Assembly: GCA_019753105.1 (NCBI GenBank)
Contig: JAIELJ010000007.1
Location: forward strand, 121,195 to 185,194
Direction of reading: 5' to 3'
DNA: 64,000 nt
From: Hyphomonadaceae bacterium
GTDB taxonomy: Bacteria; Pseudomonadota; Alphaproteobacteria; Caulobacterales; Aquidulcibacteraceae
Shown here: piece by piece, positions 1 to 64,000 of the stretch
Layout: every line of letters starts with the position of its first letter
Position numbering within the stretch: position 1 is the stretch's first letter
Notes under the pieces: generated by a model
What the model saw: the letters and a program-made list of their open reading frames with translations, nothing else
Databases searched by the model: none
What the model was told of the DNA's origin: nothing
Translations under genes and position numbers: made by a program

Positions 1-861
1 GGCGCACACACAAGTTTGGCCGGCGCTGCGGAATTTCGAGGCGATCGTGCCGCGCACCGCCTGATCGAGGTCTGCATCGGCGAACACAATCAGCGGCGCG
101 TTGCCGCCAAGCTCGAGCGACACACGCTTTACCGTCGAGCCAACGCATATGGCGCCGAGTTTCTTTCCCACCGCCGTCGAGCCTGTGAACGAGAACTTCC
201 GCACCAACTCGCTCTCACACAGAACGCGGCCAACCTCGCTCGTGTGGTCGTGCGTTGTCACCACATTGAACACGCCGGCGGGAATACCAGCGCGCTCGGC
301 CAGCTCTGCCAGCGCCAGCGCCGTCAGCGGCGTTTGCGATGGCGGCTTCAGCACGATCGTGTTGCCAGCCGCCAGAGCAGGGCCGGCCTTGCGGGTGATC
401 ATCGCCATCGGAAAATTCCACGGCGTGATCGCCGCGCACACCCCAATCGGCTGCTTGATCGTCACGTAACGGCGTGTCGGCGTTGTCGTCGGGATCGAGC
501 GGCCATAGGCGCGTTTGGCCTCTTCGCCGAACCACTCGATGAAGCTTGCGCCATACGCCGCTTCGCCTTTCGCTTCCGCCAGCGGCTTGCCGCCTTCGAG
601 CGTAATCAGCGCCGCGAGCCGGTCGATGTCGGCCATCATCAGATCGTACCAGGCGCGCATGACGCTAGCGCGTTCCTTGGCCGATTTCGCGGCCCATGCG
701 GGGAACGCGCGATGTGCTGCGGTGACGGCTTCTTCCGTCTCGGCGGCGCCCAGATCGGGGGCTTCGGCGATTGGCTCTTGCGTGGCTGGGTTGAAGACTG
801 GGAAGCGCTTCGCGCCCGAGCGCCACTTGCCATCGATGTATGCGTCGGAACGGGGAGACAT
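1..861 (-). CDS. gabD: NAD(P)-dependent succinate-semialdehyde dehydrogenase, 3' end cut by window edge
   Basis: The reverse strand from the ATG at 861 reads 287 codons without a stop to base 1, so only the N-terminal three-fifths of a protein of about 480 residues is present. It is an aldehyde dehydrogenase superfamily enzyme. Visible landmarks are the TPWNFP coenzyme-site segment, the FTGSTAVG nucleotide-binding loop, the LELGG segment with the general-base Glu, and the GQTCVCA motif with the catalytic Cys at about residue 284. The Cys-Val-Cys pair and overall pattern fit GabD-type enzymes, which oxidise succinate semialdehyde to succinate in the GABA shunt. Glutarate semialdehyde dehydrogenase (DavD) is an alternative. 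It is divergent from the universal stress gene, with 136 bp between the start codons. The open frame on the plus strand here is a shadow. Confidence 0.88.
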   Translation of the reverse strand, partial: MSPRSDAYIDGKWRSGAKRFPVFNPATQEPIAEAPDLGAAETEEAVTAAHRAFPAWAAKSAKERASVMRAWYDLMMADIDRLAALITLEGGKPLAEAKGEAAYGASFIEWFGEEAKRAYGRSIPTTTPTRRYVTIKQPIGVCAAITPWNFPMAMITRKAGPALAAGNTIVLKPPSQTPLTALALAELAERAGIPAGVFNVVTTHDHTSEVGRVLCESELVRKFSFTGSTAVGKKLGAICVGSTVKRVSLELGGNAPLIVFADADLDQAVRGTIASKFRSAGQTCVCA

Positions 862-997
862 CGCGGATCGTTTCCTTTTTGTTGTGCTTGACTTTGCGCA
901 GGCTCAACGCCGCTTCAAGCCCTGCGCGCAATCCTGTCGCGGAAAACTGGCGCGCGGTCTGCGCGCGGCGTATAGGTTGAGGCAAGAGAGGCCGCCC

Positions 998-1843
998 ATG
1001 AGCTGGAAAGACGTTCTCGTCATCGTCTCGGAAGCGGAAGGCGACGAATCCGCGATCGCGCTGGCCGAAGCGCTGGCCGGCGGCCGCGCCGATTGCCACC
1101 TCGCGGCAGCCTTCCTGACGCCGTTGCCGGATGAACCGCTAGCCTATGAGCCGACAGTCGTGGCCGGCGTCTGGGCAGAATTGCTGAGCCGCGCGCGCCA
1201 GGAGGCTGAGGCTGAGCGTAAAAAGGTCGAGGCGCGGCTTAGTCGTGGCGCGCGGCCGGCGGAGTTGCGCAACGCCGAGGCGCTGTCACGCGATTTGGGT
1301 CGTGTCGCCGCCGTTCACGCGCGCTACGCCGATGTCGCGGTGATGACGCGGCCGTCGGACGGGCCGGGCGCTGATCTGCGCGAGGAGATCATCGAAGGCG
1401 TGCTGTTTCACTCAGGCCGCCCGGCCTTGATCGCACCGCCTGGTTGGAGCGGCGCCGCCATCGGCAAGCGCGTCGTCGTCGCCTGGGATGCAAGCCGGGA
1501 ATCCACCCGCGCACTCTCGGAAGCGGACGATATTCTGGAGGGTGCCGAAGCCGTTACAGTGCTCACCGTTGACGCCAAGCCCAAAATGTTTGGCCACGGC
1601 GATCAGCCAGGCGCCAACATTGCGGGCCACCTCTCACGCCGCGGCCTGCCGGCTGAAGTGCGCAATGTCGACAGCATGGGCCGCGCCGCCTCGCTGGCGA
1701 TCCTTGAGGAAGCGCAAGCCCTCGGCGCCGATCTCATCGTCATGGGCGGCTATGCGCATTCGCGCCTGCGCGAACTCGTCTTCGGCGGCGCCACACGTGA
1801 TCTGCTACGAACGGCGACGATTCCGTTGCTGATGGCGCATTAG
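998..1843 (+). CDS. Universal stress protein, two tandem Usp domains
   Basis: 281 residues. The first half (about 1-145) is a degenerate Usp fold and the second half (about 155-281) a better conserved one, ending in MGGYAHSRLRELVFGGAT. That segment matches the G-2x-G-9x-G(S/T) ATP-binding signature of UspA-type domains. Start chosen at the ATG at 998 (MSWKDVLV), because this is where Usp homology begins; the open frame extends far upstream but overlaps the antisense dehydrogenase gene. Cytosolic, no signal peptide. Role: presumed stress or nucleotide-sensing protein; the precise function is unknown. It is followed after 10 nt by a small membrane-protein gene and may be cotranscribed with it. 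Confidence 0.85.
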   Translation: MSWKDVLVIVSEAEGDESAIALAEALAGGRADCHLAAAFLTPLPDEPLAYEPTVVAGVWAELLSRARQEAEAERKKVEARLSRGARPAELRNAEALSRDLGRVAAVHARYADVAVMTRPSDGPGADLREEIIEGVLFHSGRPALIAPPGWSGAAIGKRVVVAWDASRESTRALSEADDILEGAEAVTVLTVDAKPKMFGHGDQPGANIAGHLSRRGLPAEVRNVDSMGRAASLAILEEAQALGADLIVMGGYAHSRLRELVFGGATRDLLRTATIPLLMAH

Positions 1844-1853
1844 AAAATGGGCT

Positions 1854-2036
1854 GTGGCCATGGACTTTGATTTTTCGCTGATCGACGGCGCGCTCGCGCT
1901 GGCGCTGGTCATCGTCGTCATCTGGATGGCGCTGAAAATCGCGACGCGGCTGATCCTGGGCGTGATCCTGGTTGTCGTCATCGCCGTGGTGTTCTTCGGC
2001 GTGAACCTGAGCGATTTCGGGATCAGGTTGGGCTGA
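1854..2036 (+). CDS. Small two-helix membrane protein, unknown function
   Basis: A 60-residue protein starting at GTG 1854, or 58 residues from the ATG at 1860. Almost the whole sequence is hydrophobic: one helix spans about residues 11-27 and another about 30-49, with the charged break KIATR between them. The gene begins 10 nt after the universal stress gene and on the same strand, so the two are probably cotranscribed. No family is recognised. Third-position GC is high, which supports real coding. Confidence 0.55.
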   Translation: MAMDFDFSLIDGALALALVIVVIWMALKIATRLILGVILVVVIAVVFFGVNLSDFGIRLG

Positions 2037-2142
2037 GGGCCCTTGTGTGCTCCATCCGCCACACTACGTCATGGGCATAACAGCAACATGCCACGTTGAT
2101 CCGCCTCATGGGGGCTAACGTGGGACGCCTTAGGGGTCGCTC

Positions 2143-4728
<2,586 letters not shown>

Positions 4729-4734
4729 AGCAAA

Positions 4735-4762
4735 ACGGGCGGAGCCGCTAAGCTCCGCCCGT
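4735..4762. terminator. Hairpin terminator after clpB, probably bidirectional
   Basis: Perfect 11-bp inverted repeat ACGGGCGGAGC (4735-4745) and GCTCCGCCCGT (4752-4762) around a 6-nt loop. It begins 6 nt after the clpB stop and is followed by a pyrimidine-rich stretch. It lies between convergent genes (clpB and the small lipoprotein), so it can serve both strands. Confidence 0.8.
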
Positions 4763-4789
4763 TCTCCTTTCAGCGCTTGCGCGCGAAAC

Positions 4790-5014
4790 TTAGTTCGTCG
4801 CCGGATTGTCGTCCGTCGCGTGCTCGACTTCGGTCGCCGCGTCGTTGACGGCGCCTTCGACAGCTTCGCCGGCTTCGTTAGCGGCTTCGCCAACAGTGTC
4901 TGCCGCTTCTTCAACCGTTGCGCCCGCTTCGTCAGCGGCGTTCTCGGTTTCAGCTTGCGTGCAGGCCGCGAGGCCCAGAGCCGCAGCAGCGGCGATCGCC
5001 AAAAGAATTCGCAT
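4790..5014 (-). CDS. Small acidic lipoprotein, entericidin-like
   Basis: 74 residues. The N-terminus is a lipoprotein signal (MRILLAIAAAAALGLAAC) with lipobox LAAC and lipidated Cys at residue 18. The mature part is short, very acidic and built of repeating EAA/ADE/GEA units, likely an amphipathic helix. Small Ala/Glu-rich lipoproteins of this kind resemble entericidin-type envelope proteins, but no specific function can be assigned. Convergent with clpB and divergent from the PAP2 gene. Confidence 0.75.
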   Translation of the reverse strand: MRILLAIAAAAALGLAACTQAETENAADEAGATVEEAADTVGEAANEAGEAVEGAVNDAATEVEHATDDNPATN

Positions 5015-5150
5015 GTTTCTCTCCTATCCCGTCCCTGAGGAAGAGAGACTCTTACAAACCTGTCACGGCCGCGAATATAGAAAAGTTCGCATGTCTCGCG
5101 ATCGAGCTATGCATTGGGAACCTTTAACGCGCTTGCGCATTCCACGCCGG

Positions 5151-5876
5151 ATGACGGGGATTGCCTTGAAACCTCTGCCGAAAGCCTGGCTCGCCTGGGC
5201 CCGCCAAGAGGTCGTGCCGATCGGTGTGTTTCTGGCGATCGCATCGCTGCTGCTGATGTTTGTCGAGATTTCCGACGAAGTCACCGAAGGCGAGGGCGAA
5301 GTTGACTGGTTCGATCGCGGGCTGCTGCTGGCGCTGCGCACGAGCGACCCGGCCGATCCGATTGGGCCGCGTTGGTTTGAGCTTTCCATCGTCGATATCT
5401 CCGCGCTCGGCGGCTTCGCGGTGCTTGCGCTGCTGACGGTTATTTCGCTGGGCTATCTCGCAATGCTGCGCAAATGGGCGGAAGCGGGCATGCTGCTTGT
5501 CGCCACCTTGGGCGGCGCGCTCATCAGCGAAGGCCTGAAGGAAGCCTTCGGCCGCGCGCGCCCCGATCTTGTCGCGCATGTCGTGGAAACCACGAGCATG
5601 AGTTTCCCGAGCGGGCACGCAATGCTCTCTGCGGCCACGTATCTGACGCTCGGCGCATTGCTCGCGCACGCGCAGGAGAAGCGGCGCTTGCGCGGCTACA
5701 TTATTGGCGCGGCAATCCTGATCACGCTGCTTGTCGGCGCCAGCCGCGTCTACCTTGGCGTCCACTGGCCGACAGACGTTCTCGCCGGCTGGTGCCTCGG
5801 CGCGGCGTGGGCGCTCTTGTGCTGGGTGGTTGCGGCTTGGCTCACGCGCGAGGATCGGCGTAAAGTCGAGGCATGA
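5151..5876 (+). CDS. PAP2-family membrane phosphatase
   Basis: 241 residues from the ATG at 5151. All three phosphatidic-acid-phosphatase signatures are present: KEAFGRARP (K-x6-RP), FPSGH, and [12 protein letters not shown] (SR-x5-H-x3-D). About six membrane helices. It probably removes phosphate from a lipid such as undecaprenyl pyrophosphate or phosphatidylglycerophosphate at the inner membrane; the substrate is unknown. An upstream in-frame ATG at 5091 is possible, but the 20 codons it adds have only about 50% GC at third positions, unlike the gene body, so the later start is preferred. The stop overlaps the start of the pirin gene (ATGA), implying translational coupling. Confidence 0.85.
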
Positions 5877-6793
5877 GTATCCGACCCGGCGATGAAACGC
5901 CTCCCGCTTGTGACGACGAACAACACGCCGTCATGTTCACGCTTGAACCAAAGCCGCGCGATCTTGGCGGCGGGTTTTCAGTGCGCCGTGCTTTGCCGGC
6001 GATCGAAAAACGCATGGTCGGGCCGTTCATTTTCTGGGACGAATTCGGCCCCGGACATTTCGCCGTAGGCCAAGGCCTCGATGTGCGCCCGCATCCGCAC
6101 ATCAATTTGGCGACGGTGACGTACCTGTTCGAAGGCGAGATTTTCCACCGCGATACTTTGGGCTCCGCACAGGCGATCAGCCCCGGCGACGTGAACTGGA
6201 TGAACGCCGGCCGCGGCATCGCACACAGCGAACGCACGCGTGCCGAACTGCGCACAACCGGCTCGCCCATCGGCGGCATCCAGTCCTGGGTGGCCCTGCC
6301 GGAAGCGCACGAAGAAAGCGCGCCCTTCTTCAAGCATCACGCGCAGAGCGAGTTGCCGACGATTGAGGAGGGCGGCAAACGTGCGCGCGTCATCGCTGGC
6401 TCGCTCTGGGGCAAGAAGTCACCAGTCGAGACCTATTCGGAAATGTTCTACGCCGACGTGCAACTCGATGCTGGCGCTGCGCTGCCGCTCGATGCCGAGC
6501 ACGAAGAGCGCGGGCTATATCTTGTAAGCGGCGAGATCGAAGTGGCTGGCGATCGCTTCGAACCGGGGCGCTTGCTGGTGTTTCGCCCAGGCGACGCGAT
6601 CACGGTCAGAGCCATCACGCCAGCGCGTTTCATGCTGCTGGGCGGCGCCAATCTAGGGCCGCGCCACATCTGGTGGAATTTCGTCTCCTCGCGCAAAGAG
6701 CGCATCGAGCAGGCGAAAGAAGATTGGAAGGCCGGCCGCTTCGGCACTGTCCCGGGCGACGACCAGGAATTCATCCCGCTGCCCGATCACTGA
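5873..6793 (+). CDS. Pirin family protein
   Basis: 306 residues with the bicupin architecture of pirins. The N-terminal cupin (about 30-150) carries [18 protein letters not shown], which supplies the metal-binding His residues and Glu, followed by the downstream His/Asp of the family. A Pirin-C domain (about 195-290) follows, including the typical LLGGANLG and HIWWNFVSS segments. Pirins are metal-binding cytosolic proteins; some act as quercetin dioxygenases, others as redox-sensitive regulators. The gene shares its ATGA start with the stop of the PAP2 phosphatase gene. Confidence 0.93.
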
Positions 6794-7227
6794 CTTATCC
6801 CAGAGCACAAGGTGCTTCGGCCCTTTGTTTCCAAGCACCCCAACAAAATCTATCCCACCCCTCCCGATGCAGCCGTATCATGTGCTTGTCCGTTCATCGG
6901 AGGGGCGTTGGATCCAGCCCAATGTGAACGGGACGCGATGAGTGAGGTTAGGCGGCGGGGATTGAAACCGTCGCGGTCCGGGGATCGATGGTGGATCGAC
7001 CCGCTCGCCGTTGGCGCACAGGGCCCGGAGCGAACAACTCCTCATCTCTTGCGCTGATGTCAGCATCGCGGGGACGCTGAGCGAAACGCGCAGTCTCTCT
7101 CTATCCTTCGGCGCCTTAGCGCGTCAGCTCAGCGTCCCGCCCTCCGGCTTCATGAAGAAGCGCGGGTGCGATCGCGCGCGCTTGCGGCGCCGTGGCGGCA
7201 GGACTTAGAGTGGCGCTGGGGGAGACT
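6794..7227. other. 434-nt region without a recognisable gene, upstream of the sulfatase
   Basis: No convincing protein gene: candidate frames are below 85 codons, overlap one another on both strands and resemble nothing known. Near its start is a weak 7-bp inverted repeat GGTGCTT/AAGCACC (6811-6817, 6833-6839) that may end the pirin transcript. Around 7071-7138 lies a much stronger long hairpin, listed separately. The rest shows no repeat or RNA gene that could be identified by eye. It most likely contains the sulfatase promoter and a leader. Confidence 0.5.
7071..7138 (+). other. Long imperfect hairpin in the sulfatase leader
   Basis: GGGACGCTGAGC (7071-7082) pairs perfectly with GCTCAGCGTCCC (7127-7138). 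Inside it, ACGCGC (7086-7091) pairs with GCGCGT (7119-7124), across a small GAA/CA internal loop. That makes an 18-bp interrupted stem with an apical loop of about 27 nt, ending 89 nt before the sulfatase start. No poly-T follows, so it is not a simple terminator. It could be a structured leader or a small RNA; no known riboswitch class is recognised. Confidence 0.55.
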
Positions 7228-8976
7228 ATGCGCACACTCACACTCTTCGCGGCGATCGTGGCGCTTCTCGTCGCAGCCCCGGCCGCAGCGCAGCAGCAGC
7301 GCCCCAACATCGTGCTGATCCTCGCCGATGACGTGGGCTACACCGATCTCGGCGCCTATGGTGGCGAAGCGCGCACGCCGAACATCGATCGCCTCGCATC
7401 ACGCGGCGCGCAATTCTCGCGCTACTACACATCGCCGCTCTGTTCGCCCTCGCGCGCGATGCTGCTGACGGGCCTCGATAACCACCGCACTGGCCACGCC
7501 ACCATCATCGAAGTGCTGCCGCCGGAACTGCGCGGGCGCCCGGGCTATTCGATGCGCCTCGAACCCGGCGTCGTTACGATGGCGTCGCGGTTACGCGATG
7601 CGGGCTATCGCACTTACGTCACCGGCAAATGGCACTTGGGTCACGGCGAGGGCGATCTGCCGGACTCGCACGGTTTCGACCGCTCGTTCGTGCTCGATGC
7701 TTCCGGCGCCGATAATTGGGAAGAGCGCGCCTACATGCCCTATTACCGAACCGCCGATTGGTTCGAGAACGGCGCGCGTGCGCATCTGCCGGAAAACTTC
7801 TATTCGAGCCAATTCATCGTCGATCAGATGATCGACTATCTCGATGCTGACGCTCAAGGCGACGAGCCCTTCTTCGCTTACCTCGCATTCCAAGCCGTGC
7901 ACATTCCCGTCCAAGCGCCGCGTACGCTGACGGAGGGCTATAACGGCGTCTACGATGCGGGCTGGGAAAGCGTACGCGCACAACGCTGGCAGCGCGCGCA
8001 AGCGCTGGGCCTCATCCCCGTTGGCGCGCCCATTGCGCCGCGACATCCGAGTTTCCGCGCCTGGAGCGCGCTCAATGGCGATGAGCAGGCGATTTATGCG
8101 CGCAGCATGCAAGTTCACGCCGGCATGCTGGAATCGATGGATCAGCACATTGGCCGCTTCATTGCTTATCTCGAAAGCCGCGGGCTGGCTGAAAACACCA
8201 TCTTCGTCGTGACGTCGGACAACGGCCCAGAGCCCAGCAATCCGATCGTTGAGCCGGATTTCGTACGCTGGATGTCGCTGACCGGCTATTCGCGGCGCTT
8301 GGACAATCTCGGCGAGCGCGGCTCGTTCGTGTTCATCGGCCCGGAATGGGCGAACGCGACGGCTGGCGGTTCGCTCTACAAATTCACAGCAGGCGAGGGC
8401 GGCTTGCGCGTGCCCTTCATCATGGCAGGGCCTGGCATTGCGCAGCAGCGCGTCGATGCGCGCGCCTTCGTGATGGATGTCGCGCCGACGCTGTTGGAGC
8501 GCGCCGGTGTGTCGCTCGACGGGGCGCAGATCGATGGCGTCAGCATGAATGGCGCGCTGTCTGGGTTATCGCCCGTCATTCGAGGCGATACAGATTCCGT
8601 TGGCGTCGAAGTCTCGGGCCATTCCGCGCTCTACCGCGGCGACTATAAACTCGTGCGGACGCCCGCGCCGCTCGGCAATGGCGAATGGCGCCTCTACAAC
8701 ATCGCGCGCGATCCCGGCGAGACGAACAATCTTGCCGCGCAAATGCCCGATCTCGTGGCCGCGATGATCAGCGATTATGGCGCGTATGAGGATCGTGTCG
8801 GCGTGCTGCCTTTGCCGGAAGGCTACGACGTGCAGCGCCAGGTCGTGGACAATGTCCGCATGAAGCAGCTGGAGTATTATTGGTGGGTGCTGGCGATTGG
8901 GGCCGCGCTCGTCCTGCTGATCGTGCTTGGCCTGATCTGGCTCGTCTCGCGCATTTTCCGGCGCAAAGCCGCTTGA
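7228..8976 (+). CDS. Secreted/membrane-anchored sulfatase (arylsulfatase type)
   Basis: 582 residues from ATG 7228. Signal peptide at residues 1-21 (hydrophobic core ending AAPAAAQ), then the type I sulfatase fold beginning PNIVLILADDVG with the metal-binding Asp pair. The active-site motif is CSPSR with Cys about 72, the residue converted to formylglycine by an FGE-type maturase. TGKWHLG, the second sulfatase signature, is also present. A C-terminal membrane helix (about 552-575) is followed by a basic tail, so it is probably periplasmic and anchored in the membrane. It hydrolyses a sulfate ester; the substrate is unknown. The maturase is not in the window. Confidence 0.92.
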   Translation: MRTLTLFAAIVALLVAAPAAAQQQRPNIVLILADDVGYTDLGAYGGEARTPNIDRLASRGAQFSRYYTSPLCSPSRAMLLTGLDNHRTGHATIIEVLPPELRGRPGYSMRLEPGVVTMASRLRDAGYRTYVTGKWHLGHGEGDLPDSHGFDRSFVLDASGADNWEERAYMPYYRTADWFENGARAHLPENFYSSQFIVDQMIDYLDADAQGDEPFFAYLAFQAVHIPVQAPRTLTEGYNGVYDAGWESVRAQRWQRAQALGLIPVGAPIAPRHPSFRAWSALNGDEQAIYARSMQVHAGMLESMDQHIGRFIAYLESRGLAENTIFVVTSDNGPEPSNPIVEPDFVRWMSLTGYSRRLDNLGERGSFVFIGPEWANATAGGSLYKFTAGEGGLRVPFIMAGPGIAQQRVDARAFVMDVAPTLLERAGVSLDGAQIDGVSMNGALSGLSPVIRGDTDSVGVEVSGHSALYRGDYKLVRTPAPLGNGEWRLYNIARDPGETNNLAAQMPDLVAAMISDYGAYEDRVGVLPLPEGYDVQRQVVDNVRMKQLEYYWWVLAIGAALVLLIVLGLIWLVSRIFRRKAA

Positions 8977-8999
8977 GCCGGACCCCCTTGAGCCGGACC
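8972..8999 (+). repeat. 13-bp tandem direct repeat at the sulfatase stop / MerR promoter
   Basis: CTTGAGCCGGACC occurs at 8972-8984 and again at 8987-8999, a 15-bp period. The first copy contains the sulfatase TGA stop. The pair lies 43 bp upstream of the MerR-family gene, where an autoregulatory site could be expected. It could also be a chance local duplication. Confidence 0.45.
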
Positions 9000-9042
9000 T
9001 AAGGGCTGGCCTTTTCTTCTGTCCCGTTCGAGGAAAGATGAG

Positions 9043-9816
9043 ATGAGGCGCAGCGTATTCCAGGAGACGGCAACTGCGGTGGCGCGTCGTTTCGGCGTCA
9101 GCGTCAAGGCCTTGCGCGTCTACGAGCAAGCGGGGCTGCTGAAGCCCGCGCGCACGATGGCCGGCTGGCGCATCTATGGCGCGGCTGAACTCGAGCGGCT
9201 CTCCGCCATCTTGGCGCTGAAGCAACTCGGCTTGCCGCTGAAACGCATCGGCGAGCTGCTGCGCGGCAAGGGTGATCTCGCCGCTGCTTTGGTGCTGCAG
9301 GAAGCCGCGCTGGAGGACGCCAAAGCCGATGCGGAGCAAGCGCTTGCGCTTGTCCGCGCCGCGCGGGCCAAGCTGGCCAAGAGCGGTCACCTTTCCCCGG
9401 ACGAGCTAGCAAGCCTCGTCAGGAGTACGGCAATGTCTGAGTTCAAATGGAACGACAAAATGGAATCGCTCGCGCAGAAGCACTACACGCCCGAGCAATT
9501 GCAGGCGCTGCGTGGTCGCCCGTTCACGGCGGAGGATCAGGCGCGCGTGAGTGCGGCGTGGGCGGAGGTATTCGCTGATATCGATGCGCTCGGTCCCGAT
9601 CCCGATCCGACGACCGATAGGGCGCTTGAGATCGGGCGCCGGGCGAGGGCGCTAATCACAGAGTTCACGCAGGGCGACCCGGCGATGTTTAAGGCGGCGG
9701 GCGCCATGAACCGTGATATGATGGCCGATCCCGAAATCGCCGCACGTGGCCCAGGATCGCCGCAAAGCATGGCGTTCTTGAGTCGCGTCTTCGTTGTGCT
9801 TGGCGCAAGCGGGTAG
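9043..9816 (+). CDS. MerR family regulator with TipAS-like C-terminal domain
   Basis: 257 residues. The winged-helix MerR DNA-binding domain is at about residues 8-80 ([45 protein letters not shown]), followed by an Ala-rich dimerisation helix (about 85-125) and a helical C-terminal domain (about 135-250) with the pattern of TipAS antibiotic-recognition domains (KYTPEQ-like segment, [10 protein letters not shown]). TipA-type proteins sense small hydrophobic ligands or antibiotics and activate transcription by distorting the promoter. The target is unknown; it follows the sulfatase on the same strand. Confidence 0.88.
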
Positions 9817-9899
9817 CGGCGCATCCAAGCGCGGGCGAGTTCGCCGCTTGCGCTCTTGACGCTGGAAGCGGGGCCCCAAACCATGCGATAGCGCGGCGC

Positions 9900-10820
9900 A
9901 TGACTTTGCGCCTCGCTTTCATGGGCTCGCCCGCCTTCGCGCTGCCGACACTGGCTGCGCTAATCGATGCCGGGCACGACATCGCGTGCGTCTATTCGCA
10001 ACCGCCACGTCCGGCTGGGCGCGGCAAGCAAGAACGGCCAACGCCGGTGCATGCCTTCGCTGCCGAACGCGGCATCGAAGTGCGTACGCCGAAGAGCTTG
10101 AAGAAGTCGGAGCCGCAAGAAGCGTTCGCTGCACTCAAGCTCGATGCGGCGATCGTCGTCGCTTACGGGCTCATACTGCCGAAGGCGATTATCGATGCGC
10201 CACGCCTTGGCGCATTCAATCTGCACGGCTCGCTGCTGCCGCGCTGGCGTGGCGCTGCGCCCATTCAGCGCGCCATCATGGCGGGCGATGCGCTGACGGG
10301 CGTGCAAGTCATGCGCATGGAAGAGGGGTTGGACACCGGCCCTGTGCTCGCCACGGCGCGCACGCGCATCGATGCGGCGGATACGACCGCAAGCTTGCAC
10401 GACAGGCTCGCCGCACTCGGCGCGCCGCTCATGGTCGATGCGCTCGCGGCGCTCGAACGCGGCGCAGCGGTCGAGACGCCGCAGAGCGAGGAGGGCGTCA
10501 CCTACGCGCACAAGATCACGCCTGCTGAAGCGCGTATCGACTGGACGAAAGACGCGCGCGCGATCGATTGCGCCATCCGCGGGCTGTCGCCGTCCCCGGG
10601 CGCTTGGTTCGAGCTTGAGGGCGTTCGCATCAAAGCGCTGATGTCGCGCGCCGAAGAGGGTGAGGGCGCGCCCGGAGCGGTGCTGGACGATCAGCTGTTG
10701 GTTGCCTGCGGATCGGGAGCAGTCCGCCTCTTGACTGTGCAGCGCGAGGGGCGTGGGCCGCTAGACGCGCATGCCTTCCTGCGCGGCCAGCCGGTTCCGC
10801 AGGGAACCCGCTTGGCGTAG
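9900..10820 (+). CDS. fmt: Methionyl-tRNA formyltransferase
   Basis: 306 residues, full length. Formylates initiator Met-tRNA using 10-formyl-tetrahydrofolate. The catalytic motif [17 protein letters not shown] is present with Asn about 107 and His about 109, as is GLDTGPVL with the third catalytic residue (Asp). The C-terminal tRNA-binding OB domain covers about residues 205-306 ([17 protein letters not shown]). The frequent partner def (peptide deformylase) is not adjacent. It lies upstream of a lipoprotein gene and truA on the same strand. Confidence 0.97.
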
Positions 10821-10881
10821 CCGATTGAAGGTGGGCCGTCGCACGGCTATGACTTCGGGGCCTTCGGAGGGACGTCTACAC

Positions 10882-11451
10882 ATGAACATGCGCATCGCCT
10901 TTGTCGCCCTGGCGTTCGCATTGGCCGCCTGTGACGGTCAATTGCCGGGGACGCAGCAAGACAGCGCTTCCGAAGCGCCGCAACTCGATGCGCCCGGCGC
11001 CGAGAGCGAGCCGACGCGCGTCTTCGCGGCGCAGAACGATGCGGCGCGCACCGTCGCGCCGGAGTTCAACGTCTCGATTTCCACGCGCCTGCCGGACAAC
11101 GCCGATGGCGATATCCAGGAAGTACTGACGCTGCGCGGCGCCAATGGCCTCATCATCGAGGCCGAAGTGACCGGCAACGTCTCGCCCGCGACGCAAGTGC
11201 AAGGCCAGACGCTCCGCGCGCTGCTCAACATTCCCGTCGAGGAGCCACAAGTGCTTGTCTACCGCGTGACCAACGAGACGCGGCCGCAAGGCGGTGGCGG
11301 CGTGTGCGGACAAGAGCAGGCGGCCTTCATCGTCGTGTGGGAGCCTTCGGGCGTCGGCGAGCCCGTGATGAAACTGCTCGGCCTCACTGGCGGCCAGCCG
11401 GGCGCCGCGAACGCGCGTGGCTGTGCAATGCTCGAGTATCGGCGTAGCTGA
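10882..11451 (+). CDS. Putative lipoprotein, unknown function
   Basis: 189 residues from ATG 10882, which has GGAGGG about ten bases upstream. The signal MRIAFVALAFALAAC has lipobox LAAC. The mature part is first low-complexity and Pro/Ala/Glu-rich, then a beta-rich domain. Two later Cys (GGGVCGQ and ARGCAML) could form a disulfide in the periplasm. No family recognised. It sits between fmt and truA, with 5 nt to the truA start. Confidence 0.75.
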   Translation: MNMRIAFVALAFALAACDGQLPGTQQDSASEAPQLDAPGAESEPTRVFAAQNDAARTVAPEFNVSISTRLPDNADGDIQEVLTLRGANGLIIEAEVTGNVSPATQVQGQTLRALLNIPVEEPQVLVYRVTNETRPQGGGGVCGQEQAAFIVVWEPSGVGEPVMKLLGLTGGQPGAANARGCAMLEYRRS

Positions 11452-11456
11452 GGCTC

Positions 11457-12191
11457 GTGCGATTCAAACTGACCATTGAGTATGACGGCGGCAAGTTCTC
11501 GGGTTGGCAGCGGCTGCCCGGCGAGACAACCGTGCAAGGCGCGCTGGAAGACGCGGTCGAGAAGCTCACTGGAACGCGCAGCGATGTCATAGGCGCAGGC
11601 CGCACGGACTCGGGCGTGCACGCAACAGCGCAGGTGGCGCATGTCGATATCGAAAAGCCTTTCGATGCCTTCCGCCTGAGCGAAGCGCTGAACGCGCATT
11701 TGCGTCCGCACGCGATCGCGGTGCTTGAAGCGGAAGAAGCCGCGCCGGATTTTCACGCGCGCTTCAGCGCAGTGAAGCGCGCTTACAATTATCAGATCAT
11801 CAACCGCCGCGCGCCGTTGGCGATCGACGCCGGCCACGCGTGGCGCGTGTCGCGTCCGCTTGATGTCGCTGCGATGGACGCTGCGGCCATGTGGCTGCGC
11901 GGTGAGCACGATTTCACGACGTTCCGCGATACCCATTGTCAGGCCAAAAGCCCGGTAAAGACGCTCGATATCGCTGAAGTGGAAGGCGCCGACGATCAGG
12001 TGATCTGCCATTTCGAAGCGCGAAGCTTCTTGCACCGGCAAGTGCGCTCGATGGTGGGCACGCTGGTGGAAGTTGGCCTTGGCCGCATGAGCATCGCGGA
12101 ATTCGGTGAAGCGCTGTTCGCCGCCGATCGCGCGCGCTGCGGGCCGGTTGCTCCGGCAGATGGGCTATATCTGGTGCGCGTCGATTATTGA
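11457..12191 (+). CDS. truA: tRNA pseudouridine(38-40) synthase TruA
   Basis: 244 residues, GTG start at 11457. Converts uridines 38-40 in the anticodon arm to pseudouridine. The signature GAGRTDSGVHA contains the catalytic Asp (about residue 51), and the start IEYDGGKFSGWQ is typical. The C-terminal FLHRQVRSMVGTLVEVG segment of the RNA-binding domain is intact. It runs tail-to-tail into dapE with a 7-bp overlap of the ends, so there is no separate terminator. Confidence 0.97.
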   Translation: MRFKLTIEYDGGKFSGWQRLPGETTVQGALEDAVEKLTGTRSDVIGAGRTDSGVHATAQVAHVDIEKPFDAFRLSEALNAHLRPHAIAVLEAEEAAPDFHARFSAVKRAYNYQIINRRAPLAIDAGHAWRVSRPLDVAAMDAAAMWLRGEHDFTTFRDTHCQAKSPVKTLDIAEVEGADDQVICHFEARSFLHRQVRSMVGTLVEVGLGRMSIAEFGEALFAADRARCGPVAPADGLYLVRVDY

Positions 12192-13330
12192 GCGAAATAC
12201 CGGCGCAAAACGGCCGCGTAGCATTGCGACAGCGCACGCACGTCTTCGACAGCGCAATGCTCATCGACCATGTGCGCGGTCTCGTTGCGCAGGCCGAGTT
12301 CGGCGACGGGGCAATAATTCCGGATGAAGCGTGCATCCGAGGTGCCGCCGGTGGTCGTGAGTTCCGGCGTGATGCCAAATGCCTCGCGCACCGACTCCTT
12401 GATCAGATCAGTGAACGGGCCAGGATCAGTGTAGAACGCCAGACTCTGCGACGGCACGACGAAATCAGCGCTGACGCCAGCGCGCGCCGCCGCTTCGTTG
12501 GCGGTCACCTTGATCCACTCCAGCAGCGTCTCCGCGGTGTGATTGGTGTTGAAGCGGATATTGAGCTTGGCGCTCGCGCGCTGCGGAATGACGTTGTGGG
12601 CGCTGTTGCCGACATCGATGCTCGTCACTTCGAGATTGGACGGCAAAAAGCCCGGCGCGCCATCGTCGAGCTTGCGCGCCTTCAGCGTGGCCATGGTCTC
12701 GACCAACGGCGTGACCGGATTGCGTGCGCGCCGCGGGTAGGCGACGTGACCTTGCTTGCCGTCCATCGTCACGACGACATTCAAGCTGCCACGGCGGCCA
12801 TTTTTGATGACATCGCCAACACGCGCTTCGCTTGTCGGCTCGCCGACGAGGCAATGATCAAGCACCTCGCCTTCAGCCGCGAGCGCTTCGAGCACTTTCT
12901 TGGTGCCGTCGATCGCCGGGCCTTCTTCATCGCAGGTGAGGAGAAACGAGATCGAGCCCTTGGGCGCGCCGCTCTTCAAGAAATCTTGCGTGCCGGTGAT
13001 CATCGCCGCGATCGCGGTTTTCATGTCGGTGGCGCCGCGGCCGTACAAATTTCCGTCACGAATCTCGGCCGCGAACGGGTCGGAGGCCCAGCCTTCGCCT
13101 GGCGGCACGACATCGAGATGGCCGGCGAAGCAAAAGTTTGGCCGTTGATCGCCGAGGCGCGCATACAAATTGTCCACGGCGCCAAACTTCAGCCGCCGCG
13201 TCGTGAAACCCAGCGCCTTCAGCGCCTGCTCGGCCACGTCCAGCACACCAGCTTCCACGGGCGTCACGGAAGGCCGTCGCATCAGGGCTTGGGCAAGCGG
13301 GATCGGATCGGTAAGAGTGTTCGCGTCCAT
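12185..13330 (-). CDS. dapE: Succinyl-diaminopimelate desuccinylase
   Basis: 381 residues, usual length. Removes succinate from N-succinyl-LL-2,6-diaminopimelate in lysine and peptidoglycan precursor synthesis. M20-family dinuclear zinc residues are visible: GHLDVVPPG (His ligand and adjacent catalytic Asp), YGRGATDMK (bridging Asp) and TCDEEGPA (Glu base and ligand). The HNVIPQRASAKLNIRFN dimerisation-domain segment is present. The partner dapD lies 3 kb away on the same strand. A 401-codon open frame opposite it is a shadow. Confidence 0.97.
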   Translation of the reverse strand: MDANTLTDPIPLAQALMRRPSVTPVEAGVLDVAEQALKALGFTTRRLKFGAVDNLYARLGDQRPNFCFAGHLDVVPPGEGWASDPFAAEIRDGNLYGRGATDMKTAIAAMITGTQDFLKSGAPKGSISFLLTCDEEGPAIDGTKKVLEALAAEGEVLDHCLVGEPTSEARVGDVIKNGRRGSLNVVVTMDGKQGHVAYPRRARNPVTPLVETMATLKARKLDDGAPGFLPSNLEVTSIDVGNSAHNVIPQRASAKLNIRFNTNHTAETLLEWIKVTANEAAARAGVSADFVVPSQSLAFYTDPGPFTDLIKESVREAFGITPELTTTGGTSDARFIRNYCPVAELGLRNETAHMVDEHCAVEDVRALSQCYAAVLRRYFAQ

Positions 13331-13393
13331 GAGGTTTACGGTCTAGCGCAAGCGGCTCGGCCCGCAAGCGCCGGACGCGGGGAGGATGCCTGA

Positions 13394-14650
13394 ATGAGTG
13401 ACGCAAGCGCCACGGCTGAGGTCGCACCGGTCAAAACCGTAGACCGGATCATGAGCCTCGATGTCATGCGCGGCTTTGCGGTACTCGGCATTCTGGCGGT
13501 CAACGCCGCTTACTTCGCCGCGCCCTGGCAGACTGGATTCGATCCAACGATCCCGCCGCTCGGTGTCAACGATCAGACCATGTGGTCGTGGTTCGTGATG
13601 CACGTCTTCTTCGAGTTCAAATGCATCACGCTGTTCTCGATGCTGTTCGGCGCGAGCATCTATATGGTCGGCGGCGAGCGTAGCGATAGAAGCCGCGGCG
13701 CGGTGCTGCGCCGGCGGCTCATGTGGCTTGCACTGTTCGGCCTTATCCATGGCTTGCTCATTTGGTACGGCGACATTCTGTTCCACTACGCGCTGGTAGG
13801 CTTCATCGCCTTGCTGATGCGGTCCTGGAAACCCCGCACGCTCTTCATTGTCGGCGGCATCCTCTACGTTTTGGCGTTCGGTATGCAGACCTTTAGCGGC
13901 CCGATGCTGGCGCTGGTGCCGCCTGAGCAATTGGAAGAAATCCTGGCGCCGATCGAAGCGGCGTTCGCGGTGCCGACGGCAGAGTTCGAGCGTATGCAGG
14001 CCGCATTTCAGGGCGGCGTGCTGAGTTCCGTGCAGGAAAACATCGCTGTGTGGCTCGTCGCTGCGCCGAACTCCATTCTGGGTCTTATCCCGCGCACATT
14101 AGGCGTGATGTTGATCGGCATGGGCTTGCTGAAAGTTGGCTTCCTCAGTGGACGCGCGCCGGTTTGGCTGTATGCGCTGATGACGCTGATCGGTGCAGCG
14201 TCTCTGGCGCTCATCGCTTACCAAGCGCAGATCAACTGGGCGCTGCGCTTCGACACGATCCACATGCTCGGCGCAGGTCTTGCCGCCAATGTCGGGCTTT
14301 CGATTTTCGTGTCGATTGGTTACGCCAGCGCGCTGATCTTGCTTGTGAAAGCAGGGGCAAAACTGCTCACGGGCCCGCTGGCCGCCGTGGGCCGCATGGC
14401 GTTCACCAACTACATCGCGCAATCGCTGATCATGACGACGATCTTCTATGGCGGACGTGGATTTGGGCTGTGGGGCGAGGTTGACCGTGTGACGCTATGG
14501 GCCATCGTGCTCGGCGTTTGGGCAGCGCAGCTGATCTGGTCGCCGATTTGGCTCTCGCGCTTCTCGATGGGACCGCTGGAGTGGGTGTGGCGGCGCTTGA
14601 GTTACGGCAAGCAAGTCAGCATGGCCAAACAAGCGCCCGCGGGCGCGTGA
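13394..14650 (+). CDS. DUF418 family membrane protein (YeiB-like)
   Basis: 418 residues. Begins with the family hallmark RIMSLDVMRGFAVLGILAVN, followed by about eight to ten membrane helices. The C-terminal DUF418 domain has GPLAAVGRMAFTNYIAQSL and the GPLEWVWRRLSYG ending typical of the family. Inner-membrane protein distantly related to acyltransferase-3/heparan-acetyltransferase-like folds; substrate and role unknown. Divergent from dapE with 63 bp between starts. Confidence 0.88.
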   Translation: MSDASATAEVAPVKTVDRIMSLDVMRGFAVLGILAVNAAYFAAPWQTGFDPTIPPLGVNDQTMWSWFVMHVFFEFKCITLFSMLFGASIYMVGGERSDRSRGAVLRRRLMWLALFGLIHGLLIWYGDILFHYALVGFIALLMRSWKPRTLFIVGGILYVLAFGMQTFSGPMLALVPPEQLEEILAPIEAAFAVPTAEFERMQAAFQGGVLSSVQENIAVWLVAAPNSILGLIPRTLGVMLIGMGLLKVGFLSGRAPVWLYALMTLIGAASLALIAYQAQINWALRFDTIHMLGAGLAANVGLSIFVSIGYASALILLVKAGAKLLTGPLAAVGRMAFTNYIAQSLIMTTIFYGGRGFGLWGEVDRVTLWAIVLGVWAAQLIWSPIWLSRFSMGPLEWVWRRLSYGKQVSMAKQAPAGA

Positions 14651-14679
14651 GAACAAGTTCAATAGGGAGAAAAGCCAAG

Positions 14680-15045
14680 ATGAAGAAACTCGCAGCCATC
14701 GCCGCGTTTGCGGCTGCCTTCGCCGCCGGCCCCGCATTCGCGGACACGATCGAAAACGGCTACGGCAACACGTTTGTCGTGACGCTCGGCAACGGCCAAA
14801 GCGCGCAATACCATTTCAACGCTGACGGCACGTTTCACGCGATTGGCCCCGATGGCTCGACACAGGACGGTCGCTACGAAGTCGCGAACGGTCAGATCTG
14901 CTTCCTCGGTGAAGGCGATGCGCGTCAGTGCACCGAACTGGCCTCGGGCAAGACTGTCGGCGACACTTGGCAACAAACTGACACTGGCGGCAATCCGATC
15001 ACGATCACCCTGCAAGCGGGTCGTGGCGGTCATAGCGGTCACTAA
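14680..15045 (+). CDS. Small secreted protein, paralogue 1
   Basis: 121 residues from ATG 14680, with AGGGAG 13-18 bases upstream. Sec signal peptide of about 22 residues (ends GPAFA). The mature domain is small and beta-rich, with two Cys (QICFLG, RQCTEL) that probably form a disulfide, and ends in a Gly/His tail GRGGHSGH. Clearly homologous to the next gene: shared blocks include YHFNAD-TF, PDG, QIC, GKTVGDTWQQT and AGRGG. Periplasmic; function unknown. The His-rich tail may bind metal. Confidence 0.75.
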   Translation: MKKLAAIAAFAAAFAAGPAFADTIENGYGNTFVVTLGNGQSAQYHFNADGTFHAIGPDGSTQDGRYEVANGQICFLGEGDARQCTELASGKTVGDTWQQTDTGGNPITITLQAGRGGHSGH

Positions 15046-15062
15046 GCGCGGGGATGACTAGA

Positions 15063-15431
15063 ATGAAGAAGCTTTTGTTCGTCGCCGCGATAGCGGCAGC
15101 GTTGGCCGCCAGTCCGGCGTTCGCGGACACGATGGAAAATGCCTACGGCAACACCATCGTCATCACCTATCCGAACGGCGCTGAAGCGCGTTACCATTTC
15201 AACGCCGACAGCACGTTCGGCCTGCACACGCCCGATGGCCAGCACGTCCACGGCACGTTTGAGATTGCCGGCGATCAGATTTGCTTGACGCCGAACGGCG
15301 GCGAGCGTGCTTGCACGGCCTATGTCGGCGGCAAGGCCGTTGGCGACACGTGGACACAAACCGCGACTGATGGCTCAACCATCAATGTGCGCTTGGAAGC
15401 GGGCCGCGGCGGCGGTCACGGCAACCACTAA
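15063..15431 (+). CDS. Small secreted protein, paralogue 2
   Basis: 122 residues from ATG 15063 (an in-frame ATG at 15054 adds three residues). Signal peptide ends SPAFA. Same two-Cys domain and Gly/His tail (GRGGGHGNH) as the preceding gene, 17 nt downstream of it, so this is a tandem duplication and probably one operon. Its 3' end overlaps the end of convergent dapD by 4 bp. Function unknown. Confidence 0.75.
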
Positions 15432-16273
15432 TCGCGCAACAGTTCGTTCACCCCAGTCTTCGCCCGCGTCTGCGCGTCAACGCGTTTGACGATCACGGCG
15501 CAGGCAAGGCTGGGGCCGCCTTTCGGGTCAGGCAGTGAACCTGGCACGATCACGCTGTAAGCCGGCACCTCGCCGCGCGTAATGGCGCCGGTTTCGCGAT
15601 CGACGATCTTGGTCGACTGGCTCAAGAACACGCCCATCGCCAGCACCGCGCCTTCGCGCACGATCACGCCTTCCGCCACTTCCGAGCGCGCGCCGACAAA
15701 GCAGCCGTCTTCGATGATGGTCGGATTGGCTTGCAGCGGCTCGAGCACGCCGCCAATGCCGGCGCCGCCGCTGATGTGCACATTCTTGCCGATCTGTGCG
15801 CACGAGCCGACTGTCGCCCAGGTGTCGACCATCGAGCCATCGTCCACATACGCGCCAATATTCACGAACGACGGCATAAGCACGACGTTCTTGCCGACAT
15901 AACTGCCACGCCGCGCGACGGCGCCTGGCACAGCGCGGAAGCCGGCTTTCTCAAATGCGGCGCCATCCCAGCCCAAGAATTTCGACGGCACTTTATCCCA
16001 GTAGGGACCCGGCGAAGGATCGCCGTTGCCGCCATCCATGCCGATGAGCGTGTTCGCCTTGATGCGGAAAGAGAGCAGCACGGCCTTCTTCAGCCATTGA
16101 TGCGTCGTCCACACGCCGTCAGCGCCGCGCGTCGCGACGCGCGCTTGGCCGCTATCGAGCAGATCGAGCGCCGCTTCGATAGCGTCGACATCCGCGCCTT
16201 TGCTGGCGGGCGTAAGCTCCGTACGACGTTCCCAGGCGGCTTCGATGGTGGCGGCGAGATCAGTGTTGCTCAT
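15428..16273 (-). CDS. dapD: 2,3,4,5-tetrahydropyridine-2,6-dicarboxylate N-succinyltransferase
   Basis: 281 residues. Transfers succinyl from succinyl-CoA to tetrahydrodipicolinate, the step that opens the succinylase branch completed by DapE. The C-terminal left-handed beta-helix shows hexapeptide repeats ([33 protein letters not shown] and [12 protein letters not shown] segments). The start [13 protein letters not shown] is characteristic. Cytosolic trimer by family knowledge. Confidence 0.97.
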
Positions 16274-16362
16274 GAGGCCGGGTTAGCTTCGCGCTGACGC
16301 TGTGGCAAGGATCGACAGGCGCTGGGCGCGGTCCAATAGTGCTTGGATAGGGAGCAAAAGCC

Positions 16363-17154
16363 ATGAGCGCATTCAAAGACGGACTGCTGAACGGCAAGGT
16401 CGCGTTCATCGCGGGCGGCACCAGCGGCATCAATCTGGGCATCGCCAAGCGTATGGCTGAACTCGGGGCCAAGGTCGCCGTCGCTGGCCGCGATCCGGAG
16501 AAGGCGCAGCGCGCCGCGGCAGAGATCGGCCAGGGCGCAGCGGGCTATTCTACCGATGTCCGCGACTACGCAGCGACGCGCGCCGTCATCGAGCAAATCC
16601 ACACCGCCTGGGGCCCGCTCGACATCGTTGTGGCCGGTGCGGCCGGAAACTTTCTCGCACCCGCGGCTGGCCTCTCGGCCAATGGCTTCAAGACCGTCGT
16701 CGATATCGATCTGCTGGGCACGTTCAACACCTTCCGCGCCAGCTACGATATGCTGCGCAAGCCCGGCGCCTCGCTCATCGCGATCACGGCCGGCCAAGCC
16801 GTGAACCCCACCATGATGCAGATTCATGCCTGCGCCGCGAAAGCCGGCGTCAATCAAGTGATCCGCGTGCTGGCGATGGAGTGGGGGCCGGAGGGCGTGC
16901 GTGTGAACGGCATATCACCTGGGCCAATCGCCGGCACTGAAGGCATGGCGCGCCTCGCGCCGACCGAAGAGATCACCAAGTCGATCACCGGCCGCATCGC
17001 GCTCCGCCGCTTTGGAGAGATCAACGAAGTGGCGGAGAGCGCGGTGTTTCTCTCAAGCGACTCCGCCGCTTACGTGACCGGCCTTATCCTCGATTGCGAT
17101 GGCGGCTCGCAATTGGGCGATGCCCGCAATCCGATGGATCGCGCAGCGGGCTAA
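16363..17154 (+). CDS. SDR oxidoreductase, 2,4-dienoyl-CoA reductase-like
   Basis: 263 residues. Rossmann NADP site FIAGGTSGINLGIA (the TGxxxGIG equivalent). The active-site region reads QIHACAAKAGVNQVIRVLAMEWGPEGVRVN; the usual YxxxK has His instead of Tyr, while the Lys is kept. Loss of this Tyr and the AKAGV...EWGP context are typical of the DECR (2,4-dienoyl-CoA reductase) branch of SDRs, which helps degrade unsaturated fatty acids. The C-terminus is complete (GLILDCDGGSQLG). Its stop is 4 bp inside the convergent nucleotidase gene. Substrate unproven. Confidence 0.8.
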   Translation: MSAFKDGLLNGKVAFIAGGTSGINLGIAKRMAELGAKVAVAGRDPEKAQRAAAEIGQGAAGYSTDVRDYAATRAVIEQIHTAWGPLDIVVAGAAGNFLAPAAGLSANGFKTVVDIDLLGTFNTFRASYDMLRKPGASLIAITAGQAVNPTMMQIHACAAKAGVNQVIRVLAMEWGPEGVRVNGISPGPIAGTEGMARLAPTEEITKSITGRIALRRFGEINEVAESAVFLSSDSAAYVTGLILDCDGGSQLGDARNPMDRAAG

Positions 17155-17792
17155 GCGAGCCAGTCGCCCAGCAATGTTCGCAAATCCGCAGCGTAATAGT
17201 CCACGTAAGCCGGGCGCGGAGCGGGGTGAACCGCGCCGACAAGCGCTGTCTTGAAGCCCAGCATGTGTGCAGGTTCAAGATTGCGCAGCGTGTCCTCGAT
17301 GAAGAGGGCGCGCTTGGGATCGATGGCATGCGCCTCGATCAAACGCTGATAGCTCTCCGGCTGTGGTTTCGGCGCTAGACCGGCGCTCTCAATGTCGAAC
17401 ACCGCCTCGAAACAATGCGCCATGCCGAGGCTTTCAATCACGCGTTCGCCGTGGCCGCCACCGCCATTGGTAAACACGATGCGTCGCCCCGGCAGTGATG
17501 CAATCAGCGCGGTGAGTTCGTCGTCAACGGCAAGCACCGAGTGATCGGCATCGTGGACCTCGGCCAAGAACTCGCGCGCATTCATACCGTGATGCCGAAC
17601 GAGGCCGACAATGGTTGCGCCATAGTCGTGGAGGTATTTTTCCCGCAGCCTGCTTGCCTCATGCGCGTCGACATCGAGTGCGCGCGCGATGTAGGCGGTC
17701 ATTCGCTCGCCGATCTCGTCATAGAGGCGGGAAGCGGGATAGAGCGTGTTATCGAGGTCAAACACCCAGACATCGACCCCGGCCGGGATCAT
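17151..17792 (-). CDS. Pyrimidine 5'-nucleotidase, HAD superfamily
   Basis: 213 residues. HAD motif I is FDLDNTLYP (nucleophile and general-acid Asp), motif II is VFTNGGGGH, motif III Lys in APKPQPESY, and motif IV FIEDTLRN. The NTLYP start and cap are characteristic of the SDT1/pyrimidine 5'-nucleotidase group, which dephosphorylates UMP/CMP. Its ATG overlaps the stop of the DUF1036 gene (ATGA), placing it last in the minus-strand operon that begins at rpmH. Confidence 0.88.
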   Translation of the reverse strand: MIPAGVDVWVFDLDNTLYPASRLYDEIGERMTAYIARALDVDAHEASRLREKYLHDYGATIVGLVRHHGMNAREFLAEVHDADHSVLAVDDELTALIASLPGRRIVFTNGGGGHGERVIESLGMAHCFEAVFDIESAGLAPKPQPESYQRLIEAHAIDPKRALFIEDTLRNLEPAHMLGFKTALVGAVHPAPRPAYVDYYAADLRTLLGDWLA

Positions 17793-18979
17793 GGCGTAGC
17801 GGGCCTATCCTGCGTCGGCTCGCCATCCGCCGGCGCCATGCCGCGTGCAGGCGTTTGCGCAGGCCGGGCCGCAGCTGCCGCCGCATCGGCCGCGTCGCGC
17901 GCGGCTTGCAACTGACGCGGTGTTTCACCGGCGGGCAGGAAGTCGCGATCTTCGAACTCGACAACCAGACCATCGCGGCCGCGCCGTGCGATCGGCGTGA
18001 ACAACATCGTATCGTAATAGCGCGCTTCGCATGCCTCGCGCTCGATGATCGCAAAGCGCGCGCCGCTGGTGCAGAAGGGCTCGCCGCCGGCCGCAAGCTG
18101 GCGTGTGCCTTCCGGTCCCTCGAGGCTGGCGTGGACGTAATACAATTCCTGGATCAGCACATCGTCGATCGTGCGCACGCAGCCGCCGGGATTGAGCGGC
18201 CACCAGCCACGGCTTTCCCAACCTTCGCCACGGCGGCGTGCGATCGCCGTCCACATACGACCGCGGGCGCGATTGCAGAGCGTGAGGCCTACCTGTTGCG
18301 AGCGGCGGCGCGCATAGTTTTCGAGCGCGTCGATCAACTGGTTTTCGCTCGCTGTTGGCGCAAGCCGCGCGGTGGCGCGGAATTGCGCGATCGCTTGCGC
18401 GATGCGGCGCGGATCGGCGCCACGGCGGCCTTCGCGCAAATCGTAGCCCGCATCATCGAGCAAGCGTTGCAGACCGGCCTGACGTGCGCGCGCCGTCGTA
18501 TACGTCGTCGCTTCTGAGAAAGACGTGCGCCACGTATCGCGCTTGTTGATCTGCACCCGGCGGAAGCGGCGCTCATCAAGGCTTTGCGCGGCGCATTGCG
18601 GCGGGTTCTCGATGGTGAAGCTATCAGAGGAATCGACGCAGAGGCGCGCATCGCCGCCCCATTGGCGCCTCCCGCCACGGTGAGCGAGCGAGGAACGGGC
18701 GTAGAGATAGTGCGTGCCGCGCGCGAGCGGCGCTTGTACGGCGACGCGGCACTCGCCCGGGCGAAGCCGTGTCCAGCCTTGTACGACAATGGCGCGCCCG
18801 TCCGGGCGGCCAGTGGCTGCTTCGAGCACGTAGCTTGTTTCGTTGCAGATCTGCCAGCCGTTCTGCTGACGCTCCTGCTGCGCGCCCGCGCGACCCGCGA
18901 ACGCGAGAAACGCTGCCGCGGCAGCGCAGAACACAGTGGCGAAAAAGATCGCCTTATTGAATGAGCGTGCCTGCGCCAT
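17789..18979 (-). CDS. DUF1036 domain protein, secreted, two copies of the domain
   Basis: 396 residues. Signal peptide/anchor at 1-33. The first DUF1036 unit (about 40-130: [32 protein letters not shown]) and the second (about 230-325: [34 protein letters not shown]) share the pattern of a conserved Cys after the start and W...PG-C. A helical linker separates them, and the C-terminus is disordered and Ala/Pro-rich. DUF1036 proteins are common in alphaproteobacteria and of unknown function. The start overlaps the end of argB by 26 bp. Confidence 0.85.
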
Positions 18980-19886
18980 GCTCGGTGAACAGCTCCATCA
19001 ACAAAACGTGGGGCGTGCGCCCATCGAGAATGACCGCAGCCTCGACGCCGTTATCGAGTGCTGCGATGCAAGTTTCCAGCTTCGGAATCATGCCGCCCGT
19101 CGCGGTGCCGTCTTCCATCAGCTGCTTAGCGTCGTTCACCGACATCTCACGGATCAGCTCGCCATTCTTGTCGAGCACGCCGGGAATGTCAGAGAGCAGA
19201 ATAAAGCGCTTGGCTGAGAGCGCCTTGGCGATCGCGCCAGCGGCGGTGTCAGCGTTGATGTTGTAGGTGCGGCCATCTTCGGCGACGCCGATCGGCGCAA
19301 CAACCGGGATGTAGTCTTCCGGCGCGTTGATCAGCGCCTGGATCAGAGTCGGATCGACATCGCTTGGCTCGCCGACATATCCAAGATCGACGACTTGCTC
19401 GATCATGCTGTCGGGATCCTTGCGCGTGCGCACGGCTTTCTCGCACGTGATGATACGCGCATCTTTGCCGGAGAGGCCAACGCCGCGCACGTCCGCTTCA
19501 CGGCCTGCGGCCGTGATCAGGTGCGCCAGCTCTTTGTTGACGCTGCCTGACAGCACCATCTCCGCCACTTCCATCGTCGCGGAATCCGTCACGCGAAGAC
19601 CATCGACAAACTGCGATTTGACGCCAGCCCGGTCGAGCATGCGGCTGATTTGCGGGCCGCCGCCGTGCACGACGACGGGGTGAATGCCCACGAGCTTCAA
19701 GAGAACGATGTCTGCGGCGAATTTGCGGGCAGTTTCGGTGTCGCCCATCGCGTGACCGCCATATTTCACAACCACGATCTCGCGGTCGTAAATCTGGATA
19801 AACGGCAAGGCTTCGGCCAACGTCTTGGCTGCTGCCAAACCGTTCTCCAGCGCCTTCAGGCGATCTTGTGGGGACGTCTTGCTCAC
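18954..19886 (-). CDS. argB: Acetylglutamate kinase
   Basis: 310 residues, GTG start at 19886. Phosphorylates N-acetyl-L-glutamate, the second step of arginine synthesis. Amino-acid-kinase motifs: [10 protein letters not shown] at the N-terminus, VVHGGGPQI, and [18 protein letters not shown] near the C-terminus. The N-terminal helix of about 25 residues is the extension found in arginine-inhibited hexameric enzymes. Part of the rpmH-rnpA-yidC-engB-argB run. Confidence 0.97.
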
Positions 19887-19912
19887 GAGCGGTTCCTAAG
19901 CGGTAACGCCGC

Positions 19913-20545
19913 TCACGCCAAGGCCGCGATTTCAGCGCGCAGCACGTCGATGCCGAGGCCGGTCTCGGACGAAGTGGCGATCACGTCTGGATGCGCTGCC
20001 GGACGCTTGGCGATCGCGGCGGAAACGGCTTTCGCAACCTCGGCCAATTCGGTCGGCTTGATCTTGTCCGCCTTGGTCAAGACGATTTGATACGTAACAG
20101 CGGATGTGTCGAGCGCGTCCATGACGTCGTTGTCATGCGGCTTCAGGCCGTGGCGAGAGTCGATCAAGAGCAGCACACGCTTGAGTGAGGGGCGTCCGCG
20201 CAGATAATCGCGCGTGAGCTTGGTCCAGCGCTCAATGTCGCCGCGGCCAGCCTTGGCGTAGCCATAGCCGGGCAAGTCAACGAGCCTGAGGCTTTCGCCG
20301 ACGACGAAGAAGTTGAGTTCGCGCGTGCGGCCAGGCTCAGTGGATGCGCGCGCCAACTTTAGCCGGCCTGTGATCGCATTGATCAGGCTGGATTTGCCGA
20401 CATTGGAGCGCCCCGCGCAGGCGACCTCGGGCAGCGAAGCATCCGGCAGATGCTCCATGCCGACAACGCCGCGTTCGAACGTCACCGGCCCAGCGAACAG
20501 AACCCGCCCAGCCTCAATCCACTCGGCGTGTTCTTCTTCGTTCAC
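19913..20545 (-). CDS. engB: Ribosome biogenesis GTPase YihA/YsxC (EngB)
   Basis: 210 residues. G-motifs: GRSNVGKSS (G1), the Thr/G2 region [22 protein letters not shown] (G3), TKADK (G4). Assists large-subunit assembly and is usually essential. The GTG start (20543-20545) overlaps the yidC stop (GTGA), so translation is coupled to yidC. Confidence 0.96.
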
Positions 20546-22419
20546 GATCCGGCTTCTTTCGGCGCGAACCGCTTCTTCAGGAAGGTGTCGAGCTGAGTTT
20601 CAACGCCTTGGCGGCGCATGATCACGTATTGCTGCAAGATCGAGAGCGCGTTCGACCAAGTCCAGTAGATGACGAGGCCCGCAGGGAAGCCCGCGAACAG
20701 GAACGTGAACAGGATCGGCAGCATGCGGAAGATCTGCGCCTGCAACTGATCCGTCGGTGGCGGCGAGAGCGCCTGTAGCGCCCACATCGAGATGCCGTAC
20801 AGGATCGGCCACGCCCCGATGATCAGGAAGCCGCCAAGTAATGTTGGCGACACCTCATACGGCAGCAAGCCAAAGAGGTTGAAGATCGAAGTGGCATCGC
20901 GCGCAGAGAGATCGTTGATCCACCCGTAGAACGGCGCGTGGCGCATTTCGATCGTGACGGTCAGGGTTTTGTAGAGTGCGTAGAAGACCGGGATCTGGAG
21001 CAAGATCGGCAGACAGCCGGCCACCGGGTTGATCTTTTCGGTCTGATAGAGCTTCAGGATTTCTTGTTGCTGACGCTGCTTATCGGCGGCGTAGCGCTCC
21101 TGCAGCTCCTTCATCTTCGGCTGCAAGCCACGCATCTTCGCCATCGCCTTGAACGATTGATAGACGAGCGGGAAGAGCACGATCTTGACGACGATCGTCG
21201 TCAGCAGAATGCCAAGGCCGAAATTTCCCGCGAATTGCGACAGGAAGTGCAGCAGCGCAAAGAAGGGGCGCGTCAGGAACCAGAAATTGCCCCAGTCCAC
21301 GGCGTCGTCGAAGCGTGGGATGGCGAGCGCTTCCTCGTAGTCACGCAACAAATCAACGCGCTTGGCGCCGGCGAAGAAGTGCTGAGTGTATTCCACCGTT
21401 TGCCCGGCCGGCGCATCACGCCATTCGCCGCGATAGGCGGCGCGGAAATCGGTGACGGCGTCTTCGGTGCGGCTATCAAAATAGGCCGAGTAGCGTTCCG
21501 ACTGCGCCGGCACGATGGCCGCCAGCCAGTAGTGATCGGTGAGACCGAACCAGCCGCCTTGCGCCTGCTCTTCCTCAACACGCTCATCTTCGCCGACGCG
21601 GCCGCGTACGCGGTCGCGCGCATGCTTCTCTGCATCGCGGAAGGTGATTTGGCGAAGCTGGCGCTCGCCGAAGACGCCGATGAGGCCCTGATGGACGATC
21701 TGATTGAAGCGATAATCTTCCGGCGTGCCGTCCCGGCGCACCGTACCGAACGGGCGAAGTTCCAACGGCGCGCCAGAATTGTTCGTCACCCGATCGGTGA
21801 TCGTAAACATGTAATTGGCGTCGATCGCGATGGTGCGCTCGATGGTGACGCCATCGGCGCCGCTGAATGTCAGCGTCACCGGTGTTTCCGGCGTCAGCGC
21901 AGCGCCTTCCGGCGCGGTCCACGGGCTGCGTGAATCCGTCAGCGTCGCGGTGTTGTCGCCGTTGCGCGTTTCCCAGCCGAAAAAGGCGTCGTGCCCGTAG
22001 CGCGTATTCATCGGCGCAAGCACCGTGACCTCTTCGCTCTCAGGATCGACGGTGCGGTGATAGCCGCGCAGGTTCAGGTCATCGATGCGCGCGCCTTCGA
22101 GCGAGATCGAGCCATCCACCGACGGCGTGTTGATGGTGATCCGCTGGCCAGCGCTGGCCGCCAACACTTCAGCGCGGTCAGCCGGACCTTGCGGCTCGGG
22201 CGAGGGCGCTGCGCCCACAGTTGCGTCGCGCGCGTCTTCGGTCTGCTCCGCTTCCTGCGTGAGCTGCGCTGCGGCTTCGGCGCGCTGTTGCTCCAGCACG
22301 CGCTCACGCGCGGGGCCGTTGAAGAAGACCTCGAAGCCCAGGAAAATCGCGATCGAAAGACCGATCGCGATAAGCATGTTGCGGGTTTCGTTGGGGCCGG
22401 GGCCGCCGCGGTTTTGCAT
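20542..22419 (-). CDS. yidC: Membrane protein insertase YidC
   Basis: 625 residues. N-terminal membrane helix (about 12-28), a low-complexity Ala/Glu linker, a large periplasmic beta-domain (about 90-370) as in Gram-negative YidC, then the conserved Oxa1-like core with five helices ([59 protein letters not shown]; a final [21 protein letters not shown]). Inserts proteins into the inner membrane with or without SecYEG. Only 5 nt follow the rnpA stop; the yidD gene often found here in bacteria is absent. Confidence 0.97.
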
Positions 22420-22424
22420 GTGGT

Positions 22425-22841
22425 TCAGTCGCTCTCGGTAGGCGTTGGGCGCTTATGTAGGGATTTGACGCGCGTGGGGCGTGCTTCAGCCCCCGCTTGC
22501 AGCTCGGCGCGGAGCCTTATCAACGCGTTCTTGAGATCGTCAAGCAAAGCCGCCCACTCGGCCTCCGGGGTGGATTGACGCGCCACCAGCACATAGTCGA
22601 CGCCGGCCAGCCCATATTCAGGCAGGAGCTGGCGCGCCGCTTCTCTGAGCCTGCGCTTAGCCCGGTTCCGAACCACTGCGCCGCCCACCTTCTTGCTGGC
22701 GGTAAAGCCGACGCCGATCGGGCCATCCTCAGCCCGCCGACGGGCTTCGACCAGAACCGCCCCCTTAGACGCACGGGCACCTTGGCGCACAAAAAGGAAT
22801 TGCGCGCGCTTCCGCAGTTTTTCGATGGTTGGCTTTTTCAT
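22425..22841 (-). CDS. rnpA: Ribonuclease P protein component
   Basis: 138 residues from ATG 22841 (MKKPTIEKLRKRAQFLFV). Protein subunit of RNase P, which matures tRNA 5' ends together with the RNA subunit. The RNR signature is VRNRAKRRLREA; GFTASKKVGGAVVRNR fits the family. The frame is open upstream, but 22841 is chosen because family homology begins there and it leaves a 28-nt gap after rpmH. The C-terminus has an extra basic tail of about 25 residues. Confidence 0.93.
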   Translation of the reverse strand: MKKPTIEKLRKRAQFLFVRQGARASKGAVLVEARRRAEDGPIGVGFTASKKVGGAVVRNRAKRRLREAARQLLPEYGLAGVDYVLVARQSTPEAEWAALLDDLKNALIRLRAELQAGAEARPTRVKSLHKRPTPTESD

Positions 22842-22869
22842 GGGCCGGGCTCCCCCGGCGCCGGGCAAA

Positions 22870-23010
22870 TTAGGCCGAAAGGCGCTTACGGCCCTTGGCG
22901 CGGCGGCGCGCAAGCACCTTCTTGCCGCCCGTGGTGGCCATGCGCGCGCGGAAACCGTGGCGGCGCTTACGGACGAGCCGGCTCGGTTGATAGGTCCGCT
23001 TGGTGCTCAC
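22870..23010 (-). CDS. rpmH: 50S ribosomal protein L34
   Basis: 46 residues, GTG start at 23010. Typical L34 sequence: [43 protein letters not shown]. Very basic ribosomal protein. Leads the rpmH-rnpA-yidC-engB-argB order characteristic of alphaproteobacteria. The gene is short but unmistakable. Confidence 0.97.
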
Positions 23011-23088
23011 GACGCGCCTCTATTTGTTGTCTGGCGGGAAAAATGAAGGGGCGGGGATTACCCCAGGCCCCAGCCCCCGTCAACCCGA

Positions 23089-23214
23089 TCAGCCCGGGCT
23101 CACGATGCGCCAAAGCACGAAAATCACTGCGGCCGCCCATAGGAGGCCGAATAGGAGCCAGGTGCGACCGGCGGCGGGCTTAGGTTTAGGATCCACGAAG
23201 ACTGTTCCGAGCAT
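23089..23214 (-). CDS. Possible 41-residue membrane protein upstream of rpmH
   Basis: Starts at ATG 23214 (MLGTVFVDPKPKPAAGR) with one membrane helix (about residues 18-37, ending IFVLWRIVSPG). The frame stays open upstream to 23532, but the upstream part has no protein-like character. A Pro/Lys-rich head followed by one helix looks like a genuine small inner-membrane protein, but no family is recognised. 78 bp separate it from rpmH, leaving room for the rpmH promoter. Confidence 0.4.
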   Translation of the reverse strand: MLGTVFVDPKPKPAAGRTWLLFGLLWAAAVIFVLWRIVSPG

Positions 23215-23383
23215 GGGGCGGGAGCTCAAAAGCGGTCTCTCAGTCGCTGGCGCGCCATATACCGGCCAGCGATACTGAAGTGTAACGGGGATTTCCCCAG
23301 CTGGACAGTGAACTTTTGAATGGGATTCCCGCCTTGCATGCTCGTGCGGACAGGCGGTTTGCCATCGGCTAGCAATAAGGAAC

Positions 23384-24832
23384 ATGGCGTCCTCTCCTAA
23401 GCCCACCGGCCTCGCTGGCCTCCTCGGCGCGCTTGGCGAGTTCGTCTCGAGCCTTGCAGGCCGGCTCTTTGGGCTGACCGCCGCGGCCGTCGTCTTGGCG
23501 CAGATCCTCGTCTTTGCTCCGGCGCTGGCCAACTTTCACGAGGAGTGGCTGCGCGAGCGGATGAATCTCGCCCAGGTCGCCGCTTTAGCACTTGAAGTCT
23601 CGCCCGATATCGAGATCGCGGAGTCACTCGAGTTCGAGTTGCTGACCAATGCCGGCGTGCAGCGCGCGGCGCTGCAGCGTGAGGGCGAGCGCGTGTTGCT
23701 CTTGGAAGGCGCGAGCACGACGCCGCTGCGGCCAGTTGTTGTGTATGACTACACCCAAGTGCGCCCGGGCGATCTGCGCACCTTCGCGTGGGCGTTCGAA
23801 AGCTTTTTTGCGCCGCCCGATCGCGTGCTGCGCGTTATGGCGCGTCCGCGCTTTGAGAGCGGTGAGTTCATTGAGATCGTGCTGGATGAGGGGCCGCTGA
23901 AGCGCGCGCTCTATAATTTCGCGCGAGACTTTCTGCTCGCTTCCACATTGATCCTGGTTGCTGCGGCGAGCGTGATTTACGGCGTTCTGACCTTCACGTT
24001 CGTGCGCCCCATGCACGACTTAACCGAAGCCATTGAGCGTTTTCGCGATAAGCCGGAAGACGTCTCGATCGCCTTCGAGCGCAGCTCGCGCGGTGACGAA
24101 ATAGGCCGCGCCCAGCGCGCCGCAGCAGACATGGCCGAGCAGGTCCGCAACGCCCTGCGGCAGAATGAACGGCTCGCGGCGCTTGGTGGCGCCGTTGCGC
24201 GTATCGGCCACGATCTACGCAACATGCTATCGACGGCGCAACTCGTTGCGGATCGCTTGAGCCAATCCGAAGATCCCGAAGTGAAGCGTCTGCTGCCGCG
24301 GCTTGAGCGCACGATCACGCGCGCGGCCGGCCTCGCTTCGAGTACGCTGAAATACGGCCGCGCCGATGAGAAGGAGCCCGATCTCGAAAGTGTTGATGTG
24401 CGCGCCGCTGTCGAGGAGGCGGCAGGTGATGCGCTTGCCGGCATCGAAGGCGTCAGCTTCCGCGAGGAGATCGAAGCCAAGCTCGCCTGCGTCGCCGATC
24501 CAGAACACTTGCAGCGCATTCTCGGCAATCTCATCCGTAACGCCGCGCAAGCGATGAAGGATCAGCAGCGCGCGGAAAAGTGGATCAGAGTGCGCGCGGT
24601 ACGGGTTGAAGGGCGATGCGAGATCGAAGTGATCGATCACGGCTCAGGCGTGCGTCAGGACATCCGCTCGCGCTTGTTCGAGCCGTTCGTCTCTGCGGCG
24701 CCGGAGGCGGGCGGCGCAGGGCTGGGGCTCGCTATCGCACGCGAGCTCACGCGCGCCATGGGCGGTGAACTTGAACTCACGCGCACCGGGGCCGAAGGCA
24801 CGACGTTCAGGATCACCTTGCCGGCGGCCTGA
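23384..24832 (+). CDS. Membrane sensor histidine kinase
   Basis: 482 residues. First membrane helix about 29-48, periplasmic sensor domain about 50-180, second helix about 184-205, HAMP linker about 206-260, dimerisation helix with ARIGHDLRNMLSTAQ (phospho-acceptor His about 276) and HATPase domain with LGNLIRNAAQAM (N box), DHGSGV (G1) and GGAGLGLAIAREL (G2). No partner response regulator is adjacent. It is tail-to-tail with the gamma-glutamyltransferase gene, 5 nt apart. Confidence 0.93.
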   Translation: MASSPKPTGLAGLLGALGEFVSSLAGRLFGLTAAAVVLAQILVFAPALANFHEEWLRERMNLAQVAALALEVSPDIEIAESLEFELLTNAGVQRAALQREGERVLLLEGASTTPLRPVVVYDYTQVRPGDLRTFAWAFESFFAPPDRVLRVMARPRFESGEFIEIVLDEGPLKRALYNFARDFLLASTLILVAAASVIYGVLTFTFVRPMHDLTEAIERFRDKPEDVSIAFERSSRGDEIGRAQRAAADMAEQVRNALRQNERLAALGGAVARIGHDLRNMLSTAQLVADRLSQSEDPEVKRLLPRLERTITRAAGLASSTLKYGRADEKEPDLESVDVRAAVEEAAGDALAGIEGVSFREEIEAKLACVADPEHLQRILGNLIRNAAQAMKDQQRAEKWIRVRAVRVEGRCEIEVIDHGSGVRQDIRSRLFEPFVSAAPEAGGAGLGLAIARELTRAMGGELELTRTGAEGTTFRITLPAA

Positions 24833-24837
24833 GGCCG

Positions 24838-26580
24838 CTACTCGATCTCGCCGACAACGCCTTCGCGGCGCGGATCTGCGGCGCCCACGAGCCCGTCACG
24901 CGTGACCAAGATGGCGTGCAATCCGCTTTCCTCGAGCCCGCTCACGTCGCGAAGCGCCCAGCCTCGCGCCGTCAACGCATCTTGTACGCCCGCAGGCAAA
25001 CGTGCGCCTTCGATCGCGACCGGTGATGAACGCGCGGTGGCGTTCGAAAGATCGATCGCCTGCTGCGGCGTGAGATTCCAATCGAGGATGCCGATCGTCG
25101 CGCGCGCCACATAGCCGACGATCGATGAACCGCCGGGCGAGCCGATGACGAGAACCAGATCGCCGTCCTCATCCGTCACGATCATCGGCGTCATTGAAGA
25201 GCGCGGCGCCTTGCCCGCAGCCACGGCGTTCGCGACAGGGCGTCCGTTCAGCGTCGGCTCGAACGAAAAATCGGTGATCTGATTGTTCAGAAAGAAGCCA
25301 GCCGCCATACGCTGTGAGCCGAAACCGCCTTCCACGGTCGCGGTAAGCGAAACCGCATTGCCCCATGCGTCGACGATGGAAAGATGCGTCGTTCCCGCAT
25401 CATCGCCTTCATCCCGCCCCCAGCGCTCAAACAGCTCTTGACCGGCGGGAGCGCCAGGCGGCGTTGCGCGCGGCGCGCGTGTGATATCGATCAGTTGTGC
25501 GCGCTCATCGAGATAAGCGGGCGCAATCAGCTCTTGCGTCGGCACGGTCACGAATTGATCGTCGGCGACGTAGTGATCGCGGTCGGCATAAGCGAGCCGG
25601 CTCGCCCACAAGAACGCCGACCAATCATCGACGCTTTGCGGTCCCTGTGGATTGGGGCGCGCACGCTCGTAAAGCCCCAGAATCTGCAGCGTCGCTGCGC
25701 CCGATGATGGCGGCCCCATCGTGCAGGCGCGATAGACGCGATAAATGCCGCACACCGGCTCAAGCCTGCGCGGCGCAACCGCGCGCAAATCTTCATGCGT
25801 AAGCGTGCCGCGCCGCGGATCACGCCGTGCAGCAGCAACGATTGCATCCGCGATCGGCCCTTCGCTCAGCGCGCGCGGGCCCTGCTCTGCAATCATGCGC
25901 AGCGTCGCGGCGTATTCAGGGTTGCGTAGAATGTAGCCGACAGGCCGTGGCGCGCCGGCTTGATCGAAGAAATACGCACGCGCCGCAAAGTCCGCGCGCA
26001 AGCGCCCGCGCTCGCCACCGGCGGCTACCAAACGCGCCAAGCGCGGCGAAACGGCAAAGCCATTCTCGGCCAAGCGGATCGCAGGTTCGAACAGCCGCGC
26101 CCAAGGCAAGCGGCCATGATCATCGTGCGCCAGCTTCAGCATCGCCACGAGTGACGGCGCGCCTATAGAACGCCCGCTCGCAACGGCGTCCAGCCGCGCC
26201 ATTGGCTGCCCACGTGCATCAAGAAACATGTTCGGTGTGGCGCCTGCGGGCGCGCGTTCGCGGCCGTCATAGGCGGTGATGTTTTCGCTGCGGCCGTTGT
26301 AGAAGAGCAAAAAGCCGCCGCCGCCAACGCCGGATGATTGTGGCTCGACCAGCCCCAGCACCATCTCCGCCGCGATCGCTGCATCAACTGCGCTGCCGCC
26401 GTCGCGCAATATTTCCAGCGCCGCTTCGACCGCATGCGGGTTCGCGGCCGTCACCATTGCTTGTCCGCGCGGCGCGCTACCGTTGCCGGCTTGCGGCAAT
26501 CCCGAACTCGCCGCGCACGCCGCCAACGCGAAAGCGAGCAGCGGGAGAAGCAGGCGCTTCAGGGATTGCTTGTCAAACAT
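24838..26580 (-). CDS. ggt: Gamma-glutamyltransferase, lipoprotein type
   Basis: 580 residues from ATG 26580; an upstream ATG at 26613 is possible. The N-terminus is a lipoprotein signal (LLPLLAFALAAC). Ntn-hydrolase of the GGT family: large-subunit start GQAMVTAANPHAVEAAL and GGGGFLLFY. The autoprocessing site is the Thr of GTTHLSIVDAWGNAVSLT, which becomes the N-terminal nucleophile of the small subunit, and GSPGGSSIVGYV is the conserved substrate loop. Cleaves gamma-glutamyl bonds, e.g. of glutathione, in the periplasm. Confidence 0.94.
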   Translation of the reverse strand: MFDKQSLKRLLLPLLAFALAACAASSGLPQAGNGSAPRGQAMVTAANPHAVEAALEILRDGGSAVDAAIAAEMVLGLVEPQSSGVGGGGFLLFYNGRSENITAYDGRERAPAGATPNMFLDARGQPMARLDAVASGRSIGAPSLVAMLKLAHDDHGRLPWARLFEPAIRLAENGFAVSPRLARLVAAGGERGRLRADFAARAYFFDQAGAPRPVGYILRNPEYAATLRMIAEQGPRALSEGPIADAIVAAARRDPRRGTLTHEDLRAVAPRRLEPVCGIYRVYRACTMGPPSSGAATLQILGLYERARPNPQGPQSVDDWSAFLWASRLAYADRDHYVADDQFVTVPTQELIAPAYLDERAQLIDITRAPRATPPGAPAGQELFERWGRDEGDDAGTTHLSIVDAWGNAVSLTATVEGGFGSQRMAAGFFLNNQITDFSFEPTLNGRPVANAVAAGKAPRSSMTPMIVTDEDGDLVLVIGSPGGSSIVGYVARATIGILDWNLTPQQAIDLSNATARSSPVAIEGARLPAGVQDALTARGWALRDVSGLEESGLHAILVTRDGLVGAADPRREGVVGEIE

Positions 26581-26631
26581 CAGCACGCTTTCTACGAGGA
26601 CAGGGCAGTTCAAACGCGAAAGCAGAGCTTT

Positions 26632-27642
26632 ATGGCGCGCCCCGGCCCGACCAATTCTTTGAGTGACGTGGCCGGTTTGACCATAGGCTGCGCTGAAGAT
26701 GCAAGCGCGCTCACCGGCGTTACGGTGATCGTTCCGGATGCGCGCGCCGTGTGTGCCGTCGATGTGCGTGGCGGCGGCCCCGGTACGCGCGAAACCGATG
26801 CACTCGCGCCTGAGACTCTCGTCGATGCAATTGATGCGCTCGTGCTCAGCGGCGGTTCCGTCTATGGCCTTGCCGCAGCGGACGGCGTAGCAAGCGCGAT
26901 GGGCGCCGAGGGGCGCGGTTTTGCGCTGATGGATATGCCCGGCGTGCCGCGCTCGCCCGTGATCCCGGCGGCGATCCTTTACGATCTCGCCAATGGCGGA
27001 AGCAAAGCCTGGGGCGATGCGCCGCCTTATGCGGCACTCGGTAAGCGCGCGTACGCCGCGCGCGGCCGAAATGTTCCCCTCGGCAATGCAGGCGCGGGCC
27101 TTGGCGCGAAAGCCGGTGCGCTGAAAGGCGGGCAGGGCAGCGCTAGCATCGTCACCAGCGATGGCTTCACGGTCGCAGCACTCGTCTGCGTCAATTCGTG
27201 GGGCTCAACCACGCTGCCGAACCAGCGCGCCTTCTGGGCGCATCCATTCGAGATCGATGGCGAGTTCGGCGCCGTAGCGCCAAGCGGCGCGTCGTTCGAC
27301 GCCGAAGACTGGTCCGGCGCAAAATTCAATCCGAGCCCACGCGCGAACACCACCATCGCCTGCGTCGCCGTCGATGCCGATCTCACGCCCGCCGAGGCCA
27401 AGCGCGTCGCGCAGATGGCGAGCGCGGGGCTGGCCCGCGCCATCCGCCCGGTCTTTGCCCCGTTCGATGGCGACGTCGTTTTTGCGCTCGCCACGGCCTT
27501 GAAGCCTGCCCCGGAACCCCGGGCGCTCGCGATCGCCAGATTCGGGGCGCTCGCGGCCGATTGCTTGGCGCGAGCCGTGGCGAGGGGGGTTCACGCCGCC
27601 GAAACTGTGAGCGGCCACGCCGCTTGGCGCGATTTGCCATAG
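26632..27642 (+). CDS. P1 family peptidase (DmpA-type aminopeptidase)
   Basis: 336 residues from ATG 26632. N-terminal DVAGLTIGCAED and VRGGGPGTRETDAL blocks, LSGGSVYGLAAADGV, GLGAKAGALKGG. Self-cleaving site expected at the Asn-Ser of ALVCVNSWGS, where the Ser becomes the nucleophile of the beta chain. Family members include DmpA L-aminopeptidase/D-esterase and the nylon-oligomer hydrolase NylC; the substrate here is unknown. Divergent from ggt with 51 bp between starts, so the two peptide/amide hydrolases may share a regulatory region. Confidence 0.9.
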   Translation: MARPGPTNSLSDVAGLTIGCAEDASALTGVTVIVPDARAVCAVDVRGGGPGTRETDALAPETLVDAIDALVLSGGSVYGLAAADGVASAMGAEGRGFALMDMPGVPRSPVIPAAILYDLANGGSKAWGDAPPYAALGKRAYAARGRNVPLGNAGAGLGAKAGALKGGQGSASIVTSDGFTVAALVCVNSWGSTTLPNQRAFWAHPFEIDGEFGAVAPSGASFDAEDWSGAKFNPSPRANTTIACVAVDADLTPAEAKRVAQMASAGLARAIRPVFAPFDGDVVFALATALKPAPEPRALAIARFGALAADCLARAVARGVHAAETVSGHAAWRDLP

Positions 27643-27690
27643 CCGCGCCTTGCCAGCGCCCCGCCTGGGCGCTATGCACCCCGCCTTCGC

Positions 27691-27767
27691 GCGCCCTTAG
27701 CTCAGCTGGATAGAGCACCAGACTACGAATCTGGGGGTCAGGAGTTCGAATCTCTTAGGGCGCGCCA
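27691..27767 (+). tRNA. tRNA-Arg (anticodon ACG)
   Basis: 77-nt cloverleaf with encoded CCA (27765-27767). Acceptor GCGCCCT pairs with AGGGCGC; D arm GCTC...GAGC; anticodon stem CCAGA/TCTGG around loop CTACGAA, giving anticodon ACG (decodes CGU, and CGC/CGA after A34-to-inosine editing); T loop TTCGAAT. A short T run follows the CCA. Confidence 0.97.
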
Positions 27768-27914
27768 TGTTTTTCAGAACGTTCTTGCCGTAAGCCGTGG
27801 GCCGTGGGGCCTCAGGGACAGCTGATGCTCTGAACCTGTCAGCTTTCGATAGTGACCCGCACGGCCACCATGCGTGAGGGCGACAAGCTGAGCAGGCGGC
27901 GCTCTCTTTGCCGT

Positions 27915-28703
27915 TCAGTTAGATCCGTTCAGTGCCCAGTCGTAGTCGTAATTGGAGATTGTTGTTGCTCGCGCGAGTCGCGCTTGCAGGTCCGGTGCGG
28001 CGTACCGGCGCAGATGGGCCAAAACAGCAGCGGCGTTGCCGCCGAAGTCGGCTGCGAACCAGCGATATATTGTTGAGGCGCGGACGCGCCCCTGGCTGTC
28101 GATCGACACGCCACGCGGGTGGTTGATGTAGGCGCGCGCCGCTGCGGTCAGATCAGCTTCCATGGTCTCAGCCCGCCAGGCCCGCGCAGCAAGGTTGGGA
28201 CAACCAATCGACGCGCAGTTTATGGCGTAGTGAATGCGCGGCTCGTTGAATTCTGGACGCAGGATTGAGTTTTCAATCTGGTCCAAGGTGAGACGTCTGC
28301 CTTCAACGGTGGCGCGTGGCGTTCGCCATGGACCGATCAGGCCACGAGGATCGAGGGTTTGGCTGCGGATGTCGCGGATCGATCGTACCGGGTAGTTCTC
28401 GAGGATAATTTGCAGCGTGACCGCGTTGTAGAGGTTGATCCAATGGGCGAGCTGCTCATCGCGCGGCATGCGCGAAGGCTGATTCCGCTCAAGCGAAGCT
28501 ACATAGGCGTTGAGTGCATCGACATCATTGGCGTTCGACGACCAGGCCGCATATCGCACGCGATTGATCCCGTCGGGCGAAGCGACCACGTATCGCGCGA
28601 GCAGCCGGTCGTAGGTGTCAGTGTCGGCCGCCTGCGCAGGGAGCGGCGCATCCATCATCCCAAGGGCCAGAATCGCTGCGGCAAACAGTTTTCGGTTAGG
28701 CAT
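27915..28703 (-). CDS. DUF547 domain protein, secreted
   Basis: 262 residues from ATG 28703, with a signal peptide of about 25 residues (ends PAQAA). DUF547 core: HWINLYNAVTLQIILENYPV, SIRDI, LTLDQIENSILRP, RIHYAINCASIGCPNLAARAW. The HW...N, the invariant INCAS-GCP with two Cys, and the conserved His/Glu suggest a papain-like or transglutaminase-like fold, but the activity is unknown. Periplasmic. Confidence 0.88.
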   Translation of the reverse strand: MPNRKLFAAAILALGMMDAPLPAQAADTDTYDRLLARYVVASPDGINRVRYAAWSSNANDVDALNAYVASLERNQPSRMPRDEQLAHWINLYNAVTLQIILENYPVRSIRDIRSQTLDPRGLIGPWRTPRATVEGRRLTLDQIENSILRPEFNEPRIHYAINCASIGCPNLAARAWRAETMEADLTAAARAYINHPRGVSIDSQGRVRASTIYRWFAADFGGNAAAVLAHLRRYAAPDLQARLARATTISNYDYDWALNGSN

Positions 28704-28855
28704 GCTGCTGCTCTCCTGGGCCCTACAATGCCTACGCATCAGGCTAAGCTCTGGATGCGCTTGGTGGAAAAACATCTTAGGCTGGCTGCAGGTGGCTCCA
28801 AGATGGAGCGAGGGCGCGCATCCACACGATCAATCGAGGCGTATAAGCAAGAGAC

Positions 28856-29800
28856 ATGACAGTGACGGACCCGCCGCGCGCCAAGTTTTGTGATCCCACG
28901 CTGACCTCTCGCGGCGAACCGCGCGCACGCGTGGTGTTTGACGAACTACGGACCCTGTGGATCAACACAGGCACGCTCTGCAACATTACTTGCACGCACT
29001 GCTACATCGAGAGCTCGCCGACTAATGACAGCCTCGCCTATTTCACCGAAGCCGATTTGGCGCCCGTTCTGGATGAAGTGGCGCAGCTTGTCGGGAAGCC
29101 CATCGAGATTGGCTTCACTGGCGGGGAGCCTTTTCTCAATCCGCAGATTATCGGCCTTTCGGAAATGTCGCTCGCGCGTGGCCATCGCGTCTTGATCTTG
29201 ACCAACGCGATGCGGCCCATGATGCGCCCACACATGCGCGATGGATTGCTCGCTCTTAAGGCCCAGCATGGCGAGAGGATCACGCTGCGGGTCAGTCTCG
29301 ATCACTATGAGGCCGATCTTCACGACGAGGAACGCGGGCAGGGTAGTTTCGCCGCGACGCTGGGAGGGATCGACTGGCTGGCGCAGGCGGGCTTTGGCGT
29401 GTCTTTGGCGGGTCGTACCCTTTGGGGCGGCGATGAGGCTGAAATGCGCGCGGGGTTTGGGCGCCTGATCGCGGCGCGCGGCTGGCCTATCGATTCAGGC
29501 AGCGCAGAGCAACTCGTTCTGTTTCCTGAGATGGACGAGAGCGCCGAGGTCCCGGAAATTAGCGACGCGTGCTGGGGCATTTTAAAGGTCGAGCCGGCGG
29601 CGATGATGTGCGCGAGCGCGCGCATGGTGGTGAAGCGAAAAGGCGCTGCGGCGCCCTCGGTGATCGCTTGTACGCTCCTGCCTTACGAGCCGGAGTTTGA
29701 ATTGGCAGCACGTCTCTCTGAGAGCTTGACGCCCGTTGCGCTTAATCATCCCCATTGCGCCAAGTTTTGCGTGCTCGGCGGCGGCAGCTGCTCGGCTTAG
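28856..29800 (+). CDS. Radical SAM protein with Cys-rich C-terminal tail
   Basis: 314 residues. Radical SAM core with CNITCTHC (Cys 42, 46 and 49) for the 4Fe-4S/AdoMet cluster, followed by the GFTGGEPFLNP AdoMet-binding GGE motif. The C-terminal part holds further Cys: ACWGI, MCASA, IACTLLPYE and the terminal HPHCAKFCVLGGGSCSA (Cys about 301, 305 and 312), suggesting at least one auxiliary Fe-S cluster. The reaction is unknown. It faces the phosphorylase-flavoprotein-TVP38 operon with a 4-bp tail overlap. It does not look like the arsenosugar enzyme ArsS. Confidence 0.85.
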   Translation: MTVTDPPRAKFCDPTLTSRGEPRARVVFDELRTLWINTGTLCNITCTHCYIESSPTNDSLAYFTEADLAPVLDEVAQLVGKPIEIGFTGGEPFLNPQIIGLSEMSLARGHRVLILTNAMRPMMRPHMRDGLLALKAQHGERITLRVSLDHYEADLHDEERGQGSFAATLGGIDWLAQAGFGVSLAGRTLWGGDEAEMRAGFGRLIAARGWPIDSGSAEQLVLFPEMDESAEVPEISDACWGILKVEPAAMMCASARMVVKRKGAAAPSVIACTLLPYEPEFELAARLSESLTPVALNHPHCAKFCVLGGGSCSA

Positions 29801-30690
29801 GCTTTGGCGAAGCGACGCGCGCAGATTGCGTCAAGCTTTTGCACCAAGTCTTGATCCCACTTTGCGGAATCGGTGATGAGCGCCATGTCGAGGCACGTAT
29901 CGATTGGCGACGGCGAACGCGGGACGCCGCTCAGCACTGCGGTGAGTTCGGCCAGGATTTGTCTGGCGCGGGCGACGTTGGCGTTCATCACGGCGAGGAT
30001 GCTGGCGACATCGACATCGGCGTTGTCTTCGCGCCAGCAATCGTAATCGGTGACCATGCATAAAGCGGCGTAGGGAAGTTCAGCTTCGCGCGCCAGACGC
30101 GCCTCTGGCATAGCCGTCATCCCGATGACGTCGCATCCCCAGCTGCGATAGAGGCGGCTCTCTGCGCGCGTTGAAAATTGCGGACCCTCCATTGCGAGAT
30201 AGGTTGCCCTCGGCTTGATCTCAGCGCCTGCGCGGTCGCCGGCGCTTTGCACAAAAGCTGAAAGGCGCGGACACACTGGATCGGCCATCGAGACATGAGC
30301 GACGAGTCCGGTTTCAAAAAAGCTGCTGGGGCGGTGGCGTGTGCGATCGATGTATTGATCGGCAAGCACAAGTGCGCCGGGCGGCAGATCCTCACGCAGC
30401 GAGCCGACGGCGGACACAGAGACGATGTCCGTGCAGCCCACGCGCTTGAGCACATCGATATTGGCGCGGGCGTTGATGGCGGACGGCGGGATCATGTGCC
30501 CGCGGCCGTGCCGCGGCAGGAACGCCAGCTCTACGCCGTTCAGCACACCGGTCAGCACCTCGTCCGAGGCCTCGCCCCAAGGGCTGGCGATCCGCGTCCA
30601 GCGGCGGTCTTCAAGGGCGTCGATGTCGTAGAGACCTGAGCCGCCGATGATGCCCAAGCGCCAAGCCGTCATGCGATCGATCTCTCTCAA
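29797..30690 (-). CDS. mtnP: S-methyl-5'-thioadenosine phosphorylase / purine nucleoside phosphorylase
   Basis: 297 residues. PNP/UDP phosphorylase family: IIGGSGLYDID, FLPRHGRGHMIPPSAINARANI, SVSAVGSLREDL, EGPQFSTRAESRLYRSWGCDVIGMTAMPEARLAREAE. The motif set is that of MTA phosphorylases (MtnP), which release adenine from 5'-methylthioadenosine. In this cluster the natural substrate could instead be a radical-SAM-derived or otherwise modified adenosine (inference). The start at 30690 overlaps the stop of the flavoprotein gene (ATGA); a second ATG is at 30672. Confidence 0.9.
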   Translation of the reverse strand: MREIDRMTAWRLGIIGGSGLYDIDALEDRRWTRIASPWGEASDEVLTGVLNGVELAFLPRHGRGHMIPPSAINARANIDVLKRVGCTDIVSVSAVGSLREDLPPGALVLADQYIDRTRHRPSSFFETGLVAHVSMADPVCPRLSAFVQSAGDRAGAEIKPRATYLAMEGPQFSTRAESRLYRSWGCDVIGMTAMPEARLAREAELPYAALCMVTDYDCWREDNADVDVASILAVMNANVARARQILAELTAVLSGVPRSPSPIDTCLDMALITDSAKWDQDLVQKLDAICARRFAKA

Positions 30691-32117
30691 GGCAGTCGCG
30701 CGAGCAGCCGAACCAAAAGCTTGGTGCGCGGCGAGAACAGGCTCTCGGTATAGAATTGTCCTGCAGCGCGCTTCAAGATTTCTGCGCGGGTAGGATAGGC
30801 GGGCACGAAGCTTGAGGTGAAGGCGGCGATCTTGAGCTTGTTGGCAACCGCAAGGGCGACAGTTGCGATAGTCTCGCCGGCATGCGCGCCGACGATCACC
30901 GCGCCCAAAATCTCACCATTGCTGCGGACAATGATGCGCCCAAAGCCCTCGGTGTCGCGCTCAGTTTGGGCGCGATCATTGTCGTGCATCGGCACAGAGA
31001 GCACCCGCACCTTATCGCCCCAGCGCTCCCGCGCTTCTGCTTCCGAAAGGCCGACGGCCGCGTATTCGGGCTCGGTATAAATGACGCGTGGAATAGGCGC
31101 AGCATCCGCGCGGCCCGGCGACAGCTTGAAGAGCGCATTGCGCACGAACAGCGATCCGTGAAGGCCCGCTGCGTGGGTGAATTGTTCGCGTGAGGCGACG
31201 TCGCCCAGCGCATAGACGCGGCCGTTGGAGGTTCGCAAGTGAGCGTCAGTGGTGACGCCGCGTTTGTCGTAAGCGACGCCGGCGGCCTCTAGGCCGAGGT
31301 CCTCGATGTTGGGCTTGCGTCCAGTAGCGACCAGAAGGTGTGAGCCTTCGATGCGCTTTATTGCGCCGTCTGTTTCGATGTCGGCGGCGATGGCGCCCTC
31401 TGCGCCTTCGATGCGCTGCGCCGTCGCGGATTCGAGCAGGGTCACGCCCTCTGCGTTCAGTTTTGCGCGCAGCATTTTGGCGGCTTCGTCATCTTTGCCA
31501 GCGAAGAGCGTGCCGGCTTCGATCAACGTGACCTTGGACCCGAGGCGCGCGAACGCTTGGCCGAGTTCTAGCCCGATGGCGCCTGCGCCAAGGAGGATGA
31601 GATGCGTTGGCAACGCATCGATAGAGAAGATGGTCTCGTTGGTGAGATAGGGGACCTCGCTCAAGCCCGGAATGGGTGGCGCGCCAGCGCGGGCGCCGGT
31701 GGCGATCACCATCAGGCGCGCTCGCACGCGTACACTTTCAGAGACGATCGTGCGCGCGTCGGCAAAGCGCGCACGTTCGCGCACGACACGCACGCCCAGG
31801 CCCTCGAAACGCTCTTGGCTATCGATTGGCGCTATCGTTTCGATCACGCCGTGGACGTGGGCCTTAACGCGAGGCCAATCGACATGCGGCGGCGCGATGT
31901 CGAGTCCGAGCGGTCCTGCTGTGCGCGCGTTCTGGGCTGCACGCGCTGCTGCAATCAGCGACTTGGACGGCACACAGCCATAGTTCAGGCAGTCGCCCCC
32001 CATTTCACCGACTTCAAACAGCACGACCTTTTGGCCAAGCTGAGCGGCGCCGGAGGCTGCGACTAGTCCAGCGGAGCCGCCGCCGATGATGGCGATGTCC
32101 GCCTTTATGCTTTCCAT
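30687..32117 (-). CDS. FAD-dependent pyridine nucleotide-disulfide oxidoreductase, mercuric-reductase-like
   Basis: 476 residues. FAD site IIGGGSAGLVAA, redox-active disulfide GGDCLNYGCVPSKSL (Cys 43 and 48), NAD site LLGAGAIGLELGQAF, second FAD contact VYALGDVAS. The C-terminal interface that normally carries the catalytic His (HP...E, or HPYPT in mercuric-reductase-like proteins) reads VPAYPTRAE, so the His appears replaced. There is no N-terminal HMA domain and no C-terminal Cys pair for mercury, so mercury reduction is unlikely. 13 nt downstream of the TVP38 gene, a pairing recurrent in bacteria. Confidence 0.88.
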   Translation of the reverse strand: MESIKADIAIIGGGSAGLVAASGAAQLGQKVVLFEVGEMGGDCLNYGCVPSKSLIAAARAAQNARTAGPLGLDIAPPHVDWPRVKAHVHGVIETIAPIDSQERFEGLGVRVVRERARFADARTIVSESVRVRARLMVIATGARAGAPPIPGLSEVPYLTNETIFSIDALPTHLILLGAGAIGLELGQAFARLGSKVTLIEAGTLFAGKDDEAAKMLRAKLNAEGVTLLESATAQRIEGAEGAIAADIETDGAIKRIEGSHLLVATGRKPNIEDLGLEAAGVAYDKRGVTTDAHLRTSNGRVYALGDVASREQFTHAAGLHGSLFVRNALFKLSPGRADAAPIPRVIYTEPEYAAVGLSEAEARERWGDKVRVLSVPMHDNDRAQTERDTEGFGRIIVRSNGEILGAVIVGAHAGETIATVALAVANKLKIAAFTSSFVPAYPTRAEILKRAAGQFYTESLFSPRTKLLVRLLARLP

Positions 32118-32130
32118 AAAAGCTAAACCC

Positions 32131-32865
32131 CTAACTGGCCGCCTTTGGGCGTTTGAAGCGGCTGTAGATTGCGGGCGCGATCGCCAGCGCGGCGAGTGCT
32201 ACGAACGCGGGCGCCAGTTCTCGCGCGAACGCAGCGATATCCGGCGCTTCTCCGGCGTCGAACGCTGCGCCGAGGCCGGCGCCGATCCACGTGTAGGCGA
32301 TGACGCCGGGTATGATGCCGACGGCGGTCGTCCAAACGAAGCTGCTCAAGCGTGCGCCGAGAAAGGCGGGCGCAACATTGGCGATAAAGAACGGCACCAC
32401 CGGTACCAGCCGCAGCGTGAGCAGGTAGCTGATGGCGTTTTCTTTGAAGCCTGCCTCTAGCTTTTTTAGGAAGGGGCCGGCGCGCGCGCGCAATGTATCG
32501 GCAAGCAGGTAGCGCGCGATCACAAACAGGGCCGTCGCGCCTAACGTGGCGCCGATCGTGGTGGCGACAGTGCCGCCTGCCAGTCCGAACAAGTAGCCGC
32601 CCAAAATCGTGAGCCAGAACGCGCCGGGAAACGCTAGCGCGGTGACCACCACATAGACTGCGACAAAGACAGCGAAGGCGAGAATCTGATTGGCCGCAAC
32701 AAATTCATTAAGTGTCTCACGCTGTGCGCGCAGGGTCTCGAAGTTGAGATAGTCAAAGACTCCCAAACGCCACGCCGCAAACAGACCTAAAGCGAGGGCG
32801 GCGACGAGCGCGAGCCTGCCCCAAATGCCGCGCCGAGCGGGCGGCGCTTGTTCGACGTCGGCCAT
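32131..32865 (-). CDS. TVP38/TMEM64 family membrane protein (VTT domain)
   Basis: 244 residues with about five to six helices. VTT/SNARE-associated domain features: AFPGAFWLTILGGYLFG, a G-rich GATLGATALFVIARYL, and LRLVPVVPFFIANVAPAFLG. Related to DedA flippase-like proteins that may move lipids or lipid-linked molecules across the inner membrane. First gene of the minus-strand operon TVP38-flavoprotein-phosphorylase, divergent from the glycosyltransferase operon across a 141-bp gap. Confidence 0.87.
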   Translation of the reverse strand: MADVEQAPPARRGIWGRLALVAALALGLFAAWRLGVFDYLNFETLRAQRETLNEFVAANQILAFAVFVAVYVVVTALAFPGAFWLTILGGYLFGLAGGTVATTIGATLGATALFVIARYLLADTLRARAGPFLKKLEAGFKENAISYLLTLRLVPVVPFFIANVAPAFLGARLSSFVWTTAVGIIPGVIAYTWIGAGLGAAFDAGEAPDIAAFARELAPAFVALAALAIAPAIYSRFKRPKAAS

Positions 32866-33006
32866 GCTTCATCCTCCCGTGCCCACATTGGGCATGAGCG
32901 CTCACCCTGGGTACGCGCACGCGGCAACGCGGTTACATCTTGTGTGCACCGGTCGCAGTATCTGCCGCACTTGCCAACCCTAAACGCTCCCCATCATGTA
33001 GTTTCC

Positions 33007-33675
33007 ATGGGCATTGCGGTCATCATTCCGACGCTGAACGCCGAAGAGAGCCTCGCTGCGACCTTGCGTTCCGTTGCGGAGGCCGAGGAGGTCATCGTTA
33101 TCGATGGCGGCTCCGGAGATGCGACTGTTCGCGTGGCCCGCTCGGCCGGCGCGCGCGTCCAGGAAAGTACGCGCGGGCGCGGTCAGCAGATGCGCGCGGG
33201 CGCCGACATGGCGACCCAAGACTGGCTGCTGTTCTTGCACGCCGATACCATTCTGGCGGCTGATTGGCGGAGTCATGTGGATGCGCATGCGCGCAACGCG
33301 AACGCGGCCGCAACCGTTGGCGTGTTCCGCTTCAAGCTGGACGATGCGGCGTGGCAAGCGCGTGTTTTGGAGTGGCTGGTGGCGTTGCGGGTTTTTCTTT
33401 TCGCGTTGCCCTACGGGGATCAGGGTCTTTTGATCCATCGAAGCCTCTACACTGCACTGGGCGGGTTTCGGCCGTTGCCACTTATGGAAGACGTGGACTT
33501 CGTGCGCCGCATCGGCAGGCGACGGCTGCGAACGCTTCCCTGCGCCGCAACAACCTCAGCGCGGCGCTGGCGCGAAGACGGTTGGCTCATGCGCAGCGCG
33601 CGCAATGTCGTTTGCCTAACGCTGTTTAGCGCTGGCGCGCCGATTGAACGGATTGCACGTCTTTATGGTCGTTGA
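33007..33675 (+). CDS. Glycosyltransferase family 2, rSAM/selenodomain-associated transferase 2 (TIGR04283-like)
   Basis: 222 residues from ATG 33007. GT-A fold: IAVIIPTLNAEESLAATL, VIDGGSGDAT (in place of VVDGGSxD), GRGQQMRAGA, FLHADT (DxD-like metal site), YGDQGLLIHR, PLMEDVDFVRR, TSARRWREDGW and a closing ARLYG. This block order matches the transferase now named an arsenosugar biosynthesis glycosyltransferase. Acceptor unknown. Overlaps the next gene by 11 bp. Confidence 0.85.
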   Translation: MGIAVIIPTLNAEESLAATLRSVAEAEEVIVIDGGSGDATVRVARSAGARVQESTRGRGQQMRAGADMATQDWLLFLHADTILAADWRSHVDAHARNANAAATVGVFRFKLDDAAWQARVLEWLVALRVFLFALPYGDQGLLIHRSLYTALGGFRPLPLMEDVDFVRRIGRRRLRTLPCAATTSARRWREDGWLMRSARNVVCLTLFSAGAPIERIARLYGR

Positions 33676-34267
33676 TCGTACTCTCGTGCTGATGGCGCGG
33701 CAGCCAATTCTTGGCCAGGGCAAACGCCGTTTGGCCGCTGATATCGGCGACCTTGCCGCGCACCGTTTTCAACGCGTCGCGCTCGGGCGGCTTTTGCAGC
33801 GTCTAGGCGCGGACCCACGTTGGCGGCTTTGCTTGGCAATTACGCCCGATGAGCCTGTGCAGCGTCTCGGCGCTGATTTCGTCGTCGGTCAGGGAGAAGG
33901 CGATCTTGGCCAGCGCATGACGCGTCTGTCGGAAAGAATGGCGCCGGGGCCTCTTGTGTTCATAGGCAGCGACACGCCAGAGGTCGCGTCGGCGGATATC
34001 CAGGCGGCCTTCGAAGCGCTGGACACTAACGACGCTGTTCTCGGCCCGGCGCTCGATGGCGGCTATTGGCTCATTGGTTTTACCCAAAGCCAGCGCCAGC
34101 ATTTACCCTTTATGGGCGTTCGATGGTCGACGCCGCATACGCGCGCCGATACGGTGATCAATCTGGCCGGTAAGCGGATTATGATGCTTCGTGAGTTGGA
34201 AGACGTTGATGATGGCGCCAGTTATTGGCGTTGGCGCCAGCGGATGACGGGAAGGCAAGGCGCATGA
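33665..34267 (+). CDS. Nucleotidyl/glycosyl transferase, rSAM/selenodomain-associated transferase 1 (TIGR04282-like)
   Basis: 200 residues from ATG 33665, which lies inside the 3' end of the preceding gene. CofC/MobA-like fold: LMARQPILGQGKRRLAADIG, PLVFIGSDTPEVASADI, LGPALDGGYWLIGF. The GSDxP and GPAxDGGYxLIG motifs define the rSAM/selenodomain-associated transferase 1 family, which nearly always accompanies transferase 2, as here. The ATGA overlap with the DUF1499 gene shows a tight operon. Confidence 0.85.
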   Translation: MVVDRTLVLMARQPILGQGKRRLAADIGDLAAHRFQRVALGRLLQRLGADPRWRLCLAITPDEPVQRLGADFVVGQGEGDLGQRMTRLSERMAPGPLVFIGSDTPEVASADIQAAFEALDTNDAVLGPALDGGYWLIGFTQSQRQHLPFMGVRWSTPHTRADTVINLAGKRIMMLRELEDVDDGASYWRWRQRMTGRQGA

Positions 34268-35046
34268 GTGGGGTTCGAGCTTTTGTTGTCGCAGCAGCGT
34301 TCGGCTTGTCGCTAGCGCTGCCGCTCTATTTTGCTGCAGCGGCGCTCGCCACGCGTTTCGGCTTGATCGATTGGCGTCTCGGTTTTGGCACGCTCACGCT
34401 TGGCTATGGGCCGCTCTTGCTGATGGCGGCGGCGGGACTTGCGGTGGTCGCACTGCTCCTCGCGCTGCTCGTTAAACCAAGGGCTGGTTTGGGCAAGGCT
34501 GCGCTCGCGCTTGTCATACCGCTTCTGGCGCTCGGTTATGCTGGCTACGTGCGCAGTGAAGCGGCTTCCATTCCGCCCATTCACGACATCGTTTCTGATG
34601 CCGATGCGCCGCTGATGTTTTCAGACCGCGTGATGGCGTTGCGCGCCGCCGTGCCGGGCGCCAATGCGGTCGAAGCTGACCCACGCGTGCCTGACGATGA
34701 TCGCTTCGGCCCCGCCGCTGGTCAGTCGGCGCGCGCGCTGCAACGAAGCGCTTATCCGGACATTCAACCCATCTTGGTTTCGCAAGCACCGGCCGAGGCG
34801 TTCGAGACGGCACTGGCGGCGGCGCGCGCCGAAGGCTGGAGCATCGACGCGACCGATCCGCAGAACGGCCGCATCGAAGCCAGCGTTCGCTCCTTGTGGT
34901 TCGGCTTTGTCGATGACGTGGTCGTGCAGGTCGCGCCAGCGGAGGGCGGATCGCGTATTGATGTGCGTTCGACTTCGCGCGTTGGCGTTTCCGATCTTGG
35001 CGCCAACGCCAAGCGCGTGCGGGCGTTCCAAAGCGCATTCGAGTGA
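34264..35046 (+). CDS. DUF1499 membrane protein
   Basis: 260 residues from ATG 34264, overlapping the previous stop (ATGA). Three N-terminal membrane helices (about 5-28, 45-68 and 78-96), then a soluble DUF1499 domain (about 105-260) with the pattern PPIHDI, YPDIQP, DPQNGRIEA, SLWFGFVDDVVVQV, SRIDVRSTSRVGVSDLGANAKR. DUF1499 proteins are widespread and uncharacterised. Coupled by a further ATGA overlap to the sterol-desaturase-like gene. Confidence 0.85.
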   Translation: MSGVRAFVVAAAFGLSLALPLYFAAAALATRFGLIDWRLGFGTLTLGYGPLLLMAAAGLAVVALLLALLVKPRAGLGKAALALVIPLLALGYAGYVRSEAASIPPIHDIVSDADAPLMFSDRVMALRAAVPGANAVEADPRVPDDDRFGPAAGQSARALQRSAYPDIQPILVSQAPAEAFETALAAARAEGWSIDATDPQNGRIEASVRSLWFGFVDDVVVQVAPAEGGSRIDVRSTSRVGVSDLGANAKRVRAFQSAFE

Positions 35047-35858
35047 TGGGGCAGGCGCTGACTTTCAGCGAACCCTTTATTCGCTTCGGCGCCTTTGTGG
35101 GTGTGTTCGTGGTGCTGGCGCTCTGGGAGGTGCTGGGCCCGAGACGGCCACAAACCATCTCAAGACAGCGGCGCTGGCCGGGCAATCTTGCTCTCTCGGC
35201 CATCAACACATTGGCGCTTCGAGTACTCTTTCCCGCTGCGGCGGTCGGCGCTGCGATCTTTGCCGAATCCCGAGGCGTGGGTCTCTTTCAGGCAATCAAC
35301 GCGCCGGTCGCGGTCGCGATATTTGTGTCGGTGATCGTCCTAGATCTTGTGATCTATCTGCAGCATCGGCTGTTTCATGCCGTGCCGCTGCTTTGGCGGC
35401 TCCACCGCGTTCATCACACCGATCTTGAATTCGACGTGACGACGGGTGTGCGATTTCATCCCGTGGAAATATTGTTATCAATGTTGATCAAGATTGCAGC
35501 GGTCGTGGCTTTGGGCGCGCCTGCGGTTGCTGTTTTGGTGTTCGAAGTGTTGCTCAATGCGACGACAATGTTCAATCATGCCAACATCAAGCTACCGCAG
35601 CCGCTCGATCAGATCGTGCGATTGATTGTCGTAACACCCGACATGCACCGCGTGCATCACTCAGTGCGACCCGAGGAAACGAACAGCAATTTCGGTTTCA
35701 GTTTGCCCTGGTGGGATCGAGCATTTCGCACGTATCGTGCGCAGCCCGCCGATGGCCATGATGCAATGACCATCGGTATTGAGAAGTTCCGCGACCCTGC
35801 AGATTTGGCCTTGGCGCGGATGCTCCTTCAACCGGTTCGCGCTGACGGTAGTTCTTAA
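35043..35858 (+). CDS. Sterol desaturase / fatty acid hydroxylase family protein
   Basis: 271 residues, four to five membrane helices. The di-iron His clusters of the superfamily are present: LQHRLFHAVPLLWRLH, RVHHTD, and VTPDMHRVHHSV, with FNHANIKLP between. Probably an O2-dependent hydroxylase or desaturase acting on a lipid in the membrane; the substrate is unknown. Last gene of the four-gene plus-strand operon; its 3' end overlaps convergent msrB by 4 bp. Confidence 0.87.
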   Translation: MMGQALTFSEPFIRFGAFVGVFVVLALWEVLGPRRPQTISRQRRWPGNLALSAINTLALRVLFPAAAVGAAIFAESRGVGLFQAINAPVAVAIFVSVIVLDLVIYLQHRLFHAVPLLWRLHRVHHTDLEFDVTTGVRFHPVEILLSMLIKIAAVVALGAPAVAVLVFEVLLNATTMFNHANIKLPQPLDQIVRLIVVTPDMHRVHHSVRPEETNSNFGFSLPWWDRAFRTYRAQPADGHDAMTIGIEKFRDPADLALARMLLQPVRADGSS

Positions 35859-36358
35859 GCTGGCACGAACCGAAGTGCAGCGCCGTTGTTGCAATAGCGC
35901 AGGCCGGTAGGGCGGGGGCCGTCGTCGAACACGTGGCCCTGGTGCCCGAGGCAGCGCGCGCAATGATATTCCGTTCGCGGCGTGAAGAGCAGCACGTCCT
36001 GCTTCGTACCGATGTTCGCCTCGTTCACGCGGAAGAAACTCGGCCAGCCGGTGCCGGAGTCGAACTTCCACTCGGAGCGGAACAGCTCAAGCTCGCAGCC
36101 GGCGCAAACGAACGTCCCGCGCCGACGCTCGTTGTCGAGCGGGCTGGTGCTGGCGCGCTCGGTGGCTTCTTGACGCAGTACGCGGAATGCCAGCGGCTCA
36201 AGGCGCGCACGCCATTGCGCCTCGGTGAGCCGACGAATTGGATCGTTGGCGTAGCGGGCTTCGTTTGCGGCTGTTGGGATTTGTTGCGCCTCCGCGCCGC
36301 AAGCGGCGATTGGCAGCGCGGCGGCGGTGAGGAAGAAGGTGCGGCGTGAGATCGTCAT
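35855..36358 (-). CDS. msrB: Peptide-methionine (R)-S-oxide reductase, exported
   Basis: 167 residues. The N-terminus MTISRRTFFLTAAALPIAAC has a twin-arginine pattern and a possible lipobox Cys, so this MsrB is periplasmic. Zinc sites CAGC and CARC, SGTGWPSFF, GHQGHVFDDGP, and catalytic Cys about 156 in RYCNNGAALRF (the usual RYCINSASL is slightly changed). Repairs methionine R-sulfoxide in envelope proteins. Electron donor not visible. Confidence 0.93.
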   Translation of the reverse strand: MTISRRTFFLTAAALPIAACGAEAQQIPTAANEARYANDPIRRLTEAQWRARLEPLAFRVLRQEATERASTSPLDNERRRGTFVCAGCELELFRSEWKFDSGTGWPSFFRVNEANIGTKQDVLLFTPRTEYHCARCLGHQGHVFDDGPRPTGLRYCNNGAALRFVPA

Positions 36359-36548
36359 ACCCGGAAGTACGGATGGCGGGGTTGTTTGGTTTCACGTCTG
36401 GGCGTGGAACTGGCGATAGCAGGGCGGTCGCTGGCCGGCGCGCACGCTCGGACTCTTCCTCAGGGAATTAGGCTTCCGTTTTTTGTAGGCATGCGCTTAA
36501 TCCGCAGGGACAGGTGTGCGGGGCTCCCGCGCGGGGTGGAGATTTGGC

Positions 36549-38138
36549 ATGGCCGAAGAAGCGCAGAAGCCGAAGGGCTTTCTTGGTTTGGTCGAACGCG
36601 CGGGCAACAAGCTGCCCGACCCTGTGTTCATCTTCTTCTGGCTGATCGGCATTCTCGTCGCCTTTAGCGTCGGCGCCTCGCTGATGGGCTATTCGGCGCA
36701 GCATCCCACGCAACTCGACGAAGCCGGCAGCGCCGTCACGATCAACGCCGTCAGCTTGCTTTCAGCTGAAAACATCCAGCGGCTTTGGGTGGAGATGCCG
36801 CAGACGTTCACCCACTTCCATCCGCTGGGCTATGTGCTTGTTGTGATGTTGGGCGCGGGCGTCGCCGAGCGCTCAGGCCTCTTTGCGAGCGCCATGCGCG
36901 AAGGCGTGCGTGGCGCACCGAAATTCTTGCTCACACCAGCGGTGGCGTTCGTCGCCATGATGGGCAATCTCGCCGCCGACGCCGCTTACGTCGTGCTCGT
37001 GCCACTGGCTGCGGTGCTCTACGCTGCCGCGGGCCGTCACCCGATCGCTGGCATCACGGCTGCGTTCGCAGGTGTTTCGGGCGGCTTCTCCGCCAACCTG
37101 CTGCCGGGCCAACTCGACGCACTCTTGTTCGGCATCACGCAAGCAGCCGTCGAGGCCTCAGGCCTGCATCCGGGTTGGGTCGCGAACATTGCGGGCAATT
37201 GGTACTTCATCGCCGCCATGCTCATCGTGTTTTTGCCGGTGATCTGGTTCGTCACCGACGTGATTGTTGAGCCGCGCTTGAAGAAGTTTGCGCCTCCTAA
37301 TGGCGAAGCCATGGCAAACCTTGGCGACGCCAACGCACCGCTGACGCCCGAAGAGAAAAAGGGCTTGGGCGCAGCTGGCCTCGCTGCGCTGAGCATCGTC
37401 GGCCTTTGGGTTGTCTTCGTGTTCATGCCGGGCACGCCGCTGATCAACGAAGAGGCGCCGATCCCGGAAGCGCGCCTGACGCCGCTTTATCAGTCGCTGG
37501 TCGCGGGATTTTTCCTGCTCTTCCTCGTTGCAGGCTGGGCTTACGGCGCGGCCGCCGGCACGATCAAAAATCACCGCGACGTCGTGAAGATGATGTCTGC
37601 GGCGATGGGCGATCTCGCCTATTATCTCGTGCTCGCTTTCGCAGCCGCGCACTTCGTGGCGATGTTCAACTGGTCGAACCTCGGGCTCATCTTCGCCGTA
37701 CAAGGCGCCGATGCGATCCGCGAGTCCGGATTGCCGCTTCCAGCACTTCTGGTGCTGATCGTGGTCTTCACCGCCGGCATCAATCTCTTCATCGGTTCTG
37801 CGAGCGCCAAATGGGCGCTGCTTGCGCCGATCGTCGTGCCAATGCTGATGTTGTTGAACGTCAGCCCTGAGATGACCACTGCCGCCTATCGCGTCGGCGA
37901 CAGCGTTACCAACATCATCACGCCTCTCATGGTCTATTTCCCGCTTGTGCTGACCTTCTGCCAGCGGTGGCGGACAGATTACGGCCTGGGCAGTTTGACC
38001 GCGGCCATGCTGCCATACTCGTTCTGGTTGCTGATCATTGGCCTGGGCCTGACTTTCGGCTGGGTCTTCCTCGATCTGCCGCTTGGGCCGGGCGCGACCG
38101 TGGATTACGCGTTGCCGTCTGCGCCGGCGGCGCCATAG
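36549..38138 (+). CDS. AbgT family transporter
   Basis: 529 residues from ATG 36549 with about eleven membrane helices and two re-entrant segments. Family blocks: FLGLVERAGNKLPDPVFIFFW, GYVLVVMLGAGVAERSG, MGNLAADAAYVVLVPL, NLFIGSASAKWALLAPI, AYRVGDSVTNIITPLMVYFPL. AbgT proteins import p-aminobenzoyl-glutamate or export sulfonamides/p-aminobenzoate using the proton gradient. No abgA/abgB hydrolase genes are adjacent, so the direction and substrate cannot be told. Confidence 0.93.
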   Translation: MAEEAQKPKGFLGLVERAGNKLPDPVFIFFWLIGILVAFSVGASLMGYSAQHPTQLDEAGSAVTINAVSLLSAENIQRLWVEMPQTFTHFHPLGYVLVVMLGAGVAERSGLFASAMREGVRGAPKFLLTPAVAFVAMMGNLAADAAYVVLVPLAAVLYAAAGRHPIAGITAAFAGVSGGFSANLLPGQLDALLFGITQAAVEASGLHPGWVANIAGNWYFIAAMLIVFLPVIWFVTDVIVEPRLKKFAPPNGEAMANLGDANAPLTPEEKKGLGAAGLAALSIVGLWVVFVFMPGTPLINEEAPIPEARLTPLYQSLVAGFFLLFLVAGWAYGAAAGTIKNHRDVVKMMSAAMGDLAYYLVLAFAAAHFVAMFNWSNLGLIFAVQGADAIRESGLPLPALLVLIVVFTAGINLFIGSASAKWALLAPIVVPMLMLLNVSPEMTTAAYRVGDSVTNIITPLMVYFPLVLTFCQRWRTDYGLGSLTAAMLPYSFWLLIIGLGLTFGWVFLDLPLGPGATVDYALPSAPAAP

Positions 38139-38159
38139 GCCAAGATACCGGAAGAGGGT

Positions 38160-38186
38160 GTGCGTCTATCGGTTAGATGGACGCAC
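38160..38186. terminator. Hairpin between the AbgT gene and the convergent esterase
   Basis: GTGCGTCTATC (38160-38170) pairs with GATGGACGCAC (38176-38186) over a 5-nt loop, with one T:G pair. It lies 21 nt after the transporter stop, between tail-to-tail genes. There is no T-run, so efficiency is uncertain, but the position favours a terminator. Confidence 0.55.
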
Positions 38187-38259
38187 TCTCGCCGTGCGGC
38201 GCGATCGGCGTTTCATTGCGCGCCGATTGGCTAAGCGAGGGACGCCAGCCGATGGTGAC

Positions 38260-40008
38260 CTACTGCGTTGGAGGCGCGCCTTCTGCGCCCGCGCATCGGG
38301 CGGCGTCCAGTCCGACTAACTCAGGATTCCAGCGCTCCGTGGCTCTGAAGACTCGGCATTTTTCTGCGTCAGTTTCCAAGCGGGGATCATTGAAAAGATC
38401 TCGGACAATCCGCTGTGGCGTTTCCACATCTTCAACGATGCGGACGCCGCCGTCGGAAGCCGCATCGAGAATCATGATGGCGGCGCCAGCGGGAGCACGC
38501 GCGGCGTTCCATTCCGGCAAACTGCCATTCACGCCGCGACCGGGTGCGCCAGTCCTGGCGAAGTTCACCCAGTAGCTCATCATTGCGTCAGACAACGCGA
38601 CGCGTTCGTCCCTGTTGGCGCGCGTAAACGCGAAGCGATCGTAGCTGCCCAAGAGGCTGAAATGGCCAAACACGAACGGAATTTCCATCGAGTGCGCAGC
38701 GCCAAGGAGCGTCCCGAGGTCGGTGAATAGAATTCCGCCCTGATCGTCCCAGTCAAAACGATAGGTGTAGATGGCGGGATTGCCCGCCGCCGTCATCGCT
38801 TCAGCAGGAGCGTCCACTGCAGATGCTCGCCACATGCGGCTCTGGTAGTCTGAGACCGCATTATACAGATTTGGATCGCGAGCTTGGGGAAACAGCCAGA
38901 GCACGCGTCGCGTCAATTCTGGGTTCAGAGCATTGAAGAGCTTTGTCTCGTCGCGGTTAGTGCCAAGCATAACGGGCACGTTGTTATAGGTGTCGGCGCT
39001 GCCGAGCACTGCTTCGATGCCGGCGGCGGGCAAGACGATGCCGTCGGCGATGACACGCGGCGGATCGAATGCACCGCGCGATGTGTCGTAGGCCGCAAAG
39101 ATTGCTTCTAGCGGCACATCGCGAAGCGCTTGGCCTGTGATGTTGCCGTCTGCAAGCAGGCGGGCCGCAACCGCAGTTCCGGAATCCGAACGTGCGTTTG
39201 CGTCCAAGCCCTCCGCTTCAGCCAACGGCGTGGAGTCGAAAGACCCCGATTGAACGATAGCGCGATGAAAGAGGCCGCGTGCACGGGGGCTCGCGAGGAG
39301 AGCGGCGACGTTTTGGCCGCCAGCGCTTTCGCCGAAGATTGTGATGAGGTTCGGATCGCCACCGAAGGCAGAAATCTCGTCTCGAATCCATTCGAGTGCG
39401 CGGATGTTGTCGAGCGTCCCGAAATTCGGCGAGGCATCCTCTGAGAGTTCGCCGCCTTCGCGTAAAGCCGGATGCGCGAACCAGCCCATCGGACCCAAAC
39501 GATATTGCGCCACCACGACAATGACATTGTGACGTCGCGCGAGTTCAGAAGCGTTGTACTGCTCAGCGCGCCCCCAGACGTTTGAACCCCCATGAATCCA
39601 CATCATCACAGGGAGACGCGCTTGGTCGGCGGCGGAATCTGTCGTCGCTGGCGCATAGACATCGAGAAAAAGGCAATCCTCTTGGCCCGCGAGTTCGCCC
39701 CAGCGCGACTGGCTCACGCCGTCGAGTGCGGACAAGACCTGCGGGCACCACGGTGAAGGCCCGGCAGCATCGCGAACGCCCGACCATGGTTCGGGTGGCC
39801 GTGGAGCGCGCCAGCGCAACGCACCAACAGGCGCTGCCGCAAACGGGACAGCGCGCCAAACGTGCACGCCCTCTGAGGCGCGACCTGAAAGTGACCCCGT
39901 CGAAACTGTGCGCACAATCGGGGTGGCATCGTCAGTGGAGGCTTGAGGCTCGGCGGCGCCCACGCAAGCGGCGAGAGCAAGTGCGAACAGTACGAAAAAC
40001 CGTTTCAT
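38260..40008 (-). CDS. Carboxylesterase/lipase family lipoprotein
   Basis: 582 residues from ATG 40008. Lipoprotein signal KRFFVLFALALAAC. Type-B carboxylesterase fold: EDCLFLDVYAP, WIHGGSNVWG (oxyanion hole), nucleophile motif FGESAGGQNV, and a C-terminal HSMEIPFVFGHF segment with the catalytic His. Hydrolyses an ester in the periplasm or outer membrane; substrate unknown. The 261 bp between it and sbtA hold a divergent promoter region. Confidence 0.92.
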   Translation of the reverse strand: MKRFFVLFALALAACVGAAEPQASTDDATPIVRTVSTGSLSGRASEGVHVWRAVPFAAAPVGALRWRAPRPPEPWSGVRDAAGPSPWCPQVLSALDGVSQSRWGELAGQEDCLFLDVYAPATTDSAADQARLPVMMWIHGGSNVWGRAEQYNASELARRHNVIVVVAQYRLGPMGWFAHPALREGGELSEDASPNFGTLDNIRALEWIRDEISAFGGDPNLITIFGESAGGQNVAALLASPRARGLFHRAIVQSGSFDSTPLAEAEGLDANARSDSGTAVAARLLADGNITGQALRDVPLEAIFAAYDTSRGAFDPPRVIADGIVLPAAGIEAVLGSADTYNNVPVMLGTNRDETKLFNALNPELTRRVLWLFPQARDPNLYNAVSDYQSRMWRASAVDAPAEAMTAAGNPAIYTYRFDWDDQGGILFTDLGTLLGAAHSMEIPFVFGHFSLLGSYDRFAFTRANRDERVALSDAMMSYWVNFARTGAPGRGVNGSLPEWNAARAPAGAAIMILDAASDGGVRIVEDVETPQRIVRDLFNDPRLETDAEKCRVFRATERWNPELVGLDAARCAGAEGAPPTQ

Positions 40009-40269
40009 GCAGGGAGCCTTGGAGAGTGCGAGCGGGGAGAGGGGCAATGTTGGCGCTACGTAAGCTGCGGTTGCCTAGGGCGTACAGATGGTTCTCACCG
40101 GCGTGAAGCCGGGCGCGCCATCCAAAGCGCGTCGCGCTGGCAAGCGAGCTGGTGGCTAATCCCGGTTCGTGAGCCGGGACCATTGTGGATCCGCATAGCA
40201 ATCATTGAAGAAACTTGATGCCCACGTCGCGCGCATACTGGCACTCCACCGCGCAACAACGGGGGCGGA

Positions 40270-41259
40270 ATGCTGGAGTCGCTGGGCAGCGTCGGCGCTG
40301 GTGCGGCCGCCAATCTCTTGACGCCCGCCGTGCTGTTTTTCGCGCTGGGCGCAATCGCCGGTTGGCTTAAGTCAGACCTCACGGTTCCTGAGCAAGTGGC
40401 GAAGACCTTGGCGCTTTATCTGATGCTGTGCATCGGATTTAAGGGCGGGGTCGAAGCGCGCGTCAGCGGTCTCACGCCAGACCTGCTCTCGGCGGGCGGC
40501 CTTGGACTTGTCTTGAGCTTTGCGGCGCCGTTCGCAGCGTATCTGGCGCTTCGCGCCTTCGGCGCGCTCGACCGAGTGACGGCGGCAGCCACCGCTGCCC
40601 ATTATGGCAGTGTCTCAGTCGTCACTTTCGCTGCAGGCTCAGAATACCTGCGCGGCATCGGAGTCGAGTTTGGCGGCTACATGGCCGCGGTGCTCGCGCT
40701 GATGGAGACGCCGGCGATTTTGGCCGCGCTCCTCATCGCTGGCTCGCGTGACAGCGCCGCTGAGACGCGGCTTAAGCCTACGCTTTGGCGCGAGGTGTTC
40801 TTGAACGGTGCGGCGGTCGTGCTTGTGGGCAGCTTCATCATCGGCGTGATCACCGGTGAACGGGGGATGGAACGGCTTGACGTGTTTGTCGGCGCGCTTT
40901 TTCAGGGCGCGCTTTGTCTCTTTCTGCTCGACATGGGATTGGTTGCGTCACGGCGCATCGCCGAGGCGCCGAAGCTCAATTGGCGCCTCATTGCGTTTGC
41001 GGTGGCTTGGCCGCTGCTTAGCGCGGCAATCGCTCTGGCCGCCAGCGCTGGCCTCGGCTTGTCGATCGGAGACGCAAGCCTCATGGCCATTCTTGCGGCG
41101 TCAGCGTCCTATATCGCTGCGCCGGCCGCAATGCGGATCGCGCTGCCTAAGGCCGATGCCGGCGTGTACCTTTCACTGTCGCTTGGCGTCACGTTTCCGT
41201 TCAATTTGCTGGTTGGAATTCCTCTCTACTACGCGGCCGCACGCCTCTTGTACGGGTGA
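40270..41259 (+). CDS. sbtA: Sodium-dependent bicarbonate transporter SbtA
   Basis: 329 residues, about ten helices in two inverted halves. Start NLLTPAVLFFALGAIAG, then ALYLMLCIGFKGG, TAAHYGSVSVVTFAAG, ALMETPAILAAL, SYIAAPAAMRIALPKAD, LGVTFPFNLLVGIPLY are hallmarks of SbtA. Imports bicarbonate with sodium. GGGGGCGG sits just upstream of the ATG. It is followed after 6 nt by its PII-like regulator. No carbonic anhydrase or RuBisCO genes are in the window, so the carbon may serve anaplerotic carboxylation (inference). Confidence 0.93.
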   Translation: MLESLGSVGAGAAANLLTPAVLFFALGAIAGWLKSDLTVPEQVAKTLALYLMLCIGFKGGVEARVSGLTPDLLSAGGLGLVLSFAAPFAAYLALRAFGALDRVTAAATAAHYGSVSVVTFAAGSEYLRGIGVEFGGYMAAVLALMETPAILAALLIAGSRDSAAETRLKPTLWREVFLNGAAVVLVGSFIIGVITGERGMERLDVFVGALFQGALCLFLLDMGLVASRRIAEAPKLNWRLIAFAVAWPLLSAAIALAASAGLGLSIGDASLMAILAASASYIAAPAAMRIALPKADAGVYLSLSLGVTFPFNLLVGIPLYYAAARLLYG

Positions 41260-41265
41260 TGTCAG

Positions 41266-41571
41266 ATGAACCTTGTGACCCGCACCAAGCTTGAAATCTT
41301 CGTTGAAGCGCATGCGCTGGGCGAGATCGAGGGCATGCTGGAGACCGTCGGCTTTAAGGGCTGCAGTGTCTTTTCCGGCGTTGAGGGCACGGGCAGCCAT
41401 GGGACTTGGCGTCAGACCGGCGTCGATGAAGCTGGGATGCGTCTCATCCTCACCATAGGATCGCAAGCGTCGGCGGAAGCCGCGTTGGCGTGGCTTAGCG
41501 ATTATTTCAAAACCTATCCCGGCGTAGTGGCGACCAGTGAAGTCAAAGTGTTGCGCCCTGAGCGCTTTTAG
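41266..41571 (+). CDS. sbtB: PII-like regulator of SbtA (SbtB-type)
   Basis: 101 residues with the ferredoxin-like PII fold: KLEIFVEAHALGEIEGMLETVGFKGCSVF, then a T-loop-like Gly-rich segment GVEGTGSHGTW, and a closing PGVVATSEVKVLRPERF. In cyanobacteria SbtB binds cAMP/AMP/ATP and blocks SbtA. The position immediately after sbtA makes the same role likely here. No redox R-loop Cys pair is visible at the C-terminus. Confidence 0.88.
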   Translation: MNLVTRTKLEIFVEAHALGEIEGMLETVGFKGCSVFSGVEGTGSHGTWRQTGVDEAGMRLILTIGSQASAEAALAWLSDYFKTYPGVVATSEVKVLRPERF

Positions 41572-41593
41572 CGCGCGGTGTCGCAGCGATGGA

Positions 41594-42487
41594 TTAAAGA
41601 GGCGCGCCGCTCGCATCGTCCAGGGACGCCAGAATGAAGTTTGCTAGTCGCTCGGCAGGCACCGAGAGCGTCTTGCTAGCGCGAACGAGCGCGATCTCTG
41701 CGTCGGCGAGCGGCGGAAAGCCGTGCTCAGGTCCGAGCTGAATAAGCTCGTCGGGCGCCATCTCGCTTGGCAACGCCATGACGCCGAGGCCTGCCTTCAA
41801 AGCGGCTTGCTGGCCGGCGAGCGAATGGCTCGTATAGGCAATCCGCCACGCGCGCCCGGCATCATCGAGTGCGGCGGTTGCCCGTTTGCGATAGACGCAC
41901 GGCGAGGGCGCAGCGATCAGGGGGATCGGACCGTCCTTAGGCAGAATGTCTTCGCCGGCGCCGACCCAGACCAAATGTTCACGCCACACACGCTGGCCGA
42001 GATCAGCGCCGACCGGTTCTCGTTTAATCAGTGCAAGATCGAGTTCGCCTTGAGCCATTTTGTCCATGAGCCGAAGCGTCAGATCACACGTTACCGACAA
42101 GCTCACATGCGGATAAGCGCGCGCGTAATCTCCTAAGATGCCGGGCAGATGTGTGGTGGCGAAGTCTTCCGGTGCGCCAAAGCGTACTTCCCCTTCGAGC
42201 GCATGATCGAACATTTCGCCGATGATCTCGTCGTTGACCCGCAGGAGCCGGCGCGCTTGCGCCAGCAAAAGTTCGCCTTGAGCAGTCAGCACGACTCTTC
42301 GCGGATCACGGCTGAACAATTCAGCACCGAGTTGCTCTTCCAGCCGCTTGATTTGCAGACTGACCGTCGATTGGGTGCGCGCAAGGCGCACGCCCGCGCG
42401 GGTAAAGCTCTTGGCGTCCGCCACTGCAACGAAAGCGCGGATGAGATCAAGGTCGAGATTGACGAGTTTGGGCTTTTGTGTGGGCAT
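41594..42487 (-). CDS. LysR family transcriptional regulator
   Basis: 297 residues from ATG 42487. The N-terminal winged helix (about 10-68: LIRAFVAVADAKSFTRAGVRLARTQSTVSLQIKRLE) is followed by a LysR substrate-binding domain. Effector unknown. It is convergent with sbtAB (22 nt between stops), so although LysR proteins such as CbbR/CcmR control carbon uptake elsewhere, the orientation does not point to sbtA as its target. More likely partners lie on its 5' side, where the SDR gene is. Confidence 0.9.
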   Translation of the reverse strand: MPTQKPKLVNLDLDLIRAFVAVADAKSFTRAGVRLARTQSTVSLQIKRLEEQLGAELFSRDPRRVVLTAQGELLLAQARRLLRVNDEIIGEMFDHALEGEVRFGAPEDFATTHLPGILGDYARAYPHVSLSVTCDLTLRLMDKMAQGELDLALIKREPVGADLGQRVWREHLVWVGAGEDILPKDGPIPLIAAPSPCVYRKRATAALDDAGRAWRIAYTSHSLAGQQAALKAGLGVMALPSEMAPDELIQLGPEHGFPPLADAEIALVRASKTLSVPAERLANFILASLDDASGAPL

Positions 42488-42633
42488 GATTCCGCGGCCT
42501 TCAAGCAGATGTCGCGCCTCGCGCGTAGCAGCGTCAACACCTTCGGCCGCCCGGAAGGCGGTTTCTTGTTTTTGTCTCTCCCACGTGAAGTGCACCGCAG
42601 CACTCAGGGCCGACGAGATCAAACTGATGATGC

Positions 42634-43340
42634 CTATTGTTTGCCTGTGATTGGCAATGAGGCGCCTGTGACCACGCCGGCTTCGCGCGAAAGCAAGAAC
42701 GCCACCACCGGCGCGATCTGTGCCGGTTGAACCCAGGTGGAGAAATCCGCGTCAGGCACGAGGCGCGATTTTGCGGCGTGTCTATCGTGCCGGGCATGAT
42801 GCAGTTGGCGTTGACGCCGTTTGCCTTGTTCTCTTCGGCGATCGCCTCTGCGATGCGCATGACAGCTGCCTTTGAGGCGGCGTAGAAGCTGGCGCCGCCG
42901 AAACTCTTCGCGCCAGCGCCCGCCGCTACATGGACAATGCGGCCGTACCCCTGGGCGATCATGCCGGGGAGAACTGCCTCTGAGAGGCGCAGCGCGGACA
43001 GTGCGTTGAGATCCATGAGGAAGGACCAGTCCTCCGCCGCGCCGTCGACGACGTTGGTGGTCTTGAACGTTCCAACGGTGTTGGCGAGGCCATCAACCTT
43101 CCCGTATCGTGCTCGGCACTCTTGAACGATGCGCGCCGCGCCGTCCTTAGTGCGCACGTCGGCGCCGGCGATGATAAGCAGGTCTCCGCCAATGTGCGCG
43201 GCCGCTTGCTTGAGCGGCTCTTCGCGCACGTCGGCGAGAGCGAGGCTGGCGCCCAGGCGGCCAAGCGTTCCCGCGATCGCGGCGCCGAGATTGCCGGCAG
43301 CGCAGGTGACGATGATGGCTTGGCCGGTGAAATCGAGCAT
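42634..43340 (-). pseudogene. SDR family oxidoreductase interrupted by a one-base deletion
   Basis: From ATG 43340 the frame encodes a normal short-chain dehydrogenase: VTCAAGNLGAAIA (cofactor loop, altered TGxxxGIG), YAASKAA (catalytic Tyr and Lys), CIMPGTIDTPQNR. Right after NR the frame leaves the family, but another reading frame continues with LVPDADFSTWVQPAQ and VVTGASLPITGKQ to a TAG at 42634-42636, exactly the expected SDR end. The 707-bp span is one base short of 236 codons. The break is near 42758-42765. It is either a recent frameshift or a sequencing/assembly error. Confidence 0.8.
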
Positions 43341-43348
43341 TGAGTTCC

Positions 43349-44092
43349 TTAGATACGTCGAATGGAGTCGAGTGAGGCGCGCAGCTGCATGACATCCCCC
43401 ACCGCCACCAAACGACCTTGAATGGTCACCGGATCGGCTACCAAAGGCAGGATGACGCGACTGAAGGCAACGCCGTTCTCGTCGAGCAGAAGGGGCGCAT
43501 CGGTTCCATCGCCGCAGGCGCCGATTTGACAGAACGCGAGCGGCAGCCCGCCGCGCGCACAGAGTGCGGCGCACGCCTTGTGGGCTTTCCCGTAGCCGGG
43601 CCGCATCGCGCCGAACCAACATTTCGCGTCGAGTATTTCGCCAGCGAGCATCACAGGCCCACGATCGACAGCGGCGGGCGCGGCGAGGTCAGCGCCGTCA
43701 AAACCATCTGGCGCGGCCACATCCTCGACAGCCATCATCGCGTTTCTGCCGCGTGTGATCAGCGTACCTGTAACGTCAGCGGTGTTGCCAAAGAATGCTG
43801 CGTCGATCTCGGGCGCGGTCTTTCCCGATGATGTGAGAAACACGGTTCGCACGTCGCCACCAAGCCCGCGCGTGCGCAGGATCGGATAAGGATCGCGACT
43901 CAAGATGCCGCGCAGCGTATGTCGAGCGCGTTGGTCCCAGATGCCGTCGCCGACCGGGACGCCAGTCATGCCGAGTCTCGCGCCGAGCGCGCCGCTGCCT
44001 GCAATGAGCGCGAGGCCCGCGCCGAGGAGAAACCGGCGGTCGGCGCGAGGCGTCTCTGCGCTCCAGCCTACGAACATCTCGTCCTTGCTCAT
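43349..44092 (-). CDS. Membrane-anchored or Tat-exported protein, unknown function, Rieske operon
   Basis: 247 residues. Near the N-terminus, RADRRFLLGAGLALIAGSGALG looks like a Tat signal or anchor. The periplasmic part has a Cys-rich block: EILDAKCWFGAMRPGYGK, then HKACAALCARGGLPLAFCQIGACGD, a possible metal or heme site with five Cys. The end has QGRLVAVGDVMQLRA. No named family is recognised. Its start overlaps the stop of the Rieske/ferric-reductase gene (ATGA), so it belongs to the same electron-transfer operon. Confidence 0.7.
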   Translation of the reverse strand: MSKDEMFVGWSAETPRADRRFLLGAGLALIAGSGALGARLGMTGVPVGDGIWDQRARHTLRGILSRDPYPILRTRGLGGDVRTVFLTSSGKTAPEIDAAFFGNTADVTGTLITRGRNAMMAVEDVAAPDGFDGADLAAPAAVDRGPVMLAGEILDAKCWFGAMRPGYGKAHKACAALCARGGLPLAFCQIGACGDGTDAPLLLDENGVAFSRVILPLVADPVTIQGRLVAVGDVMQLRASLDSIRRI

Positions 44093-45153
44093 GGCTGCGC
44101 TCCAGCAATGATCGAGGGCGCGACCTCGTCACCATTTGTCACCGGGTCGGGATGCACGAATACCACGCCAGCTTCGATGCGGGTGCGATAGACGGCGACC
44201 TTCTCCGTGAATGGCGCCGGCGCTTTGCCGTCTTGCGGGCGATATTGAAACCCGTGCCATGGGCAGGTGACGCAGCCGTCAATGATGCGCCCTTCGCCCA
44301 GAGGGCCGCCTTGATGACGGCAGACATTGCTGATCGCATAAATGCGCATGCCGTCGCGAAAGACACCGATGCGTTCGCCCTGCGGCGGCGTTACGATTTG
44401 TGCTTGGCTGTCCGGGATGTCGCTTGGCGACCCGACGCGCAGCCAGCCATTGGTTTCCGCATCCGTCGCCTTTGCATCGCGTGCAGCTTCGCGCGTGCCG
44501 GCGACGATGTGCGAAAGCACAACGAGTGCTGCGCTCGCGCCGACGACGATGGCGTAAAGCGGACTTTTCTCACCTTGAACGGCGCCCAGCAACACGTGCG
44601 CTACGATGAGCGCGTAGGCCCAGTAGACCATCATGTGGAGCGCCTTCCACATATTGGGACCGAGGATGTTGTTCCAAAAATCGTGGCTGGTGGCGGCCAT
44701 CACAAACAGAATGAGGAGGGCGACGACGCCAAGACTTTCGAACGGAAAGCCTTGAATAGAGTCATAGCGTGGATTGGATGCGAGCAACGATATGAAAGGG
44801 TTCAGGTCGGAAAAGCCATGGTACCAGAGCACGACAAGTGCTGCGTGCGCGAGCGCCAAGAGAAAGCACGTCACGCCGAGATGTCGCCGGTTGTAAAGCA
44901 ATGGCAAAAACCGTGGCGACAGGCGCGCCAGCGGACCAATCAGCAGAACAAGTGTCAGTAAAGCGAAAGCAGCGGCGCCGAGTGCGCGCAGCGCAACTTG
45001 TATCGGCAGTGCGCTTTCCCCAGGCGGCGCGAACGCGAGCGCGGTGATGAGATAGGCGCCGATAAACACGATGACGCCGAGGAGAAGCGCCGCGTCATAG
45101 CGCTTCTTGAATGGCGTCCATTGGATGATCTGGTAGCCATGCGCCATTGTCAC
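44089..45153 (-). CDS. Ferric-reductase-like heme membrane domain fused to Rieske 2Fe-2S domain
   Basis: 354 residues, GTG start at 45153 (ATG at 45147 also possible). Six membrane helices (about 20-235) of the ferric reductase/YedZ type with His in helices (RRHLGVTCFLLALAHAAL, LHMMVYWAYALIVAH) that could carry two b hemes. A C-terminal Rieske domain (about 250-345) has CRHQGGPLGEG and CVTCPWHGFQ (C-x-H ... C-x2-H). Suggests electron flow between membrane hemes and a 2Fe-2S cluster. Partner unknown; small membrane proteins and a Cys-rich protein are coupled to it. Confidence 0.85.
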   Translation of the reverse strand: MTMAHGYQIIQWTPFKKRYDAALLLGVIVFIGAYLITALAFAPPGESALPIQVALRALGAAAFALLTLVLLIGPLARLSPRFLPLLYNRRHLGVTCFLLALAHAALVVLWYHGFSDLNPFISLLASNPRYDSIQGFPFESLGVVALLILFVMAATSHDFWNNILGPNMWKALHMMVYWAYALIVAHVLLGAVQGEKSPLYAIVVGASAALVVLSHIVAGTREAARDAKATDAETNGWLRVGSPSDIPDSQAQIVTPPQGERIGVFRDGMRIYAISNVCRHQGGPLGEGRIIDGCVTCPWHGFQYRPQDGKAPAPFTEKVAVYRTRIEAGVVFVHPDPVTNGDEVAPSIIAGAQP

Positions 45154-45299
45154 TCATCCCCGACTTGGGCAGCCGCAGCGTCGATCTCGGCGCGCTCGAT
45201 GCGCGTCTTGGCCACCAGTGCCGCAGCAAAGACAGCGACCAGCAACAGGACCAGAAGCGGCCATAAGCGCGCATGGGCGCGGCGCTGGGCGCGGTTCAT
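45150..45299 (-). CDS. 49-residue membrane protein in the Rieske operon
   Basis: Reads MNRAQRRAHARLWPLL..., one membrane helix (about 12-31), then an acidic tail ending AAAAQVGDE. The ATG at 45299 overlaps the previous gene's stop (ATGA) and its TGA overlaps the GTG start of the Rieske gene, so it is clearly part of this operon. The Arg-rich start followed by one helix puts the tail in the periplasm. No family recognised; possibly a small subunit of the heme/Rieske protein. Confidence 0.65.
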   Translation of the reverse strand: MNRAQRRAHARLWPLLVLLLVAVFAAALVAKTRIERAEIDAAAAQVGDE

Positions 45300-45523
45300 G
45301 GCCGATCCTCTTTTGCGCGAAGACCGAAGATGCGCACAAGGACGAGGGGCCAGAGCGCGATGAGCCCAGGCGCGATGAGCAGGCGCACGCGCAGCGGCAT
45401 CTTGGCGGCGCCTGCTTCAAGTCTGCGTAAACCAAACAGCAGCGTCGGAAGGGCTATGCACAGTCCAACACATAGATAAGCGCCGAGCGAGAGCCAGATG
45501 AGTTCAGCAAGTTGCTCCGTCAT
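45296..45523 (-). CDS. 75-residue membrane protein in the Rieske operon
   Basis: Two membrane helices (about 8-31 and 47-66) joined by a basic loop FGLRRLEAGAAKMPLRVR. Its stop overlaps the next start (ATGA). No family recognised. Gene order YHS protein, this protein, the 49-residue protein, the Rieske protein and the Cys-rich protein suggests a small membrane complex. Confidence 0.65.
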   Translation of the reverse strand: MTEQLAELIWLSLGAYLCVGLCIALPTLLFGLRRLEAGAAKMPLRVRLLIAPGLIALWPLVLVRIFGLRAKEDRP

Positions 45524-45560
45524 ATGCCCTCCCGCGACAATATCTTGAGGCTTTCCATGT

Positions 45561-45983
45561 TCACGCCTCCCGTCTTGCCAGTGTCGCGTTCCAGCGTGCG
45601 TCGGAGCGCCGGATAAGGTTATCCATGTCGCGCTCCCATTGCTCGTGAATGTGTGCGTTGAGATTGAAGAAGAGCCGGCCGCCTTCGATGCGATAGAAGC
45701 GCGGATCGCCTTTCACATCCGCGTTGTTCGCCATGGCGTAGGCGCAGCGGCCACCGTATTGTGGCGCATATTGGATGGGGTTGGCAGCGAAAGCGTCGCG
45801 ATTGGAGGCGGTGGCGAAGAGATATGTCATGCCGTCATGTGTGGCTGTGAAGTCCAGCGACCCCATGACGGGTTTCGCATTGCCGCCAAAATAGCTCACG
45901 ACATCGTGACCGCCGGCCGCTGGCGGCATCGGCATCGACGTGTGATCGTGTTCGAGTTCAGCCGCTGACGTACAATGCGCCAA
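45561..45983 (-). CDS. YHS domain protein
   Basis: 140 residues from TTG 45983; the ATG at 45935 would give 124. YHS domain: GHDVVSYFGGNAKPVMGSLDFTA and YLFATASNRDAFAANPIQYAPQYGGRCAYAMA, the pattern seen in putative metal (copper or iron) carrying proteins. The N-terminal HDHTSMPMP is His/Met-rich and may bind metal. No signal peptide in the annotated frame, although related proteins are often exported, so the 5' end may be incomplete. It overlaps the patatin end by 26 bp if the TTG is used. Confidence 0.75.
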   Translation of the reverse strand: MAHCTSAAELEHDHTSMPMPPAAGGHDVVSYFGGNAKPVMGSLDFTATHDGMTYLFATASNRDAFAANPIQYAPQYGGRCAYAMANNADVKGDPRFYRIEGGRLFFNLNAHIHEQWERDMDNLIRRSDARWNATLARREA

Positions 45984-46778
45984 CCCGCCGGCGTCGATGC
46001 CACGCGCGGGTTTGAAGCGAGGCGCGTTCGATCAGTGCGGAAGACTGGTCAAAATTGAAAGGCGACACGTCCAGCGGGCAAAGGTGCGGCGCGACATGCA
46101 CGTCGACCTTTCCACCAATGAGGCGCAAGTCGCGCTCCATTTGGTTGGCGATAAGCAGCGTCAATGCATGCATGCCGCGCGCGACCGCACCATTGGGCGG
46201 ACCGTCGATGGAGCATGCATAGCCGGTTTGCAGCACGATGATGCGGGTGGCGCCGAGTTCGGCGGCAGTGAGAATTGGCGTGTTGCCGGCGATGGTGCCG
46301 TCCATCAAATGATTGTCGCTGATGCGAACGGACGGAAACGCGATCGGTATAGCTGTGCTCGCAAGCACAGCTTCCACGGCCGGACCTCGTGAAAGGCACA
46401 CCGCTGCGCCGCTCAGATTGGTTGCAACGACATGAACGGGCAGCGCGGTGTCTTCGAGATTGCGCACTGGCAAATGGCGCTCGATCAAGCCCCGCAAAGC
46501 TCTGGATTCAAATAAGCTGCCTGCGCCGCGAAACCAGCCAAGGGCGCTCTGCCATGTGAGCGGGAAAACGTCGTTTCGCTTGAGCCCGCGCCAGATCGCT
46601 TCGAGCGCGTCTACGCCCGTGCTGTCGGGGCGAGCGGCGAAGAAGCACGCGTTAAGTGCGCCTACGGATGCGCCGACCACGAAATCCGGCCGCTCTCCAG
46701 CGCGAACCAATTCGCGGAGTGCGCCGACTTGGATGGCGCCCAAGCTGCCGCCGCCGGCGAAGACAAAGCAGTGACCAT
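45958..46778 (-). pseudogene. Patatin-like phospholipase, frameshifted near its start
   Basis: Serine lipase of the patatin family: nucleophile motif GASVGALNA and DGTIAGNTP (catalytic Asp). The oxyanion-hole segment FAGGGSLGAIQVG lies in the main frame, but the only usable start there is a TTG inside that motif. Just upstream, an ATG at 46778 with a good ribosome site (AGGAG/GGAG) reads MVTAL in another frame. Adding one G (TTGGTC for TTGTC, near 46763-46766) would join them as MVTALVFAGGGSLGA, a textbook patatin start. So one base is missing, by mutation or by sequencing error. Confidence 0.8.
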
Positions 46779-46790
46779 TGCTCCGCTCCT

Positions 46791-47519
46791 CTATCGTTCG
46801 ACGCGGTTGAAGCGGACGGTCTCTTCGGGTGAGGTCAGGCGGCGGTCAATCGCGGTTTCTCTGGTCCAATAGTGCATCTGAACGTCGGACGAAGTGAGCT
46901 CCACTTGCGTCACACTCTTTGTCTCGGAGTGTGAACGCTGCATCATCGGCGCCCACGCGTCATTGTCACTGATGCGCAGGCTATGGAAGGCGCGGACAGT
47001 GTCGACGGCGACATCGCGCTCTGCCCACAGATCCCGGAGAAGCATTTCTCGTTTGGCTTTGACCTCGTCAAACTGCCACGACGACGACGTGATCATTGTG
47101 ATCTCGTCGGCGTCGGGAAGATCCTCGCGATCAAGGCGTGACCCTGTCCAATCCAATCGCGTGGCGCCGCGCTGATTAATGACAATACAGGTGAACGGAG
47201 AATAAGCGCTGTGATCAAGCGCGGTTAGTGCGACACACGCTGCGCTGATCGACGAGCCGCGCATGGCCGCCAGGACGATGTTGCCGCGGCTTGTCCTGCC
47301 TTGAGGGGCGGGATCGTATCGGTTCAGCAGACAAGCGACGACGCCATCGTCATTCACGCCAATCCATGTCCCTCCAGCTTGCATGTCGCGTGGTGCAGCA
47401 AACGTCATCTCAGCATTCGGCGATATTGCAGGCGGCGTTTCTTCACGCGTAGCGATGTCGTCGCGGTTCATTGTGACAAGCAGGCGATGCGGCTCGCGAA
47501 GAATAGTGAGTGTGCACAT
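46791..47519 (-). CDS. NRDE family protein (TANGO2-like)
   Basis: 242 residues. Begins MCTLTILRE and contains LLVTMNRDDIATRE, the NRDE signature (here NRDD) of the family, plus GGTWIGVNDDGVVACLLNR. The N-terminal Cys2 resembles an Ntn-type nucleophile after Met removal. Eukaryotic TANGO2 is linked to heme or lipid handling; the bacterial role is unknown. 12 nt separate it from the patatin start and 3 nt from the upstream esterase, so the three may be cotranscribed. Confidence 0.87.
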   Translation of the reverse strand: MCTLTILREPHRLLVTMNRDDIATREETPPAISPNAEMTFAAPRDMQAGGTWIGVNDDGVVACLLNRYDPAPQGRTSRGNIVLAAMRGSSISAACVALTALDHSAYSPFTCIVINQRGATRLDWTGSRLDREDLPDADEITMITSSSWQFDEVKAKREMLLRDLWAERDVAVDTVRAFHSLRISDNDAWAPMMQRSHSETKSVTQVELTSSDVQMHYWTRETAIDRRLTSPEETVRFNRVER

Positions 47520-47522
47520 CCC

Positions 47523-48770
47523 CTAAACGCCTCGCGATGCGGCTGAAGCCCGTGAAGGGGCCGCGTTGAAGTGAATATCCAGAAAATCGAGCGCGCGATC
47601 CCAATCGGACGAGCGCACGCCATGGCCGCCGGGGCGCACATAGAAGGCGATCTCAGCGCTCATCTGAGGCAGGCGCATGTCGTCCTGCGCGAGGCCGATA
47701 CGACCAAAGAGAGCATAGACCTCGCTGGCGGAGCGCGCCGCCGAAAACGAAGCGGCCGGATCAGACCAACGATCCAGTCCTGCGTTGCCCAATAGAATGG
47801 GCCTAGGGGCGAGCAAGGCCAACAACAAGTGTTGATCGAGTTCATCAGAATAACGACCGCGAGGGGACGCCGCCAACCGCGCCGGAAACCAGTGCGGGAA
47901 GCGTCGCACGATCTGCGCCGTCGTCTCTCCGCGCGTCGCGCTTGATAACGTAGCGCCGAACGTGCCGGATTGATTTGCAATGACGGCGCCGATGCGCGGG
48001 TCGACACCAGCGGCAAGCAAGGCGGCTTTGCCATATCGCGAGTGCCCCCAGACGGCGATGAGCGATGGGGCGATGCGGGGATTAGTATGCAGCGCCTCGA
48101 ACACGCTGAGATAGAGGGACGCCCAAGCCGCGATTGCCCCGCTCTCCTGAGCGTCGGCGCTTGGGTGGATGGGTGCTTCGCTGAAGAGCACCGGATCATC
48201 CGGAGCGATATCGCCAGCATAGAACACCGCGACCGCATATCCGCGCGCGATCATCGCTCGCAAAGGCGGCTGAAGAATCGCGTCGCCATGTGAAAGCTGC
48301 GTGAGCGCGCGCCCAAGGCTGGTGCGACAGCGCATCGGCCGCCAGGCAGGACTGGGCAGCCGGGCATCGACGTCACTATCGAGACCGCAAAAAACCGGAA
48401 GCACGAGGAGCGGGAAGCGCGTCCCGGCATTCGGAGTCAGCAGCGCTACTTGGAAGGGGGTGGCGCCCCCTGGCGCATCGAGGTGGAGAGTCAGAAGTTG
48501 AAGTTGAGCGGTTCGTTCTAGAGCCGAGCTGTCGATCGTGCGGTATTCAGCCCGCGCACTGGCGACCGGCGCCGCCGCGCCGTAGATTCTCTCAACGAAA
48601 GCGCTGCGCAGGAGCGGTGCGCGTCTCGACGTCCAGGCGCTGCTGTCGGCAACGGGCAAGTCGCCCTCGAAGGCGGCCAAGGGCGACGTCGGCGGACCGG
48701 GCACCGATCCCGGTGAGGCGCGCGCGGTGAACTGCACGCACCAAGCGATGGCGACCAGCAGCACTGCCAT
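47523..48770 (-). CDS. CE15-like esterase (glucuronoyl esterase family), secreted
   Basis: 415 residues from ATG 48770 (MAVLLVAIAWCVQF, signal or anchor helix). The frame is open to a TTG at 48896, but that stretch is not protein-like. Alpha/beta hydrolase with nucleophile motif WGHSRYGKAALLAAGVDPRIG, where the G-x-S-R-x-G-K pattern is that of carbohydrate esterase family 15; YALFG region with the acid; and PGGHGVRSSDWDRALDFLD with the catalytic His. CE15 enzymes cleave esters between lignin and glucuronoxylan; the substrate here is unproven. Confidence 0.75.
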   Translation of the reverse strand: MAVLLVAIAWCVQFTARASPGSVPGPPTSPLAAFEGDLPVADSSAWTSRRAPLLRSAFVERIYGAAAPVASARAEYRTIDSSALERTAQLQLLTLHLDAPGGATPFQVALLTPNAGTRFPLLVLPVFCGLDSDVDARLPSPAWRPMRCRTSLGRALTQLSHGDAILQPPLRAMIARGYAVAVFYAGDIAPDDPVLFSEAPIHPSADAQESGAIAAWASLYLSVFEALHTNPRIAPSLIAVWGHSRYGKAALLAAGVDPRIGAVIANQSGTFGATLSSATRGETTAQIVRRFPHWFPARLAASPRGRYSDELDQHLLLALLAPRPILLGNAGLDRWSDPAASFSAARSASEVYALFGRIGLAQDDMRLPQMSAEIAFYVRPGGHGVRSSDWDRALDFLDIHFNAAPSRASAASRGV

Positions 48771-48946
48771 CGTCGCCAAAACATGAAAGCGCCGCCACTC
48801 CCTAAGCAAGACTAGTCCCCCAGGACCACGCCATCGTTGGCGCGTGTTTTCGAAGGTCCCCGAGGGGGTACGAACCAGATGGCGCTTCGGTTGCAACGGC
48901 CTCGCGCGAGATTTTCGGCTTTAGCGGCGATGAGAGCCGCTTGACG

Positions 48947-49882
48947 TCACTCAGCGGCGATTGCGCTTCGGTCGTGCGGCGGGGTCCAGCCTGTGAGAAG
49001 GCGCGCTTGCGTGTCTTGGCTACGATAGAGGAAGTCGCCGGGGAGGCCGAGGCGTTTGCACGCTTGTGCGGGCGGCGCGTTCAGAATCGGCACGCGTTCA
49101 GTGAGCGCGCCCAATCCGCGGAGCGCGCGCGCCTCCAGCGGCGAAAGATCCCACTCTGCGCCAATCTCCAAGCGCTCGCGCACGTGCGGCGGCAACAGAG
49201 ATACCGAAGCCCGAGCCAGCGCGCGTTGCAGCGGCTTGGGTAATCCGATCGGACCTTTGCTGTTCACGAAGATCGTCAAGAACTCGGTGATGATGGGGTG
49301 CGGCTCAAAGCGCGGGAAGAGCGCTGCCAGCATCATGTTGAAGTCAGCGTCCGATCGAAGCGGCGCGCCGACGCCATAGAGCCGCGCGACGGGCTCGCCT
49401 TCGGCATAGTAGCGCAGCTTATCGGCTTCGCTGATCTGGGTGACGAAGCGATCATAGGCTGTAATGAAGCCCCATGAAGCCGTAGCGCTTACCCATTCGA
49501 GCAAATCGGCGTCGAGCGCGGTGTAGCGCTCGCCGCGCGGCGTCTCGCCTTGCACGCGTGCGTGCATGTTGGTGACGCCTTGTATTACACGCCGCGCCGC
49601 CGCCTTCGGCCCATAAACGCCGACCATCGCCGCCATGCCGGTGCGTTGCGAGCGGCCGATCGGGTCTTGCTTGAAGGTCGAGTAATCCCAGACGCCGGAA
49701 CGGATGCGCGCATCAGCGATTTCCAGGAGCACTGCCGCCACGCCGCCGACGCTCAGCGCGATTGGATTCTTGAACACGCGCCACGATACCGAATCTGGCC
49801 CGCAGAACGCTGCGGCGCCACGCGGGTTTCCGAAGTCGACCTTCCAGCCGAGATAGGACTCCATCTTGAGCATCGGGTTCAC
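48947..49882 (-). CDS. MpaB-like oxygenase family protein (DUF2236)
   Basis: 311 residues, GTG start (ATG at 49873 also possible). DUF2236 pattern: PDSVSWRVFKNPIALSVGG, LLEIADARI, TNMHARVQGETPRG, DADLLEWVSATASWGFITAYDRF. These proteins include the latex-clearing oxygenases and fungal MpaB, heme or metal enzymes. In many homologues the WV(S) position is WVH with a proposed heme-ligand His; here it is Ser, so the metal site may differ. 42 bp downstream of the ferritin/CDGSH gene on the same strand, probably one operon. Confidence 0.82.
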   Translation of the reverse strand: MNPMLKMESYLGWKVDFGNPRGAAAFCGPDSVSWRVFKNPIALSVGGVAAVLLEIADARIRSGVWDYSTFKQDPIGRSQRTGMAAMVGVYGPKAAARRVIQGVTNMHARVQGETPRGERYTALDADLLEWVSATASWGFITAYDRFVTQISEADKLRYYAEGEPVARLYGVGAPLRSDADFNMMLAALFPRFEPHPIITEFLTIFVNSKGPIGLPKPLQRALARASVSLLPPHVRERLEIGAEWDLSPLEARALRGLGALTERVPILNAPPAQACKRLGLPGDFLYRSQDTQARLLTGWTPPHDRSAIAAE

Positions 49883-49924
49883 ATATAGCGCAAAACGCTA
49901 ACGCGCACATGAGCCGAGGCAGAT

Positions 49925-51883
49925 TTACACGTCAGAGCGGAAACCGACTTTCGCGTGCGTGCCGTCGCAGAACGGCTTGGTGTTCGACTGGCCGCATCGG
50001 CAAAAACGCGCCGCCGTCATCCGCGCCACCATGCGCCCCGTGCCGGAGATCACTTCGAGGTTGCCGCGCACCATGAGCGGGCCGTTGAGTTGTGGCGTCA
50101 CCTCAAGCGGGCCATCGCGTACAGCGAGCATGGCGGTTTGGTCGCCGGTCGGCGGTTCGCCGCTGGCGCTGAAGCCGACATCATGGTGCGAGCCGTCACA
50201 GAACGGCTTGTTCTTCGATGCGCCGCAGCGACAGAGCGTGGCGCGATAGCCGAACGGTTCGCCGTCGATAGTGAGATCACCGCGGAACGCGTAGGGGCCA
50301 GCCTCTCGCACCGAGATGAGATTAACAGGCGGCGGCTGTTCTTCGCGCCCGCCATCCTTGCGTCGATACTGGATCGCGCCCGACGGACATTCTCGTGACA
50401 CCGCCATCAATTCTTCCGCGTCCATATCGTCGGGATGGATCCATGGGCCTTGCACATTGGCGAGGAAGACCTTCGGCGCACCGGTGACGCAGAAGCGCGA
50501 GTGAATGCAAAGCTTGCCGCGATAAAGGATTTGCACCGTCTCGCCCTCGGCCACTTCGAGACCATCGACTTTGGTCGTCGGCGGCGGGGGCTTTGGCTCA
50601 TTCGTTGGTGCCGGTGCGAGCGCGGGCGGTGGCTCGTTCGTCATCTCCGTAAAGCGCTGTGCGCGGGCGGCCAGCGCTTTCAGCAACCCAGCGGCGCGCG
50701 CGCATCGTTGGTCGTTTTCATCAAGCCGCGCGGCGTACTTGGATAATTCCGTCATACGCTCGGCGAAGAACCGCCGCGCGCCGGCCGAAGGCGGAAACGG
50801 CGCAGCATCGCGTAGCGACGTGAACGACATACCGGCATTGCAATCCGGATGGGACGGCCCGGCCGGACGGCGCGCGGCGCTCTCGCCCAACAGCGTCGCT
50901 ACTTTCATGAGATCGATGCCGAGATCGACGGTGAGGGCTTTCTCCGCGCTTGGGCTCGGCAGCACGTACGCGTATCCGAGCAAGCGCAACATTGTCTGAT
51001 AAGTAGCGTTCGCGACATCGACGATGGCGGCGGCGTTCTCGTCCTCAAGCCATACGCGATTCTCAGCGAGCGGACGGCGCAGGACGGGATTCACAGCGGC
51101 CGGATGGGCCGGTGTGAAGTCCGGGTTCTTTGCCAGCAACGCATCGTACTCGTCGCGGATGTGGCGGAAGCGGCAAAAGTGCGAGTTCTGGTTCTCATCG
51201 TTGGCGCCTTCGCCTTCGGTGATGATCGCTGCACACGCTTGCAGCGCCGTCTTCAAACACAGAACCGGCTTTGCGCCTTTCAGCACGAGTTCCGCTTCGG
51301 AAAGCTGCAGAGCGGGGTCGCCGCAGAACAGCGCTTTCTCGCCGAGCTTGTCGGCCATGAAGGAGAGCGCCTTCTCCATCATGTCGTAGAATTCGCCGAC
51401 GGTTTCATAATCGAACGCCATCGGCGTCAGGCGCGGGCGCGTCGAGCCTCGGCGAAAGTTGCGTTCGTAGCGGAATGACTCGCCATCTGGCTCTTGGGAG
51501 TCGCGCGGGCGCTCGAGGTGAATGAAGTGCTGGAGCACGTCGCGATTGAAGGGCGCCAACTTCACCACGACGCCCGCTGGCAGATAGCCGGGATCGAGCG
51601 GAAAGTTGCCGCGGCCAAAGCCTGGGCTGCCGCCCACCGCCGCGGTGATGTTCCACACAGCGACGAGGTGGCCCATTTCATCGATGGCGACATCGAGGAT
51701 CGCGCGGCGCCAGCGTTTGACCGCTTCAGCTTCCTCAGCGCTCAAGCCTTCGGCTTCGCCATCCTTCAGCGAGAAGGCGGCGTAGAGGTAGGTGCACATC
51801 AAATTGTGCTCCAGCTCCGCCGCCTCGTAGAGCGCGTGGATCAATTGTTCGCGCGTTGGAGCGAGAACTGGATCAGCCGTCAT
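49925..51883 (-). CDS. Ferritin-like / 4Fe-4S / double-CDGSH iron-sulfur fusion protein
   Basis: 652 residues from ATG 51883. N-terminal ferritin-like domain of the VioB/iminophenylpyruvate-dimer-synthase type (about 10-240) with EAAELEHNLMCTYLYA and DVAIDEMGHLVAVWNI, i.e. the Glu...E-x2-H iron ligands. Helical middle (about 260-415), Pro-rich linker, then a single-cluster ferredoxin-like domain (about 440-500; CIHSRFC, ECPSGAI). Two CDGSH domains follow, each with C-x-C...C-x3-H: CRCGASKNKPFCDGSHH (about 551-567) and CRCGQSNTKPFCDGTH (about 628-643). A multi-centre redox protein; reaction unknown. Divergent from the FixJ-type regulator. Confidence 0.85.
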   Translation of the reverse strand: MTADPVLAPTREQLIHALYEAAELEHNLMCTYLYAAFSLKDGEAEGLSAEEAEAVKRWRRAILDVAIDEMGHLVAVWNITAAVGGSPGFGRGNFPLDPGYLPAGVVVKLAPFNRDVLQHFIHLERPRDSQEPDGESFRYERNFRRGSTRPRLTPMAFDYETVGEFYDMMEKALSFMADKLGEKALFCGDPALQLSEAELVLKGAKPVLCLKTALQACAAIITEGEGANDENQNSHFCRFRHIRDEYDALLAKNPDFTPAHPAAVNPVLRRPLAENRVWLEDENAAAIVDVANATYQTMLRLLGYAYVLPSPSAEKALTVDLGIDLMKVATLLGESAARRPAGPSHPDCNAGMSFTSLRDAAPFPPSAGARRFFAERMTELSKYAARLDENDQRCARAAGLLKALAARAQRFTEMTNEPPPALAPAPTNEPKPPPPTTKVDGLEVAEGETVQILYRGKLCIHSRFCVTGAPKVFLANVQGPWIHPDDMDAEELMAVSRECPSGAIQYRRKDGGREEQPPPVNLISVREAGPYAFRGDLTIDGEPFGYRATLCRCGASKNKPFCDGSHHDVGFSASGEPPTGDQTAMLAVRDGPLEVTPQLNGPLMVRGNLEVISGTGRMVARMTAARFCRCGQSNTKPFCDGTHAKVGFRSDV

Positions 51884-51941
51884 CAAGAACCTCTAGGAAC
51901 AGGGCGTCAGCTTAGCGGATGCGCTTGCCATCGGCCCAATC

Positions 51942-51953
51942 ATATTATGGTAT
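51942..51953. promoter_or_regulatory. Putative response-regulator operator, site A (ATAT-TATG-GTAT)
   Basis: Half-sites ATAT (51942-51945) and GTAT (51950-51953) four bases apart, one mismatch from the ATAC-N4-GTAT found twice more in this cluster. It lies in the 111-bp divergent promoter between the ferritin/CDGSH gene and the FixJ-type regulator. A second degenerate copy, ATGC-GTAG-GTAT, is at 51975-51986, 33 bp away. NarL/FixJ-type regulators of the TodT/StyR group bind half-sites separated by four bases, the same geometry. Confidence 0.55.
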
Positions 51954-51994
51954 AGGCGCCGCTCGCGCCAAGTTATGCGTAGGTATTGGGTGCG

Positions 51995-52609
51995 ATGATT
52001 TCGGTCGTACACATCATTGATGACGACGCCTCCTTGCGTAGCGCGTTGGACAGTCTCTTCCGCTCCACCGGACTGGAGACGCGCCTTCACGAATCTGTCA
52101 CGGCGTTCATGGATGCGCCGCTGATCGATGCGCCTGGTTGCCTCGTGCTCGATGTGCGCATGCCGGGCATGAACGGCTTGGACTTCCAGCAAAAGCTTGA
52201 AGAATTGGGCGTACGCCTGCCGGTCATCATGATGACTGGCCACGGCGATATTCCGATGAGCGTGCGCGCGATGAAGGCGGGCGCGGTGGATTTTCTCGCC
52301 AAGCCCTTCCGCGATCAGGAAATGCTGGACGCCGTCGCCACAGCATTAGAGCGCGATCAGGCCCGGCGCGCCGAGAGCGACAAAACAGATACGCTCAAGG
52401 CTGCATACGCAACTTTGTCGCCGCGCGAGCGCCAAGTCATGGCGCTGGTGGCGGCCGGCAAGATGAATAAGCAGGTCGCGGGCGATCTCAATCTGAGCGA
52501 AATCACCGTGAAGATCCACCGCGGCTCGGCCATGCGCAAGATGGGGGCGCGAACCCTTGCCGATCTTGTGCGCATGGCTGAAGCGCTGGGCGTCCGGCCG
52601 GGCGCCTAA
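51995..52609 (+). CDS. FixJ/TodT-type response regulator with LuxR DNA-binding domain
   Basis: 204 residues from ATG 51995. Receiver domain (about 1-120) with acidic pocket IIDDDAS, phospho-Asp about 53 (VLDVRMPGMNG), MMTGHGD and the Lys of AKPFRD. Short linker, then a LuxR-type helix-turn-helix (about 137-200: LSPRERQVMALVAAGKMNKQVAGDLNLSEITVKIHR). Likely transcription factor for this neighbourhood. Divergent from the ferritin/CDGSH gene and followed by a stand-alone receiver and a PAS kinase. Confidence 0.94.
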   Translation: MISVVHIIDDDASLRSALDSLFRSTGLETRLHESVTAFMDAPLIDAPGCLVLDVRMPGMNGLDFQQKLEELGVRLPVIMMTGHGDIPMSVRAMKAGAVDFLAKPFRDQEMLDAVATALERDQARRAESDKTDTLKAAYATLSPRERQVMALVAAGKMNKQVAGDLNLSEITVKIHRGSAMRKMGARTLADLVRMAEALGVRPGA

Positions 52610-52627
52610 ACGATAGGCGCTGCACTT

Positions 52628-52643
52628 TCATACTAGCGTATGA
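52628..52643. promoter_or_regulatory. Putative response-regulator operator, site B (TCATAC-TAGC-GTATGA)
   Basis: Perfect 6-bp inverted repeat with a 4-bp centre (52628-52643), the best copy of the ATAC-N4-GTAT motif. It contains the ATG usually taken as the start of the receiver gene (52640). Either the true start is downstream (GTG at 52679) or binding here blocks transcription or elongation. Confidence 0.6.
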
Positions 52644-53047
52644 TTTCATCAGCCGAGCACGGAGCCGACATTAGCCACGTGGCTGATGACACCCTGATTT
52701 CGATCATCGACGACGATGACTCGCTGCGTACGGCGCTGGTGGGGCTCGTCCGTTCGCTCGGTTACCGGGCGAATGGCTTTGCCTGCGCCGAGGATTTTCT
52801 CGCCGCCGACCACGCGTCCCGCAGCGCCGCCATCGTCACCGACATCCATATGCCGGGCCTCTCGGGCATTGAACTCAAGCAACGCCTGACCGCGGACGGC
52901 TGCGCTGCGCCCGTCATAATGATCACCGCGCGTTCGGAGGCCGGCCTGCAGGAGAAGGCGTTCGAGAGCGGCGCGGTCTGCGTGCTGCGCAAACCGTTCG
53001 CCGCGGAAGCGCTGATCGAGTGCTTGGAGCGCGCGCTGGCGAAATAG
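52640..53047 (+). CDS. Stand-alone response regulator receiver
   Basis: 135 residues. Receiver domain only: IIDDDDS pocket, phospho-Asp about 68 (VTDIHMPGLSG), MITARSE, LRKPFAAE. No output domain, so it may be a phosphate sink or phosphorelay intermediate for the adjacent kinase and FixJ-type regulator. The start is uncertain: ATG 52640 has no clear ribosome site and sits in an inverted repeat, and GTG 52679 would trim 13 residues ahead of the receiver fold. Confidence 0.88.
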   Translation: MISSAEHGADISHVADDTLISIIDDDDSLRTALVGLVRSLGYRANGFACAEDFLAADHASRSAAIVTDIHMPGLSGIELKQRLTADGCAAPVIMITARSEAGLQEKAFESGAVCVLRKPFAAEALIECLERALAK

Positions 53048-53071
53048 CAGCAAGCGCGCTAGGGGAGGCGC

Positions 53072-54301
53072 ATGGTTACAGAACCAGAACCGAGCGCCGA
53101 GCAAGCCTTGCGCGAAAGCGAGTATCGCTATCGCAATCTCTTTCAAGCGATGGCGGCGTCGTTCTGGGAACTCGATTTCTCACCTGTCGGCGCCATGCTG
53201 CGCGATCTGCGCAAGCAGGGCGTGACCGACTACGCCGCTTACTTCGCCGAGCATCCAGCTTTCGTGCGCCAGATGATGGCCGCGACCCGCGTTATTGACG
53301 TGAACGATCAGACCGTGGCGTTGTTTGGTCGAGGTGAAAAAGCCGAGTTGCTGCGGCCGCTCGATGATTATTGGCCCGAAGAGAGCAATCACGTCTACGC
53401 TGCAAGCGTGCTCGCCGCCGTCAGCGGCAGAGCCAGCTACGCCACGGAGTGCAAACTCAGAAAGCTCAACGGCGAAACCTTCGACGCATTGTTCACCGCA
53501 TGTTTTGCGCCGGAGGCTGTGGCCAACGGCAAGCTGCTCATCGGGGTTATCGACGTGTCAGAACGCGTGCAGGCGCAAGCCATGCTGCGCCAAGTGCAAG
53601 CTGAGTTCGCGCACGCCGCGCGAGTCTCCATGTTAGGCGAGCTGACAGCGTCGATCGCCCATGAAGTCAACCAGCCGCTCGCCGCGATCGCCACCAACGC
53701 TTCCGCGGGCCTGCGCTGGCTCGATCGGCCTGAGCCTGACATCGTCGAAGTCCGCGCGCTGACGCAGCGCATTATCGCCGACGCCCAGCGCGCGGCCGAT
53801 ATCATCTCACGCGTGCGTACCATGGCCGGCCACCGCGCTCCTGAAACCGCGCCGATTGCCGTGAATGGCGTGGTTGAAGAGGCGATGCTGTTCCTTGCGC
53901 ACGAACTGCAAGCGCATCAGGTCGCGTTGCGGCTCGTGCTCGTTAAGGGCTTGCCGCCGGTTATGGCCGATCGCGTGCAGGTGCAGCAGGTGATTGTGAA
54001 CCTAGCGGTCAACGCCATTCAGGCGATGGCGCAAACCGCCAGCGCCGTGCGCGCTTTGACGATCAGCACCAGCGCTCGCGACGATCTCGTGACAATCGAT
54101 GTTGAGGATAGCGGCCCTGGAGTCGATCTCGCGCAACAGCATCGTCTGTTCGAGAGCTTCTTCACGACCAAGGCCAACGGCATGGGCATGGGTCTGCCGA
54201 TCTGCCGTTCAATCGTTGAGAGCTATGGCGGCGCCCTTTCGGTGCGCAATCGCGCCGAAGGCGGCGCCTGTTTTACAGTCACGTTGCCGGTCGCGTCATG
54301 A
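53072..54301 (+). CDS. Cytosolic PAS-domain sensor histidine kinase
   Basis: 409 residues, no membrane helices. Good ribosome site AGGGGAGG before the ATG. PAS-like sensor (about 15-170; the RVIDVNDQTVALFG segment and the DVSERVQAQ exit), dimerisation helix with ELTASIAHEVNQPLAAI (phospho-acceptor His about 197) and HATPase domain with NLAVNAIQAM (N box), VEDSGPGVD (G1), TTKANGMGMGLPI (G2). The HEVNQPL form is that of FixL/DctB/TodS-like kinases. It probably phosphorylates the FixJ-type regulator. The PAS ligand (redox, heme, flavin or aromatic) is not evident. Confidence 0.93.
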   Translation: MVTEPEPSAEQALRESEYRYRNLFQAMAASFWELDFSPVGAMLRDLRKQGVTDYAAYFAEHPAFVRQMMAATRVIDVNDQTVALFGRGEKAELLRPLDDYWPEESNHVYAASVLAAVSGRASYATECKLRKLNGETFDALFTACFAPEAVANGKLLIGVIDVSERVQAQAMLRQVQAEFAHAARVSMLGELTASIAHEVNQPLAAIATNASAGLRWLDRPEPDIVEVRALTQRIIADAQRAADIISRVRTMAGHRAPETAPIAVNGVVEEAMLFLAHELQAHQVALRLVLVKGLPPVMADRVQVQQVIVNLAVNAIQAMAQTASAVRALTISTSARDDLVTIDVEDSGPGVDLAQQHRLFESFFTTKANGMGMGLPICRSIVESYGGALSVRNRAEGGACFTVTLPVAS

Positions 54302-54309
54302 ACGCGATT

Positions 54310-54321
54310 ATACGTCTGTAT
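54310..54321. promoter_or_regulatory. Putative response-regulator operator, site C (ATAC-GTCT-GTAT)
   Basis: Exact ATAC-N4-GTAT inverted repeat at 54310-54321, just after the kinase stop and 80 bp ahead of the first alpha/beta hydrolase start. It is the third copy of this motif in the cluster and would bring the two hydrolase genes under the same regulator. Confidence 0.55.
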
Positions 54322-54401
54322 TAGAGCTTTAGCCCTATGTAGAATGGTTATCGGCTGGGCGTGGGCGCATCCTCTCATCATCGAATGAGATGGAGGTTCC
54401 G

Positions 54402-55214
54402 ATGACCAAGACAATCGTTCTCGTACACGGCGCGTGGCTGAATTCGAAAGCCTGGGAAAACTGGAAGACGCGCTTTGAAGCGCGCGGCTACACCGTCGTC
54501 ACGCCGGATTGGCCGGGCGATGAAGGCGATCCCGTCGATCTCAAAGCCAATCCACGCAAAGAGTTGACGAAGTACGGCCCGAAAGAAATCGTTGCGCATT
54601 ATGAGCGCATTATTCGCGCGCTGCCGGAAAGCCCGATCATTATCGGCCACAGCGCTGGCGGCGTGTTCACGCAGCATTTGCTCGATCGTGGCCTGGGCGT
54701 CGCGGGCGTCGCCATCGATCCCGCACCGACACCTGGCGTTGGCTTGCCACTCGATGCGGTGATCTCGGCTTTCCCGGTGCTGAGCGATCCCTTCAGCGGC
54801 GGCAAGGTTGTGTCGATGACGAAGAAGTTCTTCGCCGAGCGCTTCGCCAACGGCTTGCCGCGCGATCAGATCGACTACCAGTTCGATCGCTACATCGTGC
54901 CGACGGCTGGCAAAGTCTATTGGGACGGCGTCGTCTCCGGCGGCGCGGGCGCAATCACTTGGAACAGCAAGACGCGCGCGCCGCTTCTGCTGATCGGCGG
55001 CGGCATCGATCTCATCGCGCCGGCCAGCATGACGCGCGCCATCTTCGCCAAGCAAAAGCGCGCCAAGTCGCTCACTGAGCTGAAGATATACGAAGATCGC
55101 TCGCACTATCTCTGCGCGGAACCGGGCTGGGAAGAAGTGGCCGACTACGCGCTTGGCTGGGCCGAGCGCAATCAACGCGGCGCAGTGACTCCCCTCAGCG
55201 CCCGCGCGGCCTAA
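54402..55214 (+). CDS. Alpha/beta hydrolase
   Basis: 270 residues from ATG 54402, which has GGAGG at a good distance; an ATG at 54390 overlaps that ribosome site and is rejected. Fold motifs: VLVHGAWLNSKAW (oxyanion strand), nucleophile IIIGHSAGGVFTQ, and a C-terminal SHYLCAEPGWEEVA with the His. Resembles small cytosolic hydrolases annotated as esterases or hydroxynitrile-lyase-like. No signal peptide. Substrate unknown. A second alpha/beta hydrolase follows after 27 nt. Confidence 0.88.
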   Translation: MTKTIVLVHGAWLNSKAWENWKTRFEARGYTVVTPDWPGDEGDPVDLKANPRKELTKYGPKEIVAHYERIIRALPESPIIIGHSAGGVFTQHLLDRGLGVAGVAIDPAPTPGVGLPLDAVISAFPVLSDPFSGGKVVSMTKKFFAERFANGLPRDQIDYQFDRYIVPTAGKVYWDGVVSGGAGAITWNSKTRAPLLLIGGGIDLIAPASMTRAIFAKQKRAKSLTELKIYEDRSHYLCAEPGWEEVADYALGWAERNQRGAVTPLSARAA

Positions 55215-55241
55215 TTCAACGCAAAGCAAAGGAGGCTCAAG

Positions 55242-56090
55242 ATGCCATACGTCACCGCAAAAGACGGCGCGCAAATTTTCTACAAGGATTGGGGTCCAAA
55301 GACCGCGCAGCCGATCCTCTTCTCCCACGGCTGGCCGCTATCGAGCGACGATTGGGACAAGCAAATGGTGTTCTTCGGCGAGCAGGGCTTTCGCGTTATC
55401 GCGCATGATCGCCGCAGTCACGGCCGCTCCATGCAAACGTGGGATGGCAACAACATGGATCAATATGCCGAAGATCTAGCCGGTCTGATCGACACGCTCG
55501 ATCTAAAAAACCTCACCATGATTGGCCACTCCACCGGCGGCGGTGAAGTCACGCACTATCTTGGCCGCTATGGCACGGCGCGCGTGTCGAAAGCTGTGCT
55601 GCTTGGCGCCGTGCCGCCGCTCATGCTGAAGACCGCGAACAATCCCGAAGGCACGCCGATCGAAGCGTTCGACGGAATCCGCGCGGGCACGCGGGCCGAT
55701 CGCTCGCAATTCTATTACGACCTGACGACACCGTTTTACGGCTATAATCGCCCCGGTGCGAAGCCGAGCGAGGGGCAACGCGAGAGCTTCCGTCTGCAAG
55801 GCCTGCTCGGCGGGATCAAGGGCCAACTCGATTGCGTCCATGAGTTCTCGGAGGTCGATTACACCGAGGATCTGAGGAAGATCGACATTCCGGTTCTCGT
55901 CGCGCACGGCGACGATGATCAGATCGTGCCGCTCAAAGCGTCAGCGCTGAAGAGCGTGAAGCTGCTGAAGCAGGGGACGCTGAAAGTGTATCCGGGCGGC
56001 TGCCACGGCTTCGCGGCGACCAATACGGACGAGTTCAACGCCGACGTGCTGAACTTTATCCAGGGTCGCAAAGTCGAAGGCGCGGACTGA
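55242..56090 (+). CDS. Alpha/beta hydrolase, non-heme chloroperoxidase type
   Basis: 282 residues, AGGAGG ribosome site. Sequence pattern of cofactor-free haloperoxidases/perhydrolases: DGAQIFYKDWG, FSHGWPLSSDDWD, HDRRSHGRSMQTW, nucleophile MIGHSTGGGEV, VAHGDDDQIVP (acid) and GGCHGF (His). In vivo such enzymes usually act as esterases or lactonases. Probably cotranscribed with the preceding hydrolase; a strong terminator follows. Confidence 0.92.
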   Translation: MPYVTAKDGAQIFYKDWGPKTAQPILFSHGWPLSSDDWDKQMVFFGEQGFRVIAHDRRSHGRSMQTWDGNNMDQYAEDLAGLIDTLDLKNLTMIGHSTGGGEVTHYLGRYGTARVSKAVLLGAVPPLMLKTANNPEGTPIEAFDGIRAGTRADRSQFYYDLTTPFYGYNRPGAKPSEGQRESFRLQGLLGGIKGQLDCVHEFSEVDYTEDLRKIDIPVLVAHGDDDQIVPLKASALKSVKLLKQGTLKVYPGGCHGFAATNTDEFNADVLNFIQGRKVEGAD

Positions 56091-56097
56091 TCGTTTG

Positions 56098-56128
56098 GTG
56101 GGGTGATCGCGCTTTGCGGTCGCCCCAC
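56098..56128 (+). terminator. Hairpin terminator after the hydrolase pair
   Basis: GTGGGGTGATCGC (56098-56110) and GCGGTCGCCCCAC (56116-56128) form a 13-bp stem with two wobble pairs and loop GCTTT, beginning 8 nt after the stop. Only a short T-rich tail follows. The remaining 220 nt up to the next gene show no further feature that could be recognised. Confidence 0.75.
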
Positions 56129-56348
56129 TTCCGTCATTGTGCAATTGCGAAGAGCGCCAGGGGTGGATTGTTTCAGGAAGTCCATGCTTGCCGCAAGGAA
56201 ATGCGGTGTCTCTCGAAAAGGCGGCAATTGCTTGCCGTCTTTTCGGCATCTGTTGCGTAAACCGCCCACCTGAGTATTTTGCGCGCCAAATCAGGCGGTC
56301 GGCGGCCCACAGTGGCCGCCCGTTCGCGTTTGGGAGCGAAGCAGCCAC

Positions 56349-58132
56349 ATGAACACCACGCGCCGCCGGGTCGTCCTCGCACTCGGATCAAGCTTGCTCG
56401 TTCCGGCTCTTGCCACGGGCGCGTCTGCTCAAACCACCAGCCGCGCTGACCGCACGTTCGAAGCGCTGGCGCGCCGCTACATTGATCAAGGCGCGCGCTT
56501 GAGCCCCGTCGGCGCGACCGGCATGGGCGATCACCGCTTCGACGATCGCGTCGATGATGTCAGCGCACGCGGCCGCGCCGCTGGCTTGCGCTTCAGCCAG
56601 CAGACACTCGCTTCACTCTCGCGCATCGACCGCAGCCAGCTTTCTCGCGCCAATCAAGTTGACGCCATGTTGCTCGATAACGCGCTGCGCGCTGACATCT
56701 GGCGCACCGAAACGCTGCAGGGCTGGGCGTGGAATCCGCTGGGCTATCAATCGGTGGCGGGCGGGGCGCTCTATTCGCTGATGGCGCGCGAATTCGCGCC
56801 GCTGCCGGAGCGTCTTGAATCCGCGACGGCGCGCCTCGAGAAAATCCCGCGCCTGCTCGCGCAAGCGCGCGCGGAGCTGCAACCGGCTCGCGTGCCAGCC
56901 CCGCACGCGGCGACCTATGCGGCGCAGAACCCTGGCCTGAAATCGATCGTCACCGGCATGATCGAGCCGCATAAGGGAGAACTCACCGCATCGAAGCGAG
57001 CCCGCCTCGAACGCGCGATCGAAGCCTTCAACGCGGCCGTCGATGAACACCAGGCTTGGATCGAAGGGACGCTCGTACCGGCCGCAACGGCCGATTATCG
57101 CGTCGGCGCGGAGACCTTCGACACGGCGCTCCGCTTCACGCTGCAATCCGATCTTTCGCGCGCTGAAATCAAGCGCCGCGCCGAAGCGGCCGTGGTCAGC
57201 GTCCGCGAAGAAATGTATCGCGTTTCGCGCCAAGCGCTTGCGGGGCAACCCAACGCTCCTGCCATGCCGGATGCGCCGACGCCGGAGCAGCAACAAGCCG
57301 TCATCCGTGCAGCACTCGATCTGGCCGCGAACGACCGCCCGCCGCGCGATCAACTTGTGGAAGTCGCCACGGCTGGCGTCCGCGAAGCCGATGCGTTTCT
57401 CAATGCGCACGAAATCATCACCATGCCGCCGCAGCCGGTAAACGTAATCCTGATGCCGGAATTCCAGCGCGGCTTCGCGGTTGCGTATCTTGATGCGCCG
57501 GGACCGCTGGAGCGCAATCTGGGCTCGTTCTACGCCGTCTCGCCGATCCCGGATGATTGGACCGAAGAGCAGACCGTCTCGTTCCTGCGCGAGTACAATA
57601 ATCGCGGCATCCTCGACATCGCCGTGCACGAAAGCTCACCGGGCCATTACGTTCAGCTTTGGCACGCGAACGCGTATCCGTCCGTGCTGCGCGCTGTGCT
57701 CTCATCCGGATCGTTCGTCGAAGGCTGGGCGGTGTACGCCGAAGAGATGATGATCGAGCAGGGGTTCCGCGCCGGCGATCCGCTCTATCGCTTGAGCCAG
57801 CTCAAAGTGCAGCTCCGCACCATAACCAACGCCATCATCGACCAAGCCATTCATGTCGATGGCATGACGCAAGAGGAGATGATGCGCCTGCTGACGCAGA
57901 CGGCGTTCCAGGAAGAGCGAGAAGCTGCCGGCAAGTGGCGGCGCGCGCAGCTTTCCTTCACCCAGCTCTCGACCTATTTCGTGGGCTTCCAGGAGCATCT
58001 GGAAACGCGGCGCGCAGCGCAACAGCGTTGGGGCGCGGAATTCAACTTGAAGCGCTACCACGACAGCTTGCTCTCGTTCGGCTCGCCGCCTGGCCGCTTC
58101 GCCCGTCAACTCTTACTCGATGAGCCGATTCA

Positions 58133-58136
<4 letters not shown>
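56349..58136 (+). CDS. DUF885 family exported metallopeptidase
   Basis: 595 residues. The N-terminus MNTTRRRVVLALGSSLLVPALA is a twin-arginine-like signal, so it is probably periplasmic. DUF885 core with zinc motif AVHESSPGHYVQLW (HExxPGH) and the downstream Glu of FVEGWAVYAEEMM. Ends with the usual PGRFARQLLLDEP-like segment. Such proteins are putative peptidases acting on small peptides. Its stop overlaps the start of leucine dehydrogenase (ATGA), so it heads a branched-chain amino acid catabolic operon, possibly releasing Leu/Val/Ile (inference). Confidence 0.88.
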
Positions 58137-60417
<2,281 letters not shown>

Positions 60418-60422
60418 CGCAC

Positions 60423-61436
60423 ATGGCCAGCATGACCATGATCCAGGCGCTAAACTCGGCGCTCGACACGATGATGGAGCGCGATCCCAACGTGCTCACC
60501 TTCGGCGAAGACGTCGGCTATTTCGGCGGCGTCTTCAAAGTCACCGAACACCTGCAGCAGAAGTACGGCAAGAAGCGCTGCTTTGACGCGCCGATCAACG
60601 AGAACGGCATTGCCGGCGTCGCTGTCGGCATGGCGAGCTACGGCTTGCGCCCCGTGATCGAGATTCAGTTCGCCGACTATATGTATCCGGCCTACGATCA
60701 ACTCGTCTCAGAAGCTGCGCGCATCCGCTATCGCTCCGCCGGTGACTTCACCGTGCCGATCACCGTGCGCATGCCGTATGGCGGCGGCATTCGTGGCGGC
60801 CAGACCCACAGCCAAAGCCCGGAAGCGCTCTTCACCCACGTCGCCGGTTTGAAGACGGTGATCCCGTCAACGCCTTATGACGCGAAGGGCTTGCTGATCG
60901 CCTGCATCGAAGAAGACGATCCGGTCATCTTCATGGAGCCCAAGCGCATCTATAACGGCCCGTTCGACGGCTTCCACGATCGCCAAGTCTCGCCGTGGTC
61001 GAAGCATCCGGCGTCGGAAGTGCCGGAGGGCTACTACAAAATCCCGCTCGGCAAGGCCAACATCGTGCGCGCCGGCGAAGCCGTCACCGTGCTCGCTTAC
61101 GGCACGATGGTGCACGTCGCACTCGCCGCCGCGATCGAGAGCGGTATCGATGCCGAAGTTATCGATCTGCGCACGCTTTTGCCGGTCGACATCGAAACCA
61201 TCGTGACCTCAGTCGAAAAAACCGGCCGCTGCGTCATCGTTCACGAAGCGACGCGCACGTCCGGCTACGGCGCCGAACTCAGCGCCCTCGTGCAAGAGCA
61301 TTGCTTCTACAAGCTGGAAGCGCCGATCGAACGCGTTACCGGCTACGACACGCCATATCCTCACTCCCTCGAATGGGAGTATTTCCCAACCCCGCCGCGC
61401 ATCATCAAAGCGATGCGCCGTGTGACGGAGGCCTGA
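60423..61436 (+). CDS. bkdA2: Branched-chain 2-oxo acid dehydrogenase E1 beta subunit
   Basis: 337 residues. MTMIQALNSALDTMMERDPNVLTFGEDVGYFGGVF start, FDAPINENGIAGVAVGMA, EIQFADYM, PYGGGIRGGQTHSQSPEALF, GLKTVIPSTPYDAKGLL and the C-terminal transketolase domain with VIVHEATRTSGYGAELSA. Pairs with E1 alpha in a heterotetramer. 5 nt after E1 alpha and 10 nt before E2. Confidence 0.96.
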   Translation: MASMTMIQALNSALDTMMERDPNVLTFGEDVGYFGGVFKVTEHLQQKYGKKRCFDAPINENGIAGVAVGMASYGLRPVIEIQFADYMYPAYDQLVSEAARIRYRSAGDFTVPITVRMPYGGGIRGGQTHSQSPEALFTHVAGLKTVIPSTPYDAKGLLIACIEEDDPVIFMEPKRIYNGPFDGFHDRQVSPWSKHPASEVPEGYYKIPLGKANIVRAGEAVTVLAYGTMVHVALAAAIESGIDAEVIDLRTLLPVDIETIVTSVEKTGRCVIVHEATRTSGYGAELSALVQEHCFYKLEAPIERVTGYDTPYPHSLEWEYFPTPPRIIKAMRRVTEA

Positions 61437-61446
61437 AGCTAAACCC

Positions 61447-62862
61447 ATGGGCCAATACGTTTTCAAACTCCCGGATGTTGGTGAAGGCACGGCGGAAGCC
61501 GAGATCGTCGCGTGGCACGTCAAAGTCGGCGATGTCGTTAAAGAAGACGCCCCGCTCGTCGACGTGATGACCGACAAAGCGACGGTGGAGATGACCTCTC
61601 CTGTCGACGGCAAGATCATCTCGCTCCACGGCGAACCAGGCGACATGGCGCCGGTCGGCGGCCAGATCGTTGTGTTTGAAACGGATGGAGAGGGCGAGAG
61701 TGAGCTTGCGGCCGCTGCGCCACCGCCACCGCCACCGCCGCCCAAGCCGGAAGTGAAAGCTGCGCCGCCTGCGCCGCCAGCACAAGCGAACGGCGCCGCC
61801 GCATCGCAACCGAAGCCCAAGATCAAAGCGCCAGCCGGCGCGACGTGGTCGGAAGAGCAAGTGCAAAGCGCGATGCAGGGGTCCGCGCCGCGTAGCGTGC
61901 CTGCCGCCGCCATGCCGGGCGCAGCCAAGCCTGCCGCGCCGTCGCAAGCTGTCGCCAAACCTGCGGCACGCGACGCCAGCGTGCGTGAGTGGAGCCAGGC
62001 GCAAGCTTCGCCAGCTGTGCGCGCGCGTGCGCAAAAGCTTGGCGTTGATCTGGGCCAAGTACGCGGCTCCGGCCCCGATGGCCGCATCACGCATGAAGAT
62101 TTGGACGCCGTGCTCGTGCCAATCTCCGGCGCACGGGGTTCGACCGCGCTGGCCGAGAAGAATGGCATCGAGCCGGTGAAGGTCATCGGCCTGCGCCGCA
62201 AGATCGCGGAGAAGATGCAGGACGCCAAGCGCCGCATTCCGCACTTCGCCTACGTCGAAGAAGCCGATCTCACTGAACTCGAAGAACTCCGCGCGCACCT
62301 GAACGCCACCAAGCGCAGCGATCAGCCGAAACTGACACTGCTGCCGTTCCTGATGCGTGCGCTCGTGCTCTCGCTGCCGGATTTCCCGCAGATCAATGCG
62401 CGCTATGACGACGATAACGGCGTCGTCTATCGCCACGAGAACGTCGATATCGGCATCGCCACGCAAACCGATGGCGGCCTCATCGTGCCGGTCGTGCGCC
62501 ACGCCGAAGCGCGCGACGTGTGGGACAGCGCCACCGAAGTCTCGCGCCTCGCCGCCGCCGTCCGCGCCAACACCGCGACGAAGGACGAACTCTCCGGCTC
62601 GACCATCACCATCACTTCGCTCGGCGCGCTTGGCGGCATCGTCACCACTCCGGTCATCAATCACCCGGAAGTCGCGATCATCGGCGTCAACAAGCTGGTT
62701 GAACGCCCGATGGTGAAGAACGGCCAGATCGTCGTGCGCAAGATGATGAACCTGAGCTCCTCCTTCGATCACCGCGTGGTGGACGGCTACGACGCGGCAG
62801 CCTTCATCCAGCGCGTAAAGGGCATGCTGGAACACCCAGCGGCGCTTTTCATCGATCGGTGA
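61447..62862 (+). CDS. bkdB: Branched-chain 2-oxo acid dehydrogenase E2, dihydrolipoyl acyltransferase
   Basis: 471 residues. One lipoyl domain (about 1-80) with lipoyl Lys about 44 in VMTDKATVEM, a Pro/Ala linker, a peripheral-subunit-binding domain (about 185-220: SPAVRARAQKLGVDLGQVRG), a second linker, and the acyltransferase core (about 240-471) with the catalytic His about 442 in SFDHRVVDG. Transfers the branched acyl group to CoA. The E3 dihydrolipoamide dehydrogenase is not in the window. A 502-codon antisense frame here is a compositional shadow. Confidence 0.96.
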   Translation: MGQYVFKLPDVGEGTAEAEIVAWHVKVGDVVKEDAPLVDVMTDKATVEMTSPVDGKIISLHGEPGDMAPVGGQIVVFETDGEGESELAAAAPPPPPPPPKPEVKAAPPAPPAQANGAAASQPKPKIKAPAGATWSEEQVQSAMQGSAPRSVPAAAMPGAAKPAAPSQAVAKPAARDASVREWSQAQASPAVRARAQKLGVDLGQVRGSGPDGRITHEDLDAVLVPISGARGSTALAEKNGIEPVKVIGLRRKIAEKMQDAKRRIPHFAYVEEADLTELEELRAHLNATKRSDQPKLTLLPFLMRALVLSLPDFPQINARYDDDNGVVYRHENVDIGIATQTDGGLIVPVVRHAEARDVWDSATEVSRLAAAVRANTATKDELSGSTITITSLGALGGIVTTPVINHPEVAIIGVNKLVERPMVKNGQIVVRKMMNLSSSFDHRVVDGYDAAAFIQRVKGMLEHPAALFIDR

Positions 62863-63103
62863 GGGCCTTTGCACACCATCACTGCATACGCGCGGCGAGA
62901 GGCGCTCTCTCAAAGTGAGTTGTTGCGGAAAGCAGGCATTGCTGGACCAGGTTTTGAAGTATCGCGAGTCGATCTGAGGTTATTCACTCGAAAAGATGGA
63001 ACGCTACGGCGCCTACTTGGCGAAGCTTGAGCAGAGCGTGTCGGAAATTGAACGATTGCTCACGGCGCGTCTCGAGTGACGGCAGCGGAGGCTTACGCTC
63101 GAA
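62863..63103. other. Intergenic region between the bkd operon and the GFA gene
   Basis: 241 nt between convergent genes. Contains a weak hairpin GAGAG-gcg-CTCTC (62897-62909), no clear terminator, and the small open frame listed separately. Nothing else recognised. Confidence 0.4.
62996..63079 (+). CDS. Possible 27-residue helical peptide or gene remnant
   Basis: ATG 62996 to TGA 63079, reading MERYGAYLAKLEQSVSEIER then LLTARLE. Amphipathic, charged, with coding-like third positions. No ribosome site is obvious and an in-frame stop lies just upstream. It could be a small protein, or the surviving tail of a lost gene. Confidence 0.2.
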   Translation: MERYGAYLAKLEQSVSEIERLLTARLE

Positions 63104-63502
63104 CTAAGCCCGCCCCTGATCGAAATGCTGTGCCGCGCACGCGATGGTCACCCAGGCGTGTTTGCTTTGCTCCCAGACTGATCGGATCGGCGCCATGTCG
63201 TGCGCGTCGATGAACGCGCCGATGGCTACGCCGGTCACGCCTGGATTTTTCATGCCGCGAAAGAACACTGTCGACCCGCATTCGGGGCAGAAATAGTTCT
63301 CGAACAGGCCTTCCAGCGCGGTAGGCCGATCGAAGCGCTTGGCTGTGCCTTCGACGCTCACTTGATCATCAGGATAGTAAGCCGCGACGCCGAACGGCGA
63401 GCCGGTGCGCCGCTGACACGCCACGCAATGGCACGCAACCACGGCCTGCGTCGGTCCCGGCACACGCACTTTGAGCTGGCCGCATTGGCATGTCGCTTCC
63501 AT
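63104..63502 (-). CDS. GFA family protein (glutathione-dependent formaldehyde-activating enzyme-like)
   Basis: 132 residues. Zinc-binding Cys pattern: TCQCGQLKV, ACHCVACQRRTGSPFGV, YFCPECGSTVFF, i.e. three C-x(2)-C/C-x-C groups of the Mss4-like GFA fold. Family members are loosely linked to S-hydroxymethylglutathione metabolism, but most have no proven activity. Single gene, convergent with the bkd operon. Confidence 0.9.
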   Translation of the reverse strand: MEATCQCGQLKVRVPGPTQAVVACHCVACQRRTGSPFGVAAYYPDDQVSVEGTAKRFDRPTALEGLFENYFCPECGSTVFFRGMKNPGVTGVAIGAFIDAHDMAPIRSVWEQSKHAWVTIACAAQHFDQGRA

Positions 63503-63596
63503 GGCCGCAGCCTAAATCCCGATCGCCCCCGCAGCAACCGGCGGAGGCGGCAGCGCGGCGCTGTTCAGAGCAAACGCACCCGCGTAAACTGCCCCC

Positions 63597-64000
63597 ATGA
63601 CACGTCTTCTCGCAGCACTCTTCCTTTGCCTCGCCTTCGCGCCGCTTGCGCGTGCGCAGTCGCTCGATTGCGCAAGCGCTACGGGCCTCATGCAGCGCGT
63701 ATGCGAGAGTCCTGATCTTGTTGCGCTCGAGGAGGAGCGGCGCAATCTGATCGGCGAGCTTCAGTTCATTGATCCGGCGCATCCCGCGATTCAAGCCGAA
63801 GGCGCGTTCCTCGCGTCGCAAGAAGCCTGCGCTGACGCGGCGTGTCTCTCGGCGGGCTACAACGCGCACAATGAAGAGCTGAGCGCAGCACTGAACGCCG
63901 CGCGCCCGCCAGCGGTTGAACTGGTCCCGGAGCCGGAAGCGCCGCCGCCCGCTGCGAGCACGCCCGCGCGCGATGAAGGCCGGCGCGCTGCGCTTGACGA
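63597..64000 (+). CDS. Secreted protein, 3' end cut by window edge
   Basis: 134 complete codons from ATG 63597 to the window end. Signal peptide of about 21 residues (ends LARAQ). The mature part begins SLDCASATGLMQRVCESPDL, a pattern (D/F-C...A...E-x2-IC-x-s-x2-L) seen in LprI/DUF1311-type lysozyme-inhibitor-like proteins, with four Cys (two in EACADAAC) likely in disulfides. A Pro/Ala/Glu-rich stretch follows. Identity beyond this is uncertain because the protein is truncated. Confidence 0.6.
   Translation, partial: MTRLLAALFLCLAFAPLARAQSLDCASATGLMQRVCESPDLVALEEERRNLIGELQFIDPAHPAIQAEGAFLASQEACADAACLSAGYNAHNEELSAALNAARPPAVELVPEPEAPPPAASTPARDEGRRAALD

What the first reader, a model, noticed from the sequence alone, without database searches (positions are those of the whole stretch)
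51887..54402. Three to four copies of an ATAY-N4-GTAT inverted motif tie a FixJ/PAS two-component system to an iron-sulfur fusion protein and two hydrolases
Seen directly: ATAT-TATG-GTAT at 51942-51953 (with a degenerate copy ATGC-GTAG-GTAT 33 bp further on), TCATAC-TAGC-GTATGA at 52628-52643, ATAC-GTCT-GTAT at 54310-54321. All lie at intergenic or gene-start positions of one cluster. Known: TodT/StyR-type FixJ regulators bind half-sites spaced by four bases. Inference: this is the operator of the encoded regulator, which would control itself, the stand-alone receiver, the divergent ferritin/CDGSH-MpaB pair and the two alpha/beta hydrolases.
Basis: partly seen in the sequence, partly recalled or inferred. 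Interest (0 to 1): 0.72.

Follow-up and report, generated by a model that had tools for sequence, protein, structure and literature searches.

The report
Conserved operator of FixJ-type regulator
Three copies of a short mirror-image DNA motif next to a bacterial signalling gene are very probably the docking sites of the regulator that this gene encodes; the same motif sits beside related regulators in other bacteria, so the finding is real but of a known kind.

Summary
The motif is real. ATAY-N4-GTAT occurs at 51942, 52630 and 54310 and nowhere else in the window. The 3.87-Mb genome has 10 places: 3 in this 2.4 kb, and 5 of the 7 others inside open reading frames. The three positions (before the FixJ-type gene, before the stand-alone receiver, after the kinase and before the hydrolases) are kept in all five genus genomes found to own this regulator: 12 of 15 sites fit exactly, 3 have one mismatch. 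Operator plus hydrolase promoter block occurs once in each of those 5 genomes and in none of 25 others. Hydrolase orthologues without the regulator have no site (0 of 4). Outside the genus, 26 of 37 non-redundant relatives (at least 54% identity) carry the motif within 200 bp, against 0-5 for other spacings and 0-6 for permuted arms. Best reading: self-encoded operator TCATAC-N4-GTATGA of a StyR-like regulator, acting as an activator site near the -35 region. Control of self, receiver/kinase and hydrolases is likely. Control of the ferritin gene is open, of MpaB unsupported. The fourth, degenerate copy is not conserved. No binding was measured.

The parts
51942..51953 (+). operator 1 (ATAT-TATG-GTAT), between the divergent ferritin/CDGSH gene and the FixJ-type gene; centre 47.5 bp before the FixJ ATG at 51995
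   Evidence: same place in G000, G016, G008, G018; one-mismatch site (ATCC-TCAG-GTAT) before the regulator in G009
52628..52643 (+). operator 2 (TCATAC-TAGC-GTATGA), perfect match to the consensus of 40 sites, between FixJ-type gene and receiver gene
   Evidence: the only match of the 20-position sequence model at E<=10 in the own genome (E 1.47)
54310..54321 (+). operator 3 (ATAC-GTCT-GTAT), between kinase and first hydrolase
54331..54345 (+). conserved core-promoter block downstream of operator 3 (AGCC-N4-GTAGAAT); -10-like TAGAAT at 54340-54345
   Evidence: same spacing in 5 genus genomes (G009 with one mismatch) and, with small changes, in L122, L124, L136
51995..52609 (+). FixJ/NarL-type response regulator (receiver + GerE helix-turn-helix), 204 aa
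   Evidence: Pfam PF00072 and PF00196; nearest solved structure StyR 1yio
52679..53047 (+). stand-alone receiver; start probably GTG 52679 rather than ATG 52640, which lies inside operator 2
   Evidence: PF00072; frame checked; L122, L127, L135, L136 have Met at this alignment column, the five genus rows and L143 have Val
53072..54301 (+). PAS sensor histidine kinase, 409 aa
   Evidence: HisKA and HATPase_c; model of the N-terminal 183 residues (mean pLDDT 84.9) matches LOV, PAS and FixL structures by Foldseek
54402..55214 (+). alpha/beta hydrolase 1 (start 54402 is the one shared by the five genus genomes)
   Evidence: PF12697
55242..56090 (+). alpha/beta hydrolase 2
   Evidence: PF00561
49925..51883 (-). 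ferritin-like / Fer4_19 / CDGSH fusion gene, divergent neighbour; target status uncertain
   Evidence: PF12902, PF06902, PF09360

Best explanation
The inverted repeat TCATAC-N4-GTATGA (core ATAY-N4-GTAT) is the binding site of a dimer of the FixJ/NarL-type response regulator encoded at 51995-52609. Inferred mechanism: the PAS kinase (53072-54301) phosphorylates the regulator in response to an unknown signal; the phosphorylated dimer binds each site, which lies upstream of a -10-like element where a -35 box would be, and recruits RNA polymerase as an activator. One site stands before the regulator's own gene (positive autoregulation), one before the receiver-kinase pair (possible feedback arm, compare FixT), one before the two alpha/beta hydrolases (output). 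Shown: conservation of site, place, spacing and promoter block, and co-occurrence with the regulator. Inferred: binding, phosphorylation dependence, activation. Operator 1 might also serve the divergent ferritin/CDGSH gene, but that is not shown.
For:: 3 of 10 genome-wide places fall in this 2.4 kb (P 1.3e-4); regulator orthologues at 73-86% identity were found in 4 other genomes of the genus, 5 of 30 with the own; 15 of 15 expected sites have at most one mismatch to ATAYN4GTAT, while the central bases vary at sites 2 and 3; operator plus promoter block of site 3 in 5 of those 5 genomes and 0 of 25 others, one copy each, control pattern 0; the 4 hydrolase-1 orthologues without the regulator have no match with fewer than 3 mismatches in about 200 bp; in 942 kb around 80 relatives ATAC-N4-GTAT occurs 43 times, the other spacers from 0 to 15 give 0-5; 26 of 37 non-redundant loci outside the genus (controls 0-5 by spacer, 0-6 by permuted arms); relatives under 54% identity 3 of 20. 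TAGAAT or TACAAT at one fixed distance in all 6 hydrolase promoters that have a site, three of them outside the genus; nearest solved relative is StyR, whose high-affinity site lies about -40 (PMC2442086, abstract and passages).
Against: No binding or expression data. In an unbiased count of exact 4-bp-arm palindromes ATAC/N4 only ties for first with CGTC/N3 (8 of 37 each). Four of the 10 named hydrolase-1 loci examined, all outside the genus, have no site with at most one mismatch in the 350 bp searched. A sequence model of 40 sites finds at E<=10 only operator 2 in the own genome and its counterpart in G016, none of the sites of G008, G009 and G018, and not operators 1 and 3: the motif is short and the model weak. 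Two of six ferritin promoters without the regulator beside them have a one-mismatch site (G020, G024) although no regulator orthologue above about 43% identity was found there. The -10-like element after the FixJ-gene and receiver-gene sites is only weakly conserved. The genomes compared are 57-100% complete, so some absences may be gaps.
Confidence: 0.85

Rival explanations
1. The motif is the operator of some other regulator encoded elsewhere, and the cluster only happens to be its target.
For: No binding data; FixJ-like genes are many (30-76 first-look candidates per genus genome); one-mismatch sites at two ferritin promoters in genomes without a close regulator orthologue.
Against: The site follows the regulator gene through the genus (5 of 5 against 0 of 25) and beyond it (26 of 37), also in G009 where the two-component locus is 330 kb from the ferritin gene.
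Confidence: 0.07
2. The conserved stretches are mainly core promoter elements (-10 boxes such as GTATAAT, TATGAT) and the symmetry is incidental.
For: Operators 1 and 2 contain TATTAT/TATGAT-like strings; some relatives read GTATAATG.
Against: Both arms are kept at a fixed 4-bp spacing with a variable centre, and at site 3 a separate conserved TAGAAT begins about 24 bp beyond the dyad centre.
Confidence: 0.05
3. The repeats act as RNA hairpins (6-bp stem, 4-nt loop at site 2) for processing or attenuation between the genes.
For: TCATAC-N4-GTATGA can pair with itself; sites 2 and 3 lie between co-directional genes. No fold was computed.
Against: Many conserved sites break pairing on one side only (ACAC...GTAT, ATAC...GTGT), the stem is A+T-rich, and site 3 lies upstream of its own conserved -10-like element.
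Confidence: 0.02

Closest known systems
StyR/TodT-type operators (ATAAACN4GTTTAT)
   Same: FixJ/NarL-type regulator; inverted half-sites with a C-N4-G centre; a high-affinity site about -40 of the activated promoter in StyR (PMC5874301 and PMC2442086, abstract and passages); StyR is the nearest solved structure
   Different: Half-site TCATAC, not ATAAAC; of the three StyR residues cited for DNA contact (K175, V176, H179) the first is kept and the others read I and G; no aromatic-ring degradation family among the ten neighbouring proteins scanned; TodS-like kinases end in a receiver (passage), this one has a single transmitter and the receiver is a separate gene
FixLJ-FixT (Caulobacter, Sinorhizobium)
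   Same: FixJ-type regulator, PAS kinase, single-domain receiver that in FixLJ is induced by the regulator and inhibits the kinase (PMC7078487, abstract and passages); the FixJ model is the best NCBIfam match of the regulator
   Different: Regulator scores below the FixJ equivalog cut-off (223.6 against 255) and kinase far below the FixL one (192.6 against 850); FixJ motifs in print (TAAGTAATTTCCCTTA, GTAMGTAG, GTAGTTTCCC; PMC4999443, passages) differ; the receiver lacks the clustered 4-Cys motif of Caulobacter FixT
NarL 7-2-7 sites
   Same: Inverted repeat bound by a GerE-domain dimer; ends in TAC...GTA (PMC4549865, passages)
   Different: NarL heptamers are separated by two bases and the TAC/GTA ends by ten; here TAC and GTA are separated by four

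Membership tests
NarL/FixJ-family response regulators | receiver domain plus GerE (LuxR-type) helix-turn-helix | tested here: met
   PF00072 E 5e-27 and PF00196 E 5.4e-22, both above cut-off
FixJ proper (FixLJ system) | score above the NCBIfam FixJ equivalog cut-off | tested here: not met
   NF006900 223.6 bits, cut-off 255
FixJ proper (FixLJ system) | FixL-type kinase by the NCBIfam cut-off | tested here: not met
   NF041777 matches residues 159-408 only, 192.6 bits against 850
FixJ proper (FixLJ system) | haem in the kinase's PAS domain | not testable with these tools
   the N-terminal model is PAS-like; the cofactor was not examined
StyR/TodT group | operator ATAAACN4GTTTAT | tested here: not met
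   consensus of 40 sites is TCATAC-N4-GTATGA; spacer length and central C/G are shared
StyR/TodT group | recognition residues K175, V176, H179 of StyR | tested here: not met
   K, I, G at these places (numbering checked)
StyR/TodT-like mode of action | site at about -40 of an activated promoter | tested here: inconclusive
   distance to -10-like elements would put the centre near -37 (hydrolase promoter) or -43 (own promoter), my arithmetic; no transcription start is known
FixT feedback receivers | clustered 4-Cys Fe-S motif | tested here: not met
   no CxxCxxC cluster; the window receiver's four cysteines are far apart, two of them shared by 11 and 12 of 14 relatives; the FixT motif is C53/C56/C59/C64 in PMC7078487
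FixT feedback receivers | stand-alone receiver whose gene is a target of the regulator and which inhibits the kinase | not testable with these tools
   operator 2 precedes it; inhibition needs an assay

The most novel reading that the evidence does not exclude
A widespread StyR-like FixJ subfamily (signature TVKIHRG in the recognition helix), for which my paper searches found no description, shares one operator, TCATAC-N4-GTATGA, across several Alphaproteobacterial orders and Pseudomonas. It drives its own gene, a FixT-like single receiver as a feedback arm, and a changing set of detoxification-type enzymes (alpha/beta hydrolases, isochorismatases, catalase), with two promoter geometries.
Probability: 0.5. 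Interest if true: 0.55.

Novelty: new member of a known kind. Interest (0 to 1): 0.42.

Why it matters
It gives a specific, testable operator for a group of FixJ-type regulators found in bacteria of several orders, so that their targets can be predicted from sequence. It also offers a pair of related regulators (StyR-type and this one) whose half-sites and recognition helices can be compared to learn how specificity changes in this family. In this locus it links a PAS sensor and a spare receiver to two hydrolases.

Tried and rejected
Fourth copy (51975-51986): rejected as an operator; of the three alignable relatives its left arm is kept in none and its right arm only in G008; it lies where a -10 element would be expected.

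Ferritin/CDGSH as an obligatory target: not accepted. Of 10 ferritin-gene promoters examined the four next to the regulator have the ATAT/GTAT site; of the six others the best match to ATACN4GTAT within 250 bp has 3, 1, 1, 2, 3 and 3 mismatches (G011, G020, G024, G009, G001, G004). G020 and G024 have a one-mismatch ATAC-N4-GGAT at -48, which I cannot explain. The other ferritin matches (21 of 61 genomes had any) were not used: most are partial or weak.

Wider regulon: the exact pattern, operator plus promoter block and a 20-position sequence model gave no convincing target outside the locus. The class-wide search with the strict promoter block found it only in the own genome, 1 of 385. The surroundings of the other exact sites of G008, G009, G016 and G018 were fetched but only scanned for the cluster's own genes.

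A fixed -10 (TGNNA) after the FixJ-gene and receiver-gene sites: 4 of 19 sites at one offset plus 4 of 19 one base on, and 7 of 19; treated as weak.

Targets in other genera: I chose 10 genes beside distant sites. Pfam named an SDR, an isochorismatase, an AraC regulator, a catalase, a TonB receptor, an HbpS-like protein and, below its cut-off, a DUF2306 protein; 3 had no family. These are single cases, not a tested regulon.

Not examined: 24 of the 25 regulator relatives (the other is the window's own); some are the same contigs as loci. One search kept the best 80 of 284 confirmed relatives, found through two peptide patterns.

Literature: the searches (open-licence PMC only) listed no paper whose title or abstract start describes ATAC-N4-GTAT or this cluster; I read passages of five papers, none whole. 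Subscription papers are not covered, so absence from print is not established.
Full report
WHAT IS THERE. The cluster reads: a ferritin-like/Fer4_19/CDGSH fusion gene and an MpaB-type gene on the minus strand; divergent from them a FixJ-type response regulator, a stand-alone receiver, a histidine kinase and two alpha/beta hydrolases on the plus strand. Pfam finds no PAS domain in the kinase, but a model of its N-terminal part (10-sequence alignment, mean pLDDT 84.9) matches LOV, PAS and FixL structures by Foldseek, so 'PAS' in the title stands.

THE OBSERVATION. ATAY-N4-GTAT occurs three times in the window, at 51942, 52630 and 54310, all in this cluster; spacers other than four give at most one match. 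In the whole genome there are 10 distinct places (4 with ATAC). Of the seven outside the cluster, five lie inside open reading frames of 137 aa or more, a sixth lies just before a likely gene but inside an opposite-strand frame, and one overlaps no frame of 100 aa. The total is close to that of the reversed control pattern, so the motif is not a genome-wide element; but three of ten within 2.38 kb has a chance of 1.3e-4.

CONSERVATION IN THE GENUS. The regulator has close orthologues (73-86% identity) in G016, G008, G018 and G009, so 5 of 30 genus genomes with the own; the other 25 have none at E<=1e-40 or a relative of 39-46% identity. In the five, a site stands before the regulator, between regulator and receiver, and after the kinase: 12 of 15 fit ATAY-N4-GTAT exactly, and 3 of 15 have one mismatch (G018 and G009 before the receiver, ACAC-N4-GTAT; G009 before the regulator, ATCC-TCAG-GTAT). 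In 13 of these 15 stretches the second-best match has two or more mismatches; the exceptions are the fourth copy in G000 and a shifted overlap in G016. At sites 2 and 3 the central bases vary while the arms stay; site 1 is kept with its centre in four genomes. Behind site 3 lies a conserved block AGCC-N4-GTAGAAT. Searched genome-wide with up to three mismatches, operator plus block (a pattern drawn from these same loci) occurs once in each of the five genomes and in none of the 25 others (1 in 142,506 by chance). The genomes are 57-100% complete.

NATURAL EXPERIMENTS. Hydrolase 1 has orthologues in 9 of 30 genomes. Four of the five with the regulator have the site 84-90 bp before the gene; in G018 it is about 720 bp away because an isochorismatase-family gene stands between. 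The four without the regulator (G024, G001, G020, G015) have no match with fewer than three mismatches in about 200 bp. The ferritin gene has full-length starts without the regulator beside it in six genomes examined; none has an exact site, though two have a one-mismatch one. In G009 regulator and ferritin gene are 330 kb apart; the sites stay with the regulator locus and the ferritin promoter's best match has two mismatches.

BEYOND THE GENUS. A scan of 84,980 species genomes gave 284 confirmed relatives, of which the best 80 were kept. In their 942 kb ATAC-N4-GTAT occurs 43 times; the other spacers from 0 to 15 give 0-5 (this set includes the three same-genus loci). After dropping those three and loci whose regulators are 80% identical or more to one kept, 57 of 80 remain. 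Of the 37 with at least 54% identity to the window's regulator, 26 have a site with at most one mismatch within 200 bp of the regulator gene; other spacers (0-12) give 0-5, permuted arms 0-6. Of the 20 more distant ones, 3 have it, where controls give 0-2. In a fully unbiased count of exact palindromes (256 arms, spacers 0-16) ATAC/N4 ties for first with CGTC/N3, 8 of 37 each. Loci with a site come from Sphingomonas, Ferrovibrio, Caulobacter, Bradyrhizobium, Mesorhizobium, Pseudomonas and others. The consensus of 40 sites, which I picked from the matches, is TCATAC-N4-GTATGA; operator 2 matches it perfectly.

HOW IT MOST LIKELY WORKS. Of 10 named loci with a hydrolase-1 gene, 6 have a site with at most one mismatch before it, and in all 6 TAGAAT or TACAAT follows at the same distance (three of the six are the same-genus loci; the four without a site are outside the genus). 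The dyad thus occupies the place of the -35 box, as expected of an activator that touches RNA polymerase; StyR's high-affinity site lies about -40 (PMC2442086, abstract and passages). Binding, phosphorylation and activation are inferred. Operator 2 stands before the stand-alone receiver. The ATG that seems to start this gene (52640) lies inside the operator; GTG 52679, in frame, is more likely because four relatives have Met at that column. In Caulobacter the single receiver FixT is induced by FixLJ and inhibits FixL (PMC7078487, abstract and passages). A like feedback role here is a guess: the phospho-acceptor Asp is kept in 14 of 14 aligned receivers, but the clustered cysteines of Caulobacter FixT are absent; two widely spaced cysteines are shared by 11 and 12 of 14.

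WHAT IS KNOWN. StyR, TodT, TutB and TmoT are said to recognise ATAAACN4GTTTAT, with StyR K175, V176 and H179 at the DNA (PMC5874301, passages). StyR is the nearest solved structure (E 9.8e-65); the window's protein has K, I and G there. Of 42 relatives with a site, 34 helices could be read and 32 have G at the last place; of 38 without, 23 could be read and 15 have it, so this residue alone does not decide. The design is StyR-like with another half-site. FixJ motifs in print differ (PMC4999443, passages), and the protein falls below the FixJ equivalog cut-off.

VERDICT. Autoregulation and control of receiver/kinase and hydrolases are likely; control of the ferritin gene is open; control of MpaB and the fourth copy are not supported. 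It is a new member of a known kind.

Noticed in passing
52640-52681: The receiver gene's apparent ATG (52640) lies inside operator 2; the in-frame GTG at 52679 is the likelier start, about 43 bp after the dyad centre, so the mRNA might be nearly leaderless.
   Followed up: partly
L094:9757-10407 (G018): An isochorismatase-family gene sits between operator/promoter 3 and hydrolase 1, so the same promoter would drive a longer enzyme operon; L127 (Sphingopyxis) also has an isochorismatase gene (8808-9422) after a motif copy (8705).
   Followed up: partly
L147:530-2023 and 2090; 3364 and 3398-5710 (Sphingomonas oleivorans): A motif copy lies between a catalase gene and a small open reading frame near a relative of the regulator; another lies before a TonB-dependent receptor gene.
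   Followed up: no
L095:4934-6091 (G008): The kinase gene of G008 matches in three overlapping pieces in two frames, so it is broken there or the assembly has frameshifts, while the operators are intact.
   Followed up: no
49925-51883: The divergent gene joins a ferritin-like domain (partial similarity to VioB), a 4Fe-4S mono-cluster domain and two CDGSH stretches; in G055 the ferritin-like and the iron-sulfur parts match in two separate pieces.
   Followed up: no
L096 and L097 (G020, G024), about 48 bp before the ferritin gene start: One-mismatch sites ATAC-N4-GGAT in two genomes where no close regulator orthologue was found; unexplained.
   Followed up: no
L094:7617-9662 (G018): The kinase of G018 is longer and carries a DUF4118 domain and a Pfam PAS domain in front of the conserved part.
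   Followed up: partly
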